A stretch of 64,000 bases of DNA from Candidatus Pelagisphaera phototrophica (GTDB taxonomy: Bacteria; Verrucomicrobiota; Verrucomicrobiia; Opitutales; Opitutaceae). Shown piece by piece: positions 1 through 64,000 of the stretch (position 1 is its first letter; every line of letters starts with the position of its first letter). Position numbers and translations under genes: made by a program. The notes under the pieces are model-generated. The model was given only the letters and a program-made list of their open reading frames with translations. It made no database searches and was not told where the DNA came from. The stretch lies in the NCBI RefSeq assembly GCF_014529625.1, contig NZ_CP076039.1:1240001-1304000 (forward strand), in the 5' to 3' direction.

Positions 1-230
1 GTACCCTCCATTAAGTAGCGTTGATCTTCGGCTTCTTCGAAATTCTTCATATACTCTGCGTAACAAAAATTATTAGCTTTATTTAAGTGGTGCAGATTCT
101 CCCAATCACCTGGTTCCTTTCTTTTGGAGGGGAAGATATCTGGATGCTGAGCCAGAGTGTCAAAAAGGGTCGTGGTTCCGGTTTTAGGAAATCCGACAAT
201 AAATAAATTGGGTAGTCGATTCTGTTGCAT
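1..230 (-). CDS. Sulfotransferase, N-terminal part (runs off window)
   Basis: Seen: reading from an ATG at 228-230 the frame stays open to the window edge (76 codons) and begins MQQNRLPNLFIVGFPKTGTT. Known: G-F-P-K-T-G-T-T is the PAPS 5'-phosphosulfate-binding loop of cytosolic-type and bacterial sulfotransferases, which move sulfate from PAPS to a carbohydrate or lipid hydroxyl. The rest of the protein, including the 3'-phosphate site, lies outside the window. It is followed on the same strand by nothing; the GT4 gene lies upstream on the same strand, 35 bp away, so both may belong to one surface-glycan operon. Inference: it sulfates an exopolysaccharide or O-antigen sugar. The substrate cannot be read from the sequence. 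Confidence 0.8.
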   Translation of the reverse strand, partial: MQQNRLPNLFIVGFPKTGTTTLFDTLAQHPDIFPSKRKEPGDWENLHHLNKANNFCYAEYMKNFEEAEDQRYLMEG

Positions 231-265
231 TGGCTATTAAAGTTACGTTAAAAGAATTAGCTTAT

Positions 266-1444
266 TTATGAACGTCTCTTGTCGTTAATTAATTTTTGGT
301 AAAGTTGATCTGTATTTTTGGACATGACTAAATAGTCGTAATTATTTTTAAATGTTTCTCGTGCAGCATGCCTCATTGTATTAAGCAAGACCCGATCATT
401 AATTAGACTGATAACACATTTAGTAATTTGTTTACAGTCATTTATTCCGATTGTAAAGCCATCTACACCATTGGTAATAACTTCTGGAATTCCTCCCGCT
501 ACAGTGGCAACTGAAGGAACCCCATACATCATAGCCTCCACATAAATTAAACCAAATGATTCATAAACTGATGGCACAACCAAAATATCAGCCTCCTTAT
601 AAAAAAGATCGAGCATTAGATCGTCAACAAAGCCATGAAAAGTTACCGCTTCTGAATAGTCGCTTAAGTTTTCATTAAAGAATTGTTGAAATTTAATGTC
701 GCCTGGGGCGTGCGCTCTATCTGTGCCAATAATATCAACCTGAATATTTTGATATTGCTTATGTATGTAAGAAATAGATTTTAGGAAAGCCAGTGTGCCT
801 TTTCGGTGTTCAAGCCGACTCACATACAATATTTTAAAGAGATTACACTGGGACTTTAATACTTTATCATTGGGATTCTTATCGATGATACCCAAGCTCA
901 AAATACGAATATCACTTATATTAATATTATATTTATCAGAGATAGTTTTAGCATGAAAACGGGTTGAAGTTACTAATTGCTTTGCCTTCCTACAAGACCA
1001 TTCCTCAAATCTACAAGCCATTTTGTCGCCAAAACCTATTTCTTTACCATTTATGCGTAAGATTTCAAAAAGAGGAGTATGTGCTCGCACTACAGTAGGA
1101 ATGTCTAGTAATAACTGAGAGACAATTCCTGGGGCTTCCCAATTAGGGAATTCTATTACTTCTATAGGCGAAAATTTGTGAAGCCTTTTAATTAGTTGAT
1201 AAATTTGAGTGCTCCAGCGTAACCCTGGAAAATATGGTTCGACCAAAGGTAAAGTTTTTTTAGGTAAACGATGAATAAGCAACGAGCCCTCTTGTTCGGT
1301 TGTATAAAATTTATGGCTGGTTGCCGTAATAACATGAACTGTATGTCCAAGCGCTACTAAGCCTTTAGAAAGATTAAAAATATAAGTGCCTATTCCACCT
1401 CCATTTTCTGGCGGAAATCGCGTACTAATCAGACATATATTCAC
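266..1444 (-). CDS. Glycosyltransferase family 4 (GT-B)
   Basis: A 392-residue GT-B glycosyltransferase acting in the cytoplasm on surface-polysaccharide assembly. The N-terminus (ISTRFPPENGGGIGTYI) carries the glycine-rich loop of the GT4 N-domain. The C-terminal nucleotide-sugar domain has the E-x7-E signature ESFGLIYVE (about residue 290) followed by GVPSVAT and GGIPEV, as in GT4 enzymes. Length is normal for the family. It lies between the partial sulfotransferase and the pyruvyl-transferase-like gene on the same strand, with 35 and 24 bp gaps, so one operon is likely. The region is clearly more AT-rich than the core of the window, which fits horizontally acquired glycan genes. Donor and acceptor sugars are unknown. 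Confidence 0.88.
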   Translation of the reverse strand: MNICLISTRFPPENGGGIGTYIFNLSKGLVALGHTVHVITATSHKFYTTEQEGSLLIHRLPKKTLPLVEPYFPGLRWSTQIYQLIKRLHKFSPIEVIEFPNWEAPGIVSQLLLDIPTVVRAHTPLFEILRINGKEIGFGDKMACRFEEWSCRKAKQLVTSTRFHAKTISDKYNINISDIRILSLGIIDKNPNDKVLKSQCNLFKILYVSRLEHRKGTLAFLKSISYIHKQYQNIQVDIIGTDRAHAPGDIKFQQFFNENLSDYSEAVTFHGFVDDLMLDLFYKEADILVVPSVYESFGLIYVEAMMYGVPSVATVAGGIPEVITNGVDGFTIGINDCKQITKCVISLINDRVLLNTMRHAARETFKNNYDYLVMSKNTDQLYQKLINDKRRS

Positions 1445-1468
1445 AAAGAGCCCCTTTAGAAGTTAGAT

Positions 1469-2287
1469 TTATTGATACAAGGTAAGTGTTTTTTTATAGA
1501 ATTCATTATTTAAAAGTCTGCACTCCTCTAAAGCATTATCATAAATGGTGCTCTTTTCAAGTAATTCGGACCATTCTTCAATTCCTCCCATGGGAACATC
1601 ATACGAAAACAAATCGAACTTATTTGAGAATGGCACAGCCACAACTTTTTTCTTTAGAAGTAATGCCCAATACATGCCATGATAACTATTAGTTATTACA
1701 TAGTTTGCTGAACCCAGAAACTTAACTACCTCTTCGAAGTCCTGATTATTATTAGTCATCTTAGGCTTAGTATCTAAGTCGCTAGTGCTTAGAGGTATGT
1801 GCTCATGCTCGTAAATCACAATATCATTCCTTAAACCTAGATTCATACCAAGGGCAGGATGCATACAACTTGAACAAGGTAAGTAGTTCAAGCCTTCTAT
1901 TTTATCCCTAACTCCCCAAAGTTTGGATGCTCGAAGTAAAGCTTTTGAGCTACTATTCAACCTAGAAATATTTTCATTATAATGTTTATTGTGCCCAACA
2001 CCCCAGTAAATGATTGAATCGGGTTTCAGATTCGTTATATAGTTTAATTCCTTTTCGAAATAACTATTATCGAGCAATCCCCCACCGCCAAAAATAATAT
2101 GCAGTTTTTCTAGCTTCAACTTGCACAAGTATTTAGTAAAAAAAACAGATTTATAAGCATCACAAATATCAATAACTTTTGTTTTATTATCATATTTAAA
2201 ATATTTTAATGGCGACGACAATAAATCTCCGATATTGTTTACACTATTACGATGAACATTAATTATCATTGCTGATAGGAAATTCAA
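1469..2287 (-). CDS. Polysaccharide pyruvyl transferase family protein
   Basis: A 272-residue protein with the hallmarks of the polysaccharide pyruvyl transferase family: an early NNIGDLLSSPL segment, the glycine run IIFGGGGLLDN (about residue 65), and late VITNSYHGMYWALLLKKKVV, where the SYHG histidine region is conserved in the family. Members either put pyruvate ketals on sugars of exopolysaccharides or have other transferase roles, so the exact reaction is inferred. Two starts are possible: M1 (MNFLSAM) or M7 (MIINVHRNS); the conserved part begins just after M7, so the later start is plausible. It is probably first in the operon with the GT4 and sulfotransferase genes. Codon use is AT-rich. 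Confidence 0.72.
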   Translation of the reverse strand: MNFLSAMIINVHRNSVNNIGDLLSSPLKYFKYDNKTKVIDICDAYKSVFFTKYLCKLKLEKLHIIFGGGGLLDNSYFEKELNYITNLKPDSIIYWGVGHNKHYNENISRLNSSSKALLRASKLWGVRDKIEGLNYLPCSSCMHPALGMNLGLRNDIVIYEHEHIPLSTSDLDTKPKMTNNNQDFEEVVKFLGSANYVITNSYHGMYWALLLKKKVVAVPFSNKFDLFSYDVPMGGIEEWSELLEKSTIYDNALEECRLLNNEFYKKTLTLYQ

Positions 2288-2992
2288 TTGTTTTGATTCA
2301 ATTAGGAGGGAAGGGTTAAGAAGGATATTATTGAAAGTGTGTAAGGTTTTAGAAAACTATATAAAAGATTATTTTTACGAAGTAAACATTGAAAACATAT
2401 CGATAATTGAGAAATTACTTGAATTACAGAATGGGTAAAGCTAACAAAGTTGTAGCTAAAAACAAGGGTATAGTTGAAAATTTTAAGTTCCGTAAACTTG
2501 GATTAGAGTCCACTAAAAGTAAAAAAAATAAAAAATTGTTAATAAGGTAGATATTAATAGGTTTGAAATGGATGGGAAGGTATATTTTAAAGTAAAGATT
2601 ACAATCGGGTTTAGGATGGATATAGAGGATGCAGGCCCGAACTTTTAGAAGGTGCTAATCAATTTTAAAAAAATTATTTATAACAGGTTGAAAATTGACA
2701 AGGTCTTCAGGAGCCTGCATGTTAAATGTTGAAATTTATTAAAATTCTGTACAGGCATGGCTTCAATGTGCTCCGGTTTAATCCTAATGGAAAAATAAAT
2801 GGTGTTGCCTGGGTTGGAGATCCCTTAAACGTTTATAGAAGGTTGACTTCATTTAAAGTTAAGTTATAAAGATTAAGCACCTTATGTTTGTAATGTGGAT
2901 TGTTTCTAAAAATTGGATTTATAAAAATATTATTGAACTAATTCATGTATAAAAAAGTTTTGTGGTAGGTTTTCCAAAGAAAGCAAGACGAT
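2288..2992. other. AT-rich gap with decayed coding-like fragments
   Basis: About 700 bp between the pyruvyl-transferase-like gene and the next sulfotransferase with no complete gene. On the + strand there are short coding-like stretches broken by stops: one reading YFYEVNIENISIIEKLL near 2368-2440, a lysine-rich 39-codon ORF from ATG 2431, a segment reading EMDGKVYFKVKITIG near 2569, and a 47-codon ORF 2726-2869 beginning MLKFIKILYRHGFNVLRF. I could not assign any to a family. They look like remains of one or more glycan-modification genes, but that is inference. Confidence 0.4.
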
Positions 2993-3610
2993 ATGATCAT
3001 TTCGCACACTAAGAAATTTATTTTTTTTAAACCTAGAAAGGTTGCGGGTACCAGTATTGAAATATACCTATCAAAATATATGGAGGAAAATGATGTTGTG
3101 ACCCGACTCTCCGATTTTAATACCAGTTTTGATGAGACAAATTATAGAATAGAGGCTAAAAATGAAGGTAGTTTCTTTAACCATATACACCCAATACAAG
3201 TGTTGAAGAATATCGGTTTGATCAAATATTTCTTTTATTATAAATTTACCGTTATTCGTAACCCCTTTGATACTCTGGTATCAATGTTTCATTTTAGGAA
3301 ATCCAGAAATTTAGGCTTCGATGAGTTCGTCAAAAATATAGGAATAGATAACAGTCCCTTTTATTATTTAACAATTCGGCACCGTCCGATAATGAAGTCG
3401 AGTAATTTTTATATCAGATATGAGAACCTAGAAGAAGACTTTAATCGGGTTTGTGAAATTATTGGTATCCCTCAGGGCGAATTACCAAGAACCAAAACAA
3501 AATACCGAAAATCAAAAAATAATTACAGGTCCTATTACGACGAAGAATTAAAACAATTTGTACTTAAAAAGTATAGGTATATTTTTAAAGATTTTAACTA
3601 TAAATTTTAG
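2993..3610 (+). CDS. Sulfotransferase family 2-like protein
   Basis: A 205-residue PAPS-dependent sulfotransferase. Both cofactor signatures are visible: the 5'-phosphosulfate loop FKPRKVAGTSIEIYL at about residues 12-26, where K-V-A-G-T-S takes the place of the usual P-K-T-G-T-S, and the 3'-phosphate motif FTVIRNPFDTLVSMF at about residues 84-98. The K-x-A-G-T-S form and small size match the Sulfotransfer_2 group, which sulfates carbohydrates. The C-terminus ends in a basic KKYRYIFKDFNYKF stretch and no membrane anchor is present, so it should be cytoplasmic. It stands alone on the + strand, next to decayed sequence upstream and a convergent short ORF downstream. The very low GC suggests acquisition by transfer. 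Confidence 0.82.
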   Translation: MIISHTKKFIFFKPRKVAGTSIEIYLSKYMEENDVVTRLSDFNTSFDETNYRIEAKNEGSFFNHIHPIQVLKNIGLIKYFFYYKFTVIRNPFDTLVSMFHFRKSRNLGFDEFVKNIGIDNSPFYYLTIRHRPIMKSSNFYIRYENLEEDFNRVCEIIGIPQGELPRTKTKYRKSKNNYRSYYDEELKQFVLKKYRYIFKDFNYKF

Positions 3611-3612
3611 AA

Positions 3613-3789
3613 CTACTGAAGATTCTTTTTGTGATTTAATAATTGGAACTTTATCTGGCCTATTTGATTCGGAGGGAAAGGAATAAAAGTTCCCATCCTT
3701 GCCAACTCAATAAATAATTTCCTTGTTCTAGAGAATAATTGTTCTGAAAAAGGATGTAGGTCCATCGCGTAGCCTGTCAAATCTCTCAT
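3613..3789 (-). CDS. Short ORF, 58 aa, unidentified (possible fragment)
   Basis: An open frame starting ATG 3787-3789 and ending TAG 3613-3615, reading MRDLTGYAMDLHPFSEQLFS and later FIPFPPNQIGQIKFQLLN. It ends 2 bp from the convergent sulfotransferase stop. The composition looks coding rather than random, but I recognise no family. It could be the C-terminal remnant of a larger gene, since the rest of this 320 bp gap (3611-3930) shows nothing else. Confidence 0.25.
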   Translation of the reverse strand: MRDLTGYAMDLHPFSEQLFSRTRKLFIELARMGTFIPFPPNQIGQIKFQLLNHKKNLQ

Positions 3790-3930
3790 GCTTGTGATCG
3801 CGCCCGATCCTCACTTTGAAAAAATGAAAATTACATTGGCCTATAGTACTACAGTTAGCAAAATTATATTCGTTTTAAAATGTGCGCTTCTCATCACGCA
3901 TCACTCATCATTTTTGAACTAATTTTTCTA

Positions 3931-4233
3931 TCAGTTAAATAGTATGTTTTTGTCCGAGCACCTGTACTCGTCCTGAACGAAACGGTGCGGATAGAGGCCA
4001 GTCAGGATGGAAGCACGTGTCGGACTGCACATTGCACCAGCCGTGTGATAATCGGTTAAACGCAATCCCCTTAAAGCTAGAGCATCAATGTGCGGCGTTG
4101 CATTGAGCTGGCTCCCGTAGCAGCCGAAGTCTCCGTAGCCAATATCATCGCCGACGATAAAGACGATGTTCGGTGGCTTAGCGTGGGAGCAGATCGCCAC
4201 CGCGAGTTAGCAGATGGTGAGCCAACCTTTCAT
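3931..4233 (-). pseudogene. Truncated sulfatase with stop codon in its signal peptide
   Basis: The N-terminal part of a type I (formylglycine) sulfatase. Reading from ATG 4231-4233 gives MKGWLTIC, then TAA at 4207-4209, then in the same frame LAVAICSHAKPPNIVFIVGDD. The nonsense codon therefore falls inside what was the signal peptide. The downstream part has the metal-binding DDIGYGDFGCYG and the formylglycine motif CSPTRASILTG, then GLYPHRF, but the frame stops after about 90 residues where an intact sulfatase has 450 or more. It lies 8 bp after the stop of the FG-GAP/sialidase gene, so it was probably the second gene of that operon. Two independent lesions make it a clear pseudogene. An intact version would have cleaved sulfate esters from polysaccharide in the periplasm. 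Confidence 0.85.
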
Positions 4234-4241
4234 GACGACGA

Positions 4242-7200
4242 CTACTCGGATTCGAGATTGAGAACCTTACCTGATACCAGTTTTCCGGGATCAGCGACGA
4301 CGTGTTTCACCTTTTGGCGATTCCACGTGTAGGTCATATGAATGAGCCCGTCGCTGGACTGGATCATGGCCGGGTAGGAAAATTCGCCAGTGTTCTCATT
4401 CTCAATCGTGGCGACTTCCTTCCACTCCAACCCGTCTTCGCTGACAGCGAGGTTGAGAACGTTGCGTTGTCCCCAGCCTTCAGCCCGATCAGGGCGGCCG
4501 CCGGTGTGGTTGTAGAGCAAGAGGTGCCGACCGTCTTTTAGCGTGATCGATTCAATGCCGGAATTGTTGTTCGGTAGTTCGATCAGTTTGAGCTCGCTCC
4601 AGGTGCGCCCTCCATCCTTCGAAATACTCTCGGCGATCTGTTCGTGTTTCGAGCGCATGAGAGCCCGAAGCGAACCATCACTATGAGTCAACAGGGTTGG
4701 TTGGATGACCTGATAGGGTTGAGTCTTGGGTTCGATGCGTTTCCACGAGGTTCCGAGCTCTGGTCGTGAATGATCCGTCAGGATCTCGAAGTGGAAGCGC
4801 CAGTCGTGAGCATGCTCGGTAGACGAGGGGCACAGCAAGTCTCCGTTTTCAAGAAAGAGAGGTTTGCAGCGAACTGGTCCATCAATGGTGGAAGGAAGTC
4901 TTCTGCGCTCACGGAAAGAACGACCGTAGTCATAGCTGAGTATAACCTCGCCCCACCAGGTGCGGGGATTCGGTCCCACTTTGAAGAAAAGCATCGTCGG
5001 AGCATCTCCAGGTGGCTGAACGAGAACCGGATTCCAACAAGGATGACGGAGATCTTCGTGCTGAATCCCGTTGGCCCATTCCTGAGGAGACGACCAGCCG
5101 GAGCCGTCGTTGTAGCTGGACCAGATGCCTACGTCAGGATGTTTCTCTTTTGTTCCGCCAAACCAGGCGGCAACAAGACCGCGTGGGGTTTCGCAGATGG
5201 TGGATGCGTGGCATTGAGGGAAAGAAGCCTTCTCGTAAATGAATCCTTCGCTGATGAATCCAGGGAAGCGAGGCTTCTTTTTTTCCCTCGGCTTTCGCGC
5301 GGCAATCTGATCTGGCGAGTATTTGATGCAGGCATCGTGTTTGATGTAGTAAATGCGGCCGTTCTCTGCGCCAACGACGAGGTCAGGTTTGCCATCCTGA
5401 TCAAAATCGCACGCAGTTGGGCTCGAGGTGTGTCCGGCAACGTTTCGCCTCGCGAGGTTGCCGACTTTCTTGAGTACGACTTTGCCGTTACGCTCTTCAC
5501 AGTTTCGATACCAAGATGCATTCTCAGAGTTTACAAGGATATCGAGGCGCCCATCACTATCCCAGTCGACGACATCAAGCTTGTAGCGCCCGCTGCGTCC
5601 GGCGGATCTTGTGTTCAAACGGATGGGCTGATTGTCCTCATCAATAAAAATCCGGACTTCGTCAGATGCTCGACTTTGGCAGGTCAGGTAGCCTTCCTGA
5701 TCAAGAATGACCAGATCGAGCTGCCCGTCGCCGTCGAAGTCAGTTGCAAGCGGGGTCGTTCGCCATTGAGTCTGAAGGTTTTCGGCCTTGGCCTGCCACC
5801 AGTACCACTTCGGGGGCGATTCCTCTGTCCAAAAGGTCAGGGGCTCCTCGATCAAACCATTTTTGGTGTTCCGCAGTAACTGGATGCGTGGCCAGATGGA
5901 ATTGTAGAGGATGTCATCACGCCCATCACCGTCCCAGTCTGCAACGGAAAGGGTGGTGTAGCCCCACTTTGCTTCGGCCGGTCCCTGGATTGAGCCGCTG
6001 GGGCCGGCAAGGACACGGAATACTTTTCCATCGGCCTCGATCAACTCAGGAGCACTCCATTGAGTGCCGGTTCCATCGAGATTACTGAAAACAGCGATAT
6101 TGCCCGCGGTATTGCCAACAACGAGGTCTTCGTCTCCGTCCCTGTCCCAGTCGTGAGCGTAAGGGGTGGCAAGAGCACCAAATTTTAGGGTTTCAGCCTC
6201 TTGTTGGAAGTATGCTGGCTGCTTGAAAACCGGAGCTCCGTTACTGATCTTACCCGTATGTTCCACCAATGCCACTCGACCGTCTTCGTCTCCGACGATG
6301 AGGTCCTGATCCCCGTCACCATCCCAGTCGATCGCGGTCGGAACGATCATCTGCAGGTGCATCACGAGGGGTGAGTTGTCTTCTCCATTCAGCTTAAATC
6401 CAGTGGTATATGAGGGCTTTTCACGCGAGCCGATATTTTGGAAGTAGGTGAAGCCATCAAGAAACTCCCCACAGAGAAGGTCAAGATCCCCATCGCCATC
6501 AAAGTCGGCAAAATTGGGGCTTGGCCAACCGTAAACGTTGACTGGGGATCCTCCTGCTAAAACTTTCTTTGGTTTGCTCGAGTAGTTGCCATTAATGTTT
6601 TCGATGAGGTAGACCCAACCATGTAGCGGCCCATTGCGCCAGCGTCCTTCGGAGTCGTAGGCCTGATCCCAGACGTAGTCTGACCAGTCGCCAATACCAA
6701 CAATGAGATCTTGGTCGCCATCGCCCTCCCAGTCGACGTAGCGCCACATGCGAGCGCGAGTGTTACCGGGATGAAAACGGGCATTATCGTAGATTTTCTT
6801 ACCTTCCGTACCGGCGCCGGTTTCGCGGAAGTTGGGATATTCATAGTTCTCTCTCAGCAAGCACGGTTGTCCATCAACGAAACTGACTTGGACGTTTTGG
6901 CCTGTTGGTCCAAGATAGATAGCTGGTTTGAAGACGGGCATCTTCAGGCCCGGATCCTGGGTTGGATTCTCGAAGTAGTAAAGACCGTTGGTTGGCTTGT
7001 CAGGCCCCGAGACGACAAGATCCATGTCGCCGTCACCATCATAGTCCATCGGGAGTGGCCAGGCCCAGAGGCCTACGCCGAGGTCTACGACGAGACCGGG
7101 ATTATTGTATTTTAGTGGCTGGAGTTTCCAGTCTTCTGCATCTGCTCGGGATACGACCAAGGCCGATACGGTGAGCAAAAAAAGAGAGATTGAGTGATTC

Positions 7201-7286
7201 CCGATTTCGAGGAATTTGGCTCGCTGGGAGTTATCTGATGACATCAGGCAAAGTGTAGAGGGTTTTATTAAGAACGGATTTTGCAA
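4242..7286 (-). CDS. Secreted FG-GAP/VCBS repeat protein fused to a sialidase (BNR) domain
   Basis: A protein of up to 1014 residues in two parts. The first about 660 residues hold nine calcium-binding FG-GAP/VCBS-type repeats of the form D-x-D-G-D-G-x-x-D-L-V-V-G (for example MDYDGDGDMDLVVSGPD, IDWDGDGDQDLIVGDED, CDFDQDGKPDLVVGAENG), which normally fold as a propeller. The last about 330 residues form a BNR-type sialidase-family propeller (GLVAAWFGGTKEKHPDVGIW; ISKDGGRTWSELKL; DGLIHMTYTWNRQKVKHVV). The signal peptide (SISLFLLTVSALVVSRADA) fits better with a start at M15 (7244) than at M1. It was followed in the operon by the decayed sulfatase. Inference: extracellular or periplasmic glycan binding and hydrolysis; this sialidase-like group is large and true sialidase activity is not assured. 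Confidence 0.85.
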   Translation of the reverse strand: MQNPFLIKPSTLCLMSSDNSQRAKFLEIGNHSISLFLLTVSALVVSRADAEDWKLQPLKYNNPGLVVDLGVGLWAWPLPMDYDGDGDMDLVVSGPDKPTNGLYYFENPTQDPGLKMPVFKPAIYLGPTGQNVQVSFVDGQPCLLRENYEYPNFRETGAGTEGKKIYDNARFHPGNTRARMWRYVDWEGDGDQDLIVGIGDWSDYVWDQAYDSEGRWRNGPLHGWVYLIENINGNYSSKPKKVLAGGSPVNVYGWPSPNFADFDGDGDLDLLCGEFLDGFTYFQNIGSREKPSYTTGFKLNGEDNSPLVMHLQMIVPTAIDWDGDGDQDLIVGDEDGRVALVEHTGKISNGAPVFKQPAYFQQEAETLKFGALATPYAHDWDRDGDEDLVVGNTAGNIAVFSNLDGTGTQWSAPELIEADGKVFRVLAGPSGSIQGPAEAKWGYTTLSVADWDGDGRDDILYNSIWPRIQLLRNTKNGLIEEPLTFWTEESPPKWYWWQAKAENLQTQWRTTPLATDFDGDGQLDLVILDQEGYLTCQSRASDEVRIFIDEDNQPIRLNTRSAGRSGRYKLDVVDWDSDGRLDILVNSENASWYRNCEERNGKVVLKKVGNLARRNVAGHTSSPTACDFDQDGKPDLVVGAENGRIYYIKHDACIKYSPDQIAARKPREKKKPRFPGFISEGFIYEKASFPQCHASTICETPRGLVAAWFGGTKEKHPDVGIWSSYNDGSGWSSPQEWANGIQHEDLRHPCWNPVLVQPPGDAPTMLFFKVGPNPRTWWGEVILSYDYGRSFRERRRLPSTIDGPVRCKPLFLENGDLLCPSSTEHAHDWRFHFEILTDHSRPELGTSWKRIEPKTQPYQVIQPTLLTHSDGSLRALMRSKHEQIAESISKDGGRTWSELKLIELPNNNSGIESITLKDGRHLLLYNHTGGRPDRAEGWGQRNVLNLAVSEDGLEWKEVATIENENTGEFSYPAMIQSSDGLIHMTYTWNRQKVKHVVADPGKLVSGKVLNLESE

Positions 7287-7339
7287 TCCTTGTAAATGAG
7301 CAGAAGATACTCAAGTTCGCATTTTTGAGAGCGGCTCAA

Positions 7340-7909
7340 ATGAAATCACTAATCGGAATATGGATTACCCTGATGACACTGGGTCTGGTTGCAGAAGAGG
7401 CGAAGCCGGCCTTTTTCACGGGAGGGGAGACGGAGATTGATGTCAGTGCTGATGATCGGGCGGAGTAGGCTATTCGAAAGTGGACGGATCCCAAAGTGTG
7501 GGAAGAAAAGGATCCTGCAGAAGCCCTATATTACTGGAACTTTAAGGTAGTCGGCCTTCACGTTTTCCGCGTGCTTGCGGCGATCACCGCGGGCTCGGTT
7601 GCTGTAGGCACCGTAGTAGCAAACGAGGTGCTGTCTGGGAGAAGGAATGTGACGCGCGATGGAGAGTGCGAGGTTTTTAGAGAAGCAGTTGCTGGAGACA
7701 GATTGCTGTGTACAAAGTATCCAAATAAAAATTACGGAAAGGCGCCTCGAGGAAAGTGGATGTTATATAATTTGGAAAGCGACCCGAGCCAGGATAGGGA
7801 AGTCGATGCCGATCACCCGGAGATCGTCCAGCAAATGGCATCTGCCTATGAACAGTGGTCGAATAAAGTAAGGCCCTTGTTGATCAATGATGTGGGGTAT
7901 TCTGAGTAG
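7340..7909 (+). pseudogene. Decayed composite: signal-peptide ORF, IS91 scar and sulfatase C-terminal tail
   Basis: One reading frame runs from ATG 7340 (MKSLIGIWITLMTLGLVAEE, a plausible signal peptide) to the stop at 7907-7909, but has a TAG at 7466-7468. Downstream the frame reads AIRKWTDPKVWEEKDPAEAL, then a stretch of unnatural composition, then KWMLYNLESDPSQDREVDAD and HPEIVQQMASAYEQWSNKV. The last part is the typical C-terminal tail of type I sulfatases (L-Y-N-L-E-x-D-P ... H-P-E-I). The odd middle stretch reads as a transposase relic on the other strand (listed separately), so a sulfatase gene was probably disrupted by an insertion that later decayed. The catalytic N-domain is missing. 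It is transcribed away from the sialidase gene. Confidence 0.7.
7548..7680 (-). mobile_element. Remnant of IS91-family (Y2) transposase
   Basis: On the minus strand, about 7548-7680 reads LALSIARHIPSPRQHLVCYY followed by GAYSNRARGDRRKHAENVKA without stops. The H-x-x-x-R-Y-Y-G-x-Y-S-N-R-A-R-G-x-R-R-K pattern is characteristic of the C-terminal part of IS91-type rolling-circle transposases. Only about 45 residues remain, with no start, no tyrosine catalytic region and no visible ends. It lies inside the sulfatase-tail pseudogene on the opposite strand. Confidence 0.6.
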
Positions 7910-7964
7910 TCTGGATTGTTGATAGGAGATTCTATTGAACGAGGGTTATCTTCCAAGGACCGCA

Positions 7965-9842
7965 TCACTGTCCGACGATCACTCTGTTCTCTCCCGCGAG
8001 TCCCTTAACCATCCCGCTTTCCATAGCTCCCACCAAGGTGGCCAATCCCGTCAATCGATCGACTGTATGGAGATTATCACTTATCGTATCCGACAAATAG
8101 AGACTATCCAAAGCCGCATCGTAGGCGAGCCCGCACCATTGCGTATCAATACCCAGATCACCAACGAGCGTCGGTGCCCCTGTGACCGTATTAATCGTAT
8201 AAAGCGAATTCGTCTGTCCGCTCGCCCCATACAAGGTTAAGGCTTCGGGAACATACGCCAATCCCGGCATATTCACACCGAGCGGTCCTACCAAACTCGC
8301 CAGTCCGGTGGCGGTATTCACCGTATAGAGATTCGCCGCGATCCCGCTACTGGTCGCATAGAGAACCTTGCTATCCGGATCGTAAGCCAAGCCCGAGACA
8401 TAAGAGAAGCTCACGCCTAGAGCCCCCACGAAGCTTGAAGCACCGGTCGTCGTGTTGATAATAACCAGCGAATCTGTCGTACTGTCTATCCCGTAAAGAA
8501 TTCCGGATTCCACGTCGAGGGCCAGCCCGCTGAGATCCGCCACACCGGTCGCTCCGTATGCGCCGCCTGCACCCGTTAGCGGGGAAATCCCCAGCAACTG
8601 ACCCGAATTGGAATCCGCCCCAAAGAGTCCTTCCTCCGGGGGATTTGAAACCGGTGTTTCGGGCGGATCGGGAGCATCCGGCGGTGTGACCGGCTCACGG
8701 ACCGCTACCACGAATGTCTGCTGCAGGATTTGCATCTCGGACGCCGAAAAAACTTCGAACAGTTCGGTCGCATGGGTCATCCGGCGCACCGCCGCCTGCT
8801 CCCAGTTTACGAGGTCCGCAGACACGCGAAGGTAAATCGGCTGCCCCACAGGCCCAGACATCTCCAAAGTGAGCCCCCCTGAGCTAGAAACAACAGCTAG
8901 GGGTTGAGGTTCGACGACGGCTGAGATAAACGATTCGATGAATGCCAGGTTGCCCGCCTCCGCGACTCGGGCATCCCGCGAAAACTGTCCCCAGGTCCCG
9001 TTCACGGTATCATCCACGTCAGCATTTGGCGTTCCGCTAAAACGCGCCCCTCCGCTCACCGTCCCGGCGATTACGTGGCTGTATCCGTTGTTCACGAAAA
9101 TCGGGGCGCCGGAGTCGCCGCTGGAAGCGTAAACCTCGTCGGGTCCAAAACCTAGATTCGGTTTGTCGAAGTGAAACCCAAAAGCGTCATTCGCGGTTAG
9201 GCCGTTGTCGAAGTCAGAGAATAGCCACCGTTCGGCGTCACTACCACCCACCGTAGAAAGGTTGATATTCTGGGTAGCTCCCGTCGCTTCGTACATGTTG
9301 TGCCCCCCTCGCTTGTTCCCATCGCGGGGTTCTTTCCCCGTCAAACCGTATCCCGATTGACCGTAACCAAAGACGACATTCGGAACGTCGATTTCCATTC
9401 CAACGGATCGCAACGGGTTGTAACGGGGAATCTCCGGAGGGGCCCGTTCCGCCAGCGTGATGATGCCCACGTCCGTACCGCTGATCTCCGGGAAATCCGG
9501 ATGAGGCGTCCACCATTCGGCTGCTATGTCGACTGAACCATTCGGCAAGTGGAACCGCACTGCCATATTCGCGATGTCCTCACTGTTCACGCAATGTCCA
9601 GCAGTCAGCACATGAAACCCTCCTTGGAGAAGGGCTCCCGAGCAGGAAAAATTCCCGTTGCGCAGGATCTCGACCACGCCGTCGTGATCTATGCCGAACA
9701 TCGCCATCCCGGGAGTCGTGATGTGCGTGCCATTACCGTCCGAGGTTACGACTCCCTTGCTATTTTGCTGAAACTGAGCAAATGCCAAAAAGAGGACGAA
9801 GAAAACAAGTATGCGGCGGGCATCGGTCTTGCTAACGTTCAT
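7965..9842 (-). CDS. Secreted trypsin-like serine protease with C-terminal repeat propeller
   Basis: A secreted protein of about 625 residues. The start is set at ATG 9840-9842, where MNVSKTDARRILVFFVLFLA gives a signal peptide; the frame opens earlier but that part looks non-coding. The S1 protease domain shows the catalytic triad: His in VLTAGHCVNS (about residue 81), Asp in SGTDVGIITLAE (about 122) and Ser in SSGDSGAPIFVNN (about 242). After a P/D/E-rich linker (TPPDAPDPPETPVSNPPEEG) come about five repeats of the type LYGIDSTTDSLVIINTTTGA, probably a beta-propeller as in DUF4394-like proteins. Inference: an extracellular protease held or targeted by the repeat domain. It stands alone, between the sulfatase relics. 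No regulatory site is evident. Confidence 0.85.
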   Translation of the reverse strand: MNVSKTDARRILVFFVLFLAFAQFQQNSKGVVTSDGNGTHITTPGMAMFGIDHDGVVEILRNGNFSCSGALLQGGFHVLTAGHCVNSEDIANMAVRFHLPNGSVDIAAEWWTPHPDFPEISGTDVGIITLAERAPPEIPRYNPLRSVGMEIDVPNVVFGYGQSGYGLTGKEPRDGNKRGGHNMYEATGATQNINLSTVGGSDAERWLFSDFDNGLTANDAFGFHFDKPNLGFGPDEVYASSGDSGAPIFVNNGYSHVIAGTVSGGARFSGTPNADVDDTVNGTWGQFSRDARVAEAGNLAFIESFISAVVEPQPLAVVSSSGGLTLEMSGPVGQPIYLRVSADLVNWEQAAVRRMTHATELFEVFSASEMQILQQTFVVAVREPVTPPDAPDPPETPVSNPPEEGLFGADSNSGQLLGISPLTGAGGAYGATGVADLSGLALDVESGILYGIDSTTDSLVIINTTTGASSFVGALGVSFSYVSGLAYDPDSKVLYATSSGIAANLYTVNTATGLASLVGPLGVNMPGLAYVPEALTLYGASGQTNSLYTINTVTGAPTLVGDLGIDTQWCGLAYDAALDSLYLSDTISDNLHTVDRLTGLATLVGAMESGMVKGLAGENRVIVGQ

Positions 9843-9924
9843 GAAAGCTTCGGGCAACACCAGCACGATTGAATTTCCTATCAACAAAACAAACAACATG
9901 ACAGATAGGAGACCAAGGATTTAG

Positions 9925-10245
9925 ATGGGTTACACGCTTGGCAAGATAGCAATCGCCGCGGCAATTGCGGCTTTAACTCCGGCTGCCGCGGCAGATGAAC
10001 CAAAAGAGAATGACAAGCCGAACATTATCTATGTTTTCACGGACCAGCAGAGTGCCAACATGATGAGCTGCGTGGGCAACAGGTGGCTCAAAACGCCAAC
10101 CATGGATTACGTTGCTGCAAACGGTATTCGTTTTACCCGCGCCTATGCCACCAAACCGGTATGTGTGCGGTCCAGGATCAGCCCGATGACAGGCCGTTTC
10201 TCGGGATATTTTACTGTGAATAACAAACTGGTGGAAACCGTTTAG
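9925..10245 (+). pseudogene. Truncated sulfatase (second type) with altered formylglycine motif
   Basis: The first 106 residues of another type I sulfatase: signal peptide (GKIAIAAAIAALTPAAAADE), NIIYVFTDQQSANMMSCVGN with the metal-binding region in its D-Q-Q form, and the formylglycine region KPVCVRSRISPMTGRF. In intact members the motif is C-V-P-S-R; here the proline is replaced by arginine (CVRSR). The frame then leaves the family (SGYFTVNNKLVETV) and stops at 10245, so about 400 residues are missing. The DQQ form differs from the DDIGYGD form of the relic at 3931-4233, so they come from different sulfatase genes. A further 75 bp to the DUF1552 stop hold nothing recognisable. Not expected to be active. 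Confidence 0.82.
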
Positions 10246-10320
10246 GTCTACTGAACTTCCACACTGAATTGCTTAACTCCTATTCCCACCTGAAAGTCCG
10301 AGGGAAGAGCGGTTGACGGA

Positions 10321-11724
10321 TTAAACTTCCGCCAAGGTATGGCTGCTGCCACCAAAACTATCAGTCTCCACTCCGAGCTTATGAAGCATGGTGAGGTAGA
10401 GGTCTGAGAGGGGAAGCTCTTCGAAGTCCATTTCTCCGCGCCAGCCTACGTCGGTGCGGATCCCGGATGTGGCTTGGTTGTCCTCATTACCAGAGCCATA
10501 CTTGAGATACTGGCCGTGCTTGAAGCCCATGTTCTTGCCACCAGCGAGGATTAATGGGTAGTTGCGAGAAAGGTGGAATGCGCTCGATGCGGATCCGAAT
10601 AAAAGTACGGTGTTGTCCAGCATGTTGCCGGTGCCTCCGACTTCCGGGGTCTCCTTCAACTTGGTAAGGAAGCGGCCGTATTCCTCACTGTGGAAATTGC
10701 AGTAGGTGCCAAAATTTTTGTAGCCATCCGGTTCCTTGGTCTTGTGACTAAGCTGGTGGGTAAGGTTGAAGCCGACAGCCCGTGCAAGATAGTCACTAGC
10801 TCCAAGTCCGTTTTCCCGTCCAAGCTGGTAGGTGACGGTTCGGGTCGAATCTGTTTTGAAGGCCAGATAGATGAGCTCGTACATGGTTTGCATATAGACA
10901 CGTGGATCTTCTGGAGTGACATCGAGGGTCAGATGATCGACATCGACTTGAGGGAGTGGAATATCCATCCAGCGCTTGGCCTTTTCGATTTTAATTTCTG
11001 TATCGCGAACTGAATCCAAGTACTCTTGTAGTGTTTCCTGATCGTGCTTAGATAAGCTTCTTTTTAAAGAGCGTGCATCGGTAACAAGGTCATCCAGAGC
11101 AGACTTGCTCATAGCCAACCGACGGGCTGCATCTTTGCTGCTCTTTACGAAGAGCATGTCGAAAATATGCTTCGGCTTGTGTTCCGCGGGTATGGGGCGG
11201 CCTTGTTCGTTAAATGAAATAGTGTGCGTTCCCCTTGGAGACCCAGTACCTCCATCTGTAGAAAGAACCATGGATGATAAGCGGCTATGTACTCCTTCCT
11301 GAGCGGCAAACAGTTGGTCGAGTGAAATGCTGTTGTCGTAATCGCCGTAGTCTCCCGTATCAGCTCCGGTAAGAAACTGATCTGCATTCGAGTGACCGTG
11401 AACACTTCTTGCCGCGGGGTGGGATAACCCACCGAACACGGTTACCTCATCGCGCAATGGCTCAAGTGGATCCAGGCACTTGGTGAACGTAAAATCTTTT
11501 CCTCTACCATGAGGGAACCAACTCCAATCCTGATAGGATGGATCCTCCTTTAACGGCATGGGCACACCATCTGGCATATAAAAGGCAGCAAAACGCTTCT
11601 TGTTCTTCTGCTTTGCGGCGTGGGCTAATCCTGAAAAGGTTTCGAAGATGGGAAGAGCAAGGGCGAAGCCGCCAAGACCTCTAAGGAATTTACGGCGGTC
11701 GAGAGTTGCTAAATTTACTTTCAT
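10321..11724 (-). CDS. DUF1552 family protein (Tat-exported)
   Basis: A 467-residue DUF1552 protein, common in Planctomycetota and Verrucomicrobiota. The N-terminus MKVNLATLDRRKFLRGLGGF is a twin-arginine signal (R-R-K-F-L-R-G), so it should be exported folded. Family traits visible are FAAFYMPDGVPMP near the N-terminus, EVTVFGGLSH, NADQFLTGAD, TISFNEQGRP, and the C-terminal NTVLLFGSASS, LILAGG and SDLYLTMLHKLGV. The molecular function is unknown; the family resembles the alkaline-phosphatase-like DUF1501 group and is always found next to DUF1592-type cytochrome proteins. Here it follows the 913-residue member by 68 bp on the same strand, which makes a two-gene operon. A second, separate pair with reversed gene order lies at 32.5-36.2 kb. 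Confidence 0.85.
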   Translation of the reverse strand: MKVNLATLDRRKFLRGLGGFALALPIFETFSGLAHAAKQKNKKRFAAFYMPDGVPMPLKEDPSYQDWSWFPHGRGKDFTFTKCLDPLEPLRDEVTVFGGLSHPAARSVHGHSNADQFLTGADTGDYGDYDNSISLDQLFAAQEGVHSRLSSMVLSTDGGTGSPRGTHTISFNEQGRPIPAEHKPKHIFDMLFVKSSKDAARRLAMSKSALDDLVTDARSLKRSLSKHDQETLQEYLDSVRDTEIKIEKAKRWMDIPLPQVDVDHLTLDVTPEDPRVYMQTMYELIYLAFKTDSTRTVTYQLGRENGLGASDYLARAVGFNLTHQLSHKTKEPDGYKNFGTYCNFHSEEYGRFLTKLKETPEVGGTGNMLDNTVLLFGSASSAFHLSRNYPLILAGGKNMGFKHGQYLKYGSGNEDNQATSGIRTDVGWRGEMDFEELPLSDLYLTMLHKLGVETDSFGGSSHTLAEV

Positions 11725-11792
11725 GACAATTGGGTGAAGGGCGTGTGACTAGGGCTTAGCAGGTATCAGGTTTCTGTGTGCAGGTACCAAGA

Positions 11793-14465
11793 TTACTTCG
11801 TGAGGAAAAGATCGCTGGTAACGATAAGCGAAATGAGGTCCGCAAGTCCATCTCCTTTATTGCGGAGCTTGGCGGTGATTTCTTCGATGCTGGCGCGGTC
11901 GGAAAAGCTAAGCGGACGGCCCAGGGCGTAGGTGGTGAGCTTGTGGGTCATAGCACGGGCAAATTGATCCTGTCGGTTCTCAAGCAGGAAGCGTTTCAGG
12001 CCATCAATTCCATTGAGTTCCTGCTTGTTGAAAAGCTTGCTTGAGGCATCGACTGGTTTGTCTCCAATCGTTTCGCGCCAGCTACCGGTGGCATCAAAGT
12101 TCTCAAAAGCAATTCCCCAGGGATCGATTTTGGCATGACAGGAAAAGCAGGCTGGGTCATTGCGGTGATCTTCCATGCGTTCCTTGAGTGTCATCTTAAG
12201 AATCTCGGGGTCACTCAGGTCAATTTCGGGCACAGCCGCTGGTGGGGGAGGTGGCGGATCGTTGAGTAGGCTTTCGAGTAACCAAATGCCACGCTTCAGT
12301 GGATGAGAATCTTTGCCATCGGAGTTCATCGCAAGTAGCCCCGCCTGCGTCAGTAGGCCGCCTCTAACGTTCTCTGGTTGGAGTGTCACTTTTTGAAAAG
12401 CATTTCCATAAACTCCTGGGATGTCATAGTGCTGAGCCAGTCGTTCATTGACCATTGCATAGTCAGCATGAATGAAATCCATCACGCTACGATTCTCGTG
12501 CATTACTTCTTGGAATAGAGCGATAGACTCGTTTTGCATGGCCTCTTTTAAATAGTCATCAAAATTACCATACAGATCTTCGTCCACATCCAGGTAATCG
12601 AGCAATTGCATGCCCAGCCATTGACGAACGAAGTGCTTAGAAAACCGCTGTGCCCTTGGATCGCCTAATAGTCGTTGCGTTTGACGAGCGAGGACCTTGT
12701 GGTCACTAAGCATTCCCTTCTCAGCCAAAGTGAGGAGTTCTTCATCCGGTACACTCGACCAGATGAACATCGAAAGACGTGTCGCTAACTCATAGCCGCT
12801 TAAGTTTGTTTCGCCCTTCTTGCCTTTGGCCGGCTCTGATTGGACAAGATAGAGAAATTGAGGGGAGGAGATGACGCCGGCCAGTACTTCAATCATCGCT
12901 TCCTGAAAATCATCACAGACGGGACGGACTTCTTTGAAAAGTTTGAGCTTCTGATCTATCTCCGACTTCGTGACGGAGCGCCTCCATGCACGTGGCATAA
13001 ATGATGCCAAAACTTCCCTGGCATACTTGCTCTCCGTGCCCTTGTTTCTGCTATCTATAAATATCCGACCGTGTGACTCCGGTGGCCATTGTGCATATAC
13101 CGGAGCCGAAACCTCTACATAGTCGATTTGAATGCCCGATGTTGATTGTTTGGAGTTATCCTGATGAATGTTTTGAAATTCCAGGAATTCGGTCGGGTTA
13201 GGAATTTGTCCCATCTGTTGGATTCCACGAAAAAGATTCCTAGGCGTCTCACCCAAGGGAATGGTCCATTCATAAAACTGCGGATCTCCTGGTGAGGCCT
13301 TGATAGATGTATCCTTATGACCGATACGGCGAATGCCTTCTGAATTATTGCTTGCTTGAAAACCAAAGAATATTCGTAGGCTGGGGTAACTCTCTCCTTC
13401 TGTGGTAGTACGGGAGGCTCGAACGCGAACACGAAGATCTCCTGTTTCGGGAAGCCAGTCGCCTAAATCAAATTTAATTTCCTGCTGAGCGGGTACGATC
13501 GCCACTTGAGTTGAAGGAGGAGGTACATTCGGAAGTGCTGCAACTGGAGCATGCGATTGTTTGGCTCCATGATATCGATAAACTGCTCTATAACCTTCGC
13601 CGGTACTCAGATCCAGGTAGTGAGCGCGATTTATATTTTTTGCGTACCTTTGATTTTGCTTATCAATTTCTTCCTCGCGCTTTTCCGGGGCGATTTGCTC
13701 ATTTCTGATTCGATTATCAATATCGGTAACGATCCGCTTGCGTAACTTCTCCACGGCCTCATCAATGGGAATGGAATAAAATACTATTTCCGGACGCTCC
13801 CCACGAACCGTTGCTTTCTCCAAAGCACTTCGCCCCAGCTGCCTGTATTGCTCAAATTGCTTTACCGACATTTGCAGCATTTCTGAGCTGTTTTGAAACC
13901 CATCCTCCGAAGCGGTTTCCGGAGGTAGGTTCTTGGCAAAGTCGTAGGGGAGACCCAGCAAGTCCTGCAATGCATAGTTGTATTCGTAGCGCGTCATACG
14001 CCGGAAGGAGGAATGCCCTTCCTCACTGCGACGAACTTGCGAAGCTACTTGAACCTCTTTAGTTAGCCAGTTGACAATCGTTCCACGGACTTCATCAGCC
14101 ATTTCGAAGTCCGCATCTTCTGGCGGCATTTCGCCATTAGTAATAACATCCATTACATCCAGCCACCACAGTTCGTCACCACTGTTAATCAGGTCGGGGT
14201 TCAGAGTATCGATCCGGAAATCGCCTTTCTGCTTATCCGGACCGTGGCACTGGTAGCAATTATCGCTCAGGAGTGGCTCAATCGTTTTGTGAAATACTTC
14301 CAAATTGGCTTCGGGCACTATATTGGATACGGCCGGCTTGTTCTGATTTAGATAACTCGATCGAAGTGTACCTTCGGCTTTTGCCTCCTCGAGAGAAGAA
14401 GGTTTAGCTTGAACTTGTGCGGAGCTAATGCTCCATAAAATAAATAGTACGAAAAGGGTTTTCAT
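11793..14465 (-). CDS. Planctomycete-type cytochrome c / DUF1587-DUF1592-DUF1588-DUF1585 protein
   Basis: About 890 residues from the ATG at 14463-14465, chosen because it gives a signal peptide (MKTLFVLFILWSISSAQVQA); upstream codons look non-coding. A single-haem motif NCYQCHGPDKQKGDF lies near the N-terminus, followed by the DUF1587 region (FRRMTRYEYNYALQDLLGL), an insert with beta-rich sequence (about residues 300-450), DUF1592/DUF1588 (SPQFLYLV, ELATRLSMFIWSSVPDEELL, GGLLTQAGLLAM) and a second CxxCH (CFSCHAKIDPWGIAFENFD) with DUF1585 at the end (TYALGRPLSF). Known: these proteins are secreted, diverse and of unproven function, perhaps oxidising sugars with the partner DUF1552 protein. 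Operon with that gene, 68 bp downstream. Confidence 0.87.
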   Translation of the reverse strand: MKTLFVLFILWSISSAQVQAKPSSLEEAKAEGTLRSSYLNQNKPAVSNIVPEANLEVFHKTIEPLLSDNCYQCHGPDKQKGDFRIDTLNPDLINSGDELWWLDVMDVITNGEMPPEDADFEMADEVRGTIVNWLTKEVQVASQVRRSEEGHSSFRRMTRYEYNYALQDLLGLPYDFAKNLPPETASEDGFQNSSEMLQMSVKQFEQYRQLGRSALEKATVRGERPEIVFYSIPIDEAVEKLRKRIVTDIDNRIRNEQIAPEKREEEIDKQNQRYAKNINRAHYLDLSTGEGYRAVYRYHGAKQSHAPVAALPNVPPPSTQVAIVPAQQEIKFDLGDWLPETGDLRVRVRASRTTTEGESYPSLRIFFGFQASNNSEGIRRIGHKDTSIKASPGDPQFYEWTIPLGETPRNLFRGIQQMGQIPNPTEFLEFQNIHQDNSKQSTSGIQIDYVEVSAPVYAQWPPESHGRIFIDSRNKGTESKYAREVLASFMPRAWRRSVTKSEIDQKLKLFKEVRPVCDDFQEAMIEVLAGVISSPQFLYLVQSEPAKGKKGETNLSGYELATRLSMFIWSSVPDEELLTLAEKGMLSDHKVLARQTQRLLGDPRAQRFSKHFVRQWLGMQLLDYLDVDEDLYGNFDDYLKEAMQNESIALFQEVMHENRSVMDFIHADYAMVNERLAQHYDIPGVYGNAFQKVTLQPENVRGGLLTQAGLLAMNSDGKDSHPLKRGIWLLESLLNDPPPPPPAAVPEIDLSDPEILKMTLKERMEDHRNDPACFSCHAKIDPWGIAFENFDATGSWRETIGDKPVDASSKLFNKQELNGIDGLKRFLLENRQDQFARAMTHKLTTYALGRPLSFSDRASIEEITAKLRNKGDGLADLISLIVTSDLFLTK

Positions 14466-14896
14466 TATTGTTGATTGAAAATCACTCCTGCGTCTTCGCT
14501 CCGCTTTGTCCTCAGGTACAAATCCGAGTCCCACGAGAGCGACATTAACTTTATCCGAAATGTAGTGCTATATCTAATACTAAATTAATGTTCCTGAGGG
14601 TAACGTTCGACCGGCAGATTAGAGCGGGTTTCACTCCATACAGAATTATCCTACCAAAATTCATCCTTAATCAGCTTGTATTATTTGTGCCTAATAATAG
14701 TAATTTTTCGCCATGAGGTCATTCGAGCCCTGTTTAAAGAATTTTCGCTTAGGGGGAGAATTCTACCGCCTTTACGAACACATCAACAGAATTGAGATAC
14801 ATCCGGTGATTAAACGGTGTTCAGGTACTGCGTTCGGTTTTTCATGCATATTATTTTTTTCGATCCAGTAGCTAGTTAGCTACTTGCTATACGAAT
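14466..14896. other. Intergenic, no convincing gene
   Basis: About 430 bp between the cytochrome gene and the tRNA. It should hold the promoter of the DUF1592-DUF1552 operon (minus strand), but I cannot name -35/-10 elements with confidence. A 52-codon + strand ORF (ATG 14713) has no coding character. Confidence 0.4.
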
Positions 14897-14981
14897 TGGT
14901 GCCCAGGGGGGGACTCGAACCCCCACACCTCTCGGCACATGAACCTGAATCATGCGTGTCTACCAATTCCACCACCTGGGC
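14897..14981 (-). tRNA. tRNA-Leu (anticodon CAG)
   Basis: On the minus strand a complete class II tRNA: acceptor stem GCCCAGG paired with CCTGGGC, D-arm region GTGGAATTGGTAGACAC, anticodon stem CATGA/TCATG with loop TTCAGGT (anticodon CAG), a variable arm, a T-arm GGGGG-TTCGAGT-CCCCC, discriminator A and an encoded CCA (14897-14899). All stems pair. The 85 nt length with a long variable arm fits tRNA-Leu. It reads codon CUG. Confidence 0.95.
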
Positions 14982-14999
14982 AGGTGTCTGTGATAAGGG

Positions 15000-15269
15000 G
15001 GGAAACGAAATGGAAATCGGAGAATCGAGCAAGTTAAATTCTGTGGGATCAATTTGAATAAGGGGGAATGGTAATGGAAGGGGGGATTGATGAGCTTCGC
15101 TCAGGGCTGCGCCCCAAACTTGAGGTTTGCCCATCTGTGCTCCTGCGGGGTCGCTCCGTGGGTTCGAGCTAGAACGCTCAAAGTCCTTCGGACCTGCGCT
15201 TCGCACTGCCCTCATTGTTAAAGCCCTGCGTTCTTCAAGTGTAGGCTATTACCTCGGTACCGCTCCTTG
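15000..15269. other. Spacer between tRNA-Leu and its degraded copy
   Basis: About 270 bp with no coding character on either strand. It lies between an intact and a broken copy of the same tRNA, so it may be duplicated or formerly mobile sequence, but no integrase or repeat ends are visible. Confidence 0.3.
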
Positions 15270-15345
15270 TGTTGCTCCGTCGAACCCCAAACCTGGCGGC
15301 ACCTGATTCTGAATCATGGGTGTCTACCAATTCCACCACCTGGGC
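15270..15345 (-). pseudogene. Degraded tRNA-Leu copy (pseudo-tRNA)
   Basis: The first 26 bases of the minus strand from 15345 are identical to the intact tRNA-Leu, and the anticodon loop again has CAG (loop TTCAGAA). After that the copy diverges: the anticodon stem has a mismatch (CATGA against TCAGG), the T-arm is GGGG-TTCGACGG without a pairing partner, and the 3' acceptor strand CCTGGGC and CCA are missing. It should not give a functional tRNA. Seen directly; the duplication-and-decay explanation is inference. Confidence 0.75.
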
Positions 15346-15552
15346 GTTTTGATTGAAGGGTGGGGAAAGGAGAGAAATTAATCGGGGCGAGCAAGGGAAA
15401 TTGGATTCAAAGAAATGAGATTGAAACGGCTTATAAGGTATTGTGGCCTATCAGGCTCATTTGTAAGGATTGGGACGCTCGTTTCACTCGGGACAGTTGA
15501 CGTTTTTACACTTGGCGGCGGAGTGAATCTCCCCAATGTGGGTCGCGACTGT

Positions 15553-16383
15553 ATGTTATTGGACGTTCAAGATCTCAAAGTATCGTTTCATTCCCTGGAT
15601 GGGGTGAATGAAGCGGTTAAAGGCATATCCTTCCAGTTAGACGAGGGTAAGACCCTAGCTATCGTGGGAGAGAGCGGTAGCGGCAAGAGTGTGACATCCA
15701 TGGCTCTGACAAAGCTGCTGCCGCCGGAACCGCAATGCCGCGTTTCGGGGAAAGCCTCTCTGGATGGGGAAAACCTTTTAGATCTCTCGGCTAGCGAGAT
15801 GCGGGCGGTGCGGGGAAAGCAAATTGCCTATATTTTCCAGGAACCTTCAACGTCGTTGAATCCTTACTACACTGTGGGAAATCAGATTGCGGAGTCGATC
15901 AAGTTCCACCGCAGGGAGGTTTCCGACGTTTGGGCAGAAGTGGTCAAACTGTTGGATCAGGTAGGCATACACGATCCGGAAAAGCGGGCGGTGGACTATC
16001 CTCATCAAATGAGCGGTGGAATGAAGCAGCGTGTCATGATTGCCATCGCCTTAGCCTGCCAGCCTAGAATTCTCGTTGCCGACGAACCGACAACGGCACT
16101 CGACGTCACTATTGAGGCCCAGATTATCAATCTACTCAAGGACCTCCGCACGAGGCTCAACATGTCCATTATCTTGATTACGCACAATTTTGGAATCGTT
16201 GACGAGTTTGCTGACGATATAGCGGTGATGTTTCGCGGGGAAATTGTAGAAGCGGGCCCGGCTGAAAGTGTTTTATCGAATCCTCAACACCCCTATACTC
16301 AGGCACTGATCAATTGTATTCCAAAATTAGGGATTAAGCAAAAGCGATTGCCGGTGGTGGATTACGCGGAATTGGAAAAGTGA
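15553..16383 (+). CDS. Oligopeptide/dipeptide ABC transporter ATPase (OppD/DppD type)
   Basis: About 276 residues from ATG 15553 ([20 protein letters not shown]). The frame is open further upstream, but the family starts at L-L-x-V-x-D-L-x-V-x-F. It has Walker A GESGSGKS (about residue 38), Q-loop [15 protein letters not shown], signature MSGGMKQR (about 152) and Walker [13 protein letters not shown], and ends with the OppD-type C-terminal tail ([15 protein letters not shown]), which normally has a nucleotide-binding-linked iron-sulfur or peptide-transporter extension. It powers peptide or nickel uptake at the inner membrane. It is followed after 6 bp by the OppF-type gene. No permease or binding-protein gene is adjacent, so those must be elsewhere. 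Confidence 0.9.
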
Positions 16384-16389
16384 ATTTTG

Positions 16390-17253
16390 ATGGAACTGAG
16401 CGAAGATGATAAAGCAATGGTGAGCACTGATGGTGAGGTGAAGAAAGAACCTTTGTTGGAGGTTCGCGACCTGAGCGTGACCTTCGAGGCACAGCGTGGT
16501 GGATTCATCAAGCACGTGGAGTATGTCTACGCGGTTAAGCGAGTTTCGTTTCAGGTCAGAAAGGGCACGACCATAGGACTAGTGGGCGAAAGTGGCAGCG
16601 GCAAGAGCACCATCGGCAAAGCAATTCTTCGGCTGGCTCCTATAGGAGAGGGTACGATCCACTATGGTGGCCAAGAGCTCACGGGACTTGCGGACAAGGA
16701 GTTCATGCCGTTCCGGAAGCGTATTCAAACGATTTTCCAGGATCCCTATGCCTCCATGAATCCTCGGCTGACGATCGCCTCGATCGTTGCAGAGCCATTG
16801 ATCGTGCACGCGCCAGCTATGAATCGAAAGCAACGGGAAGAGCACGTTGCGGACTTACTAGAGAAAGTCGGCCTTCCTGCCGACTCGATGAATCGGTATC
16901 CACACCAATTTAGCGGTGGCCAACGCCAGCGAATTTGTATCGCTCGCGCTTTGAGTAGCAGTCCGGAGTTTATCATATGCGACGAGTGCGTTAGTGCTCT
17001 CGATGTGAGCGTCCAGGCGCAGATCGTCAATCTGCTTCAAGACATTCAGGACGAACTCGGGATTACGTATTTGTTCATCGCTCATGATCTGGCTGTTGTT
17101 GAGCACATGTGCGATGAGGCGTTGGTGATGGAGCTCGGAGAGATCGTGGAGCAAGGACCGACGGATTCGCTCTACCGCTCGCCGCAGCATCCGTACACGC
17201 AGCGATTGCTAAGCGCGGTACCTCGCATGCCGACGATCGCCGGAGCACATTGA
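16390..17253 (+). CDS. Oligopeptide/dipeptide ABC transporter ATPase (OppF/DppF type)
   Basis: 287 residues from ATG 16390. Walker [13 protein letters not shown] (about residue 65), Q-loop FQDPYASMNPRLTI, signature FSGGQRQRICIARAL (about 174), Walker B FIICDECVSALDVS, and the typical OppF ending SPQHPYTQRLLSAVPRM. The Walker B reads D-E-C rather than the common D-E-P; the catalytic glutamate is kept. It is the second ATPase of a heterodimer with the preceding gene, from which it is separated by 6 bp, so they are cotranscribed. The orphan pair lacks neighbouring permease genes. The 200 bp after it (to 17453) show no gene and no clear terminator. Confidence 0.9.
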   Translation: MELSEDDKAMVSTDGEVKKEPLLEVRDLSVTFEAQRGGFIKHVEYVYAVKRVSFQVRKGTTIGLVGESGSGKSTIGKAILRLAPIGEGTIHYGGQELTGLADKEFMPFRKRIQTIFQDPYASMNPRLTIASIVAEPLIVHAPAMNRKQREEHVADLLEKVGLPADSMNRYPHQFSGGQRQRICIARALSSSPEFIICDECVSALDVSVQAQIVNLLQDIQDELGITYLFIAHDLAVVEHMCDEALVMELGEIVEQGPTDSLYRSPQHPYTQRLLSAVPRMPTIAGAH

Positions 17254-17453
17254 GAGCCAAGGCTTGATGGGATCGCTCCATTTTGAGCATTCAGGGAATA
17301 ATCTAGTTGGAGCCTTCGCCCAATATGGGAGTCTGTCGAGGTGATTTACGGCAAATGTGACGATTCAGACCAAAGAATCGCTTAGGTCTTGATCGTTGGC
17401 GCGAAAATCGCGTTATGATCTTCCTTAACTGAATCACACCCATTTTACTGGCT

Positions 17454-20400
17454 ATGAACAACGATTGGAAAAATTTGAAATCACGAATTGGATTTGATCT
17501 CGAGTCGGGTGAAAACTCGTATGATGAAGAGGGACTTGTAGAGTATCTAAATATCAAACTCCGATCGAAGGGGTACCCCATTTTTGGGGATGAGAAAGAT
17601 TATCCCTTTCTCCAGATCGGGGGTTCTCTACTGCAGAGTGTCGCGGAGAAGAATCGGCTCCTTCGAAAGCATTTGTGCCCGGTTGACCAGCGAATCCAGG
17701 ACTATTTGGAGCGATTGTTCAGTGATTTGGATGTGGAGAAGCGCAATTGGGTGCCTACTGATTCGCTTATACTGGAGCGTCATGGGCTGGCTCGGGCGCT
17801 ATCCCTTCCGCCGGATGACGACTCCTTTGTCTCTGGCATCGTAAGTAGCTTTCGAGTCAAGCAGGGCGTATTGAACAATCCTGCTAGTGACCGTCGGACA
17901 ACCAAGGGCGTGTTTCACGTCGCTGAAGGCGGACTGCCGGTTCCTGCGGATAAGAAATCGGTTCCCTTGCCAGTGTTTGCGAAACTTTTGGAAAAGGCCT
18001 TGAACCCGCCGGACGATCTCTTGGAGTTGCCGTTTACCTCCACGCAGGAAGACAAGGCCCGATTGTTCCTCTCGTTAATGTTGCGGCCCATCGTGCAGCC
18101 AGAAGTGGAAGGTGTTACAGAGGAGAAGCGTCTGGAAGTGCGGTTCTTTGCTCCGGGCAACCTTGCGAGCAATCTCGATTTTGTGGAAAGTATTTTTGGA
18201 AATGCTGGTGATCCGTATTTGTCAGAGAACGACAGCGGGCTGGACGTGAAACATTGGTCGGGTCATACGGGATGCGTTATTCTCGCGCCGCATTTAGTGA
18301 ACTTTACCAAAAAGGAACTTGGATTACCTCCAATATCCGAAGCAACAGAGCGTCAGAAACGTGATGGGATGTGCTGGGAATCTGAAGACGATTTATACAA
18401 TGATGGGGGAGCTTTTAAAGTAACCTCTCGCGACAGTAGTGGCGTTGTGGTCACATTGATAGCGGACAATTATTACGGCTACTGCAAGAAAGAGGTTAAG
18501 ACGCAAATTTCCTATGCAGCGAATCTCCTAGGGAATGTTGAGGAAGAACATGCTGGAGGAGCCATTTCATTTGCGAGCTATGACCTCGGTGAAGAGTTTC
18601 AACTAAGTAAGTACATCAAAGAGGTGGATCACTCTTTCTTGGAAACGGTTGAGTATTTGGAAGGGAATATTAATGTGTTTGAGGAAGGATACGCAATTGA
18701 CAAGACCTATCCGGATATATACTACATCCCCGCTGAGTCTCATATCACATTGCACGACCAGACGATACGGTGGGAGCATGATGGGGAGAAGCGAAATTTA
18801 CAGCTTCAGCCCGATGTTACATATATTCTTCCCTCCGGATACAAGGTTGAGATGATAAGACCCATGGTGGGGAGACGCTGGCGCTTGATTGGGACGAGGG
18901 CTGTGGGTACCTATTGCCACAAGCCGTGCACCGTCTCGGGGGGTGGAAAGTCCGAGATCTCGAAGTCGCTTGCCGACGCCATCGTAGCGGGTCCTGTTTT
19001 CACTGCGGACATTGAGAAGGACTTCGACATGGTCGAACAAGTGGTGGGCAAAGATTTCGGGTCCCGCTTTGAAGACCCAAGTTTGCAGAAAATCGAAGGC
19101 AGGTCGATACTGAGCGAGAGTAGGTCGTTGGGTTCAGTGATTAAGCTACTTTCGCCTTCGCGAAAATATACGGACGAGTATAATGAGTGGTTGCGTTCAA
19201 TACCTGGATACGTGATCGATATCGTACTCGTCGTTAAGCGTTTCTACAAGAGTGACTGGGGAGAGGATTGGCGCGGCCGTTTCAGCGTGGATGTCGTTAA
19301 TGGCAAACCTGGAAACGAGTTGAAGTATCGCAATCAGAAATTGATCAGCCAGTATTTAAGAGTTGGATTCGAGGAGAATGGCTCATGGCGCGTATTTAGT
19401 TTGAGGAAAGATTTCTCGCCAGCGATGAAGATCCAGACCGAAGACGACATTTCCTCTTCGGTTGTCGTTCCCGCCTCTCATGTGGAGGGCCTAGACGATG
19501 GAGTGGAGACCGATCGGTCTCTTAAGTTTATTTTAAACTGCGAGTACCGACTATTCCAACGACCGGACGAGGCGATTCACAGGGGATATGATAAGACGAC
19601 GGAGAAGGACTTTTCTCGTCACGGGCTTTTCTTCTCTAATTATGAGCCGCTGACCCGTGAGGATACTAAGGCGATTGAGAAAGATGCGATTCGCTTTGGC
19701 AATTTCACGGAGCCGATGCAGGAGGGCATTGTTGCCTTCAATCAGGTTGAATCTCCAGATTACGCAGTGGTGTCTTCCGAGCCAAGACTCGTTGACGGGG
19801 TGCCTTCGGTCAACCCCCGGTATTTGCAGAACCGATTGGATATGGAAGATGGTCGCTCGACTTACATCGCAAAGGTTGGAGCGCGACTTTACCGTCGTAT
19901 TCCTAAAGGGAAGACACCGCCTTTCCCTGTGAATGCCGTACTGCCAGGGCGTCGTAACAATCCGCCCTCAAAGGGAATCCGGGCATTGGCTGTTTACAAT
20001 CCAATTCATTACCAAGAATTGCCTGAATTGCTGATGGACTTCACCGCCAGTTTGACCGGCAAATCGCCTTCGACTACGGGGGCTGGCTCTGAGGGGGCCT
20101 TGACGAAGGGTCCTTTCAATATGCTGTTGCCGGTAGTGGACCTGAACAACGCGCTCGTATCATATTTGGTTACCGGCTACGAGTGCTTCACCTCTTCCGC
20201 GGGTTGTATTGGCCCTAAGTTTCGTTGCGACCATGACATCAGCCTGTTGATTCCTGAACTTTGGAGCCGAATGACGCATTCCGAAAGGAAAGCGGCTTAC
20301 ATGATTGAGAACGGGTATCTTGAAGCCTGTGAAGACTTTGATTACGAAGGTAAATTGGTTGAAGCTTCGCGACTAGGCTACCGTATCACGAGCGAATTCG

Positions 20401-20924
20401 TTCAGGAGTACGGAGGCCGGGTATTCAGCAATCCGGGGTCGGTGTTCACCGATTTTATCCTGAAACCGGAAACTCAGGATGTGGACGTGTTCGTCGATGG
20501 CATCAACAATATCGTAGAAACTCAGCGAAGGGTAGCGTTGAATTATTTTGAAGATGGTTCAATCGATGCGGCCTGCCCCCCACTCAAAGCATTGCTTCAC
20601 GTCATGGCTCATGGGGATTATGAGGGCATGGGGTATCGGGATCCAAAGTTCAGATCAATGTTCACCCGCGATACGTTAACCTCGAGCGACTGGTATCAGG
20701 AACGTCTGGATACAAAGCAGAAGGTGGATATAGAGTTGTGGGAACGTCACCAGAAGTATTTAGAAGCATTCTTGAGAATAGACATCAACGAAGGCATGGA
20801 AGAACGCATTGACGAAGAAGGGCTTCGTAGACGCATCTCACGACGTCTCGAGACTTTCAAGTCAAATGAATATCGTGAGAAGCTGGAAGGCTGCCTTGGG
20901 GTCGACCCGTGTTTGTTTAGGTAG
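17454..20924 (+). CDS. Probable PPi-dependent phosphoenolpyruvate carboxykinase
   Basis: A 1156-residue cytoplasmic protein with no signal peptide. I read it as PPi-type PEPCK (EC 4.1.1.38: oxaloacetate + PPi to PEP + CO2 + Pi), a family of about 1100-1150 residues known from Entamoeba, Propionibacterium and scattered bacterial phyla. The supporting features are the length, the N-terminal SDRRTTKGVFHVAEGGLPVP, the block IADNYYGYCKKEVKTQISYA at about residue 336, EEEHAGGA soon after, and a glycine/lysine P-loop-like segment TVSGGGKSEISKSL at about residue 495. The match is from memory of family sequences, not an alignment, so it is moderately sure. No neighbouring gene helps: it stands alone between opp ATPases and a decayed ABC gene. 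If right, the organism can save ATP/GTP at the PEP-oxaloacetate node. Confidence 0.62.
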   Translation: MNNDWKNLKSRIGFDLESGENSYDEEGLVEYLNIKLRSKGYPIFGDEKDYPFLQIGGSLLQSVAEKNRLLRKHLCPVDQRIQDYLERLFSDLDVEKRNWVPTDSLILERHGLARALSLPPDDDSFVSGIVSSFRVKQGVLNNPASDRRTTKGVFHVAEGGLPVPADKKSVPLPVFAKLLEKALNPPDDLLELPFTSTQEDKARLFLSLMLRPIVQPEVEGVTEEKRLEVRFFAPGNLASNLDFVESIFGNAGDPYLSENDSGLDVKHWSGHTGCVILAPHLVNFTKKELGLPPISEATERQKRDGMCWESEDDLYNDGGAFKVTSRDSSGVVVTLIADNYYGYCKKEVKTQISYAANLLGNVEEEHAGGAISFASYDLGEEFQLSKYIKEVDHSFLETVEYLEGNINVFEEGYAIDKTYPDIYYIPAESHITLHDQTIRWEHDGEKRNLQLQPDVTYILPSGYKVEMIRPMVGRRWRLIGTRAVGTYCHKPCTVSGGGKSEISKSLADAIVAGPVFTADIEKDFDMVEQVVGKDFGSRFEDPSLQKIEGRSILSESRSLGSVIKLLSPSRKYTDEYNEWLRSIPGYVIDIVLVVKRFYKSDWGEDWRGRFSVDVVNGKPGNELKYRNQKLISQYLRVGFEENGSWRVFSLRKDFSPAMKIQTEDDISSSVVVPASHVEGLDDGVETDRSLKFILNCEYRLFQRPDEAIHRGYDKTTEKDFSRHGLFFSNYEPLTREDTKAIEKDAIRFGNFTEPMQEGIVAFNQVESPDYAVVSSEPRLVDGVPSVNPRYLQNRLDMEDGRSTYIAKVGARLYRRIPKGKTPPFPVNAVLPGRRNNPPSKGIRALAVYNPIHYQELPELLMDFTASLTGKSPSTTGAGSEGALTKGPFNMLLPVVDLNNALVSYLVTGYECFTSSAGCIGPKFRCDHDISLLIPELWSRMTHSERKAAYMIENGYLEACEDFDYEGKLVEASRLGYRITSEFVQEYGGRVFSNPGSVFTDFILKPETQDVDVFVDGINNIVETQRRVALNYFEDGSIDAACPPLKALLHVMAHGDYEGMGYRDPKFRSMFTRDTLTSSDWYQERLDTKQKVDIELWERHQKYLEAFLRIDINEGMEERIDEEGLRRRISRRLETFKSNEYREKLEGCLGVDPCLFR

Positions 20925-21079
20925 TGATTTAGGAGAGTGCCCCGTAAGTTGAATGGTAGAGCCGACTATCCCTAGTCAGCCGCTTTAGTTCGTCCTTTAT
21001 CGACTACTCAGGGCTAAGCAGCCCTCCCCTCCCCGCTCAGTATTTGATATTTACTAGACAATCTCTAAGTCTCCAAGAC
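20925..21079. other. Intergenic with a short G/C hairpin
   Basis: Between convergent genes. AGGGCTAAGCAGCCCT near 21016-21031 can form a six-pair stem, but no T-tract follows, so a terminator is only possible. Otherwise nothing is visible. Confidence 0.3.
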
Positions 21080-21370
21080 TTATTGATCCAAAAAAGCTTC
21101 CAGTTTACGGTTTAGAACCTTTTTGCGAAATTGTTTTAGGTAGAGTTCGTAGCAGGAGCCGCGTTGATTCGTTAGAGCACCAAGGGATCCGCTTGTCGGT
21201 TCGGAAAACAGCGAGAGTAGACTGACAAAAGTGCTCTTGCCTCCGCCGCTGGGACCGACGGGAGCAATTACCGCCAAGAGGTATCTCGGGCGGTTTCCCT
21301 CGGTCAGGCGCCAGATTTGAAGGAGTGCGGGAAGAGACTTCTTGGATGAAATTTTTGGTTCAGGGTCCAT
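21080..21370 (-). pseudogene. ABC exporter reduced by internal deletions
   Basis: From ATG 21368-21370 the frame reads MDPEPKISSKKSLPALLQIW and RLTEGNRPRYLLAVIA, the cytoplasmic N-terminus and start of TM1 of an ABC exporter. It goes straight into VGPSGGGKSTFVSLLSLFSE (Walker A region), so the whole membrane domain is gone. After PTSGSL it jumps to TNQRGSCYELYLKQF, the usual C-terminal tail of such exporters, so most of the nucleotide-binding domain (signature and Walker B) is missing as well. About 97 residues remain of about 600, and the frame is kept across both joints. It cannot transport. It could be translated as a peptide, but I treat it as a pseudogene. Confidence 0.72.
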
Positions 21371-21821
21371 GCGAAATGGAATCCAAGGCAAAGAGTATAG
21401 AGAATGGGTTGCCGTTTTTAAGCTTGATTGGGCCAAACAAAAGACCCGCTTTAAAAAAAGCGGGCAATACAGGGATGGGAGGGAATTTTTTCGACCGCTG
21501 TTGTTTTATTAGCCTCGGGTTTATGATCTTGTATTCAGAAAATCTCAAAGACGAGCCCGATGCTGTATGCGTTTGGAATGACGTTTTTAGGCATGTGATT
21601 CACTAATTAGATACGGTTAAAAGTGGTTGCCCCTTCGATAATTTTGAGGAATAAGTATAGTGGTTATGCTCGTCAAAAGGAATAAGTTTCTATGTCAAGA
21701 AAGGCAATATTCTATCGATTGCTGTAGGGGTGTGTTAAAAATCTAGATATCAGAAGAACTGGAAATCCAAAACGGGTGTTTTGACTTTTGCACAAGAGCA
21801 AAAATTCTTTCCGAAGATATT
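21371..21821. other. Intergenic with an inverted repeat
   Basis: About 450 bp upstream of the GluQ-RS gene. It has one strong hairpin (listed separately) and otherwise no coding character. The promoter for the downstream gene should lie in its right half; none is clear. Confidence 0.35.
21445..21464 (-). terminator. Candidate rho-independent terminator / hairpin
   Basis: CCCGCTTT and AAAGCGGG form a perfect 8-bp stem with an AAAA loop on the + strand. On the minus strand it is followed by TCTTTTGTTT, which gives a U-rich tail for a minus-strand transcript; on the + strand no T-run follows. No intact gene lies upstream on the minus strand, so its client is unclear. Confidence 0.45.
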
Positions 21822-22649
21822 GTGAATAACGGTAAATATAAAGGACGTATCGCCCCGACTCCTACTGGCTTCATGCACAGAGGGCATGCGAAAACATTTC
21901 TCGCTGCTCAGAGGCGTGCCAGAGAGCGTGGGGGTCGTTTGATCCTGAGGGTGGAAGATCTCGATGGAGACCGGTGTAGACCAGAATTTACGGATGCTCT
22001 AGTAGAAGATTTGCTCTGGGCGGGATTGCGTTGGGATGAAGGTCCAGACACCGGAGGACCAAGCGGCGAATACACTCAAAGCAAGCGATCCGCGGTGTTC
22101 GTAGGGGCGTGGAGGGCTCTCAGGTCGCAAGGCGCTATTTTCCCTTGTGACTGCTCCAGAAAAGACGTTCTGTCGGCGGTTCAAGCGCCCCACAATGAGG
22201 GAGGTGAACCAATTTATCCAGGGACCTGTCGAAATCGATCGACGGCGTTTTGGTCTGAATCAGAAGCTTTGGAGTCGAATTGGAGAATGAGGGTGCCCGA
22301 TGGTGAGACGATTGCCTTTACAGACGAGAATCTTGGAAACCTACGTTTTGTTACGGGGGTCGATTTTGGCGATTTCCTTGTATGGAGAAAAGATGGGATT
22401 CCGTCCTACGAACTGGCGGTGGTTGCTGATGATATTGCGATGGGTATCACGGAAGTGGTTCGAGGCGAGGACTTGCTCCTGTCGACCGCTCGTCAATTAT
22501 TGATATATCGGGCTCTCGGAGCGACTCCTCCTGCCTTCTATCATTGCCCTTTAGTTCGTGATGCATCTGGAAATCGACTAGCAAAGAGAGACAAAGCTCA
22601 AAGCTTGAGGGAGTTGAGGGCCGGCGGAATGGATCCAAAGATGCTTTAG
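21822..22649 (+). CDS. gluQ: Glutamyl-Q tRNA(Asp) synthetase
   Basis: 275 residues from GTG 21822. It is a truncated glutamyl-tRNA-synthetase paralogue that attaches glutamate to queuosine in tRNA-Asp. Visible features are GRIAPTPTGFMHRGHAKTFL with the H-x-G-H class I motif, RVEDLDGDR, the zinc-site cysteines FPCDCSRKD and YPGTCRN (the C-x-C ... Y-x-x-x-C pattern of the family) and the KMSKS equivalent RLAKRDKA near the end. The anticodon-binding domain of true GluRS is absent, as expected. At 275 residues it is slightly shorter than the E. coli enzyme (about 300). It ends one base before the convergent membrane-protein gene, so there is no intergenic terminator. Function implies that the organism makes queuosine-modified tRNA. 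Confidence 0.88.
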   Translation: MNNGKYKGRIAPTPTGFMHRGHAKTFLAAQRRARERGGRLILRVEDLDGDRCRPEFTDALVEDLLWAGLRWDEGPDTGGPSGEYTQSKRSAVFVGAWRALRSQGAIFPCDCSRKDVLSAVQAPHNEGGEPIYPGTCRNRSTAFWSESEALESNWRMRVPDGETIAFTDENLGNLRFVTGVDFGDFLVWRKDGIPSYELAVVADDIAMGITEVVRGEDLLLSTARQLLIYRALGATPPAFYHCPLVRDASGNRLAKRDKAQSLRELRAGGMDPKML

Positions 22650-22650
22650 C

Positions 22651-24270
22651 CTACTCGCTCTCTGGAATCGTTCGGATGAGGCGAAAATTGTAGTCAACGA
22701 GCGCGAAGCTTAGAGGTCTGGGATCGCTTCCGATTTTTTCGGGAGGAGTCGGACTATAGAACCTGAGGGTGTTATTGCCGGGAATAAGGATGAGCGGGAT
22801 TGTGTAGACATCCCCGTCAAGCTGCTCCTTCTCCGCTTGCCAGATGTGCTCCCCATTGACTTCGAGAATGATGTCGCGAGGACTGATCGTCTTCGGAGTG
22901 AAACTTAATTCAACTTCTATACTTTGATTACGAGGGACAAAGAATTCGGCAACGCTATCACCTTGAGACCATCTCCAATAGCGACTTTTCTTACCCTCAT
23001 TGATAGACCATCCATTCGTGAACTCCAAATACGAATATTCGTTTGTTGAAGGGTCGTAGGCCAAATTTGACTCGTCGACCATTTCGAATCGCTCTTCAAT
23101 GAGTTTTGGTTCAAACGAGCTGATTCCGACAAAGGTTAATGTATTGGCGAAAACCAGGATAGGGATAAGAAAGAGTTTTCTGGAAAATAGAATATTGAAA
23201 GCAATGGTCATCGGAAGGAGCACGCGCGGGACGGCCTGAAGGCCTTCCCATACGGCGGGTCCCAGTACGAGCATCAGGATAGCGAATACGATGCCGATTC
23301 TTGACCAGACTGAATTCTTCTTCGGTCGCGCTAAAAGATAGATTCCCTGTACTAGAAGACTGCCGAGGGTCGCTAAGGTCAAAAATGTTCCGGGAGGAAA
23401 GCCCTTGTCGCCCGCCACCTTAATTATGGTTAGAAAAGTCTCGAACGCCCCCACAAAAGGCAGGGTGAAATTTCGGGTGCCAATATTCTCAGAATTTCCG
23501 AATTGGCTCGAACTGAGTACGTAAGCGAACCAAAGGACGAAGGGAAGAATGGCAATGGCCGCTTTGAGGATGAATTGAGAGTTAAGATTGGAGCGAAGTT
23601 TGCCCGGCCCGAGGAGGGTAACGACCGCAATGAGGTTGGTCTCTTTTCCGAGTCCGGCTAGTCCGAGGGTAGCGGCCCCTAGCCATGAGCGTCTTGTTTC
23701 GATCAGAAAGGCTGCCAGAACTATGAGGAAAAGGCTGGGGCCATCGAGGAGGGCACGGCTAAAGCTGTTGACGAGTCCTAAAGTGAAGAAACAGGCGATA
23801 TAGCGAAAGGTGTTTTGGGCGTTGATGGGTGGCAGCCAGCGTATAAGAAGGATTGCCGTGAGAAACCAGAAGATGGCGTTCTGGAATGAGTAGGCTTGTA
23901 GTATCCACGAGGGCTGCCCAAGTCCAAGGCACCAGGCTGTCCAAGAAAACAGAATACGTCTCGCTCGATAGGTGTAGTTGTCAAGGGCTGTTTCGATCTC
24001 TGTTCCTCGTGCCAGAGGCTTCAGTGCCAACTGAGCGTAGAACTGGCCGTCGTACCCGTCTTCATGAGTGTAGTGATGGGTCTCCTTGAGCAGTTCAATC
24101 GATCTCTCTTGGAAATCGTGATTGAACAAGGGCAATAGCGAATAGCCATAGTTGTAGTGGTGATGCTGGTAGATCTTAAGCGCAAAGAAAACAAAAGCTG
24201 CGATATAGATTGATTTGTAGACCAGTCGCTTGAGCCGTTCCTGAGGGCTGTTGGTTGACGTGTTTTCCAT
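22651..24270 (-). CDS. Multi-pass membrane protein, GT-C-like (unidentified)
   Basis: 539 residues with a short cytoplasmic N-terminus, a first transmembrane helix at about 20-35, a large loop with HEDGYDGQFYAQLALKPLAR, then about nine hydrophobic helices and a C-terminal soluble domain (about 400-539) that looks beta-rich (IEVELSFTPKTISPRDIILE). The conserved G-Y-D-G-Q-F-Y motif in the first loop occurs in a family of bacterial membrane proteins related to GT-C (mannosyl/arabinosyl) transferases. Inference: lipid-linked-sugar transfer to a surface glycan or lipid; substrate unknown. Its start codon lies immediately upstream of, and adjacent to, the ybeY stop (24271), so it is the last gene of the phoH-pgpH-ybeY operon. 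Confidence 0.6.
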   Translation of the reverse strand: MENTSTNSPQERLKRLVYKSIYIAAFVFFALKIYQHHHYNYGYSLLPLFNHDFQERSIELLKETHHYTHEDGYDGQFYAQLALKPLARGTEIETALDNYTYRARRILFSWTAWCLGLGQPSWILQAYSFQNAIFWFLTAILLIRWLPPINAQNTFRYIACFFTLGLVNSFSRALLDGPSLFLIVLAAFLIETRRSWLGAATLGLAGLGKETNLIAVVTLLGPGKLRSNLNSQFILKAAIAILPFVLWFAYVLSSSQFGNSENIGTRNFTLPFVGAFETFLTIIKVAGDKGFPPGTFLTLATLGSLLVQGIYLLARPKKNSVWSRIGIVFAILMLVLGPAVWEGLQAVPRVLLPMTIAFNILFSRKLFLIPILVFANTLTFVGISSFEPKLIEERFEMVDESNLAYDPSTNEYSYLEFTNGWSINEGKKSRYWRWSQGDSVAEFFVPRNQSIEVELSFTPKTISPRDIILEVNGEHIWQAEKEQLDGDVYTIPLILIPGNNTLRFYSPTPPEKIGSDPRPLSFALVDYNFRLIRTIPESE

Positions 24271-24750
24271 CTAAAGTCTTAGCGAGAAATTGGGCATTGC
24301 GCGCTGTTCTACGAGCGTTTTCAGAGCGACCTGTTCTGCGTTGCGCATTTCGATTTTGTCATCGTCCTCGATATCTTCGAAACCGCATAGATGCAAATAT
24401 CCATGGGTGAGATAGAGGGTTAGCTCTTCGGCGAAATCTTTGTCGTTTTCCTTTGCGTAGCTTTGAGCTATTGTGGGGCAAACGCAGATCTCGCCCGCCG
24501 TGCCGTCATCGGGGTCTCCTGAGAATGTGATGACATCAGTCGGGGAATCGTTCTGCATGAATACTTCATGAATGCGAGATATCTCAGATTTGGATACGAA
24601 AGCGATCGAGATCTCGCCTGCCGGGGGATCGAATCTGCCAAACTCGTCTAGGATGGCGAACATTCGCTCGATTTCCTGATCGTTGAAACTGAGAGCAGGG
24701 CAAAGGCTATTGACCGACACCCGCTTCGACTCGTTCGGACTTTCGTTCAT
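24271..24750 (-). CDS. ybeY: Endoribonuclease YbeY (16S rRNA maturation)
   Basis: 159 residues. YbeY is a metal-dependent RNase acting in 16S rRNA 3'-end maturation and ribosome quality control. The signature LTHGYLHLCGFEDIEDD (about residue 115) matches H-G-x-L-H-L-x-G-x-D-H, but the third histidine ligand is replaced: the sequence reads H, H, then F-E-D, so an acid takes its place. FVSKSEISRIHEVFMQNDSP and TDVITFSGD, the typical N-terminal block, are present. It overlaps the 3' end of pgpH by 44 bp from its ATG; a GTG at about 24720 would reduce the overlap to about 14 bp. It is third in the conserved phoH-pgpH-ybeY order. Confidence 0.88.
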   Translation of the reverse strand: MNESPNESKRVSVNSLCPALSFNDQEIERMFAILDEFGRFDPPAGEISIAFVSKSEISRIHEVFMQNDSPTDVITFSGDPDDGTAGEICVCPTIAQSYAKENDKDFAEELTLYLTHGYLHLCGFEDIEDDDKIEMRNAEQVALKTLVEQRAMPNFSLRL

Positions 24751-27079
24751 GCGTTGTCTTTTTAGCGGATGTGGTATCCTGCTCTTTGGATCCGGGGTAA
24801 GCGATTCGCGTATGGAGCGAATTGATCAGAGTAAATATAAAACTCTCTTTGATTTTGGCGAGTTCCGCCATAGTGATCGCGCATTCATCCAGTTGCCCGT
24901 CATCGATATTGGATTTGAAAATTCGTTCAACCAGTTCCTCAATACTTTGGGGCGTCACTTTCGGCAGAGATCGGCTCGCAGCCTCGAGGGAGTCAGCGAG
25001 TAGGATAACCGCGCTTTCCTTAAACTGTGGCTTGGGCCCGTCGTAGCGATAGGTCGATTCCAGAACTTTGCTTTTCCCGGATTCGTCTTCCCCCGCTTGC
25101 TGCACAGCTTTGTGGTAGAAGAAGCGTATCAGGTTAGTTCCGTGATGCTGACGTATAACATCGATGATGGGACGGGGCAGCTTGAAGGTGAGTCCAAGGT
25201 CCACACCTTCTTTGACATGGCTCTTGATCACGAGAGCACTGAAGGAAGCCGTTTTTTCGTCGTGCGGGTTGTGGCCATCTAGCTGGTTCTCGGTAAAGTA
25301 CTCCGGCTTGATCATCTTTCCGATATCGTGGAACATACAACTTACACGTGCGAGTAGGGCGTTGCCTTTGATAGCGTTGCAGGCATTTTCCGCCAAGTTG
25401 GCAACCATCAGACTATGATGCCAGGTTCCCGGCGCTTCAAGTTGCATGCGCCGCAGCAATGGGTGGTTGTAGTCACTCAACTCCAGCAGCGTGATGTTGG
25501 TTGTCCGCTTGAATAGGGTCTCGAGAATGGGCAGGACTCCCACAATGACCACTCCCTGAAGGAGGCCGGTTATGGCGGCTGCGGATACTTGGTGGAAAAT
25601 TGTGGCTACAGGAAGACCGTCGGCCCAGTTGTAGAGGAAAGTGAAGAGTGAGATGCAGAGGCCTCCCGCGAAACCTGCGGTTACGACGCGCCCTCTCTTT
25701 CGAATATTGCGACAAATGAAAATAGCGACGCAAGAGGCCAGGAAAGTCATCACCATTAGCTCAAGCCGGTTGCCGAACATGACAGCGGAAAAGAGGCTGA
25801 CGACCATGGCGGTCAAGAGTCCGGGACCACTTCCCATTAGTATGGCAATAATCAACGGAGCGAGTGCCGTAGGAGTGATGTAGGGAAGAATCGCGGACAA
25901 ACTACTGTCGTAAAGAAACTGATCGAGATTGCCGAATTCGAAGCAAAGGCGCACGAGAGCCAGATTGCACACAACTACGAGGGCTAGCAGTCCGAGTCGG
26001 CCGTTGCTGAGCAGGGTTGCTCGGTCTTCGAGTCTAATATAGAACGTGGCGGCTGTGAGCATCGCCAATACCATCAACGCTCTGCCGATTAACTGAAAGT
26101 CGATTGTGTCAACGTCCTTTCCGTCAAGATGGCGGATGTATGCAAGGTGTTGTTCATACTGCTCCGGTATAACTCGGGTATTGGGTTCGATAATACTAGC
26201 GCCTTTTTCAACACGAATGATTACAGGTTGCAGGGACTCGAGCATCTTTTGCCGCAAAGCTAGAATCTCCGTTTCATCGCGCTTGAAATTGGGACGCACG
26301 CCATCTCGGAAGAGCCTGCTAAAGGCGCTCGAAACTCTGGGAGGGACGTTTTCCGCATTCAGAGCGACCCGCAGCATGGTCAACGCATCGTCGGTAGATT
26401 CGATACGTCGCTGGCTTACTTCGTTGTCGGTCTTGAAGAGAGCGACCGAATCCTCGCCAAAATCGAAATTGGAGTCCTCTTTGTCGTAGATCCCGATCTT
26501 ATAGCTCTCTCTGAGGCTGATTAGGCCGGTTTCGATCAGGTCTCGGCGGGTTCGGGCATCGGAAAATTCCAGAATCGTGGTTAAGTCCGATGCCGAGAGC
26601 CGGTAGTTCCCCTTTGCGTTGAAAGTCTCTGTGATTTCCTGGATATAGCTTTGAGCGCCGCTAGCGGAGAGGTCTTGTTCCAACGTCGCGAATTTATCCA
26701 TCGCCTCGAGCAGTATATTTACATGAGCACTAAAGGTTGTGAAATACTGCATGTCGGTACTGTAGACAGGAGGGACCTCGGTGAGGAGTTGCTCGCGCTT
26801 CCGTTCGGTTAGGATGGCACTTTGGTAAGTGAAGTCCTCTGCGGCGACGATGCGTATGGTTGCCAACTGATTGGGGAGAAACTGAAACCCCGAGGGCTTT
26901 ATGCCCATAAAGCTAGTCACGACGATTGAAGCTACGGTAATCGCGAAAATCGCGATGGATATAGCCCGGCTATTTTCCAAAAAGATGAGGAAAGAAGAAG
27001 ACGCCTCAGTTTTCCGCTTCTTCCGCTTTTTTCGGAAGAATCGATTTAGAAGCGCTCTGAACTGCTCAGATAGAGGCAT
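24707..27079 (-). CDS. 7TM-HD family cyclic-di-AMP phosphodiesterase (PgpH/YqfF type)
   Basis: 790 residues from ATG 27079 (MPLSEQFRALLNRFF), preferred over a TTG six codons upstream. Order: a basic cytoplasmic N-terminus, one transmembrane helix (AISIAIFAITVASIVVTSFM), an extracytoplasmic 7TMR-HDED domain (about 60-320), about seven helices (about 330-510) and a cytoplasmic HD domain with LLRRMQLEAPGTWHHSLMVA and the metal-binding pair CMFHDIGKM (about residue 581). Known: this architecture is the PgpH class of c-di-AMP phosphodiesterases in Firmicutes; in this phylum its substrate is inferred. It lies between phoH and ybeY on one strand, the order typical of many phyla. Confidence 0.87.
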   Translation of the reverse strand: MPLSEQFRALLNRFFRKKRKKRKTEASSSFLIFLENSRAISIAIFAITVASIVVTSFMGIKPSGFQFLPNQLATIRIVAAEDFTYQSAILTERKREQLLTEVPPVYSTDMQYFTTFSAHVNILLEAMDKFATLEQDLSASGAQSYIQEITETFNAKGNYRLSASDLTTILEFSDARTRRDLIETGLISLRESYKIGIYDKEDSNFDFGEDSVALFKTDNEVSQRRIESTDDALTMLRVALNAENVPPRVSSAFSRLFRDGVRPNFKRDETEILALRQKMLESLQPVIIRVEKGASIIEPNTRVIPEQYEQHLAYIRHLDGKDVDTIDFQLIGRALMVLAMLTAATFYIRLEDRATLLSNGRLGLLALVVVCNLALVRLCFEFGNLDQFLYDSSLSAILPYITPTALAPLIIAILMGSGPGLLTAMVVSLFSAVMFGNRLELMVMTFLASCVAIFICRNIRKRGRVVTAGFAGGLCISLFTFLYNWADGLPVATIFHQVSAAAITGLLQGVVIVGVLPILETLFKRTTNITLLELSDYNHPLLRRMQLEAPGTWHHSLMVANLAENACNAIKGNALLARVSCMFHDIGKMIKPEYFTENQLDGHNPHDEKTASFSALVIKSHVKEGVDLGLTFKLPRPIIDVIRQHHGTNLIRFFYHKAVQQAGEDESGKSKVLESTYRYDGPKPQFKESAVILLADSLEAASRSLPKVTPQSIEELVERIFKSNIDDGQLDECAITMAELAKIKESFIFTLINSLHTRIAYPGSKEQDTTSAKKTTHERKSERVEAGVGQ

Positions 27080-27152
27080 GCGTGTTCGACGTAACAAAGC
27101 TGAAAAGATTCAATTTCAACGAGCGGCGCAACTTATTCTTGAGTGGTGTGGC

Positions 27153-28115
27153 TCAGACATCACTTGGATTTCGGTAGGCATCATAGGCTTCAACAATCTT
27201 TTGCACGAGGTGGTGACGGACCACATCGGACGCTCCAAATTCATGGAAGCTAATGCCCTGTAACGACTTGAGTATTTTTCTAATTTCTAGGAGACCGGAT
27301 GTTTTGGAGCGGGGAATGTCAATTTGAGTGATATCGCCGGTAATTACCATTTTACTTTCATTTCCCAAGCGAGTCAGAAACATCATCATCTGCTCAGGGG
27401 TGGTATTTTGGGCTTCATCCAAGATTATGAAGGAATCGCTCAGCGTCCTGCCTCTCATGTAGGCGAGGGGAGCGATCTCGATAACCCCCTTTTCGATGAG
27501 TTTAGCCACATCATCACGATCAATCATATCGTAAAGCGCGTCGTGTAAGGGTCTTAGATAAGGGAGGATCTTCTCTTGTAGGTCACCGGGCAAGAATCCC
27601 AGTGTTTCTCCCGCTTCCACGGCAGGTCGACTTAGAATCAGTCGCTTGATGCTGCCGTCCAGCAGCTTAGCGACCGCCGATGCCATAGCGAGGTAGGTTT
27701 TTCCCGTGCCCGCCGGTCCGATGCCGAAGACGATGTCATTTTCGAATATAGACTGGAGGTATTTCTTCTGGCCCAGCGTCTTAGGTACGATGGTCGAGCG
27801 GCGTGTCTGGATGACACAGCTTTTGTCAAACAAAGCCCTAAGTTCCTCCTCTCGACCGGCAACGACCCCTTCAAGCACGTTCTTGAAGTCAGGGTTACGA
27901 ATCTTAAGTCCTTGTGAGCGTGCATCCTGCAACAAGATCATGATTGCTTCTACCTTCTCGATTGCTTCTTCCTCGCCATCGACTTGCAGCCAGCCATCTC
28001 GCGTTACGATACGGACGTTAAGATGGGATTCGATCATGCGAAGATTCTCCTCCCTGCTGCAGTAGAGCAGCGTCAGCTGCTTTGGATTTTCAAAATGTAG
28101 TTTCCGTGTACCCAT
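27153..28115 (-). CDS. ybeZ: PhoH-like ATPase (YbeZ)
   Basis: 320 residues from ATG 28115. A cytoplasmic P-loop NTPase of the PhoH/YbeZ family that works with YbeY in RNA processing. An N-terminal KH-like region is followed by TRRSTIVPKTLGQKKYLQSI, Walker A IGPAGTGKTYLAM (about residue 134), SRPAVEAGETLGFLPGDLQE, MRGRTLSDSFIILDEAQN with Walker B (about 230), and VITGDITQIDIP. Every block of the family is present and the length is normal. First gene of the run phoH, pgpH, ybeY and the membrane protein on the minus strand; 74 bp separate it from pgpH. Confidence 0.93.
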   Translation of the reverse strand: MGTRKLHFENPKQLTLLYCSREENLRMIESHLNVRIVTRDGWLQVDGEEEAIEKVEAIMILLQDARSQGLKIRNPDFKNVLEGVVAGREEELRALFDKSCVIQTRRSTIVPKTLGQKKYLQSIFENDIVFGIGPAGTGKTYLAMASAVAKLLDGSIKRLILSRPAVEAGETLGFLPGDLQEKILPYLRPLHDALYDMIDRDDVAKLIEKGVIEIAPLAYMRGRTLSDSFIILDEAQNTTPEQMMMFLTRLGNESKMVITGDITQIDIPRSKTSGLLEIRKILKSLQGISFHEFGASDVVRHHLVQKIVEAYDAYRNPSDV

Positions 28116-28144
28116 CAAATATGGAAAGGAGGAGAAAATACTAC

Positions 28145-28636
28145 TTAGTCGAGCGTTTCACAAACTGATTTTAAATGGTCCCACATCGTCTCGAGGGCCT
28201 GGGGGAGGACGCGTGTGGAACCGACAACCGGCATAAAGTTAGTGTCACCTGTCCAGCGGGGGACGACATGCTGATGTAGATGCTTGGGAATGCCGGCTCC
28301 ACCTGCTTCGCCCAAATTGATGCCTATATTGAATCCGTTCGGATTGAGAGCAGCTTTTAGGAGGCGTTTTGCCTTCACTGTGGTTTCGAAAAAGCAGACC
28401 CTTTCTTCAGGAGAAAGGTCCTCGATGTCTGGGACTTCCCGATAGGGAAGCACAAGGAGATGCCCAGCGTTGTAAGGATAGCGATTCATTAGAATGAAAC
28501 TGAACTTTTCTCGGGACAAGATTAGCGACGCCTTGTCGTCGTTCGACTTCGGTAGATCGACGAAGGGGCGTCGATCTTGGGGTGACTTCTCCTGAGTCAC
28601 GTATTCCATTCTCCAGTAGGCGTGCAAGTGTTCCAT
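28145..28636 (-). CDS. HIT family nucleotide hydrolase/phosphorylase
   Basis: 163 residues. The histidine triad H-x-H-x-H reads KHLHQHVVPRW at about residue 121, preceded by NIGINLGEAGGAGIPKHLHQ. The N-terminus (HLHAYWRMEYV) and NRYPYNAGHLLVLPYREVPD are typical of the actinobacterial-type AP4A phosphorylase/HIT group (Rv2613c-like). Likely reaction: cleavage of dinucleoside polyphosphates or AMP-conjugates in the cytoplasm; the exact substrate is inferred. It ends 30 bp upstream of phoH on the same strand, so it may be part of the same transcript. Start at ATG 28634-28636 is supported by conservation of the first residues. Confidence 0.88.
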   Translation of the reverse strand: MEHLHAYWRMEYVTQEKSPQDRRPFVDLPKSNDDKASLILSREKFSFILMNRYPYNAGHLLVLPYREVPDIEDLSPEERVCFFETTVKAKRLLKAALNPNGFNIGINLGEAGGAGIPKHLHQHVVPRWTGDTNFMPVVGSTRVLPQALETMWDHLKSVCETLD

Positions 28637-28742
28637 GTTGAAATGAAACGCTGGCGCCTGAGTTCGCGGGTGTCAAAGGCATCGTAGAGCGGATTTTTGG
28701 TCGGCTCAAGTCGACTATGAAGGGTCCATTGAAAGGGATTGC

Positions 28743-30083
28743 TTGCGTTCGACGGACAAAGGCGATTCTAAGCGATTGTTGTTTATTTGGATTTATAGAC
28801 TGATTTTTGCGCCCATCGCTCTCCTCCTAACGCCGAAGTATCTGCTCAAGATGAGAAGGCGTGGCGACTACAAGGGCACCTTGTCGATGCGTCTTGGAAT
28901 TGGCATTGAAGATTGGCCCCGAACTCCCGGAAAGCGTAGAGTGTGGATGCAGGCGGTGAGCCTTGGGGAAATACTGGTGATAGAAGGTCTGTTGCGGAAA
29001 TTGGTGGAAGATCCAAAAGTTGAATTGCTTCTGACGACCACGACAAGCTCGGGATACCGATTGGCGAAAGAAAAGTATTCAGAAATTTGTGATAGGATCT
29101 ATTATTTCCCCTTGGACTTCTGGCCCTTTGTTCGCAAGTTTTGGAAGAGGTTACGCCCAGACTTGGTGATTTGCGCGGAGACAGAATTGTGGCCGGAGCA
29201 TATGCAGCAAGCCGCAAACGCCGGAGTTCCAATGGTTCTAGTGAACGGCCGGCTTTCTGATCGATCGTTCAAGTACGCTAGAAAACTCAAATGGGCCTAC
29301 GGTAGGCATATGCTGCTTTTAAGTAAGGTCATTGCTATTTCTAAGGGAGATTCAAGCCGGTTCATCGCCATGGGTGTCCCGTCTGATAGGGTTCTTGTAT
29401 CGGGAAATTTAAAACTTGACGTATCCATCGATGAGATACTGGACGAGGATCAAAAGCGTGAATTGAGGGTATCACTAGGACTGGGGGATGGCTTTGTGCT
29501 TCTAGGTTCATCCACGTGGCCAGGTGAGGAGGAAACACTGTTGTCGATTTTTAGGGATTTACGCGAGCGTCTACCGGAATGTAAACTGCTACTGGTGCCA
29601 CGGCACGTGGAAAGGCGTAGTGAGATTCGGACGATGCTTGAGCAAAACGCTTCCGACCTGACCTGCCGTTTCAAATCGGAGAGCGATACTTTTGCCCCAT
29701 TGGACATTCTAGTGGCTGACACGAATGGAGAATTGCGGGTTTTGACCCAACTGTCGGATCTGGCTTTCATCGGTAAAAGTTTGCCTCCCTGCCGGGAAGG
29801 CCAAACCCCGATCGAGTGCGGGTTGCTTGGTGTTCCCATGGTTTTTGGATCGGGAATGAGCAACTTTAAAAGTGTTTGCGAAGGAATGATCAAGATGGGG
29901 GCGGCTATTCAGCTATCGGATGTAGATTCCCTTCGAGAAGCGATTGAATCACTTGCACTGGATGAGGCAGCCCGTCAGGAGATGACGCAACGACAGTCGA
30001 AATGGGCCGTAGCGAGCCGTGGCGCCCTAGCGAGGACGTTTGCAGCCATAGAGGGCTTCGTCCGAGACGGTGGCCCCAAATAG
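28743..30083 (+). CDS. waaA: 3-deoxy-D-manno-octulosonic acid (Kdo) transferase
   Basis: 446 residues from TTG 28743, with a purine-rich site GAAAGGGA about 5 bases upstream. WaaA/KdtA adds Kdo to lipid A precursor at the cytoplasmic face of the inner membrane. An N-terminal membrane anchor (LFIWIYRLIFAPIALLLTPK) precedes the GT-B fold with VWMQAVSLGEILVIEGLL (the family's H-A-x-S-x-G-E motif reads Q-A-V-S-L-G-E), TTTTSSGYRLAKE, ETELWPEHMQQA and the C-terminal LGVPMVFGSGMSNF. It shows that the organism makes LPS of the lipid A-Kdo type. It is divergent from the HIT gene. Confidence 0.92.
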   Translation: MRSTDKGDSKRLLFIWIYRLIFAPIALLLTPKYLLKMRRRGDYKGTLSMRLGIGIEDWPRTPGKRRVWMQAVSLGEILVIEGLLRKLVEDPKVELLLTTTTSSGYRLAKEKYSEICDRIYYFPLDFWPFVRKFWKRLRPDLVICAETELWPEHMQQAANAGVPMVLVNGRLSDRSFKYARKLKWAYGRHMLLLSKVIAISKGDSSRFIAMGVPSDRVLVSGNLKLDVSIDEILDEDQKRELRVSLGLGDGFVLLGSSTWPGEEETLLSIFRDLRERLPECKLLLVPRHVERRSEIRTMLEQNASDLTCRFKSESDTFAPLDILVADTNGELRVLTQLSDLAFIGKSLPPCREGQTPIECGLLGVPMVFGSGMSNFKSVCEGMIKMGAAIQLSDVDSLREAIESLALDEAARQEMTQRQSKWAVASRGALARTFAAIEGFVRDGGPK

Positions 30084-30116
30084 GCTTAAATTTGGCCAAT
30101 TCCGTACTCTCTCCGC

Positions 30117-30146
30117 TTGACAGGTAGCGGCCCTATTGGATTTATA
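30117..30146 (+). promoter_or_regulatory. Candidate sigma-70 promoter for the ferredoxin gene
   Basis: TTGACA at 30117-30122 is a perfect -35 hexamer; after 18 bp comes TTTATA (30141-30146), an imperfect -10. The predicted transcription start would fall only one to three bases before the ATG at 30155, and no Shine-Dalgarno sequence is visible, so translation may be leaderless. Single-site inference without further support. Confidence 0.4.
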
Positions 30147-30154
30147 CGCGTACT

Positions 30155-30388
30155 ATGGCTGATAAAGAAGAGAAGTGGGCAGACAATGCACCAGGAAAAT
30201 TCTACGTAGACGAGCAGTGTATTGATTGTGATCTCTGTCGCGAAACCGCGCCGGATTTCTACACACGCAATGACGACGAGGCGTACTCCTACGTACACAA
30301 CCAGCCGAAAACACAGGAAGACATTGATCTTTGTATGGAAGCACTGGAAGGGTGCCCGGTTGAAGCGATCGGAGACGATGGAGACTAA
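30155..30388 (+). CDS. 4Fe-4S ferredoxin (single cluster)
   Basis: A 77-residue acidic protein. Four cysteines for one [4Fe-4S] cluster are visible: C22-x2-C25-x2-C28 in CIDCDLCRETAPDFY and a fourth in GCPVEAIGDDGD near the end. This is the arrangement of the Fer4_13/Fer4_15 small ferredoxins (P. furiosus/Desulfovibrio type), with one extra non-ligand cysteine (DLCMEALEGCP) that could form the disulfide known in that family. It carries electrons in the cytoplasm; the partner enzyme is not indicated by the neighbours. It may have its own promoter (see 30117-30146). Confidence 0.88.
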   Translation: MADKEEKWADNAPGKFYVDEQCIDCDLCRETAPDFYTRNDDEAYSYVHNQPKTQEDIDLCMEALEGCPVEAIGDDGD

Positions 30389-30487
30389 AAGTCTCGATTT
30401 CGTTAACTAGCCTCTTGAATGATGGGTGCACACCGGAAAGGGATGTGCTATTTTGTGTCAAGGCGTCGATATCGGTATTGTTGAATA

Positions 30488-30895
30488 TCAAATTTTGTCG
30501 GAAAGACGCTTTGAGAGTCCTGTGGCTAGGACACCGGTTAGGGAGAGCCTGAAGAACCTGTGGACGATGTAGAGGTAGATCGCGTAGGCTGTTCCGAGCG
30601 GGTTTTTCCAGTTGGGGTGTCAAACGATCTCTTGGCCCAGATCGACGCCAGGTATCAGCGTGTCCAAGGCGAAAATAAGGGGATTGAAACTGGGTTACTC
30701 GCGAGGCTTCTCCGTTCAGGGATCCTTGTCGTCCTGCAGATAGACTTCCTCCAAAGCCCAAGAGATAGCGTTTTGTTGTCGATGTCGAATGGCCAAGTTT
30801 AGGCCAAGGTCCGGCAGGAACAGTATCAGAAACGTCCACAGAGTTTTTTCGGGAAGATAGCCGTAGTCGGCAAACCAACTCAAGGAATTTGAGAT
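30488..30895 (-). pseudogene. Decayed membrane protein gene with three in-frame stops
   Basis: In one minus-strand frame the sequence reads WFADYGYLPEKTLWTFLILF, NLAIRHRQQNAISWALEEVY, stop (30716-30718), a few codons, TAA, then FNPLIFALDTLIPGVDLGQE, stop TGA (30620-30622), then NPLGTAYAIYLYIVHRFFRL and a final stop at 30488-30490. The F-N-P-L-x-x-x-L-D-T-x-x-P-x-V-D-L-G-Q block followed by a final helix is the standard C-terminus of a group of bacterial membrane proteins, often fused to pentapeptide repeats. The frame is kept across three stops, which marks a recent pseudogene. The true 5' end is not clear; it runs towards the divergent HhH gene. Confidence 0.7.
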
Positions 30896-30947
30896 GATAT
30901 CGGATCTGAAAACCCGGACTTTGCTAACTTCAATTCTCAGGAATCCT

Positions 30948-31244
30948 ATGTCTGTTTCAGCCACTCAAATCTCCGGGATTGGCCGCTCTGCAGCTAGGGC
31001 CCTCAGAGCCAAAGGCTTTGGTTCAGTAGAGAAGATCGCTGCGAGCGATGTCAGGTTCCCTGAGCGAGGTAGTCGGATTTGGCCCCATTCGGGCCAAGGC
31101 GACGATTGCCGCGGCGAAAAAGTTGACTGTAGAGACCACGAAGTCAGCAAAAACAGCTGAGAAGAAGGCAAAAAAGCAGTCCCAAAGCCAAAGCCCCAAA
31201 AGAAATCGATCAAAGCGAAATCGAAGAAAAAGAAGAAGGAGTAG
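30948..31244 (+). pseudogene. Helix-hairpin-helix protein with two compensating frameshifts
   Basis: ATG 30948, with AGGAA five bases before it, starts MSVSATQISGIGRSAARALR and GFGSVEKIAASDV. Homology then continues in the next frame (LSEVVGFGPIRAKATIAAAK) from about 31052, and from about 31170 the first frame returns as AVPKPKPQKKSIKAKSKKKK, ending TAG 31242-31244. Together these would give a protein of about 98 residues: two helix-hairpin-helix units of the (I)G-I-G-x-x-x-A-x-x-L type and a lysine-rich tail, as in small DNA-binding proteins. Without both shifts the first frame stops at 31158-31160. Either the gene is broken or two sequencing errors exist. Function if intact: nonspecific DNA binding. 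Confidence 0.65.
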
Positions 31245-31452
31245 CTCGGCTGATCTCGGTTGTAGTTATGGGGCCGTAGAGAAAGCTTCTAGGCCAGAGA
31301 AAACTTTGAATAGTAGGGTTGTAGTACCCCGCAATGCCGTGTAATTCGATCAAAGCGTCTTGTATTCGCAGAGTGGCCCGACTACCCGACTAAATATGGG
31401 GTGCGGCGAGGTAGCGATTGACCCGAGCTCAAGACAAAACCACTGTTGCGTG

Positions 31453-32436
31453 ATGCTATTCCGTAAGTTGAAACAGCGATTGAAATCCACAGCCTTCCTC
31501 TCCGTTGCCAGTTTTATTATAATTTGCGACGCCGCTTGTGGAAAAGAGAACGAGTCACTCGAGATTCTCTTTATTGGAAACAGCTATACAGGGCGGCACA
31601 ATCTTTCGAAAGTGGTCGAAGCAATGGCGGAGGCAGGCAACCCAGGGCTGGAGGTTAATGTATCCACAGTCATATACGGAGGTCGGAGACTGGTTGACCA
31701 CTGGAGATTGGGAACGGCGAATTTCGTGAGATCCCAGAAGATAGGTGTGTCTGAAATCGAAAAAACGATTGCGTCATTGGAGAAGGCGTTCGCGGAGAAT
31801 CCAAAGGACAATCACGCGAAGAGTGCGATCAAAAGGAACCAGGAATTTTTAGACAATCCCGATACCTGGCGCAAAAAATGGGACATCGTAGTGCTCCAGT
31901 CCTATCGAGACGATCTCGAGGGCGAGACCTCGCCTTACATGCAGTATGCTCCGAAGTTTGCAAAACTGGCCAAGGATCAAGGAGCCAGAGTGATTCTCTA
32001 TGAAACGACTCCGGCAACTCAAAACGCCCAGCCACTAACGGAAGCTCCGGAGGGTGCGGTTGTAATGGAGAAGGAAAATTCGATCGCCGCACTGGCCAAT
32101 CGCATCGAGGCTCAAGTCGCCCCAATGGCCCTGATAGGCTATCGTTGTCAAAGCGAACGTCCGGACCTGACCCTTAGATTTGTGAACGACGCTCATTTGA
32201 ATCACACCATGGCTTATCTCACGGCCGCTACGCTCTATGCGGCAATGTTCGATAAAAGCCCAGAGGGGTTACCCGTTGATTCAATTACGGACATACGCTT
32301 TTTCAAGGGCGGCGACAAGTCGAGAGACCGGGATGGGAATTCCATTACTCGCGTATTCTCGAAAAAGGACCGAGCCGATCTTCAACGCATCGCCTGGGAG
32401 GGCTATAGCGAATTTGAACGTATGCGGAGAAATTAG
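31453..32436 (+). CDS. Secreted SGNH/GDSL-like hydrolase
   Basis: About 327 residues from ATG 31453, which gives a signal peptide (KSTAFLSVASFIIICDAACG); upstream codons look non-coding. Block I reads ILFIGNSYTGRHNL (about residue 38; G-N-S in place of G-D-S), STVIYGGRRLVDHW carries the glycine block, WDIVVLQSYRDDLEG is the middle block, and NDAHLNHTMAYLTA (about 245) supplies the D-x-x-H catalytic pair. Such proteins are esterases or carbohydrate deacetylases in the periplasm or outside. The Ser-Asp-His set seems complete. It is convergent with the second DUF1592 gene and has no same-strand partner. Substrate unknown. Confidence 0.75.
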   Translation: MLFRKLKQRLKSTAFLSVASFIIICDAACGKENESLEILFIGNSYTGRHNLSKVVEAMAEAGNPGLEVNVSTVIYGGRRLVDHWRLGTANFVRSQKIGVSEIEKTIASLEKAFAENPKDNHAKSAIKRNQEFLDNPDTWRKKWDIVVLQSYRDDLEGETSPYMQYAPKFAKLAKDQGARVILYETTPATQNAQPLTEAPEGAVVMEKENSIAALANRIEAQVAPMALIGYRCQSERPDLTLRFVNDAHLNHTMAYLTAATLYAAMFDKSPEGLPVDSITDIRFFKGGDKSRDRDGNSITRVFSKKDRADLQRIAWEGYSEFERMRRN

Positions 32437-32494
32437 AATTAATCCGTTGAAAGGGCTGTTGAACCCCATTGTCCCGATGCTGGCTCTACCCGAA

Positions 32495-34927
32495 TCAATT
32501 CTGGGCGACCTGCGTGGACTGGATTTCACCTCGAAATAGCGGGCTTTCACAAATGGCGATAATCAAGTCTTTGAAGCCGCCGCCTTTCTGGCTATTCGCT
32601 TTGGCGATGTCGTCGGCTATCAGTCTTTCTTGAAACGAGAGTGGGTGCCCGAGAGCGTAGGTGAAGAGCTTTTCGGTCAGGGCGCGAGCAAATTGGTCGG
32701 AGCGGTTCAGGAGAACTCTTTTCATATCCGCAATTCCATCGAAGGAACCGTTTGGTACGGAGCCTTTGGCGTAGACGGACTGGCCATTGCGGTATTGCGA
32801 GCGGTAGACCCCAATGGCGTCGAAATGCTCTAGTCCGAATCCCCACGGATCAATGCTGCGATGGCAGTCGGCGCAGGTCTCAATTTCCCGGTGCCTGGAA
32901 AGCATGTCGAAGATCGTCTTGGTCCCGCGCACATCGGGTTCTATGGGCATCACATCGGCAGGGGGAGGGGAAGGGGGGTCGCCGAGAATATTCTCCAGTA
33001 TCCACACGCCGCGTACGACGGGCGAGGTACGGGTGCCATTAGACGTGATTTTCAAGATGCTGGCTTGACCCAGCAAGCCGCCCCGTGGATTGTCTTTTGG
33101 AAGTGCGACCCTGCGAAACTCGCTCCCATCTACTCCTTCGATTTGGTAGTGATTGGCTAGGCGTTCGTTTATGGTGATGAAATCCGAATCGAGAAAGGAG
33201 GTGATGGGCAGATTCTTTTCAAGCACTTCTTGGAAAAAGGTTTCGCTCTCTTGGCGCATTAGGGCCTCAAGAAGCGGATCGTAGTCTTCGTAGAGCTTCG
33301 GGTCGGGTCGCATGAGCTCAATGTCCTTGAGTCCGAGCCATTGAGCGGTGAAGTCTTGGATAAAGCGTTGCGCCTTCGGATCCTTTAGCATCCGAGCCGT
33401 CTGCTTGCGAAGAACTCTAGGTTTCTGCAATTGGCCGTTTACCGCGAGTTGCATGAGCGTGTTGTCAGGCATCGAATTCCACAGAAAATAAGATAGGCGG
33501 CTGGCCAGAGCCCAGACATCCTCTCCGTCGCCTTTGTCGTAGTTGAACAGGAAACGCGGCGAGGTGAGCACTCCTTCGATGACATTGCCCATCGATTCCT
33601 CTTCTGTGAGGCCTTGATCGAGGCCGGTTTGATAAAGCAGATTGAATTTTTGTAGGGTATTTTCCGGTACAGGTCGGCGGAACGCTCGAAAAAGGAAATC
33701 TCCAATACGTTCCTCTAAATTGTCGGGAACTGTATTTGAGGCACCGAGCAGCTGCTGACGGGCAGGCGGGGGCCAGGATTCGATTTCGGGTCCAGAAACC
33801 GTGATCGACTTGACGTGAAGCAGATCCGCCACGAGCCGTTCCTCACCCTCGACGACCGCTATGGGCGATTGGTTTAGGATCGCCGCCGCCGCGTAGTGAA
33901 CCATAATGTTTTCGCCCTTGTTGAGACGAACATCCACGTACTGGGAATCCATTTCGTTTCCAATATAGAAATAGCCCACGCGCCGTCCGGGAACGGAAGC
34001 AGCATCCATGTGCCGTGCTTCTGAGGCTTGTATGGCTATAATGGAAACGAGGCGAGGTTCGTCGTTGGGCTTCCGGTCCCGCTTCTTCAGACTCTGTTCG
34101 TAGTTTTCTCTCAAGTAAGTGTACTCGATTCCTTGTTCTTCGAGGTCAGTTCGGTAGTCGCGAGCAAAGCCATCAACTCGTATCCGATAGAGCCCGTCTT
34201 GAGGGACGAAGAAATCTTTTGGCCACATCGTATGCTTCCGGTCGCGACTCGACGATGTGGTCACAAATTCACGACGCTCTTCCACATTGTGCCCGTGCCC
34301 TATGGTCCCGATGGAGTAGGACCGTTTTTCGCGAACATCTTCTCCACTGGCGATGGCCAGTTTAGCAATCGTATTGGCGTTATTCTGGAGTTTCAGGACC
34401 ATTTCAGGATTGGCATCGAGCGTGACGGCAAGACTGTTGAATCCTTCCAGATCTGGATCGGCAGGAAGGTTCTGAGATAGGAGCAGATCGATCCCCAGCA
34501 AATCCTTTACGGTACTGTCCAAAGCCGAGTGGCTGAGTCGGCGAATGGCGATACGGCCCCTCTCGTTCATGGAGGCGGCGGCAGATCGAAGTTCTGTATC
34601 TATCGCCTTGATGATTTGCGACACGTCGCCCATCGGTGGGCGGACCTCTTCTTCAGGTGGCATGTCGCCCGTTATCAGCACATCGGATACGTCCTGCCAA
34701 AGAATCGCATTTTCTCCTTGAGAAAAGTCGCGGTCCAAGATGTCGAGTCGTATATCTCCCTTCTGCTTCTTCTCCCCATGGCATTTTACGCAGTGCGCTT
34801 CGACGAAAGGCGTTACAAGCGCGTCGAAGTCTTGGGAGGCGGGGAGGGAGACGGCCGTTGCAGTTAGGGCAGCCAGCAGGATGGCGATTCTCCCTACCTC
34901 TATAGCTCCTTGATGAAGTGCGTTCAT
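32495..34927 (-). CDS. Planctomycete-type cytochrome c / DUF1592 family protein (second copy)
   Basis: 810 residues, with a signal peptide (EVGRIAILLAALTATAVSLP). The N-terminal haem site EAHCVKCHGEKKQKGDIRLD lies at about residue 43, followed by DUF1587 (IRRLSHSALDSTVKDLLGID), DUF1592/DUF1588 (SPRFLFNYD, LASRLSYFLWNSMPDNTLM, GGLLGQASILKI) and a second CxxCH in CADCHRSIDPWGFGLEHFDA, then DUF1585 (TYALGHPLSFQERLI). It is the paralogue of the 11.8-14.5 kb gene, about 80 residues shorter. Its DUF1552 partner is upstream (34955-36226) with a 27 bp gap, the reverse of the first operon's order. Function in oxidation of polysaccharides or similar is inferred only. Confidence 0.87.
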   Translation of the reverse strand: MNALHQGAIEVGRIAILLAALTATAVSLPASQDFDALVTPFVEAHCVKCHGEKKQKGDIRLDILDRDFSQGENAILWQDVSDVLITGDMPPEEEVRPPMGDVSQIIKAIDTELRSAAASMNERGRIAIRRLSHSALDSTVKDLLGIDLLLSQNLPADPDLEGFNSLAVTLDANPEMVLKLQNNANTIAKLAIASGEDVREKRSYSIGTIGHGHNVEERREFVTTSSSRDRKHTMWPKDFFVPQDGLYRIRVDGFARDYRTDLEEQGIEYTYLRENYEQSLKKRDRKPNDEPRLVSIIAIQASEARHMDAASVPGRRVGYFYIGNEMDSQYVDVRLNKGENIMVHYAAAAILNQSPIAVVEGEERLVADLLHVKSITVSGPEIESWPPPARQQLLGASNTVPDNLEERIGDFLFRAFRRPVPENTLQKFNLLYQTGLDQGLTEEESMGNVIEGVLTSPRFLFNYDKGDGEDVWALASRLSYFLWNSMPDNTLMQLAVNGQLQKPRVLRKQTARMLKDPKAQRFIQDFTAQWLGLKDIELMRPDPKLYEDYDPLLEALMRQESETFFQEVLEKNLPITSFLDSDFITINERLANHYQIEGVDGSEFRRVALPKDNPRGGLLGQASILKITSNGTRTSPVVRGVWILENILGDPPSPPPADVMPIEPDVRGTKTIFDMLSRHREIETCADCHRSIDPWGFGLEHFDAIGVYRSQYRNGQSVYAKGSVPNGSFDGIADMKRVLLNRSDQFARALTEKLFTYALGHPLSFQERLIADDIAKANSQKGGGFKDLIIAICESPLFRGEIQSTQVAQN

Positions 34928-34954
34928 TGCATAGAACGTTAAGCCAAAATGAGC

Positions 34955-36226
34955 TTAGGCCAACTCGTTGTTGATGTTGCCAGTGCTATGGGCGAAATTC
35001 TCGGTTTCGATACCGAGAGACTGTAGCATCGTCACGAATACGTTGGCCATGGGCGTATTTCCCTCTTCGAAAACGAGGTCTTTTCCGGAGTGTTTGAGAT
35101 CGCCACCCGCGACGAGTAAGGGGAGATTGCGATTGGAGTGGGAGCTACCATTGCCCAGGCCGCTACCGAAGAGGACTTGGGTCCGGTCGAACAAAGTGGC
35201 GCCCCCGTCATCGATTTCCTTCAGTCTGGATAAGAATTTCGAAAGCGAGCGTGTATGCATCTGCTCAATTTTGACGAGTTCCTCCACGACCTCCGGATCT
35301 TTACCGTGATGCGATTGGCCATGGTATCCGGAAAGCTGTTCGCCGCCTAAAGTGATAGGCAATCCGCCGGCAGGAAGCTCGATCGAGGCGACACGGGTGG
35401 AATCGTGCTGCAGAGCGAGTGCGGTCAGCTCGTACATGAGGTCCAAATTTTCGTGAAAGGTCGTGGGACGCTCCATTAATGGCGGCACGCCTGGTTTTGG
35501 CGTGTTGATCCATTGCTGCTGCCGTTCAATGCGCTTTTCTACGTCTCGGATCGAAGTGAAGTAGGCGTCGACCTTTTCGCGGTCTTCGTAGCCGATTTCG
35601 TTCTGAAGAGCTCGGGCGTCGTCGGCCACGATATCGAGGATGCTCCGTTTGAAGGTCATGGCCCGGCTGGCCTCCTTGGGATTCAAGTCGTTTACGAAAA
35701 GCTTCTGGAAAACGTTGATGGGATCCGGCTCGGGGAGCAGCGGAACGCCGTTTTCATCCCAGGAGAGGGTTTGGCTGGGCTTGCCCTCGGATGCTCCGAG
35801 CTGGAGCGAATGGTACCGGCTATCGCGGCTGAGATGCTTCGCGGCGAGCTGGTCCAGCGTGATCTGGTTGCGAACCATGATCGACTCGCCAATGTACTCT
35901 GGCTGGTAGACCCCTGAGAGAAAGGAAGGTGTGCCCTTGTGGCCGCCATTGATTCCGTGATCGACGCCTGAAACGACCGTAAAGTCTTTGCGGTGAGGCA
36001 TTAGTGGCTCCAGTAGGCGGGGTGTGCGGTTGCCATTCTGGTTGGGATGCCACTCGCCTGGGTACATGCCCAAAAAGGTACCGACGCAGACGAGGCGTTT
36101 ACGCGCCTTGGCGATGGGATGGGTCGTCGCGATTGAAAGAGGAAGTGAGCTTAAAAACGGCAGAGCCATCAGCCCCCCGGTTCCGCAAAGGAACTGCCTG
36201 CGATTAATTTCAATGGCTCTTTTCAT
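34955..36226 (-). CDS. DUF1552 family protein (second copy, Tat-exported)
   Basis: 423 residues from ATG 36224-36226 (MKRAIEINRRQFLCGTGGLM), chosen because it gives a twin-arginine signal (R-R-Q-F-L); the frame upstream is non-coding in character. Family blocks: LVCVGTFLGMYPGEWHPNQN, DFTVVSGVDHGINGGHKGTP, NQITLDQLAAKHLS, QTLSWDENGVPLLPEP, LMYELTALALQHDSTRVAS, and the ending TQVLFGSGLGNGSSHSNRNL, LLVAGGDLKHSGKDLVF, MANVFVTMLQSLGI. It lies 27 bp upstream of the DUF1592-type cytochrome gene and would be first in that operon. It is distinct from the copy at 10.3 kb and probably reads a different substrate range. Confidence 0.86.
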   Translation of the reverse strand: MKRAIEINRRQFLCGTGGLMALPFLSSLPLSIATTHPIAKARKRLVCVGTFLGMYPGEWHPNQNGNRTPRLLEPLMPHRKDFTVVSGVDHGINGGHKGTPSFLSGVYQPEYIGESIMVRNQITLDQLAAKHLSRDSRYHSLQLGASEGKPSQTLSWDENGVPLLPEPDPINVFQKLFVNDLNPKEASRAMTFKRSILDIVADDARALQNEIGYEDREKVDAYFTSIRDVEKRIERQQQWINTPKPGVPPLMERPTTFHENLDLMYELTALALQHDSTRVASIELPAGGLPITLGGEQLSGYHGQSHHGKDPEVVEELVKIEQMHTRSLSKFLSRLKEIDDGGATLFDRTQVLFGSGLGNGSSHSNRNLPLLVAGGDLKHSGKDLVFEEGNTPMANVFVTMLQSLGIETENFAHSTGNINNELA

Positions 36227-36645
36227 TTCAAATAACAACACACCAAAATTTACAGAATTAGTCAATCGTTCTCAGTAGGTCTTAATTTCGAGTCCTGATT
36301 GGAAAGGGCGTCGGCTAAATTCCCTATTCCATGCTGACCGAGACGCGGAAACCGGAGAGGCGGCTTTGAGGGTTTTGCAGGACGGATTGGCTGGAAGCGG
36401 AAACGCTGATGACTTCGCCGGTACCCAGATGAAAGGAGTCGTTGGTCATAGTTTATGAAGTCGCTGGTTCGCTGGATGCAGTAGGTGCGTCCGGTGGTCG
36501 CATAGGCGATCAATGATCGCCTCCACAGTCTAAAAACCCAAAAACGCCCCGCTTGCCCGAAGCGCAAGGTTCGAAACCTCTTGTCGAGGCGTAACACAGT
36601 GCAAACGGAAGCTCAATAGTGCGTAGACGGTTTCACCGGGGCTCT
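36227..36645 (-). pseudogene. Gap with a short C-terminal remnant of a secreted protein
   Basis: About 420 bp between two minus-strand genes. Near 36330-36520 the minus strand reads IAYATTGRTYCIQRTSDFIN and, one frame on, GTGEVISVSASSQSVLQNPQ and RLSGFRVSVSME before a stop. Both halves look like the C-terminal beta domain of a secreted protein (or the R-x-x-G-F-R-V end of a formylglycine-generating-enzyme-like protein), joined through a frameshift. Too little remains to choose between them. The rest of the gap shows nothing. Confidence 0.35.
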
Positions 36646-38070
36646 TTATTCTTCCGCCTCGGCGAGATAGCGATTGGATGCGGAGATCGTGTAGTTGCGC
36701 ATGGGGGCGTTGAAAGTTCGCTCTCCAATAATGGCGAGGGCTTCGCCGATGAGTCTTTTGGCGCCTTTGTTTTGGGGTTGAAGACGGATCACATGCTGGG
36801 CAAGCTGGGCAGCTCCGAGTGGGTCGTTGGTCTCCATGGCTTCGCGGGCCTTGGTCATGAGGAGACTGACACCGCCGACCAGATCGGCCATGCGCTGGGA
36901 CTGTTTGACGGGAGACTCGCGGTGTAAGTTGAGGGCATCACCATCGAACCAGCCGAGGTCCTGAGCATAGATGTCGCGAATGGTACCTTCAACGCTCCCG
37001 TAATAGGAGCCTAGGTAGTCCAATTTGGAATACCGTTCGGGCAGGGCCGCGTACTCTACAAGCTCGTCAGGTGTCATGTGTTTTTGGGCACCTTCTATCG
37101 TGCGGTCATGAACCCATTTCATGGCATCCCGATAGTTCGACAGCACTTCTTTGGCATTTCCGAGCATCGGAGTGGTATGGCCTCCCACCAGATGATCGGG
37201 GTTTTCCTCTGCCATCGAATCGATACTGGTAACCCAATCTCGAATCGAGCGTCGGGCGGTTCCTCGTAGCGGATAGACATTGGGCCAAGACTGGTAGAAA
37301 TTGTCACCCGCAAAGACGACCTTTTGATCGGGAAGCCAAACGTACAGCTGATCGGCGGTCTCGCCGGGAGCGGCGACCATGTCAATGGTGACGCCCGAGA
37401 CCTCGATACGCTTACGATCTTCGGAAAAGGTATGGGTCGGGTTGACTCGCATCGCTTGACCGCGAGTTGGGGTAGCTTGCGGACGCTGGGCCTGTGCGCC
37501 TCCTCCAGCTTGACTCCCGCCGTCAACATTGAGGTTGCCGGCTGGACGCCTGTCTGGTGGGATGGCGACGCCAACGCCGATCTTTTGCTCAGGCTTCAAG
37601 TCAAAGCCCTGCGTATTCGAGGAACGGACACCGCCTTGCAAACCAGTCATCTGGTTGCGAGCTCCCTCGGACCCAAAATTCGAACGAGCCCAAACCTTAA
37701 TGCCTTTGCCCTCTTCGTAAAAGGCGGGGGCTCCATTTATGTGATCTCCATGGCCGTGGGTGTAGATGATGGCCTTAACCGGCTTGTCGGTGATTTCCTC
37801 GAAGGCCTTGCGCACGCGACTGGCTAACAGCGGCAGTTGCCCCGGGTCGATGATGATAACTCCGTCGTCTCCCACTATCATCGAGTTGGCAGTGACCTGG
37901 TAGCCGATGGCGGTGTAGACATTGTCGGCGACTTTTATCACCTTCGGCTCGAACATCTTATTGCGCTCCTGCAGCCGCTTGGTCGCTTCGCTAGGCTGGG
38001 CGGTTGTGGATAGGCAGAATCCGAAAAGGCTGAGAAAGAGTGATAGGATAAGTGGGTATCTTGTGGTCAC
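36646..38070 (-). CDS. Metallo-beta-lactamase fold alkyl sulfatase-like protein
   Basis: 474 residues from GTG 38068-38070. A signal peptide (LILSLFLSLFGFCLSTTAQP) is followed by the MBL domain with YTHGHGDHINGAP (T-H-x-H-x-D-H metal site, about residue 103), then AGDNFYQSWPNVYPLRG, VGGHTTPMLG, and the alkyl-sulfatase dimerisation domain KLDYLGSYYGSVEGTIRDIY, LGWFDGD. This is the SdsA1/YjcS type III sulfatase family, which hydrolyses primary alkyl sulfates in the periplasm. The SCP2-like C-terminal domain of SdsA1 is absent; the protein ends soon after the dimerisation domain. A Q/A/G-rich insert (about 175-200) sits in the MBL domain. Monocistronic. Confidence 0.85.
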   Translation of the reverse strand: MTTRYPLILSLFLSLFGFCLSTTAQPSEATKRLQERNKMFEPKVIKVADNVYTAIGYQVTANSMIVGDDGVIIIDPGQLPLLASRVRKAFEEITDKPVKAIIYTHGHGDHINGAPAFYEEGKGIKVWARSNFGSEGARNQMTGLQGGVRSSNTQGFDLKPEQKIGVGVAIPPDRRPAGNLNVDGGSQAGGGAQAQRPQATPTRGQAMRVNPTHTFSEDRKRIEVSGVTIDMVAAPGETADQLYVWLPDQKVVFAGDNFYQSWPNVYPLRGTARRSIRDWVTSIDSMAEENPDHLVGGHTTPMLGNAKEVLSNYRDAMKWVHDRTIEGAQKHMTPDELVEYAALPERYSKLDYLGSYYGSVEGTIRDIYAQDLGWFDGDALNLHRESPVKQSQRMADLVGGVSLLMTKAREAMETNDPLGAAQLAQHVIRLQPQNKGAKRLIGEALAIIGERTFNAPMRNYTISASNRYLAEAEE

Positions 38071-38533
38071 ATTGAATCGCTACCCTGAACTCAGCGAGAT
38101 CTCAAGAGCAAAAGAGAATGCCCCTTTGGAGCGAGGCAGTTGCCGCTGACGCGGATTTGTCGGTGGCTTTGTTAGGGAGGATTGGCTCGATCCCCCGAAT
38201 TTTTCAGCCCAATGCGGAGGACCGAGCCGGTCCTCCCCACCCATGTACAAGAAACGATTCCGGACGATCGTTACGGCACCCGAAATTAGATAGATAGCGA
38301 GAACGACTGCCGATCCGATTAAACAAGTGACGATTTCAGTTGTCGTGCCGAAAGACGAATTCAGCCGATTACTTCAGTGGTGAGGCGAGAGTAAGGAGCG
38401 CCCACAGCAATCGGTAGCCCAGTCGGCGGTCGCGAGCGATAAAACCTCCTTTGGAATGACTCGGGTAATCTATTCAGGATAGATCTAGGTGTCCTCGAGT
38501 CGTAATGGAAGTTTTAGAGTGATTTCCAGCTGG
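38071..38533. other. Intergenic with inverted repeat and possible coding remnants
   Basis: About 460 bp. The inverted repeat at 38175-38237 is listed separately. The minus strand has a hydrophobic open stretch (VTCLIGSAVVLAIYLISGAV) near 38270-38340 that could be a remnant of a membrane protein, but it has no start or partner. No tRNA or other gene is visible. Confidence 0.35.
38175..38237. repeat. Imperfect inverted repeat (REP/MITE-like)
   Basis: GGGAGGATTGGCTCGATCC (38175-38193) pairs with GGACCGAGCCGGTCCTCCC (38219-38237) as the reverse complement, with 16 of 19 positions matching. The right arm is itself palindromic around GAG. A 25-base loop separates the arms. The form is like a dispersed hairpin repeat; a single copy is visible in this window. 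Confidence 0.6.
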
Positions 38534-39259
38534 CTATGAAACCGCTTGAATGGGTTCTAGATCGGTGAAGCCAATACGCTCGTTGGCGGCCTGCTGCAGG
38601 TTCAGCAAGCTTTGCTCAACCTGAACTCGGACCTCCTCCATCTGGGCGGCGTTCATTTTTCTGGGAACATCAATGGGTTTGCCGTACGCAATTTCGACTT
38701 TGGCGAAGGGGAGGGGAAGCATGGTCCGGTCCCAGGCACTGCGGAAAATCCAGGCTGGATTTGCAGAAGCGGTAATCGGTAAAATGCGTCCGCCCGTCCA
38801 GCGAGCCATGCGGACGATGCCTCCTTGGACATGTCCACGAGGACCTCGTGACCCGTCGATGGCTAGAGCGGCCCCGTGTCCTGGCTTTGACCTTACGAAC
38901 TGAATCATCTCCTGAATGGCTTCGAGTCCATCGCGACCGGAAGATCCTCTGACTACGTCCAGCCCTAGGCGCTCCTCAAGTTGGGCCATCGCTTCGCCAT
39001 CGAGACTCTTCGAGCACATGGAGACCCATTTGGCGCCGGGCATTTGGGTCATGTGGTGGATGAGCACGAAAGTGCGCCCGTGAAGAAAGGCGGCGATTGC
39101 CGGTTCTGGGGAAGAGACCGCTGCATCCAAATGTTCCCTACCGGATTCCTGAATTCTCCAGGTCCAGTTGAGAATGCGGATGAGACCCAATGCCAAGGTC
39201 GGGTAAACCTTTAGCATGAAAAAGCGTTTAATCGGTCTGGGTTTGGCAGCGGACGGCAT
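38534..39259 (-). CDS. DUF374 family lysophospholipid acyltransferase-like protein
   Basis: 241 residues from ATG 39257-39259 (a GTG seven codons upstream is possible). DUF374 proteins belong to the LPLAT superfamily and act in lipid A or lipid remodelling at the inner membrane. The H-x4-D-like region reads FLHGRTFVLIHHM, and the second block VVRGSSGRDGLEAI has the F/V-x-R-G-S-S signature of the family. ALAIDGSRGPRGHVQGGIVR and PITASANPAWIFRSAWDRTM complete it. There is one N-terminal hydrophobic segment. No obvious operon partner: the next minus-strand gene is the MBL sulfatase after 460 bp. Probably involved in LPS acylation, by analogy. Confidence 0.85.
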   Translation of the reverse strand: MPSAAKPRPIKRFFMLKVYPTLALGLIRILNWTWRIQESGREHLDAAVSSPEPAIAAFLHGRTFVLIHHMTQMPGAKWVSMCSKSLDGEAMAQLEERLGLDVVRGSSGRDGLEAIQEMIQFVRSKPGHGAALAIDGSRGPRGHVQGGIVRMARWTGGRILPITASANPAWIFRSAWDRTMLPLPFAKVEIAYGKPIDVPRKMNAAQMEEVRVQVEQSLLNLQQAANERIGFTDLEPIQAVS

Positions 39260-39497
39260 TGTGAAGGCTAAACCGTCCACAAGGGGTCGGCAGGGAGGGA
39301 AGTCGAAAAACTAGATAGTGGCAATTTGTGTTCGAGCGGAAATATTGGGTCGAAGGTTCATTGTGGCGTCAAGAGTGAACGGTGTTCTCGGCAGTTAGGC
39401 GTGTCTAGGCTTGGTGGATCAGTACAACCTATATTTGGGGAGTCTGTTTTCAGCTCGCTTCTGTTTATGCCTGCCGGTAAACCCGCAAATTCATCGT

Positions 39498-39917
39498 ATG
39501 TTCAAAGAAATCAAGAATTTTCAACGGACCGACTTTTCAACGAGTATTCCCTTCCGTATTACGGACCACAATTATGGGGATCATGTTGCCAACAATGTAT
39601 TCGTCGAGTATCTGCACGAAGGAAGGGTGCAGTTTCTCAGTTCATTGGGCTACACGGAGCAAGATGTCGAAGGAGTATCTTTGATCCTGTCGGAGCTTTG
39701 GGTCAAATACGCGAATCAGGCATTCTATCCGGATACACTGAAGTTGGAGATGTCCGCGACGAATTTCAGAGGAACCCGATTCGACCTAATCTATCGAGGA
39801 TTTGATCAGTCAGGAGATCTACTCGTATTGGCCCGGACCGAAATGGCGGCGATCAATGGCGAAACTGGGAAGCCCATACGAATGCCAGAAGCGTTTGCAG
39901 GGCGGTTTAAGCGTTAG
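39498..39917 (+). CDS. Acyl-CoA thioesterase, 4HBT hotdog family
   Basis: 139 residues from ATG 39498 (MFKEIKNFQRTDFSTSIPFR); the longer upstream frame is not coding in character. The hotdog core reads FRITDHNYGDHVANNVFVEY, where D-x-x-x-x-x-H-V-A-N is the 4HBT active-site block (a catalytic aspartate would lie near D-H-N-Y-G-D), followed by LHEGRVQFLSSLGYTE. Similar to YbgC-like proteins that hydrolyse short-chain acyl-CoAs in the cytoplasm. It stands alone on the + strand. Confidence 0.8.
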   Translation: MFKEIKNFQRTDFSTSIPFRITDHNYGDHVANNVFVEYLHEGRVQFLSSLGYTEQDVEGVSLILSELWVKYANQAFYPDTLKLEMSATNFRGTRFDLIYRGFDQSGDLLVLARTEMAAINGETGKPIRMPEAFAGRFKR

Positions 39918-39951
39918 GGGGTTGAAACTTGCACTGGGTGTTGAGCATTCA

Positions 39952-40023
39952 TTGTAGGAGCCCCGGCAAGTCGGTGCGATAGTCCAGTTGTATTCAAATT
40001 GCGGGGTGAAATCGCTCCTACGA
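39952..40023. repeat. Short inverted-repeat element (MITE-like)
   Basis: TTGTAGGAGC (39952-39961) and GCTCCTACGA (40014-40023) are inverted copies (9 of 10) bounding 72 bp of mixed sequence after the thioesterase. The pattern resembles bacterial REP/MITE-type elements with T-G-T-A-G-G-A-G-C ends. Only one copy is visible here; the interior has no ORF. Confidence 0.5.
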
Positions 40024-40062
40024 TATGGAAACGGTTCTAAACAAAGGCATTCTCAATGTCGC

Positions 40063-40944
40063 CTACTTCCAAGGCGGTGATTCTGGAAGGCAGGCCTCGA
40101 ATTCGTCTCCCAACTGCTTCTCGTAGTCGCCCGCGTAGGTACATGCAAAGAAGCGGTCCAAGGCTTCTTCATGGAGCCGTTGCCAGCTTTGCTCTTCCGA
40201 TCCAGGGTTGATCGGGAAAAAAAGGGCGCCGTTGGCCTCTGCTGCCTTTCGGTCTCCGGGGGCATCCCCGATCATGAGAATTTTGTCGCTGGGGTACTTA
40301 TCCTTAGCCGCCATTTCAAGGTGCTGAATCTTGGTTCCGCGCTCTTGGCCAGCAATAATGGATACAAAGTCGCGGATGCCGTGCTCTCCCCATTCGCGTT
40401 CGAGGGCATCGACAGGGGTTTGGGAAATACACATAGCGTCGGCCTTCTCGTTTATTTTAACCAGCGTTTCCCGGACAAGAGGGAAAGGAGGGACACCTTG
40501 GACTATATCCGCGACCGATGCGTTTACGCCATCGGACCATACTTTCACGGGTGCGAGACCTTCGTTGCCTCCGGCGACTTCAGTGTTTAGGGTAGCGTTG
40601 CCTAGCTTGGTTTCCCGGCTCATCCATTCCTCCAGGGCCGACAGGGCGGGTAGCTTTACATTGCGGGCGGTAACTTCTGGGCGCTCGCTGAGAAGCTGGA
40701 TCGCCGATGTGAGGGCAGGGAAACGATTGCAGCCGCGACTTTTGGAATAGAGGTTTACGAACTCCCAGACTTCGCGGGCATACTTGCTGACCGCTTGGAG
40801 ATTCCAATACTTAATAAACATGGGAGCGAAGCACTCCTTGTGCTTGATCTCCATGCTGTCGAAGATGCATCCGTCTGAGTCGATGCCGACAAAGAACTCT
40901 TTCGTAGGTTGGTGGTCTCGTAGAATTTGTGCTGGATCGTTCAT
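40063..40944 (-). CDS. HAD superfamily hydrolase
   Basis: 293 residues from ATG 40942-40944 (MNDPAQILRDHQPTKEFFVG). HAD motif I FVGIDSDGCIFDSM (D-x-D at about residues 22-24), motif III lysine region (EERGTKIQHLEMAAKDKYPS) and motif IV MIGDAPGDRKAAEANG are all present. A phosphatase in the cytoplasm; the substrate is not evident. The cap region (about 45-165) is helical. It overlaps neither neighbour; its 5' end abuts the DUF1080 remnant. The frame is open upstream of the chosen ATG but that part is non-coding. Confidence 0.82.
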   Translation of the reverse strand: MNDPAQILRDHQPTKEFFVGIDSDGCIFDSMEIKHKECFAPMFIKYWNLQAVSKYAREVWEFVNLYSKSRGCNRFPALTSAIQLLSERPEVTARNVKLPALSALEEWMSRETKLGNATLNTEVAGGNEGLAPVKVWSDGVNASVADIVQGVPPFPLVRETLVKINEKADAMCISQTPVDALEREWGEHGIRDFVSIIAGQERGTKIQHLEMAAKDKYPSDKILMIGDAPGDRKAAEANGALFFPINPGSEEQSWQRLHEEALDRFFACTYAGDYEKQLGDEFEACLPESPPWK

Positions 40945-41054
40945 ATTAGTCAGGAATTCTCCTAGCGCAATTGTTGCAAAAGAAAAGGGTTTTGCGCTGC
41001 TTTTGATTCGGACTGAATATGGAAATCTTTCTTTCTCTAATGGTGTGTTTGCTC

Positions 41055-41185
41055 CTACAGCTGCTTTAGCCTGATCTCCTTGAAATACCAAACACTGTCG
41101 GGGTCATGGGCCTGCAGTTCGATGGCCCCACCTGTTGGCTTGAGCAAACGCCCATTGCGGTTCGGTTTCCGATCGGGTCTAGTCT
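41055..41185 (-). pseudogene. C-terminal remnant of a DUF1080 (3-keto-disaccharide hydrolase) gene
   Basis: The minus strand reads DRKPNRNGRLLKPTGGAIEL and QAHDPDSVWYFKEIRLKQL, then a stop at 41055-41057. G-x-I-x-L-Q-x-H-x-x-x-V-x-F-x-x-I-R-L-K is the end of DUF1080 proteins, so this is the last about 40 codons of such a gene. Upstream of about 41190 the family similarity is lost. A complete DUF1080 gene is present at 53.0 kb. Confidence 0.65.
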
Positions 41186-41418
41186 AACATTTCGAAAAAA
41201 ACTGCCCCAGTCGATATCGCCCAGAGCATGTCGCATTGGCACCTGCCAGCGGCGACCGTGATTGATTACGATCGACCAAGTTTTACTAGCGAGCGATTTG
41301 GCCACCCAAGCGGGCTTCTGGAAAAACTAGGGATTTCGAAAGGGAAGACAACTTTTGGACACATTGAATGTTTGTTTGGTCTTCCCGACGCGAAACTAGC
41401 GGTTTTAATAAGGATAGG

Positions 41419-42504
41419 ATGGGGGTCATTACTAACTATCAAGAGATTCTTAATCGGATTGTTCGCGTGGATCCGGTGGCATATGGTCGGACCCGGAATT
41501 TCATCGATGGGGCGGTCACCAAGCTTTCTCCTTATATCTCAAGAGGTGTCATCTCAACCAGACAAGTCTTTCGTGCGGTAACGGAGCGCGGGATTGAACC
41601 CAGGAAAATCGGAAAGTTTATTCAGGAGCTCGCATGGAGAGATTACTGGCAGCAGGTATGGATTGCCAACGGTAGTGAGATCAATCAGGACCTGCGGCGC
41701 GAACAGCCGAACATTTGTCACTATAAAATCCCGAAAGCCCTTGTCGAGGCGAGCACAGGTATCAGTGCTATCGACGACGGCCTAAATGAATTTTACGAGA
41801 CGGGGTATTTGCATAATCACGTTAGGATGTATGTCGCGTCCATTGCGTGTAATGTGGGGGGAAGCCACTGGCGGGTGCCGGCTCGGTGGATGTACTACCA
41901 TCTCTTGGACGGTGACTGGGCCAGCAACGCACTGAGCTGGCAGTGGGTGTCTGGATCCAATGCGGGTAAGAAGTACTACGCCAATCAGAAAAATATAAAC
42001 AAGTATTGTCGCACCCACCAAAAAGGGACCTTTTTGGACGTGGATTATGGGAGTTTAGAAAAAGCGGAAATTCCCGAAATTCTTCGAGAAAGAACAGTTC
42101 CCAGGCTGGAAACACCCTTGCCGGAAAAGAGAAGCATCGAAATTGACCCTGAACTGCCCACTTTGATCTACAATTTCTACAACCTTGATCCGAAATGGCA
42201 TGAGGAGGCGAACTTCAATAGGGTCTTGCTGATGGAGCCCTCCGTTTACAAGGCGTATCCAATATCCAGTAACTCCATGGAATTTATGCTCGGGTTGTCA
42301 GAAAACATTAAGGGAATTCAATGCTACGTGGGGGAGTTTGACGAACTGGTTGAAACATATAGTATCCGAGAGGCGGTTTTCAAAGAACATCCACTCAACC
42401 AATACAGTGGCAGAGAGGAGCCTCGTGACTGGATGTTTGAGGTTACGGGATATTACAAGTCGTTTTTCGCGTTCTGGAAGAAGTGCCAAGGAGAGCTGAA
42501 GTAA
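41419..42504 (+). CDS. Photolyase-like FAD-binding-domain protein (no antenna domain)
   Basis: 361 residues from ATG 41419 ([20 protein letters not shown]), with AGGAT just upstream; the longer upstream frame is non-coding. It has only the FAD-binding half of the cryptochrome/photolyase family: [76 protein letters not shown]. The N-terminal alpha/beta antenna domain is absent. The ending is longer than the family core (about residues 230-361) and unidentified. It stops TAA at 42502-42504, overlapping the ATG of the next photolyase gene by one base, so the two are translationally coupled. Could be a partner or regulatory flavoprotein; repair activity is uncertain. Confidence 0.82.
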
Positions 42505-43967
42505 TGGAGGCCATTAATCTCGTCTGGCTCAAACGCGACCTCAGGACGCAAGACCACGCCCCCTTCAATGCAGCGGAAAAGGATGGTCTCCCGTACTATC
42601 CGATATATATCTTCGAGCCATCCCTGTCGGCTCACCCCGACGCATCACTGAGGCACCAGCAGTTTGCTTATCATTCGGCACTCGTGCTGAATGATGAGCT
42701 TCTCAAATACAATCGTCGCGTGGAATTGCTTTTCGGTGAAGCGGAGGAAATATTTCGATCCATCGCTAGCAAATTTGTGATCGGAAAGGTTTTCTCGTAC
42801 CAGGAAACAGGCGTAGAGCTCACATGGAAGCGCGACAAGAAAGTGAACGCGTTTTTTCAAGAGAAAGGAATAGTTTGGAAGCAATTTCAGCGAGACGGTA
42901 TTGTTAGAGGCATTACGAATCGCGATGGTTGGGACAAAAACTGGTTTACCACCATGAATGAGCCAGTGCTCAAAAACACCTACTCCGTCTCTGGCGTTAA
43001 ACCACTTGCCCATTTTTTTTCTTGGCCAGACGATTTCAGAAGTCAACTGGAGGCCTATCCCACTGTCTTTCAACCGGCTGGAGAAAAAAGCGGATGGCGC
43101 AGCTTGAAGTCATTCGCGAACGAGCGAGGATTCGATTACAGCAAGCACATTTCCAAGCCCCAGCAAAGCAGCGTTTCAGGAGGTCGTATTTCTCCCTATC
43201 TCGCCTGGGGAAGTTTAAGCATCAAACAGGCCTATCAGCACGTCAAAAACCATGAGAAGTACGGTTCGAACAAACGACCGTTCGGGGCCTTTCTCATACG
43301 ACTCAAATGGCATTGCCACTTCATCCAAAAGTTTGAAGTGGAATGCGAATACGAACATACCTGTATCAATCGGGGATATGAATTGCTTTCCCGCGAGAGC
43401 GACCCAGCGAAACTCAGTGCGTGGCGGAAAGGTCGGACGGGGTTTCCCATGGTGGATGCCTGTATGCGGAGCGTATCCCAGACGGGATGGATCAACTTCC
43501 GCATGCGCGCAATGCTGGTTTCTTTTCTCTGCCACCACTTGGATCAGGATTGGCGGAAAGGGGTTTATCACTTGGCTCGACAGTTCTTGGACTACGAGCC
43601 AGGAATTCACTACCCGCAGTTCCAAATGCAGGCGGGTACAACAGGTATCAATACGATTAGAATCTACAATCCAGTAAAGCAAAGTAAGGATCATGATCCG
43701 TGCGGGACGTTCATCAAAAAATGGGTCAAGGAGCTGAAAAATGTTCCTGCGGAGTATATCCATGAACCTTGGCTGATGACTGGTATGGAACAGCAATTGT
43801 GCGGATTCAAAATGGGCAGGGACTATCCACATCCTGTAGTAGACCTCCAGGAAAGCGCAAAGAAAGCACGTAGCAAGATATGGGGGCATCGTAAAAATTT
43901 GACTGTAAAAAAGGAGAACAACCGAATTCTCGCGATGCACACTCGCTCCAACGTTCGAACTCCGTGA
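42504..43967 (+). CDS. DNA photolyase / cryptochrome family protein
   Basis: 487 residues from ATG 42504. The N-terminal photolyase alpha/beta domain begins [20 protein letters not shown] and shows PIYIFEPS and [17 protein letters not shown]. The FAD-binding C-domain has [80 protein letters not shown] and [15 protein letters not shown]. The length is normal. Known: such enzymes repair UV dimers with blue light, or sense light; the clade with [10 protein letters not shown] is seen in many marine bacteria, and its activity has not been settled for this group. TAATG overlap with the preceding gene implies coordinated expression. Confidence 0.9.
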
Positions 43968-44441
43968 GCTACGTAAAAAACTACCCTCGAGCCAGAGGCG
44001 ACTCCAGCGAATCGAAGCCCTCGGCAACAGTAGCAGGAAGGGACTGCTTGCGGTTTGTTCGACGGAGATTCTCCCGTTTTCACGCGTTTGTCGCTTTTCC
44101 CTTCGAAGCAGAAGGGGTCCGCACGATCCCGTAGCATCTCGCTGTCGATTTGTTCAACCTCGTAGTCCTCTGTGATCCCGACCTATCCGAAAGGGTGGCC
44201 GGGGCAATTGTTGACCCTTGCAAGCACGTGCGAGGCTCGCAGAACTTGGTGCAGCGAAGCACCCCGCTCGGATTCGATTTGAAAGCAGCTTTAGAGGGAG
44301 CATAGCGAGCTGATTTCTCTCGTTTCTGGAATCAGGCACATGCGGGCGATTGACAGGTTTTGAATCGATAAAACGAGGAGGGGATCCATTTAGGAGCATC
44401 CGCGGGTTGCAATGAGGATTCAGCTGGATATCCGATGTATC
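43968..44441. other. Intergenic, two small hairpins only
   Basis: About 470 bp before the ABC operon with no gene. TGCGAG-G-CTCGCA near 44230-44242 and GGTGC-AGCGAA-GCACC (44248-44263) are small stem-loops; the second is not followed by a T-run. A TTGACA at 44350 has no convincing -10. The operon promoter should be here but cannot be named. Confidence 0.35.
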
Positions 44442-45119
44442 ATGCTATCCGTAGGGGCCGTTTCAAAAGCTTACCAGAATCGCCTTGTTTTAAATGAGGT
44501 TTCCTTTGCCATGAATTCTGGTGAACGGGTTGCCCTGATGGGCCCCTCCGGTTCCGGCAAATCGACCTTGCTCAATTGCCTTTCTGGCCTCGATACCCCT
44601 GACGAGGGAACGATCATCTTTGACGGCGAGGAATTGACTCGGCTCTCGCCTGATCAGCGAACCTTTATACGTAGAAGCCGTCTGGGCTCTATTTTTCAGT
44701 TCTTCCATCTGCTTCCCACGTTAAACGCAGTGGAGAACGTGGCCCTCTCCTTACAGCTCAATAATTACTCTGCCTCAGAGCAAGCGCAGCTCGCGATGGA
44801 TATGCTGGAAGAGGTTGATGTCGCCCACCGAGCTAAGGCCTTCCCAAGGGAAATGAGCGGTGGCGAAATGCAGCGGGTAGCAATTGCCCGGGCTTTGGTT
44901 ATGAAACCGAAGCTGCTTCTAGCAGATGAACCAACCGGCAGTTTGGATACGAAAAACGGGGAACGTGTGCTCAACTTGATCGAGGCCTTGTCTGAGGCTA
45001 ACCAGGTAGGGCTCATATTAGTGACCCATCAGGAGGAAACCACGCGAATCTGTCACCGAACCCTGCATATTCACGACGGCATGCTGTCTGAAGAAGAAGC
45101 GCTGGAGTCGAGGGCTTAG
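44442..45119 (+). CDS. ABC transporter ATPase (LolD/MacB-like, AttE type)
   Basis: 225 residues from ATG 44442 ([20 protein letters not shown]); an ATG ten codons earlier is possible. Walker [13 protein letters not shown] (about residue 35), Q-loop [20 protein letters not shown], signature [15 protein letters not shown] (about 136), Walker [14 protein letters not shown]-loop [13 protein letters not shown]. This is the MacB/LolD type that partners FtsX-fold permeases and works by mechanotransmission. It is first of a three-gene operon (ATPase, double-FtsX permease, AttH-like exported protein), with 15 bp to the next gene. This layout corresponds to the AttEFGH transporter type. Confidence 0.9.
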
Positions 45120-45134
45120 CCCAACCCGTTGGAA

Positions 45135-47783
45135 ATGGAACGTCCAGCGTCACCGCAAGCCCTACTGGGAGTCTGGCTCAAGACCAGTCTGAGGCATTGG
45201 CTGCGGCACAAGCTTCAATCCGCCATCTTAATCGCGATCATAGCCTTGGGCGTAGCGTCTTTTCTTTCAATCCGCATGGCTAATAGGGCTGCCGTAAAAG
45301 GATTTAGCGGGTTCACGGAAACCGTCACCGGACAGGTGGATTTTACCTTGGAAGCACAAGGGGGACGGTTTCCCGTTTCCTGGTTGAGTGGAATCAGGAA
45401 AAGCCTGCAGCAAAATCCTGTCGAATTAGCTCCTGTTCTTGAGGTTCTGGCATTGGTGGAAACATCAGTGTCGAAGCAAAAGAGATCAAGCGATCTCCTG
45501 CAAATCCCCGGCGAATCACTGCGGATTCTCGGCGTCGACATTATCGGTATCCAAAACTTCAATAACCAAAACATCAGTGCCTCTCTGTTGTTTGCCGAAG
45601 AGGGAGAAGAGGAGCGAGATATCTTCTCCATTGCAAGAGATCCGAAAGCCTTGTTCATATCACCCAGATTGGCTGAAAATCTGTGGCTTGCGGTTGGAGA
45701 TGAAGTTGAAGTCATCGTAGACGACCAGCGTTTTATCTTAACCGTCAGAGGAATACTACCAACGAGCCGATCGGGAGTGGAGGTTCCGGAGAATCTGGCA
45801 ATCATGGATTTACCAGCCGCGATGGCATTGGCGGGTAAGCCGGATGTCGTCTCCCGCGTGGAAGTGATTGTCGAGGCCGAGGAAAGATCGGAGGCTTTGC
45901 TAGAGACTATTAGGAGCTCGCTGAGCGAACACGCCGCGGGTCGCTGGAGGGTGCTTCAAGCCGAGCAGCAGGAAGAGACGGGAGCGGCCATGACATCCGC
46001 CTTTCGGCTCAATCTCACGATATTGTCTTTGATTTCCCTGCTCGTGGGGCTCTACCTGATCTGTCAATCGATCGACGCAGCCGTGATTCAGAGGCGCAAG
46101 GAGATCGGTATTCTAAGAGCATTGGGATTGATCCCGAAAGAGATCAAGAAGCTCTGGCTCCTTGATCTGACCGCGCTGGGGTTCCTTGGCGGATTCTTTG
46201 GAATTTTCATCGGTTGGGCGTCCTCACAAATCGTGGTCGTGGCCATAGCCAGAACGGTTAGCGCCCTTTATACCGAAACGACTGCCGAAAGCGCCCAGCT
46301 CAATAGCATCGACTGCTTGATTGGAATGGGGCTTGGCGTTTTTGGAAGCCTGGTCGCTGGAACTATGCCCCTCAGCGTTGCCACTCGGACGAGCCCCGCC
46401 AAAATCATCGCCAGCGGCCGTCAGGAACTAAATGGAGCACGGTACCGTTATCAATGGCTAGGCGGGCTCCTTCTTTTATTGGGTTGCCTGAGCTCTTTGG
46501 CAAAGCCGGTGATATTTTCCAATGGTCAGGCCTTTCCCGTCTTTGGCTACATAGCGGCGCTTTGCTGGCTCCTTGGAGGAGCGCTCACAGTAGCCGGTCT
46601 CATTTCACCTATGGGGAAAGTATTGCATCGCGGTGTATCCAAGCATCTTACGGCGGGACTCGGGATCGGAAAGCTGCGCCTGCCGGGCAATCGACATCGA
46701 TTGGCTGTATCGGGACTTTTTGTGGCGATCGGCATGGCGGCCAGTATGAGCATTTTGATCGGCAGCTTTGAAACAACGATTACGCATTGGTTGAAGACCC
46801 GCTTCCAAGCGGATATCTATGTCGCGAGTCGAGCATTCAGCGGAGCTTCCTCCCAGTACTTTATTCGTTCGACCACCATTGCTCAGTTGGCCGAAGAGCC
46901 TGGAATTGATGCTGTATCCACTCAGCGGTACCTGCCCATTCAATTTCAAGAAAAACAGGTCTATCTGGTCGGCATTCGTACGGAGCTAATCGAGGACTAC
47001 GAAAAATTCTTATGGATTGATCCTCTCCTGAGTTTGAGCGATATGCCTGATGGAGCGGAATCCTGGGCCATCATCAACGAAACTTACTGCTATCGCTTTG
47101 GATACCGAACCGGCGATGTCGTCACTCTGGAAAGCAGCAAAGGAAGTCACCCGATTTGGATACGTGGAATGAAAGCCGATTATGGAAACGATCAAGGCGC
47201 GATACTCGTCGACCAAAAGTATCTGGAATCCTGGTACGAAGTGTATGATTTCTCGAACGCGACTCTTTACCTTTCAGCAGGGGTCGATGTTGATCCGATT
47301 GTGAAAGACCTGAAAGAACGGTTTCCGGAACTAGCGATTCGGGAGCAAGGAGCTTTGCTCAAGAATGCCCTGCAGGTATTTAAAGAAACCTTCGTTGTGA
47401 CCTATGCCTTGAAAGTGTTGGGATTGTTTGTGGCGGTCCTGGGATTAGCTCTGGCGCTTTTGAATATACTTCGGGAAGATGTCTCCAGTCTCCACACCCT
47501 CCGCGCGCTCGGAGTCACTCGAGCCGAACGAGCGGGTATCACCGCTTTTGAGGGCACAGGGATGACTCTTATCGCTACGCTAGGCGGTATTCTCCTAAGC
47601 TTCGCCTTGGGTTGGCTGCTCGTTTTCGTTATCAACCGGCAGAGCTTTGGCTGGACGCTTCAATACGCCGTCCCGTGGGGTGAAATTTTGAGTCTAGGAA
47701 TCCTCCTTGTCGCCTTGGGAGCCCTAGTAAGTTGGCTGGTCGGATGGCTGGCAGGAAATGAAAAACCCATGCAGGAAGAATGA
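45135..47783 (+). CDS. FtsX-type ABC transporter permease (double-length)
   Basis: 882 residues from ATG 45135. N-terminal transmembrane helix (SAILIAIIALGVASFLSIRM), a periplasmic domain (about 50-270), three helices with the FtsX core (LISLLVGLYLICQSIDAAVI and QRRKEIGILRALGLIPKEIK), a second N-terminal-type helix after a linker (about 440-560), a second periplasmic domain and a final three-helix FtsX core (EDVSSLHTLRALGVTRAERA). So it contains two FtsX units, as in AttF/AttG-type or lipoprotein-export permeases. It overlaps the AttH-like gene (stop 47781-47783, next ATGs at 47780 and 47783), so translation is coupled. Confidence 0.88.
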   Translation: MERPASPQALLGVWLKTSLRHWLRHKLQSAILIAIIALGVASFLSIRMANRAAVKGFSGFTETVTGQVDFTLEAQGGRFPVSWLSGIRKSLQQNPVELAPVLEVLALVETSVSKQKRSSDLLQIPGESLRILGVDIIGIQNFNNQNISASLLFAEEGEEERDIFSIARDPKALFISPRLAENLWLAVGDEVEVIVDDQRFILTVRGILPTSRSGVEVPENLAIMDLPAAMALAGKPDVVSRVEVIVEAEERSEALLETIRSSLSEHAAGRWRVLQAEQQEETGAAMTSAFRLNLTILSLISLLVGLYLICQSIDAAVIQRRKEIGILRALGLIPKEIKKLWLLDLTALGFLGGFFGIFIGWASSQIVVVAIARTVSALYTETTAESAQLNSIDCLIGMGLGVFGSLVAGTMPLSVATRTSPAKIIASGRQELNGARYRYQWLGGLLLLLGCLSSLAKPVIFSNGQAFPVFGYIAALCWLLGGALTVAGLISPMGKVLHRGVSKHLTAGLGIGKLRLPGNRHRLAVSGLFVAIGMAASMSILIGSFETTITHWLKTRFQADIYVASRAFSGASSQYFIRSTTIAQLAEEPGIDAVSTQRYLPIQFQEKQVYLVGIRTELIEDYEKFLWIDPLLSLSDMPDGAESWAIINETYCYRFGYRTGDVVTLESSKGSHPIWIRGMKADYGNDQGAILVDQKYLESWYEVYDFSNATLYLSAGVDVDPIVKDLKERFPELAIREQGALLKNALQVFKETFVVTYALKVLGLFVAVLGLALALLNILREDVSSLHTLRALGVTRAERAGITAFEGTGMTLIATLGGILLSFALGWLLVFVINRQSFGWTLQYAVPWGEILSLGILLVALGALVSWLVGWLAGNEKPMQEE

Positions 47784-48928
47784 TGAACAGAAGACGATTC
47801 TACTTATTCCTATTGGTATTCAGCATTGTAATATCAGAATGCCTACGTTCTGGCGTTCCAGAATTTACTCAGGAAGGCTTTCGAGTTCCGCAACCGCATC
47901 AAGCCCTCAAGTTTCCAAGGGCGCATGGGAGCCATCCTGATTTTAAAATCGAATGGTGGTACCTAACCGGTCACCTCCAGTCCAATTCAGGGAGAGAATT
48001 CGGGTTCCAAGTAACGTTTTTTCGCTTTGCCGGAACCAAGGGGGAAATCGGTCTTGAGGATCCAAATTTCGGGCAATCGCAAATCTACTCCACCCAGGTG
48101 GCCCTGACGGATATTGGAGCAGGCAAGTTCTATTTTGATGAAAGAATCGATCGCAACGGATGGGATGCATTTGCGAGCGAAGACGTACTCGACCTGAAGC
48201 ACGGCCCCTGGTCGATGAAGATGACCGACCACCTCAGCGAAGCCATCGACGTTGGTTTTCATATACGCGACAAGGCGGCCTTAAAACTGCGAATGCGTCC
48301 CACAAAGCCGTTGGTAGTCTTCGGCCCTGACGGCACTTCCCGCAAAGGTCCCGATCCCACTGCGCGAAGCTACTACATTACGTTCACCCGACTGGCGGTT
48401 TCCGGTAGCATTGAGATCGACGGGGAGATCCTCAATCTAGGGGGCGAAGCATGGATGGATCATGAAATTTCTAGCCAGCAATTGAGCGAGAATCTTGAAG
48501 GCTGGGATTGGACGGCTATCCAGCTGGATGACGGGCGGGAAATTAAGGCGTATCTCTTAAGGCAAACCGATGGGACTCCCTCCGAGTTTTCGCAACTGAT
48601 CTGGATCGATGAAGCGGGTCGTTCAGTGTACCAGGGCTATGGGGACGAAGGCTTTTCATGGAGTAAGGAAAGCTATTGGGAGAGTCCAGTTACCGGAGCC
48701 GTCTATCCCACCACCGTAACGATTGAAACCGTAGACCCTAAGACGGGATTGTGGAGGCTATTAACCTTGAGCCCAATCGTAGCGGAACAGGAGCTCACGG
48801 GAGACCTTAATGGCACCAACTACTGGGAAGGGGCTTGTAGAGTGACGAATAAAGCAGGCGAGTGGATCGGGCGTGCTTATCTGGAGCTCGCCGGCTATGA
48901 CGATTCATTGAGCGGCGCATTGCGATAG
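47783..48928 (+). CDS. AttH/CrtC-like lipocalin-fold protein
   Basis: 381 residues from ATG 47783 (another ATG directly before it at 47780), with an N-terminal signal (RRFYLFLLVFSIVISECL). The family signature F-x-I-E-W-W-Y-x-x-G reads FKIEWWYLTGHLQSNSGREF and GFQVTFFRFAG. Further blocks are GEAWMDHEISSQQLSENLEG with WDWTAIQLDDGREIKAYLLR and PVTGAVYPTTVTIETVDPKT. AttH-like proteins (two lipocalin-like halves) accompany FtsX-type ABC transporters; the CrtC carotenoid hydratase is a distant relative, so enzymatic activity is uncertain. Likely a periplasmic carrier or partner of the transporter. Third gene of the operon. Confidence 0.87.
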   Translation: MNRRRFYLFLLVFSIVISECLRSGVPEFTQEGFRVPQPHQALKFPRAHGSHPDFKIEWWYLTGHLQSNSGREFGFQVTFFRFAGTKGEIGLEDPNFGQSQIYSTQVALTDIGAGKFYFDERIDRNGWDAFASEDVLDLKHGPWSMKMTDHLSEAIDVGFHIRDKAALKLRMRPTKPLVVFGPDGTSRKGPDPTARSYYITFTRLAVSGSIEIDGEILNLGGEAWMDHEISSQQLSENLEGWDWTAIQLDDGREIKAYLLRQTDGTPSEFSQLIWIDEAGRSVYQGYGDEGFSWSKESYWESPVTGAVYPTTVTIETVDPKTGLWRLLTLSPIVAEQELTGDLNGTNYWEGACRVTNKAGEWIGRAYLELAGYDDSLSGALR

Positions 48929-48975
48929 GGGCGGGAAGAATCTTCGTGACCCCGCGACCTCTAGCACCACCAAAC

Positions 48976-49908
48976 TCAGTGGTACTCCAGTAGGCCCTCG
49001 ATCGCAGTGGCGATGCGTTTGCTGACGTCGGCAGGGGGAAAGGGGTTAAAGGGTCCGCCTTCGCCGGGATCGATGTCGTTGAAACCGCTTAGTTTCATGG
49101 CTTCGATGACTGCGGAGTAATTGTAGGCACGGCCATTTTCAAATCGAATCTCCTCGAAAGCCGTTACCTTTTCCTCAATTGAAAAGGCTGTATCGTAGTC
49201 TTTGATACGCTGGGCATTGTTGATTTCGTCGCCTGCTCGAGCGCAAAGAATGGAAATTCCTGAAGTGTGACCTTTTGTTCCGAGTTGCGCTCCCTTTGTG
49301 CTTCGGTCTCCAACTCCCCAGATAACGATGCCGTCATCGGCGACATCTTCGACCATGGAAGAGACATCCTTTTCGAAGGTGCCCACTTTGACACCGATAA
49401 TATGTGGGGAATCCTTGATCAGTCGCACAATCTGGTCTCGATCGCGTTCGTTGCGATAATAGTAAAGGAAGCGAGCCCCACAAGATTCGCCGTATCGATT
49501 GGCGAATTCAAGCAAGCCTTCGTAGAGCCCTTCTGTGCTGTAGATTCCACCAAGAGGCATAATGAGGTAGAGATCAGGGGGGCGGGGCAGAGCAGCTTGC
49601 TTTTCGATCAGGTCTCCGACTTCTCTAATAGGATTGGGCACGATTGCCGACATCAGGATTCCGTTATTGTTCATGAGGTTACCGGTTTCCTCAACGAGCT
49701 TCAACTGATCATTCAAACCGACGTGGTTGATAAGGCTCGTGCCCGCTAGGGAGATGACTCGTTTACGCCCATCGCTAAGGAAGTTGCGATTCATCAAGTA
49801 GCTCATGTTCTTTAGATGAGCGTTATAGTCGATGCGTCCATCGCGATAGACGATCGGGGGAATCGTAGTAACGGAGTCGAGGGCCTCGAGGAGTGCTGAA
49901 TTATTCAT
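48976..49908 (-). CDS. DapA/NAL family (dihydrodipicolinate synthase-like) protein
   Basis: 310 residues, a class I aldolase/lyase TIM barrel of the DHDPS/N-acetylneuraminate lyase family. The Schiff-base lysine lies in PHIIGVKVGTFEKDVSSMVE (about residue 170), the catalytic tyrosine region in ARFLYYYRNERDRDQ, and RVISLAGTSLINHVGLNDQL is the equivalent of the G-T-T-G block, here reading G-T-S. It is not the canonical DapA (the G-T-T-G is altered), so the substrate is unknown; NAL-like or KDG-aldolase roles are possible. Monocistronic, divergent from the beta-helix relic. Cytoplasmic. Confidence 0.8.
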   Translation of the reverse strand: MNNSALLEALDSVTTIPPIVYRDGRIDYNAHLKNMSYLMNRNFLSDGRKRVISLAGTSLINHVGLNDQLKLVEETGNLMNNNGILMSAIVPNPIREVGDLIEKQAALPRPPDLYLIMPLGGIYSTEGLYEGLLEFANRYGESCGARFLYYYRNERDRDQIVRLIKDSPHIIGVKVGTFEKDVSSMVEDVADDGIVIWGVGDRSTKGAQLGTKGHTSGISILCARAGDEINNAQRIKDYDTAFSIEEKVTAFEEIRFENGRAYNYSAVIEAMKLSGFNDIDPGEGGPFNPFPPADVSKRIATAIEGLLEYH

Positions 49909-50031
49909 CTTGGGAGAGACATCGAAGGGGAGCCTCCGTTTGAGTCAAGGGTGGAGGTATTGCAAACCTTTAGCAAAAGAGCGAAAAGCCTCTGTAGTAA
50001 CGCCTGAAAAATTTCTATCAAAAAACGTCCT

Positions 50032-51195
50032 TCACTGCACGATATTGTGTTTAATCAGATTAGAGTAGTGAGGGTCGCCCAAATTGAAGGCCGGCAGTTT
50101 TTTTGTGCTTTGCGTGTGGATGTCCGTTGCGAGACTTGAGGATATGATGGTTTGGCGGCAATGGCCGAGACCTATCACCGCGTTTTCGGTCATTCCGGGA
50201 AACGAGTTCCCAGTGATGTTTATGCTGGAGGTGTTATCCAGCACGATACCCGTTCCTACGTCTTTCTGATTAAGATTTTCGGTTTCGATTTGGCGTTTGG
50301 TTTTGCCGTTACCCATATAACTGTTGGCGAAGCTGTTTCCGGTGATGGTGATCCGGTCGCTGTCCGGACCGATTCTCAAACCGTAGTTGTGAACGATTAC
50401 AAAGGTATTGGCGGAAAGGGTACAGCCGTGAGCGTCGATTAGGTCTATGCCCCTAGAGAACTCGTGGGCGATGACATTGTAACTGATTGTAATACCGCAG
50501 TAGTCGCGGTCCAGAATGACCGCATCCCCTTGGCATTCTTCAATCATGTTTCCGGACAGAACGGATCCTTATGTGTTTTCGATGACCACACTATGGCGGA
50601 GATGATTATCCAAGTTGTTTGCGTTCATGCAAAGATTGAAACTGTCGATATAGTGGACGGCGTCCTCGTTTTCCTCGAACTGGTTGTCGCTAACCACGAT
50701 GTCGTGGCAATCCGTAATATTCAGTCCGGTCTTGGCATTGTAGCTGATGACGGAATCGGACACCCGTGGGTCTTCGTAGCAATTGTCGAGATGAATTCCG
50801 TGGTTCCCATGATGGCTCCTGAGTGTGCATGCCAATCCCGCTCTTCGGGTTACCGCTGATGCGGAAGTTGCTGAGCTGCACGCGCTAGATTCGTTTCTTG
50901 GGATCGACCTCGTATCCATCCGGACGTATATGTAGGGTAGGTTAGCCATGATCGTTTTTATTGAAGTGAGTGGCAGGCCCAGCCCCTTCGATACGAATAT
51001 TCTCCCGACTTGGAATAAGGGGCTCGCTCAACTAGTATGTTCCGGTAGCGATTTAAGCGATCCCGCCTGTTTCGGGCACTGCATCGAAGGCTTCTTGCAG
51101 GTGCTCGTGGTTGGAAGATCGAACGATTCCCGGTTGGGCGGAAAGAACGGGAACTAGCAGGACCAGAAAGAAGAAAAATGAGGGGCCTTTCGTAG
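50032..51195 (-). pseudogene. Decayed right-handed parallel beta-helix protein
   Basis: From the 3' end upward the minus strand reads a signal-like segment (FFLVLLVPVLSAQPGIVRSS), NHEHLQEAFDAVPETGGIA, stop, LSEPLIPSRENIRIEGAGPA, stop, TLHIRPDGYEVDPKKRI, stop, VQLSNFRISGNPKSGIGMHT, then a frameshift to NHGIHLDNCYEDPRVSDSVI, stop TAA (50569-50571), GSVLSGNMIEECQGDAVILD and on to 50032. The H-x-I/L-x-L-x-x-N-x repeats and N-T-F/N-S-F rungs are those of pectate-lyase-3-like beta-helix proteins. At least four stops and one frameshift are visible, and no start codon. Formerly a secreted polysaccharide lyase or epimerase-like protein. Confidence 0.75.
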
Positions 51196-51505
51196 TCGTT
51201 TAAAGCTCAAGGACTCTTGAATCGTCAATCCTGGGGTGCTCCTCGATGGTTTTTCAATCGGTGACCCTAAGGGGTAAACTCCTTTGAGAGGTTGAACGAT
51301 GAGAGCTTTCCTGCACTTTTTGCGTTTGGCATACGCGGTTACTTTGAATTAGGTTTTGCGGCGCATTGGAAAATGGCATTGTCTAGTATTGAGGGAGTAG
51401 GGGTGGCACTCTCGCGAAAAAGAGATTGATTTGCTACTGGAAAAAGGCGTGCTTACGCTTATACTGTGTTCACTGGTTAACCATCCTTCCGCTCGACAAC
51501 TGACA
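51196..51505. other. Intergenic, nothing identified
   Basis: About 310 bp between the beta-helix relic and the exported unknown protein. No coding character, no tRNA and no clear terminator. The downstream gene's promoter should lie here. Confidence 0.4.
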
Positions 51506-52885
51506 ATGCCTACTCTTTTCAATCTCTTTAGGTGGATTATAGCTGCCGCAGTAATCGCTGCTATTCTGCCCTACTGCGTTCGAGCTCAGTCTGCTTTATC
51601 CGAAGCGGGAGTGGGGAATGACTCTAGTTTTCTGATCGAACTCGAGGCTTACGCGAAGTATGGAGGCGATATCGATGTGATCGACGGAATGACCGGAAGG
51701 GAATATCATCGCGCGAATGACGTGGTGAAGACTGTCAACACGAACTTTCCCAAAATCATGGGGGGTCTGCATACCATGCTCCTTGTCCTCGAGCTGAAGC
51801 ACATGGAACACCAAATGACGATTGGGATAGAGCACACAAAGCGGCTTGGCGAATTGGCGGCGGCTTTTGGGATAAAGAACTTTAAGGTCGAGGACGAGTC
51901 CTGGTTTTTGAAAGAGCGAAGGATCCTTGCTCGACTTCGGGAAAAGCCGTTTTTTCAAATCAAGGAACTGGTCGTATGGCATGAGGAAGAGTTAAGCGAG
52001 ATCGCCTTAAGAGGAAATGAGCGTGGGAAAAACATTCGATTCAGCCCCGATACCCTGAGCTGGGAACGTCGTGTATTGACCGAATGGGAAGTGAATGTCC
52101 GCACGCGCAATCGATTCAGGCGGATCAACAAATGGCAGGGTTTAAACCTGGATACGAATCATGGATTTCATATCAGCGAGGGGCTCCCGACCAATATTAG
52201 CCCGTCGAGTTTTAAGGAAGTCAAAGTATGCTATCCGATTATTGTTTCAAGTGAAAGGGACACGCAGGAACAGAATGACCTCTTGCAGCAGCAAATCGTG
52301 AAAAATCTCAGCTACCTGTACGATCCCTTTTCTTGGGCCGCCAAGCGTACGACGCGGTTTAGGGGAAGAATTCCAGGTACATTGCATAAGCACCTGCAAG
52401 ATCGCAGCTATCGGGTTAAGGATCGCGATTGGTTCGACCCGACGATTTGCAATTTCCTAAATGACGTGGTTGCACTGCAAATGTATGGGTTGAAGGAGAT
52501 ATACGATTTTTATGTGGTGCAACGGTTTGAGTCAGGCCGAAATCTTCTAGGGGAGGAAATGGACCCGTTGAACTGGCATCCGGGTGAGGAACGCGAAACG
52601 CACCAGGCGAGAAAGAACCCAAAAGTTCGGCTTAATTTCAATAGCCCTACGGGTGCTCGTTTTGCCATGTTAGATGCGTACTTACGGTATGGGGACGAAT
52701 TTTTAGAAATTCTCCGGATTCAGTTGACGGGACTAAAAGAGAAGGCCGTTGGGCGTGACATAGTAGAGCAAGTAATCAGTGCAGTGAGTGGGGTTCCTGC
52801 GGAGTCCTACATTAAAGCTGCCCTCAAGGCTCAGTCGGAAGGTATAATGGAATACCATAAAAAGCATTATCCCGAATCTTACTGA
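51506..52885 (+). CDS. Exported protein of unknown function
   Basis: 459 residues from ATG 51506 (MPTLFNLFRWIIAAAVIAAI), which gives a signal peptide ending near YCVRAQS; the frame extends further upstream without coding character. I recognise no family. The mature protein is charged and helical: LIELEAYAKYGGDIDVIDGM near the start, a middle rich in charged helices (KEVKVCYPIIVSSERDTQEQ, FSWAAKRTTRFRGRIPGTLH), and NSPTGARFAMLDAYLRYGDE near the end. The phrase A-Y-x-K/R-Y-G-x-x appears at both ends (EAYAKYGGD, DAYLRYGDE), suggesting an internal duplication. No cysteine or membrane pattern gives a clue. Monocistronic, between a relic and a convergent DUF1080 gene. Confidence 0.6.
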   Translation: MPTLFNLFRWIIAAAVIAAILPYCVRAQSALSEAGVGNDSSFLIELEAYAKYGGDIDVIDGMTGREYHRANDVVKTVNTNFPKIMGGLHTMLLVLELKHMEHQMTIGIEHTKRLGELAAAFGIKNFKVEDESWFLKERRILARLREKPFFQIKELVVWHEEELSEIALRGNERGKNIRFSPDTLSWERRVLTEWEVNVRTRNRFRRINKWQGLNLDTNHGFHISEGLPTNISPSSFKEVKVCYPIIVSSERDTQEQNDLLQQQIVKNLSYLYDPFSWAAKRTTRFRGRIPGTLHKHLQDRSYRVKDRDWFDPTICNFLNDVVALQMYGLKEIYDFYVVQRFESGRNLLGEEMDPLNWHPGEERETHQARKNPKVRLNFNSPTGARFAMLDAYLRYGDEFLEILRIQLTGLKEKAVGRDIVEQVISAVSGVPAESYIKAALKAQSEGIMEYHKKHYPESY

Positions 52886-53016
52886 GGATTCAATAACCTC
52901 ATACGCCAAGCGAGTCGCTGCAATGGCGTAGTGCCCTGATCGGCCAAGGGCAGCAGGAAGGCTGACGCCTAGCGGACTGGTTGATGGGTACAGAGTCTTA
53001 GGACGCCGCACTTTTA

Positions 53017-53679
53017 CTACAGCTCTTTGATCATGATATTGCGCCAGCGGACTTCAAAGGGTCCAGTGCCGGCCTTTATGCCGTGAACCTGCAGACCAAT
53101 TGAGCCTGAGGGGTACTCGCGGTAAATGCCGCCGGGAAGTTTTAGCTTGGTGACCTGTTTCCCGTTGATGAAAGTAGTGATGGTGTCGCCTTTGGCAATG
53201 ATGTGGAATTCATTCCAATCATTGTTCTTCACGTGATTGTGGCTCGCTCCATCGCCCGGTTCTTTCGAGATCCAGCCGGTATTGAGGCCTTCACCGTAGA
53301 TAAAGCCTGATTGCCCGGGACTGGTCTCGATTTCAACCTGTGGACCGAAGTAACGGCGACTGCCCCATTCGCGATTATGCGAGCGAATCTGGACTCCAGA
53401 GTTCAATCCCTCGTCCACCTTAACTTGGAACTTTAATTCGAAGTCACCGAAGTGCTTGTAGGAAGTGAGAAAGGTGTTCGGGCTGCCTTCGGCGGTTCTT
53501 CCTAGGATGGCCCCGTCTTCCACGTAATAGTTGGCGTAGCCTTGAGCGACGCCCCAGCCAGACAGAGTTTTGCCGTTGAAGAGCGGCTTCCAGCCATGGT
53601 CCCCATGGGAATCGGCGAGGAGCGACGGGGCCGCGGCACATAAAGACAGAAGAATCAGGCGACTTAAAGTTGTTTTCAT
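53017..53679 (-). CDS. DUF1080 family secreted protein (3-keto-disaccharide hydrolase-like)
   Basis: 220 residues with a signal peptide (TLSRLILLSLCAAAPSLLAD). DUF1080 domain: WKPLFNGKTLSGWGVAQGYA, ILGRTAEGSPNTFLTSYKHF, GDFELKFQVKVDEGLNSGVQ, EFHIIAKGDTITTFINGKQV and the end GSIGLQVHGIKAGTGPFEVR with WRNIMIKEL. All family blocks are complete. Known: this concanavalin-like fold is abundant in Planctomycetota and Verrucomicrobiota; some members cleave 3-keto-disaccharides. It acts in the periplasm or outside. It has no same-strand partner. The 130 bp to the preceding gene are non-coding. Confidence 0.9.
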   Translation of the reverse strand: MKTTLSRLILLSLCAAAPSLLADSHGDHGWKPLFNGKTLSGWGVAQGYANYYVEDGAILGRTAEGSPNTFLTSYKHFGDFELKFQVKVDEGLNSGVQIRSHNREWGSRRYFGPQVEIETSPGQSGFIYGEGLNTGWISKEPGDGASHNHVKNNDWNEFHIIAKGDTITTFINGKQVTKLKLPGGIYREYPSGSIGLQVHGIKAGTGPFEVRWRNIMIKEL

Positions 53680-54195
53680 AAAGCGTAAAAGGTTAAGGAT
53701 TCAATTGAATGGGTTAAGCTAGGCGATCAAAGTGGTAGGTGAGTGGAATCTTGGCAAGCGGGTAACCGTTCAAATTTTCAAGAAATGTTTCAGTCTAATG
53801 TAGAAAGGATAGTGAGACAAATCGTGAGCCCTAGCCTTGTTAACGAAAAAAAGTTTCATTCCAACCGCAAGGTACTTTCTTAGTTTTGCGTCTGTTAATT
53901 CTCGCGTGTTTGTGGGGCTGTTTTGTCTTGAAGTGTACCAACAGGAATAGTGACTCGAAAGAAGCTCCTCTTTCCAATTTTACGTTCAAGTTAGCTCCCT
54001 TAAAATCTTCGAGTTCGTTTGATATACTTAATCTGAGCCCGGTTCTTCCACAGTCGCGATTGGAGCCTGCGTTTCCCTAAGTGAACGATTAGAAAGCCGT
54101 GAGGGTAATGGAGGAATTTGCCTTATCCTGCTCGGTTTGCACAAGGATAGATTCGATCTTGTCTTGCGGACCAAGGCAGTCAGACTTTGTTAACG
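53680..54195. other. Intergenic with a possible small lipoprotein ORF
   Basis: About 510 bp. A TTG-initiated + strand ORF at 53886-54079 (64 codons) reads MRLLILACLWGCFVLKCTNR and then a polar stretch; it resembles a lipoprotein signal peptide but lacks a proper lipobox and ribosome site. I would not call it a gene with confidence. The rest, including 54080-54195, shows nothing clear. Confidence 0.3.
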
Positions 54196-54444
54196 ATGAT
54201 GATCCTTCCAGTTCTGGCTTTTCTCGACATATTCTTCAGCAGTTTTTTTTCGCTGATCGTAAACGTGTTCTACGCCTGCCTGACGATTTTGCTCGCAGTT
54301 GGTATACTATGGCTGGTGGATGGGCATGTATTTAAGGAAATCGACTTTCTCAAGGAGATTCAAAAGGGCAATATTGCCGCCGCGATATTTGCGGGATTCT
54401 TCCTCCTTTCCGTTTGTCTGCTCCTGAGCTTCACAATGCGTTGA
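54196..54444 (+). CDS. DUF350 family small membrane protein
   Basis: 82 residues from ATG 54196 (a TTG three codons earlier is possible). Two to three hydrophobic helices (LVLAFLDIFFSSFFSLIVN and FYACLTILLAVGILWLVDG), then VFKEIDFLKEIQKGNIAAAI followed by a last helix FAGFFLLSVCLLLSFTM. The K-G-N-x-A-A-A-I motif after an amphipathic loop is the DUF350 signature. Function unknown; the family is often near stress or envelope genes. The next gene starts 3 bp after its stop, so it is cotranscribed with the lytic transglycosylase. Confidence 0.75.
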   Translation: MMILPVLAFLDIFFSSFFSLIVNVFYACLTILLAVGILWLVDGHVFKEIDFLKEIQKGNIAAAIFAGFFLLSVCLLLSFTMR

Positions 54445-54447
54445 GCT

Positions 54448-55080
54448 ATGGGTCTAAGGAATTATGCCCTCGGTTTTTCTAGCCTAGTTTTTCTGATATC
54501 CCTATTGCAAGCAGCGGAGCAAAGTTTGGTAAGTGACGACGAACAGGGAGAGGGAGCGCAAGATCTCCAATTTTCGAGAGACCTCACAGGCCGGCACGAC
54601 GAAATCTTCCGAAAGTATACCCGTACATACTTCGGAAGAATGCCCTGGAAATGGTTTAAGGCACAGAGTATCCAGGAGAGCAATTTGCAGCCTCACGCCA
54701 AAAGTGCGGCAGGTGCGATGGGATTGATGCAGTTGATGCCGGCAACATTTCAGGAGATTCGAAAGGAAGTGGGGTTGCCGAATGCTCCTTATGATGCGAA
54801 GTCCAACATTCATGCGGGCATTTGGTATAATATGAAGTGTTACAATGTATGGACCGAAAGCCGGAGCAGCGGGGAGATTCTGAAACTGATGTTCGCTTCT
54901 TACAATGCCGGACCGGGGAGTATTATCCGCGCCCAGAAAGTGGTACGGAGTGGTGGCCTTTGCGATGGAAAGTACTGGGACTGTATTCAGCGCGGCCTTC
55001 CTCAGGTAACGGGTAATCACTCGAAGGAAACGATTGAATACGTTGCGAATGTGGAACGCTACTACAAAATCTTGCGATAG
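54448..55080 (+). CDS. Lytic transglycosylase (SLT domain)
   Basis: 210 residues with a signal peptide (GLRNYALGFSSLVFLISLLQ). The SLT/lysozyme-like domain has the catalytic glutamate in KAQSIQESNLQPHAKSAAGA (about residue 76), followed by MGLMQLMPATFQEIRK, HAGIWYNMKCYNVW and FASYNAGPGSII, all typical. It cleaves peptidoglycan in the periplasm, releasing 1,6-anhydro-muropeptides. Cotranscribed with the DUF350 gene (3 bp gap). Two extra cysteines (GGLCDGKYWDCIQRG) near the end may form a disulfide. Small and without LysM domains. Confidence 0.9.
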   Translation: MGLRNYALGFSSLVFLISLLQAAEQSLVSDDEQGEGAQDLQFSRDLTGRHDEIFRKYTRTYFGRMPWKWFKAQSIQESNLQPHAKSAAGAMGLMQLMPATFQEIRKEVGLPNAPYDAKSNIHAGIWYNMKCYNVWTESRSSGEILKLMFASYNAGPGSIIRAQKVVRSGGLCDGKYWDCIQRGLPQVTGNHSKETIEYVANVERYYKILR

Positions 55081-55528
55081 TAGGGTGTGGAACTGGACCT
55101 CAGAGGCTGAATACGTTCGGTATTGGCCCGCTGGGGCGCTAGCGATCTTCGAACGGGGTTGCCTGTAGCCTAGAGCGTTTTCCAATTAGTGGTTCATTTC
55201 CCTGTGTGGGTTTGGGTGAGGAAGCTCTGGCATTAGAGGGAGGGCTCGACGGTTCGGTAAGCCGCTTACCGGAACGCTGGACCGTCGTGTCCTCGGGTTG
55301 CGACCTGCGGAAGGAAGAATACTTGAGACTTTTTAATTGAGAAAAGACTGTCACCAGTAATCCGTGACATCCAGAGCTTTCGGAAGGTCTACCCATTCTC
55401 TAAGAAAATTTCGCATGAATCGAAAGGTAGGGCTAACTGTCCTTGGTCATCAGCATTGGCTAGTCCTGGTTTGGCTACCTGAGGACAAGCAGAGCAATCT
55501 CCTATTTTTATACTTATTGGACACTCGC
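55081..55528. other. Intergenic with a nested hairpin
   Basis: About 450 bp between convergent genes. The only strong structure is at 55247-55287 (listed separately). No coding or tRNA character. Confidence 0.35.
55247..55287. other. Nested stem-loop (possible RNA structure)
   Basis: Outer arms CGACGGT (55247-55253) and ACCGTCG (55281-55287) pair perfectly; inside them CGGTAAG (55255-55261) and CTTACCG (55265-55271) form a second perfect stem with a 3-base loop. The total is 14 paired bases in 41 nt without a T-tract. It may be a small structured RNA, a palindromic protein-binding site or a degraded element. It lies between convergent genes. Confidence 0.4.
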
Positions 55529-57259
55529 CTAGACCTGCCTATTGTAGAGACGTCGGTAAAGTGGGCTTTTGACAATGAGGTCATCGTGAGAACCTGAATC
55601 AACGATTTGGCCGTTTTCGAAAACGAGTATTTGTTGGGCAGAGTCGATCGTACTGAATCGGTGTGCGATTATGATGACCGTTTTCCCTACTATTAACTTG
55701 CGGAGTGCTTGCTGAACTTTCTCCTCGCTTTCTGTATCCAGAGCTGAGGTCGCCTCATCCAATATCAAGATCGGGGCCGCGCGCAGAAAAGCGCGGGCTA
55801 TGGCAATACGCTGGCGCTGTCCGCCTGAAAGCCGAGCTCCTCGTTCTCCGACGATTTCGTTATACCCTTTATCCATCGATCGAATGAACTCATCGGCGAA
55901 GGCATCTTCAGCGGCAGCCATGACCTCGTCATTGCTGGCATCCTGACGCCCCAAACGAATATTCTCCATTACGGTATCATCAAAGAGCACCGGTTCCTGG
56001 GAAACCAGAGCGATTTGCTGGCGAAGCTCTCTTAAGGGGACTGAGCGAAGATCTCTCCCATCGATCGAAATCGATCCGTTCGCCACGTCAAAAAAGCGAG
56101 GTAACAGATTTACGAAGGTGCTTTTCCCGGATCCACTTGGGCCGACTAGGGCACAGGTAGAACCGGCTGGGATCTGGGCGTTCACGCTACGCAGCGCGGG
56201 ATTGGAGTCGTAGGAAAAATCGACGTGTTCGAATCGGATTTCTCCATTGACCGATTTGAGGGGAGCTGCACCAGAATTGTCGACGACATCGATCGGCTCA
56301 TTCAATATTTCCTCAACCCGACTCAAGGCAGCTGCCCCCTTGGAAAGCTCGGCCGCAAACATCCCCAGATTTTTGATCGCTGTATACAAAAAGTAGAGTC
56401 CGAGAAAAACGCCGGTGAACACCCCGCCGGCGACACCCTGAAAGTACCCGATTACGAAGGCGATAGACAGGCCGACTGACGAAATGGTTTCAATTACGGG
56501 AGGTAGTGAAAATCCATATTTGACGACCTTCATTTGTGCCTTGAACAGTTGTGCTGCCCGATCGCGAAAACGCGTAGACTCGCGTTCCTCAAGGTTGAAG
56601 GCACGGACTTCTCGAGCAGCGCTGAGATTTTGAGCAATATTCTGGGTTAAGCCGCCAAACTCTTCCTGTTGCTTTACCGCTTTTCGCGAGAGTTTCAGGG
56701 TAATGTGACGTATTGGGAAAATGACGATGGGCAGGGCTGCGAGGCAGAGGTATATCTCGAGCACCCCCTCGTCTTGAACGGCCTTGAGCGTGAGAAAGTA
56801 GGCAGCACCTATGATGGTCGCTGGCTGGGTGATGAATTTGCGGGCGACATAGTTCAGGGTGATCTGCAGCATCTGAGTGTCGCCTGTAATACGAGCGATT
56901 AAGTCACCCGTGGAATTCTTCTGAAAGTACGAGAATGACAGCAGCTGGAGTCGGTCGAAAACTCGAATGCGAAGGTCCCGGATAGCCGATAGGCCCGCTG
57001 ACTGGAGAAGGTAGGCCCCCAAGAAATTTGACCCTCCAATGATGAGGAAAAGGACCGGAAAGATTGAGGCGACGAGGATTATTTCGTTTAGCATCAATGC
57101 CCGGTCATCGCTGAAAATGCCCGTAAATAGCCTTTCGACCCCGTTCGTCAGACCGGCTCCAGTGAGGGCGCCCCCAATCGATCCAAAGATCGCCGAAAGC
57201 CATATTTTGCCCTGATATGGCCTAATAAGAGCGTAGAATGTTTTTAGGTCCTGCAGCAT
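55529..57259 (-). CDS. MsbA-like ABC exporter (lipid/LPS type)
   Basis: 576 residues, a half-size ABC exporter with six helices. N-domain features: LSAIFGSIGGALTGAGLTNG, LRIRVFDRLQLLSFSYFQKN with STGDLIARITGDTQ (the family coupling region). The nucleotide-binding domain has Walker [21 protein letters not shown] (about residue 373), Q-loop ALVSQEPVLFDDTVMENIRL, signature GARLSGGQRQRIAIARAFLR (about 475), Walker B PILILDEATSALDTESEE, and H-loop VIIIAHRFSTI. Likely flips lipid A-core or another lipid. It is divergent from the Kdo-kinase-like gene, supporting an LPS role, though ABCB-type drug exporters look alike. Confidence 0.85.
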   Translation of the reverse strand: MLQDLKTFYALIRPYQGKIWLSAIFGSIGGALTGAGLTNGVERLFTGIFSDDRALMLNEIILVASIFPVLFLIIGGSNFLGAYLLQSAGLSAIRDLRIRVFDRLQLLSFSYFQKNSTGDLIARITGDTQMLQITLNYVARKFITQPATIIGAAYFLTLKAVQDEGVLEIYLCLAALPIVIFPIRHITLKLSRKAVKQQEEFGGLTQNIAQNLSAAREVRAFNLEERESTRFRDRAAQLFKAQMKVVKYGFSLPPVIETISSVGLSIAFVIGYFQGVAGGVFTGVFLGLYFLYTAIKNLGMFAAELSKGAAALSRVEEILNEPIDVVDNSGAAPLKSVNGEIRFEHVDFSYDSNPALRSVNAQIPAGSTCALVGPSGSGKSTFVNLLPRFFDVANGSISIDGRDLRSVPLRELRQQIALVSQEPVLFDDTVMENIRLGRQDASNDEVMAAAEDAFADEFIRSMDKGYNEIVGERGARLSGGQRQRIAIARAFLRAAPILILDEATSALDTESEEKVQQALRKLIVGKTVIIIAHRFSTIDSAQQILVFENGQIVDSGSHDDLIVKSPLYRRLYNRQV

Positions 57260-57474
57260 GTGGGGTAGTAAGAATGAGGGTCAGCCGACTGAGTGCAATA
57301 GCGGAAGCCCCTCGGAAGAATTTCCGAAGCCAGGCTCTGATACACTTGCAATTTACCAAACGACCCACAACTTTCTCACCATCCCCGATCGTCTTATTTA
57401 ATTCGAGTCACCGCTTAAAGGGAGCACGGCCATTCCCCTCAAGACACTCCTCTCGGTCTTCGTCTTCCACCTAT

Positions 57475-58245
57475 ATGCCATTGAAAATGCAAATTGCCGA
57501 CTCTTACGACCAGCCTGTCTGGCAGAGTTGGCTTCAGGACCTGCCGGAGGCAGTTGCCCAATTTCCGGAGAAAAGTTTGCTTCAAGGTGGCCGTAACCAG
57601 CTCTTTCGGTGCCGTTTTGAGGGCGTTGATCTCGTTGTGAAGCGATTCCCAAACGATGGAGTTTGGAAAAAAATAGTCTATCGGATTTGGGATAGCAAAG
57701 CCAAACGTTCCTATTTGCACACACAGCGCCTCAATCAAGCGGGTCTGAGTAGCCCAACCCCGGTCGCCTGGCTCGAAGCATGGGAAGGTCAGTGGTTGAA
57801 CGAGAGCTTTTACGTCTGCCTGTTTGTTCCTTTCGAACACGAAGCTCGCAAACTCCATCAGCTCCACCTGCCTCAAAGGGAGGAAAAAGCCCGCCTGCTG
57901 GGGCATTCCCTCGCAAAGATGCATTGCGCGGAAATACTGCATCTGGATCTTACCCCCGGAAACCTTCTCTACACGCCTAGACAAAGCAGCGGCTGGGACA
58001 TCCAGATAGTAGATAACAATCGGATGCGTTTTGGCCCAGTGCCTCGTCGGGCTGCCATCACTTCTCTCGCTCAGGCCGATTTGCCTGACGACTTGCTGTC
58101 GCCAATGCTCTCTACCTATGCTGAATCCGTAAGGATTCCGGTTGGAGAATTGGAAAAGGCGTATCGCCGTCGCAGCCAAAGCTATGCCTTGAAGTGGCGG
58201 ATTAAAAACGCAACTCGACCATTAAGGAGAAAAATTGGCCTCTAA
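57475..58245 (+). CDS. Kdo/WaaP-like lipopolysaccharide kinase
   Basis: 256 residues from ATG 57475; the frame is open upstream but non-coding. A small protein-kinase-like fold of the LPS core kinase family (InaA/KdkA/WaaP). The N-lobe glycine/lysine region reads LQGGRNQLFRCRFEGVDLVV and KRFPNDG; catalytic loop LHLDLTPGNLLYTPRQ (about residue 155) with H-x-D-x-x-x-x-N; and the D-x-x-R Mg loop in IQIVDNNRMRFGPVPRR. Likely phosphorylates Kdo or heptose of the inner core at the cytoplasmic face. The 3' end overlaps the next gene's TTG start (58235) by 11 bp, so the two are coupled. Confidence 0.82.
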   Translation: MPLKMQIADSYDQPVWQSWLQDLPEAVAQFPEKSLLQGGRNQLFRCRFEGVDLVVKRFPNDGVWKKIVYRIWDSKAKRSYLHTQRLNQAGLSSPTPVAWLEAWEGQWLNESFYVCLFVPFEHEARKLHQLHLPQREEKARLLGHSLAKMHCAEILHLDLTPGNLLYTPRQSSGWDIQIVDNNRMRFGPVPRRAAITSLAQADLPDDLLSPMLSTYAESVRIPVGELEKAYRRRSQSYALKWRIKNATRPLRRKIGL

Positions 58246-59389
58246 ACATAAAGTAAATCAGGGCTCATGGGACGGCTTCAGTGAGCAACCTTATCCGGTC
58301 CGGAATCGGTACACGGTCTTCGAGCGAATCCGGTGTTGTCTGTGGTCTCACTTTAAGTCCGTGCTATTCACTATTGGGGCATTACCTGCAATCGTAGGTT
58401 TTCAGGGAGCACTCTCTTTGGGTTTCCGCCCCAGGAATTGGACATATCGCAGCAGAATTCCGCAAGAGTTCATGGGTATTGCGGTGGGGCTGGACTCATG
58501 CGATGGCCCTCGGGTCGCACACGAAATCGAAAAGCTTGGGGTGCAACAGATACTGCTTCGCTTTCCCATTTGGGAAATGGATCGATTGGAGGAGCATTGG
58601 GATTTTGTGGAATCCCTCCCTAACTGCGAATTTGTCCTGTGTCCCATGCAAGACCGTGAGCATATTCTCGATCATGATTTATGGCGGAAAAATTTGAATA
58701 CGGTTGTGCAACGTTTTTGGCCCAGAATTAAGAGCTATCAAATTGGCCAAGGAATCAATCGTTCTAAATGGGGCTTTTTCGGCTGTGATGAGTTTCTTGC
58801 CTTCGCCAGTGTTGCGGAAGAGCTCCGATCAAACTTTCACGGCATTCAGTTCGTCGGACCCTGTGTTTTGGATTTTGAGCCGGTTCCTTTCATCCGCTCG
58901 ATGCTGCACAGGTACGATATAAATTGGGATGTGGCGGGTTGTGCACTTTACGTTGACCGGCGAGGCTGTCCTCGAAATAGACAGCTCCTTATCTTTAATC
59001 TCACTCAGAAGATCTATCATTTTGTCGCCTGTGTGCTTTGCAGCAACAAGTCGAGTCGCCGTTTGTGGATAACGGAAGTTAACTGGCCCTTAGAGGATCA
59101 AGGTGTCTATTCCCCCACAGGAAGAAAGGAATGTGTTGATGAGGAGACTGCAGCAGGGTATTTAAATAGTTACTACGAAGATGCTTGGCAAAGCGAATTC
59201 GTCGAGCGAGTCTATTGGTGGCAACTGATTTCAAGAGGCTACGGCCTTATTGATGTTAACGATGACAACGAATTGCGCTATCGTCCTGCCTACTATCAAT
59301 TCCAGAAATTACTGACGAAAAATTTGACTGATTCAGATCAGTTGGAGGGAAATAAAATTGTAGGAAGTTCGGTTAGTTCGATGATGTAA
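58235..59389 (+). CDS. Glycosidase-like (TIM-barrel) protein, unidentified
   Basis: 384 residues from TTG 58235. After a short charged N-terminus comes one membrane helix (LFTIGALPAIVGFQGALSLG), then a TIM-barrel glycoside-hydrolase-like domain: GIAVGLDSCDGPRVAHEIEK, LCPMQDREHILDHDLWRKNL, YQIGQGINRSKWGFFGCDEF and RRLWITEVNWPLEDQGVYSP (about residue 277). The I-T-E at strand end and G-x-x-x-N-R-x-K-W-G resemble clan GH-A nucleophile and acid regions, but I cannot name the family. It overlaps the LPS kinase gene, so it probably acts on or near the LPS core, perhaps at the membrane. Inference, moderate. Confidence 0.6.
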   Translation: MASKHKVNQGSWDGFSEQPYPVRNRYTVFERIRCCLWSHFKSVLFTIGALPAIVGFQGALSLGFRPRNWTYRSRIPQEFMGIAVGLDSCDGPRVAHEIEKLGVQQILLRFPIWEMDRLEEHWDFVESLPNCEFVLCPMQDREHILDHDLWRKNLNTVVQRFWPRIKSYQIGQGINRSKWGFFGCDEFLAFASVAEELRSNFHGIQFVGPCVLDFEPVPFIRSMLHRYDINWDVAGCALYVDRRGCPRNRQLLIFNLTQKIYHFVACVLCSNKSSRRLWITEVNWPLEDQGVYSPTGRKECVDEETAAGYLNSYYEDAWQSEFVERVYWWQLISRGYGLIDVNDDNELRYRPAYYQFQKLLTKNLTDSDQLEGNKIVGSSVSSMM

Positions 59390-59773
59390 TCGATTTGGGG
59401 CAACTCAGATTCGCCATTTACCGCGACCGGGGTTGCCGAGGATGAGATTGGCTACCTTGTCGTGAAGGAACTGCTCCTTTTCCGAATCCCAGGATACGGG
59501 ACGCACATCTATTTGTACAGCGCCGGACCGGCACAGTGCGACCTAAGTTGGCCAGGCTTTCTCAACTGAGGCCGCACTTCCTTGCGATACAAAACCAAGG
59601 TAGTCGGCGGCGAATGGAGCGAGCAAAAGACGTTCTTTCTTGCTGAGGTCAAAAACTCACATCCGACGCTCTTTGATATCGCTCCAAGAGAATATCGGGC
59701 GGTTTGGGATAGCGGGAGGGATACACGTTCCCGCACGTAAATTCTGTATGGCAAATTGAAACCCGAAAAATGA
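59390..59773 (+). pseudogene. Decayed sialidase-like (BNR) C-terminal fragment
   Basis: In one + strand frame the sequence reads SLRYKTKVVGGEWSEQKTFF, VKNSHPTLFDIAPREYRAVW and DSGRDTRSRT, then TAA (59738-59740), ILYGKLKPEK and TGA at 59771-59773. The L-F-D-x-x-x-R-E-Y-R-A-V-W-D-S-G ... R-T-x-I-x-x-G-K-L end is typical of secreted sialidase-like/BNR proteins. An in-frame TGA at about 59567 also breaks it. Its final TGA overlaps the ATG of the aldolase relic (ATGA), so the two once formed an operon. Nearer 59400-59520 the minus strand also reads KEQFLHDKVANLILGNPGRG; whether that belongs to another relic is unclear. Confidence 0.55.
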
Positions 59774-60333
59774 CCTCCAGCGAATTGCGACAACGCCTGC
59801 TTGGCCGGGAACCGGTATTCGGTACGCTTATTGTGTCTTCGTCGCCCCAGTGGCTCGATGTTATTCGAGGCTGTGGTTTGGACTTTGTATTCATCGATGC
59901 GGAACACATCGCACTCGATTGATCGGAATTGAGTTGGATGTACTAGGCCTACGCGGCGATTGGCTTGCCGCCGAAGGTGCGAATCCCTGCTCCAGATCCA
60001 TTCGCTGGGACCATGGCGATCGACGGAGGCGCGGCGGGCGCTGTTGCTCCGTACATGGAGTCTGTAGACTACGTTCGGGCGCTTAGAGGAGCGGTGAAAA
60101 AGCTTCTTACTAAAGGACGGAAGCTCGATGGAATTCTGGCGGGCGAGGTGTTAGAGCCTGATCTCGAACGATTCATGAATAAGGACGCCAACGAGCGACT
60201 GTTGATTATCAATATCTATAGCGTTCCGGCGATAGAGGCGCTGGACGATATTCTCGATGTCGTCTTTAAGGCAAACATTCGAAATGCTAAATTGCTGATT
60301 GAGGCACTGGAAAGAAAGAAAGGTGAAGCCTGA
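59770..60333 (+). pseudogene. Decayed HpcH/HpaI-type aldolase
   Basis: ATG 59770 starts MTSSELRQRLLGREPVFGTL, then VIRGCGLDFVFIDAEHIALD, TGA (59920-59922), SELSWMY, TAG (59944-59946) and, in the same frame, AYAAIGLPPKVRIPAPDPFA with GTMAIDGGAAGAVAPYMES. The D-F-V-F-I-D-x-E-H and V-R-I-P signatures are those of the HpcH/HpaI (2,4-dihydroxyhept-2-enedioate aldolase) family. Later SVPAIEALDDILDVV goes directly into FKANIRNAKLLIEALE, the C-terminal end, so about 60 central residues with metal-binding and active-site parts are deleted. Two stops and a deletion make it a pseudogene. The 166 bp after it hold nothing. Confidence 0.8.
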
Positions 60334-60544
60334 CTTCGTATTGATATCCTCAAGTATTTGATATTCGTTTCGCTCTTGTGTTACCCAATCATGTATTGTT
60401 CCCTGCTTGGTGCTATCATTGGAGGAGAATGAATGCTCATATTGTTATATTTATCTAAGTTTGAGAAAAGTTTTGGCTCTACTGGGTTTAGGGTGTGATT
60501 TTTAATAGGACTGGTCCATCGTGAAGCAAAGACTGAATCTAAGT
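60334..60544. other. AT-rich intergenic spacer
   Basis: No coding character. The composition falls at this point towards the AT-rich glycan region; the boundary with the ISL3 relic is near 60500. Confidence 0.3.
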
Positions 60545-61238
60545 TTTACTCTGAGCTGCTGGGGCTGGAAAGCCCTTGGGAAGTCGAACTCGTCCAGTTG
60601 GACAAGAGGGCCATGGAGGTGCTGGTAAAGGTGCGCTGCAAGAAGACGGTGTGGGTTTGCCCCGACGCTCGCGAGGGCGTCCATATTCACGAATGGAATA
60701 CCCGTCGCTAGCACCACCTCGACTCTAAAGTGCGAGCACGCCGAGTTGACGCAGGCGAAAGACAGGCGGCTTTCCGAGACCCGGCAGCTGTGGCTCTGCG
60801 GCGAGGAGAACCTCGAGGCGTCGCATCTAGAGCGCTTCGAGGCCTTGAAGGATTTGAGTCTGAAAACAGGTCGGGCATGGTCGATAGAGGAAGTGTTCAG
60901 GTAGTTCCTAGGCAGTTCGTATCGTAGGAAGGCGCGGTAGGCTTCAAGCTTTGGTACTAATGGGCGATGCGCTACAGTCTGCCTGCCGTGGAGAAAATGG
61001 TAGTAATGTGTAAGCTCCACCTCGGCCAGATCCTCAACTACTTCGACCACAACATATCCAACGGCCCGATCGAAGGGCTCAACTCGCGAATACAAGGGCT
61101 GATAAAGAAAGCGTTCGGCTATCGCGACCGGAAACGCTTCAAAACGATATATACTTCCACTTAGGAGGCTTGGATCTGTATCCGAATTCGTTGACTTTAT
61201 CGCAAAACATCGCTATAAGCACACGCAGAACCCAGTAG
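60545..61238 (+). mobile_element. Decayed ISL3-family transposase
   Basis: Pieces in shifting frames: FYSELLGLESPWEVELVQLD and KVRCKKTVWVCPDAREG (N-terminal zinc-finger region; the second C-x-x-C is damaged), ETRQLWLCGEENLEASHLER and FEALKDLSLKTGRAWSIEEV (R-x-x-W-L ... L-K-T-x-R-A-W), then LHLGQILNYFDHNISNGPIE, GLNSRIQGLIKKAFGYRDRK and finally IYFHLGGLDLYPNSLT. The N-G-x-x-E-G-x-N-S-x-I-Q-x-I-K-x-x-A-x-G-Y-R block and the I-x-x-x-L-G-G-L-D-L-Y-P ending are ISL3 hallmarks. Several stops and frameshifts are visible, and much of the DDE domain is absent. Terminal inverted repeats were not identified. It lies directly before the GT2-GT6-GT11 cluster. Confidence 0.75.
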
Positions 61239-61255
61239 AACCAATTTATTTTAGC

Positions 61256-62089
61256 ATGATCCATGTTTCTATCATTATCCCTACCTATAACCGCGAGGCT
61301 CATTTACGGTGTACAATTCAGAGTGTTTTAGATCAGACATTTAAGAATTTTGAACTACTCATTTGTGATGATGGTTCGACTGATGGAAGCCATCATCTCG
61401 TAAAAGAGTTTCAAGATGCTAGGATAAAATGGCTTGCAGGGAAGAATAGCGGAGGCCCTGCAGTACCTAGAAATAATGGTATAGCAGCAGCGAAAAGTGA
61501 ATGGTTAGCCTTTCTTGATAGTGATGATTCTTGGGAGCCAGAAAAATTAGAAAAACAGCTTAAAGCGGCTAACGATTATAACGTCAAAGCAGTTTGTACA
61601 AATTCGAAGGTCGTTAAAAATAATACGATTCAAGATAATTTCTACTTTCCTCAAAGCCATAATAGCCGTTTGAGTTTTACCGACATGCTGGAAGTGAATC
61701 GTGTAATTTGTAGTTCAATGTTGATTCATCGAAGTATTATTGCCCAAATTGGCGTTTTTCCAGAGGAGTTTGAATACAGAGGTATCGAAGATTATGTATT
61801 ATGGCTATCATCGTCAATGCTTACGGATATTTACTATTTAGATGACGCTTTAACTCAATATAGGGATGAAGTGGCAGATAGCCTAAGAGGAGATATTGTA
61901 TGTTCAGATCCAATTATTTTGGATAATAGAGTTTTCAGAGAATGCTTTCAAAGAACAGGGAAATTAACAGGTGAAAAATGGAACTTTAGGCTAAAGATAA
62001 TAAAACGAATTTTAAAAAAACCTTATTTAAAGCAGCGAATACGTGAATTAGTTAAAAAAAATAAAAAATCAAAAACTAGAACAATTTGA
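61256..62089 (+). CDS. Glycosyltransferase family 2
   Basis: 277 residues. The GT-A fold of GT2: VSIIIPTYNREAHLRCTIQS at the N-terminus, ELLICDDGSTDGSHHLVKEF with the UDP-binding D-D-G-S, GPAVPRNNGIAAAKSEWLAF and the metal-binding D-x-D in FLDSDDSWEPEKLEKQL (about residue 84). The C-terminus is basic (RIRELVKKNKKSKTRTI) and has no transmembrane segment. Donor and acceptor sugars unknown. It is first in the AT-rich GT2-GT6-GT11 group on the + strand, 89 bp before GT6. It probably extends the glycan that GT11 and GT6 decorate (inference). Confidence 0.9.
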   Translation: MIHVSIIIPTYNREAHLRCTIQSVLDQTFKNFELLICDDGSTDGSHHLVKEFQDARIKWLAGKNSGGPAVPRNNGIAAAKSEWLAFLDSDDSWEPEKLEKQLKAANDYNVKAVCTNSKVVKNNTIQDNFYFPQSHNSRLSFTDMLEVNRVICSSMLIHRSIIAQIGVFPEEFEYRGIEDYVLWLSSSMLTDIYYLDDALTQYRDEVADSLRGDIVCSDPIILDNRVFRECFQRTGKLTGEKWNFRLKIIKRILKKPYLKQRIRELVKKNKKSKTRTI

Positions 62090-62178
62090 AGAGGCGTACA
62101 GCACTGAAGAAAGCACTTATTCATATAAAAGTTTATTGTTAAAGCCATATGTTTTAAATATAGTAAAGTTAGGAAATA

Positions 62179-62949
62179 ATGAAAAAAAAGGTATCAATAT
62201 TATATATTTGTACGGGACACTACAAAATATTTTGGGAAAAATTTTATAAAAGTGCGGAATCTTATTTTCTCGAAAATTTAGATTATGAAAAACATTATTT
62301 TGTTTTTACTGATGCGGATCACATTTTTGGAGAACAATCTAAAAATATACGTAAGATATACCAAAAACCTCTTGCGTGGCCATACCCCACCTTGGACAGG
62401 TTTCGGATTTTCAAAACAATACGTGATCAATTAAAAGGGATGGACTATATCTACTTCTTCAATGCCAATATGCTTTTTCTTGAGGCTGTTGATGAGGAAA
62501 TACTTCCGACGGTCGAGAAACCCCTACTTATGGTGCAACATCCCGGATTCTATCAGAAATCTCGAAAGGATTTCACCTATGAAGAAAACGATAAATCATT
62601 AGCGTATATTCCTGCAGATGAAGGATCGGTGTATGTAATGGGAGGTTTGAATGGAGGCTTAGCCAAGAATTATTTGGAATTAATTTATGAGCTTGATCGT
62701 CGTATCGAAATTGATAAGACTAATAATGTTATTGCTCGCTGGCATGATGAATCACATTTGAATCGCTATGCAACAAATTTTGAAAGCTGCGTTAAGCTTC
62801 TGGATTCATCATACGGTTATCCTGAGGGGTGGAATCTTCCATTTAGTCCCAAAATTATTATTCGTGACAAAGACAATTATGGTGGGCACGATTTTCTTAG
62901 AAATAAAAAATGCTTTCGTGAATTTATTAAAAAGGTGTATAAATGGTAA
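62179..62949 (+). CDS. Glycosyltransferase family 6 (ABO-type), NXN variant
   Basis: 256 residues, with AGGA nine bases before the ATG. GT6 is the family of the mammalian blood group A/B transferases and alpha-1,3-galactosyltransferase. Seen: WPYPTLDRFRIFKTI, GMDYIYFFNANMLFLEAVDE with N95-A96-N97 in place of the D-x-D of animal enzymes, LMVQHPGFY, YVMGGLNGGLAKNYLELIY and ARWHDESHLNRYAT, the family W-H-D-E-S-H-x-N-x-Y block. Known: bacterial GT6 enzymes such as those of Bacteroides carry NXN and need no metal. Its stop overlaps the GT11 ATG (ATGGTAA). Predicted action: alpha-1,3 addition of Gal or GalNAc to a fucosylated galactose. Confidence 0.88.
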   Translation: MKKKVSILYICTGHYKIFWEKFYKSAESYFLENLDYEKHYFVFTDADHIFGEQSKNIRKIYQKPLAWPYPTLDRFRIFKTIRDQLKGMDYIYFFNANMLFLEAVDEEILPTVEKPLLMVQHPGFYQKSRKDFTYEENDKSLAYIPADEGSVYVMGGLNGGLAKNYLELIYELDRRIEIDKTNNVIARWHDESHLNRYATNFESCVKLLDSSYGYPEGWNLPFSPKIIIRDKDNYGGHDFLRNKKCFREFIKKVYKW

Positions 62950-63818
62950 TTGTAAAAATATTCGGTGGCCTTGGAAATCAACTTTTTCAGTATTCTATGG
63001 GAAGAGCAGTAGGTTTGGAAAATGGTGTTGATGTAAAATACGATGTTACCAAATTTAAAACTGGTGGACTTAGAAAATATGAATTATCAAACTTTTGTAT
63101 TAACGGGGTTTTAGCTACTCGTATAGATATTATTAGAATTAAATACTCGAGACTATCAATATTGAAAAGGATTTGTTTGGCAAATCGTAAAAAACGGCCG
63201 CGCTACGGAAAATCATTTATCCCTGAAGAAAACTTCCACTATGCTCCCCTAGCCCTTGAAAATAAAAATAATGCTTATCTTTCAGGATACTGGCAAAGTT
63301 ATAAGTACTTTGAAAATTATTGGGACAAAATAAGCACTGAATTTATTCCCAAGAATTCACTTTGTAATGCTGCACTTACGTATAAAAATGAGATTTCCTC
63401 CTGTAATGCAGTTAGTTTACATATTCGTCGTGGTGACTATATTACAAATGTTAACGCAAATAAATTACACGGATTATGCTCGATTGATTATTATAAAGCT
63501 GCAATCAAAGTTATCAAAGATGATGTGTTAAAACCATATTTTTTTATTTTTAGTGATGATCTTGACTGGGCTATCGAAAACTTCTCATTTTTGAAGGACA
63601 GTACATTTGTCAAATTACCTAAAGAAACCGCAGATTATGAAGAGATGTTTCTTATGAGTTATTGTAAACACAATATTATAGCAAACAGCACTTTTAGTTG
63701 GTGGGGAGCTTGGTTAAATAGAAATAGAAAAAAAATTGTATTAGCTCCATCCAAATGGTTTACTGATTTAGAAATTAATACGTCAGACCTTATCCCTCCG
63801 ACTTGGAGAGTCTTGTGA
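62943..63818 (+). CDS. Alpha-1,2-fucosyltransferase (GT11)
   Basis: 291 residues. GT11 signatures are IVKIFGGLGNQLFQYSMGRA at the N-terminus, the GDP-fucose-binding SLHIRRGDYITNVNAN (H160-I-R-R-G-D165-Y), FFIFSDDLDWAIENF and HNIIANSTFSWWGAWLN. Lengths and blocks are normal. The enzyme adds fucose alpha-1,2 to galactose, which makes an H-antigen-like unit. Its ATG overlaps the stop of the GT6 gene by seven bases, so both are translated in step. A-T rich as its neighbours. Pairing with GT6 strongly suggests that fucosylation creates the acceptor for GT6; the underlying glycan is unknown. Confidence 0.92.
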   Translation: MVIVKIFGGLGNQLFQYSMGRAVGLENGVDVKYDVTKFKTGGLRKYELSNFCINGVLATRIDIIRIKYSRLSILKRICLANRKKRPRYGKSFIPEENFHYAPLALENKNNAYLSGYWQSYKYFENYWDKISTEFIPKNSLCNAALTYKNEISSCNAVSLHIRRGDYITNVNANKLHGLCSIDYYKAAIKVIKDDVLKPYFFIFSDDLDWAIENFSFLKDSTFVKLPKETADYEEMFLMSYCKHNIIANSTFSWWGAWLNRNRKKIVLAPSKWFTDLEINTSDLIPPTWRVL

Positions 63819-63865
63819 AATCGTCATACATCCCCTCCGAATCAAATAGAAAAAATTTATTTCCT

Positions 63866-64000
63866 TACCTATAACCGTTTTCAAAAACCATATCAAGCAT
63901 CTCAAATATGAATTCTAGGTTTGAGGTCATCGGTGCTGCTCGCTGATCGATCCTCGTAAATACGCCCACTGGCGATTTTTCCAAGCGGTAGGGTCGTCTT
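63866..64000 (-). CDS. C-terminal part of an unidentified gene (runs off window)
   Basis: The minus strand is open from the window edge to a TAA near 63866 and reads EKSPVGVFTRIDQRAAPMTS and LEFIFEMLDMVFENGYR. The composition looks coding; I do not recognise the family from about 44 residues. The exact frame at the edge is uncertain by a base. It is convergent with the GT11 gene. Confidence 0.35.

Follow-up and report, generated by a model that had tools for sequence, protein, structure and literature searches.

Overlapping genes for a compact FAD-first photolyase relative and a photolyase-like protein with a non-canonical active site in Candidatus Pelagisphaera phototrophica

Described systems and layout of the gene pair

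The NewPHL photolyases are reportedly the subject of Emmerich 2020. Proteins with the FAD domain first and a second domain at the C-terminus form a described class, comprising NewPHL/SPL and Phr7 (PMC9426592, PMC13274461). The NewPHL of Dinoroseobacter shibae has a reported Trp dyad (PMC8948257), and the dyad occurs together with a conserved N5 Asn in NewPHL (PMC8948257, PMC12083526). Comparable gene arrangements are also known. At Synechococcus phr4/phr5 and phr6, a FAD-first gene is followed directly by a photolyase-domain gene, as at the locus described here (PMC9426592). The operon of Synechococcus PCC 7335 likewise holds two overlapping photolyase genes, there co-transcribed and induced by UV-B; the protein encoded downstream, a PhrSph98 homologue, retains E310, W314, N384, M388 and N412 (PMC9649867). 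Both inverted photolyases (PMC9426592, PMC13274461) and two-photolyase operons (PMC9649867) are already in print. Our literature search, outside of which most subscription papers fell, returned no account of the pocket found here in the second protein or of the gene cluster described below, no paper naming DUF2256 together with a photolyase and no paper on a flavobacterial pair.

The window considered here is a 64,000-nucleotide stretch of the Candidatus Pelagisphaera phototrophica genome. An initial annotation had noted two photolyase-related genes joined by TAATG, and we confirmed both open reading frames and their overlap. The features of the pair are as follows.

41410..41414, forward strand: AAGGA, Shine-Dalgarno-like, 5' of ATG 41419 (sequence; putative function)
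41419..42504, forward strand: gene 1 (short), photolyase family, 361 aa, NewPHL-like, FAD domain first (ORF, Pfam, alignment, AF2, tree)
41617..42006, forward strand: PF03441 match, short protein residues 67-196 (Pfam, E 3.7e-23)
42154..42501, forward strand: C-terminal alpha/beta domain, short protein residues ~246-361 (AF2 model, no Pfam match)
42488..42493, forward strand: AAGGAG, Shine-Dalgarno-like, within the short gene and 5' of the full gene (sequence; putative function)
42502..42506, forward strand: TAATG stop/start overlap with one shared base (sequence; putative coupling)
42504..43967, forward strand: gene 2 (full), photolyase-like, 487 aa, non-canonical active site (ORF, Pfam, alignment, fold comparison)
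42519..42905, forward strand: PF00875 match, full protein residues 6-134 (Pfam)
43293..43880, forward strand: PF03441 match, full protein residues 264-459 (Pfam, E 6e-68)
43608..43610, forward strand: codon for His369 of the full protein, at the E. coli Asn378 position (alignment)

The short gene is assigned a start at ATG 41419, and a further in-frame ATG lies upstream at 41368. Translational coupling of the short and full genes at TAATG is probable. The dN/dS ratio is ∼0.14-0.20 for the short gene (0.042/0.213 against the related locus L005 and 0.0525/0.375 against L006) and ∼0.09-0.11 for the full gene (0.0202/0.189 and 0.0264/0.292, respectively), values that indicate purifying selection on both. 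Near-full-length homologues of both proteins are present in other phyla, and this, together with the low dN/dS, argues that the pair is more than two chance open reading frames. A recent foreign origin was rejected on base composition, the G+C content of the pair (0.487) being ordinary for the window. At an E-value of 0.001, the host genome (one contig, 4.09 Mb) contains four PF03441 matches: a class I-type photolyase, the two proteins of the pair and a DPRP-type protein.

The short protein and the inverted photolyases

Residues were numbered by alignment to E. coli Phr, which we take to be the numbering used in the literature, and 84 distinct short-family rows were compared, the identical L056 and L087 being counted once. 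Equivalents of E274, W277, N341, M345, W359, N378 and W382 are found in all 84 rows and that of W384 in 83, and position W306 has no aligned residue in any row. By this alignment, the short protein retains the CPD-repair residues examined and a Trp dyad. Its FAD-site residues also align with those of E. coli Phr, which bears out the earlier observation that FAD-site blocks are kept.

The short protein had been described as a photolyase relative without an antenna domain. A Pfam scan found no PF00875 match in it, N-terminal or otherwise, but the description was incomplete, because the FAD domain comes first and a second domain follows at the C-terminus, the layout of the NewPHL class. The C-terminal region, noted earlier as an extra segment of no assigned identity, is indeed without a Pfam match, but it is confidently predicted as an alpha/beta domain in the AF2 model (mean pLDDT of the model 94.4).

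The N-terminal part of the short family is readily related to FAD-first proteins. We chose 15 such proteins of 390-464 aa for comparison, a set that includes no sequence of any tested NewPHL, and the short-family profile matched theirs over columns 3-251 with a probability of 100 and an E-value of 9e-41 (hhalign). When the short model was compared with photolyases in VIA-align, only residues 1-224 were matched, with the best result for 7ykn (Z 15.6, rmsd 2.8, 219 residues aligned). The C-terminus of the short protein, where NewPHL has its Z-domain, did not align with the C-termini of the 15 FAD-first proteins (hhalign probability 6.5).

In a tree built without tested NewPHL proteins, the short family forms its own clade (18 rows, support 100/99), with an inverted Deinococcus protein nearest to it (90/74) and the FAD-first set (15 rows, 100/99) beside it. 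The deeper order of the tree is unsafe because the program warns of long branches. The short protein shares with NewPHL/SPL the FAD domain in first position, an extra C-terminal domain, the Trp dyad, the N5 Asn and the CPD-site residues. It differs in its length of 361 aa, below the 390-464 aa of the comparison set, in a C-terminal domain that cannot be aligned by profile, in its separate 100/99 clade and in its usual position beside the cluster genes described below. We therefore class the short protein as NewPHL-like, most likely a smaller relative of these inverted photolyases, rather than as a proven member. Since the C-terminal domains of the short and FAD-first proteins do not align, its family could be a sister class to NewPHL.

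We also considered whether the C-terminal domain could be of the antenna type. The domain had no Pfam match in the window protein, and the C-termini of other family members gave only weak, scattered ones (best E 0.009, in one member); a PDB profile search with the domain gave no matches up to E 10. Against the N-domain of gene 2, the hhalign score of 23.4 was equalled or exceeded by 2 of 200 column shuffles; against DPRP N-domains, the score of 17.3 fell below the best of 30 shuffles. By eye, the strands and helices aligned between the short C-terminal domain and the gene 2 N-domain agree with the two AF2 models. With no firm match from Pfam, the PDB profiles or the hhalign shuffles, homology to an antenna-type domain is unproven and we did not adopt this assignment.

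Two Deinococcus plasmids carry FAD-first arrangements of their own. In Deinococcus sp. QL22 (L162:2339-3630), an open reading frame of 257 aa for a FAD domain overlaps a separate one of 173 aa; by analogy with Synechococcus phr4/phr5, these may be an inverted photolyase split into two genes. In Deinococcus sp. AJ005 (L121:2875-4245), a weak PF00875 match (E 7e-4, short of the Pfam cut-off) comes after the FAD domain, and this protein is possibly an inverted photolyase with a recognizable C-terminal photolyase-type domain.

The full protein: photolyase fold and altered pocket

The full protein had been taken for a full-length photolyase. As to architecture this holds: Pfam identifies PF00875 and PF03441, and its AF2 model (mean pLDDT 91.1) has the two-domain photolyase fold over nearly the whole length, with Foldseek TM scores of 0.83-0.84 (0.84 to 1np7) and a structural match to 2e0i of Z 39.1 and rmsd 2.2 over 421 aligned residues. 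It shares this fold, at 24-27% identity, with class I/III CPD photolyases and CRY-DASH (4u63, 1np7, 2e0i). The canonical active-site residues, however, are absent. At E274, N341, M345, N378 and W384 the window protein has R, F, A, H and M, in place of the class I CPD active site, and at the Trp triad positions W306, W359 and W382 it has R, W and F.

These substitutions are characteristic of the whole family, for which 84 distinct members were compared (88 collected, 4 duplicates dropped). Y222, R236, S238 and W277 are present in 84/84 members and R344 and D372 in 83/84, and the alignment indicates that residues serving the phosphates and ribose of FAD are retained. E274 is replaced by R in 83 members and by S in one. 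The family has F at N341, M at W384 and H at N378, a site that faces flavin N5 in E. coli Phr and corresponds to His369 of the full protein (each in 83/84, with a gap in L026). M345 is replaced by A in 81 members and S in 2, and D374 by E in 82 and V in one. Position W382 is occupied by F in 62 members, L in 10, I in 5, V in 4, and M and T in one each, with Trp in none of the 83 aligned members; W306 is mainly H (42) or K (10), with Trp in 2 of 84; and W359 is kept in 82 of 84. The register of the alignment is backed by ∼30 ungapped columns between gene 2 and 1np7. With no Trp at 382 and almost none at 306, the usual photoreduction chain is broken in gene 2. Judged from these residues, the pocket has been uniformly re-tooled and has not decayed. 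PMC12083526 lists just three substitutes for the N5 Asn, namely Asp, Cys and water, and His is absent from that list.

The family lies on a very long, fully supported branch of the tree (26 rows, 100/100, length 3.32), and its hosts are Bacteroidota, Verrucomicrobiota, Vibrionaceae, Tritonibacter, Duffyella and Deinococcus, Gamma- and Alphaproteobacteria thus being included. Unlike class I/III CPD photolyases and CRY-DASH, its members have neither the class I catalytic residues nor the proximal electron-transfer Trp. Several closer identifications were rejected. The N-terminal domain is PF00875 and not PF04244, which excludes a FeS-BCP or DPRP. Synechococcus Phr5 lacks a FAD domain and Phr4 has Fe-S cysteines (PMC9426592), whereas gene 2 has both photolyase domains, and its PF03441 match (E 6e-68) rules out a Phr5-like half of a split photolyase. 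Compared by role rather than by joint alignment with the PhrSph98 homologue of PCC 7335 (PMC9649867), the family replaces all of the same-role class I residues except the Trp, and without the N5 Asn and the Glu, Asn and Met lesion residues it is not assigned to the PhrSph98-type bifunctional photolyases. A C-terminal fusion on gene 2 in G447 proved to be nothing but a short tail. At L026:5086-6520, a gene-2 copy broken by a frame change adjoins an intact short gene.

Gene neighbourhood and the role of the pair

The neighbourhood of the short gene was compared in 84 loci (83 distinct), comprising the best 80 of 571 relatives, 3 loci from the window's order and 1 plasmid. Because 80 of them are the nearest of the 571 relatives, the set is biased to close kin; within it, gene 1 is immediately followed by gene 2 in 50 of the 83 distinct loci, so the linkage is conserved in other genomes. 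The common gene order, with families named by HMM from one representative each, is TIGR03643 - short - full - flavin reductase - DUF2256 - DPRP, and members are absent from many loci (present among the 83: TIGR03643 58, full 54, flavin reductase 41, DUF2256 61, DPRP 59). The complete set occurs in 16/84 loci and the set without the full gene in another 16/84. In 80/84 loci some cluster member follows the short gene on the same strand at <250 bases: the full gene in 51, flavin reductase in 18, DUF2256 in 8 and DPRP in 3. The window is among the 13/84 loci, some on short contigs, in which only the short and full genes are found; in its host genome, the DPRP gene maps to 0.605 Mb, and DUF2256 shares a site at 2.075 Mb with a TIGR03643-type gene.

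Short homologues with E <1e-100 occur in 4 of 177 genomes of the window's order, its own included, and none of the others belongs to the window's own family. Both window genes are nearest in the tree to L005 and to the Bacteroidota loci L010 and L007. This points to, but does not prove, a transfer of the two genes together between phyla. The small proteins TIGR03643/DUF2805 and DUF2256 recur beside several kinds of photolyase (L046:3675-3965, L084:5081-5212), and by eye DUF2256 has the CxxC...CxxxC look of a zinc ribbon.

Gene 2 is also found away from gene 1. We examined 20 of the 36 Bacteroidota gene-2 regions, of which 2 also hold the short gene and 18 do not. The latter contain DUF2256 (12), a class I-type photolyase (9), TIGR03643 (5) or DPRP (2); five (L163, L176, L179, L181 and L182) have none of these neighbours except for a weak 27% match in L163. 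L141 and L142 have a short gene elsewhere in the genome. In L178, L180, L141 and L142, the aligned part of the class I-type gene ends 32-47 bases 5' of gene 2. Outside the Bacteroidota, the Salinivibrio and Tritonibacter members abut DUF2256, a Vibrio member adjoins a flavin reductase, and L096, from the window's order, has a FAD-first gene, DUF2256 and gene 2 together.

The initial annotation had suggested that the two proteins could make up a two-component flavoprotein unit for light repair or light sensing. Of 247 Bacteroidota genomes searched at an E-value cut-off of 1e-60, 17 have the short gene, 36 the full gene and 5 both. Chance would give 2.5 genomes with both (Fisher p 0.08); p is 0.18 when the centre genome, itself picked because it has the pair, is left out. 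The two genes are <2 kb apart in 3 of these 5. Among 33 genomes with an unlinked short gene, a partner-family protein of at least 40% identity was found in 9 and none in 24, assembly gaps being a possible factor. Over 26 common loci, the distance correlation is 0.884 for short-full, 0.891 for short-DPRP and 0.928 for full-DPRP, and the short-gene tree (85 rows) shows at least 15 changes of linkage state. A dedicated complex is therefore not supported, because each gene often occurs without the other and their co-divergence is no tighter than that of other cluster genes. Together, the correlations, linkage changes and co-occurrence indicate that the cluster behaves as a unit within which the pair is not special.

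The reading that we favour, with somewhat better than even confidence, is that the pair belongs to a set of photorepair genes widespread in bacteria, in which the short protein would be an active inverted photolyase and the full protein a conserved photolyase-like accessory, the two genes probably being translationally coupled. This reverses the roles first assigned to the two proteins, since the short protein is the likely working enzyme and gene 2 the odd one. The N-terminal domain of the short protein would bind FAD, and its FADH-, excited by blue or UV-A light, would split cyclobutane dimers by electron transfer, probably in single-stranded DNA; the small C-terminal alpha/beta domain would cover the flavin side. 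The full protein, whose AF2 model contains no ligand, would bind flavin or a nucleotide. Its rewired pocket, with His at N5, Arg for the catalytic Glu and no proximal Trp, makes standard CPD repair by this protein improbable. The neighbourhood and the residue loss point to an accessory role: the full protein would probably serve as an accessory or a sensor, or act on another lesion, beside an active photolyase, DUF2256 and flavin reductase, and it would help the adjoining photolyases.

An unlikely but serious contender is that the full protein is itself an active photoenzyme for another lesion, such as a dimer that is deaminated or modified in some other way, in which case His/Arg chemistry would stand in for Asn/Glu. 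The uniform, undegraded substitutions from Bacteroidota and Verrucomicrobiota to Gamma- and Alphaproteobacteria and Deinococcus, and the dN/dS of about 0.1, are consistent with this. In addition, a plasmid of Deinococcus proteolyticus encodes a gene-2 fusion with a UDG-superfamily domain at its C-terminus (L118:4001-6274), the one checked of 6 among 30 listed plasmid matches, all 6 from Deinococcus, that are labelled uracil-DNA glycosylase. Cytosine in dimers deaminates to uracil, and the fusion therefore hints at deaminated-cytosine dimers. The broken photoreduction chain, however, argues against a photoenzyme. A broader version, which we hold just as tentatively, is that gene 2 represents an undescribed photolyase/cryptochrome class, defined by the invariant His at N5 and the Arg for the catalytic Glu, that might act with DUF2256 and flavin reductase in light- or flavin-dependent repair of lesions beyond the reach of ordinary photolyases.

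Cryptochromes have the photolyase fold but lack repair activity, and conservation near DUF2256 and other small proteins would suit a cryptochrome-like sensor of blue light in control of the repair cluster, but the proximal electron-transfer Trp is absent and a Pfam scan of the protein found no third domain as a possible output, which makes this reading improbable. Least probable is a dedicated two-subunit photoenzyme, in which the full protein would supply the antenna domain and DNA grip and the short protein the catalytic flavin: the overlapping genes in fixed order, their grouping with the same relatives (L005, L010, L007) and the loss of the full protein's own catalytic residues would fit, but the many unlinked short genes without a partner, the 31 of 36 partner-holding Bacteroidota genomes without the short gene, the 15 linkage changes and the lack of excess co-divergence make it very doubtful.

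Many records label gene-2 family proteins as photolyases, yet these do not have the class I photolyase residues. If the favoured reading of the pair as part of a photorepair gene set is confirmed, photolyase counts in marine bacteria would include a protein of another function, and DUF2256, TIGR03643 and flavin reductase would gain a testable setting in UV repair.
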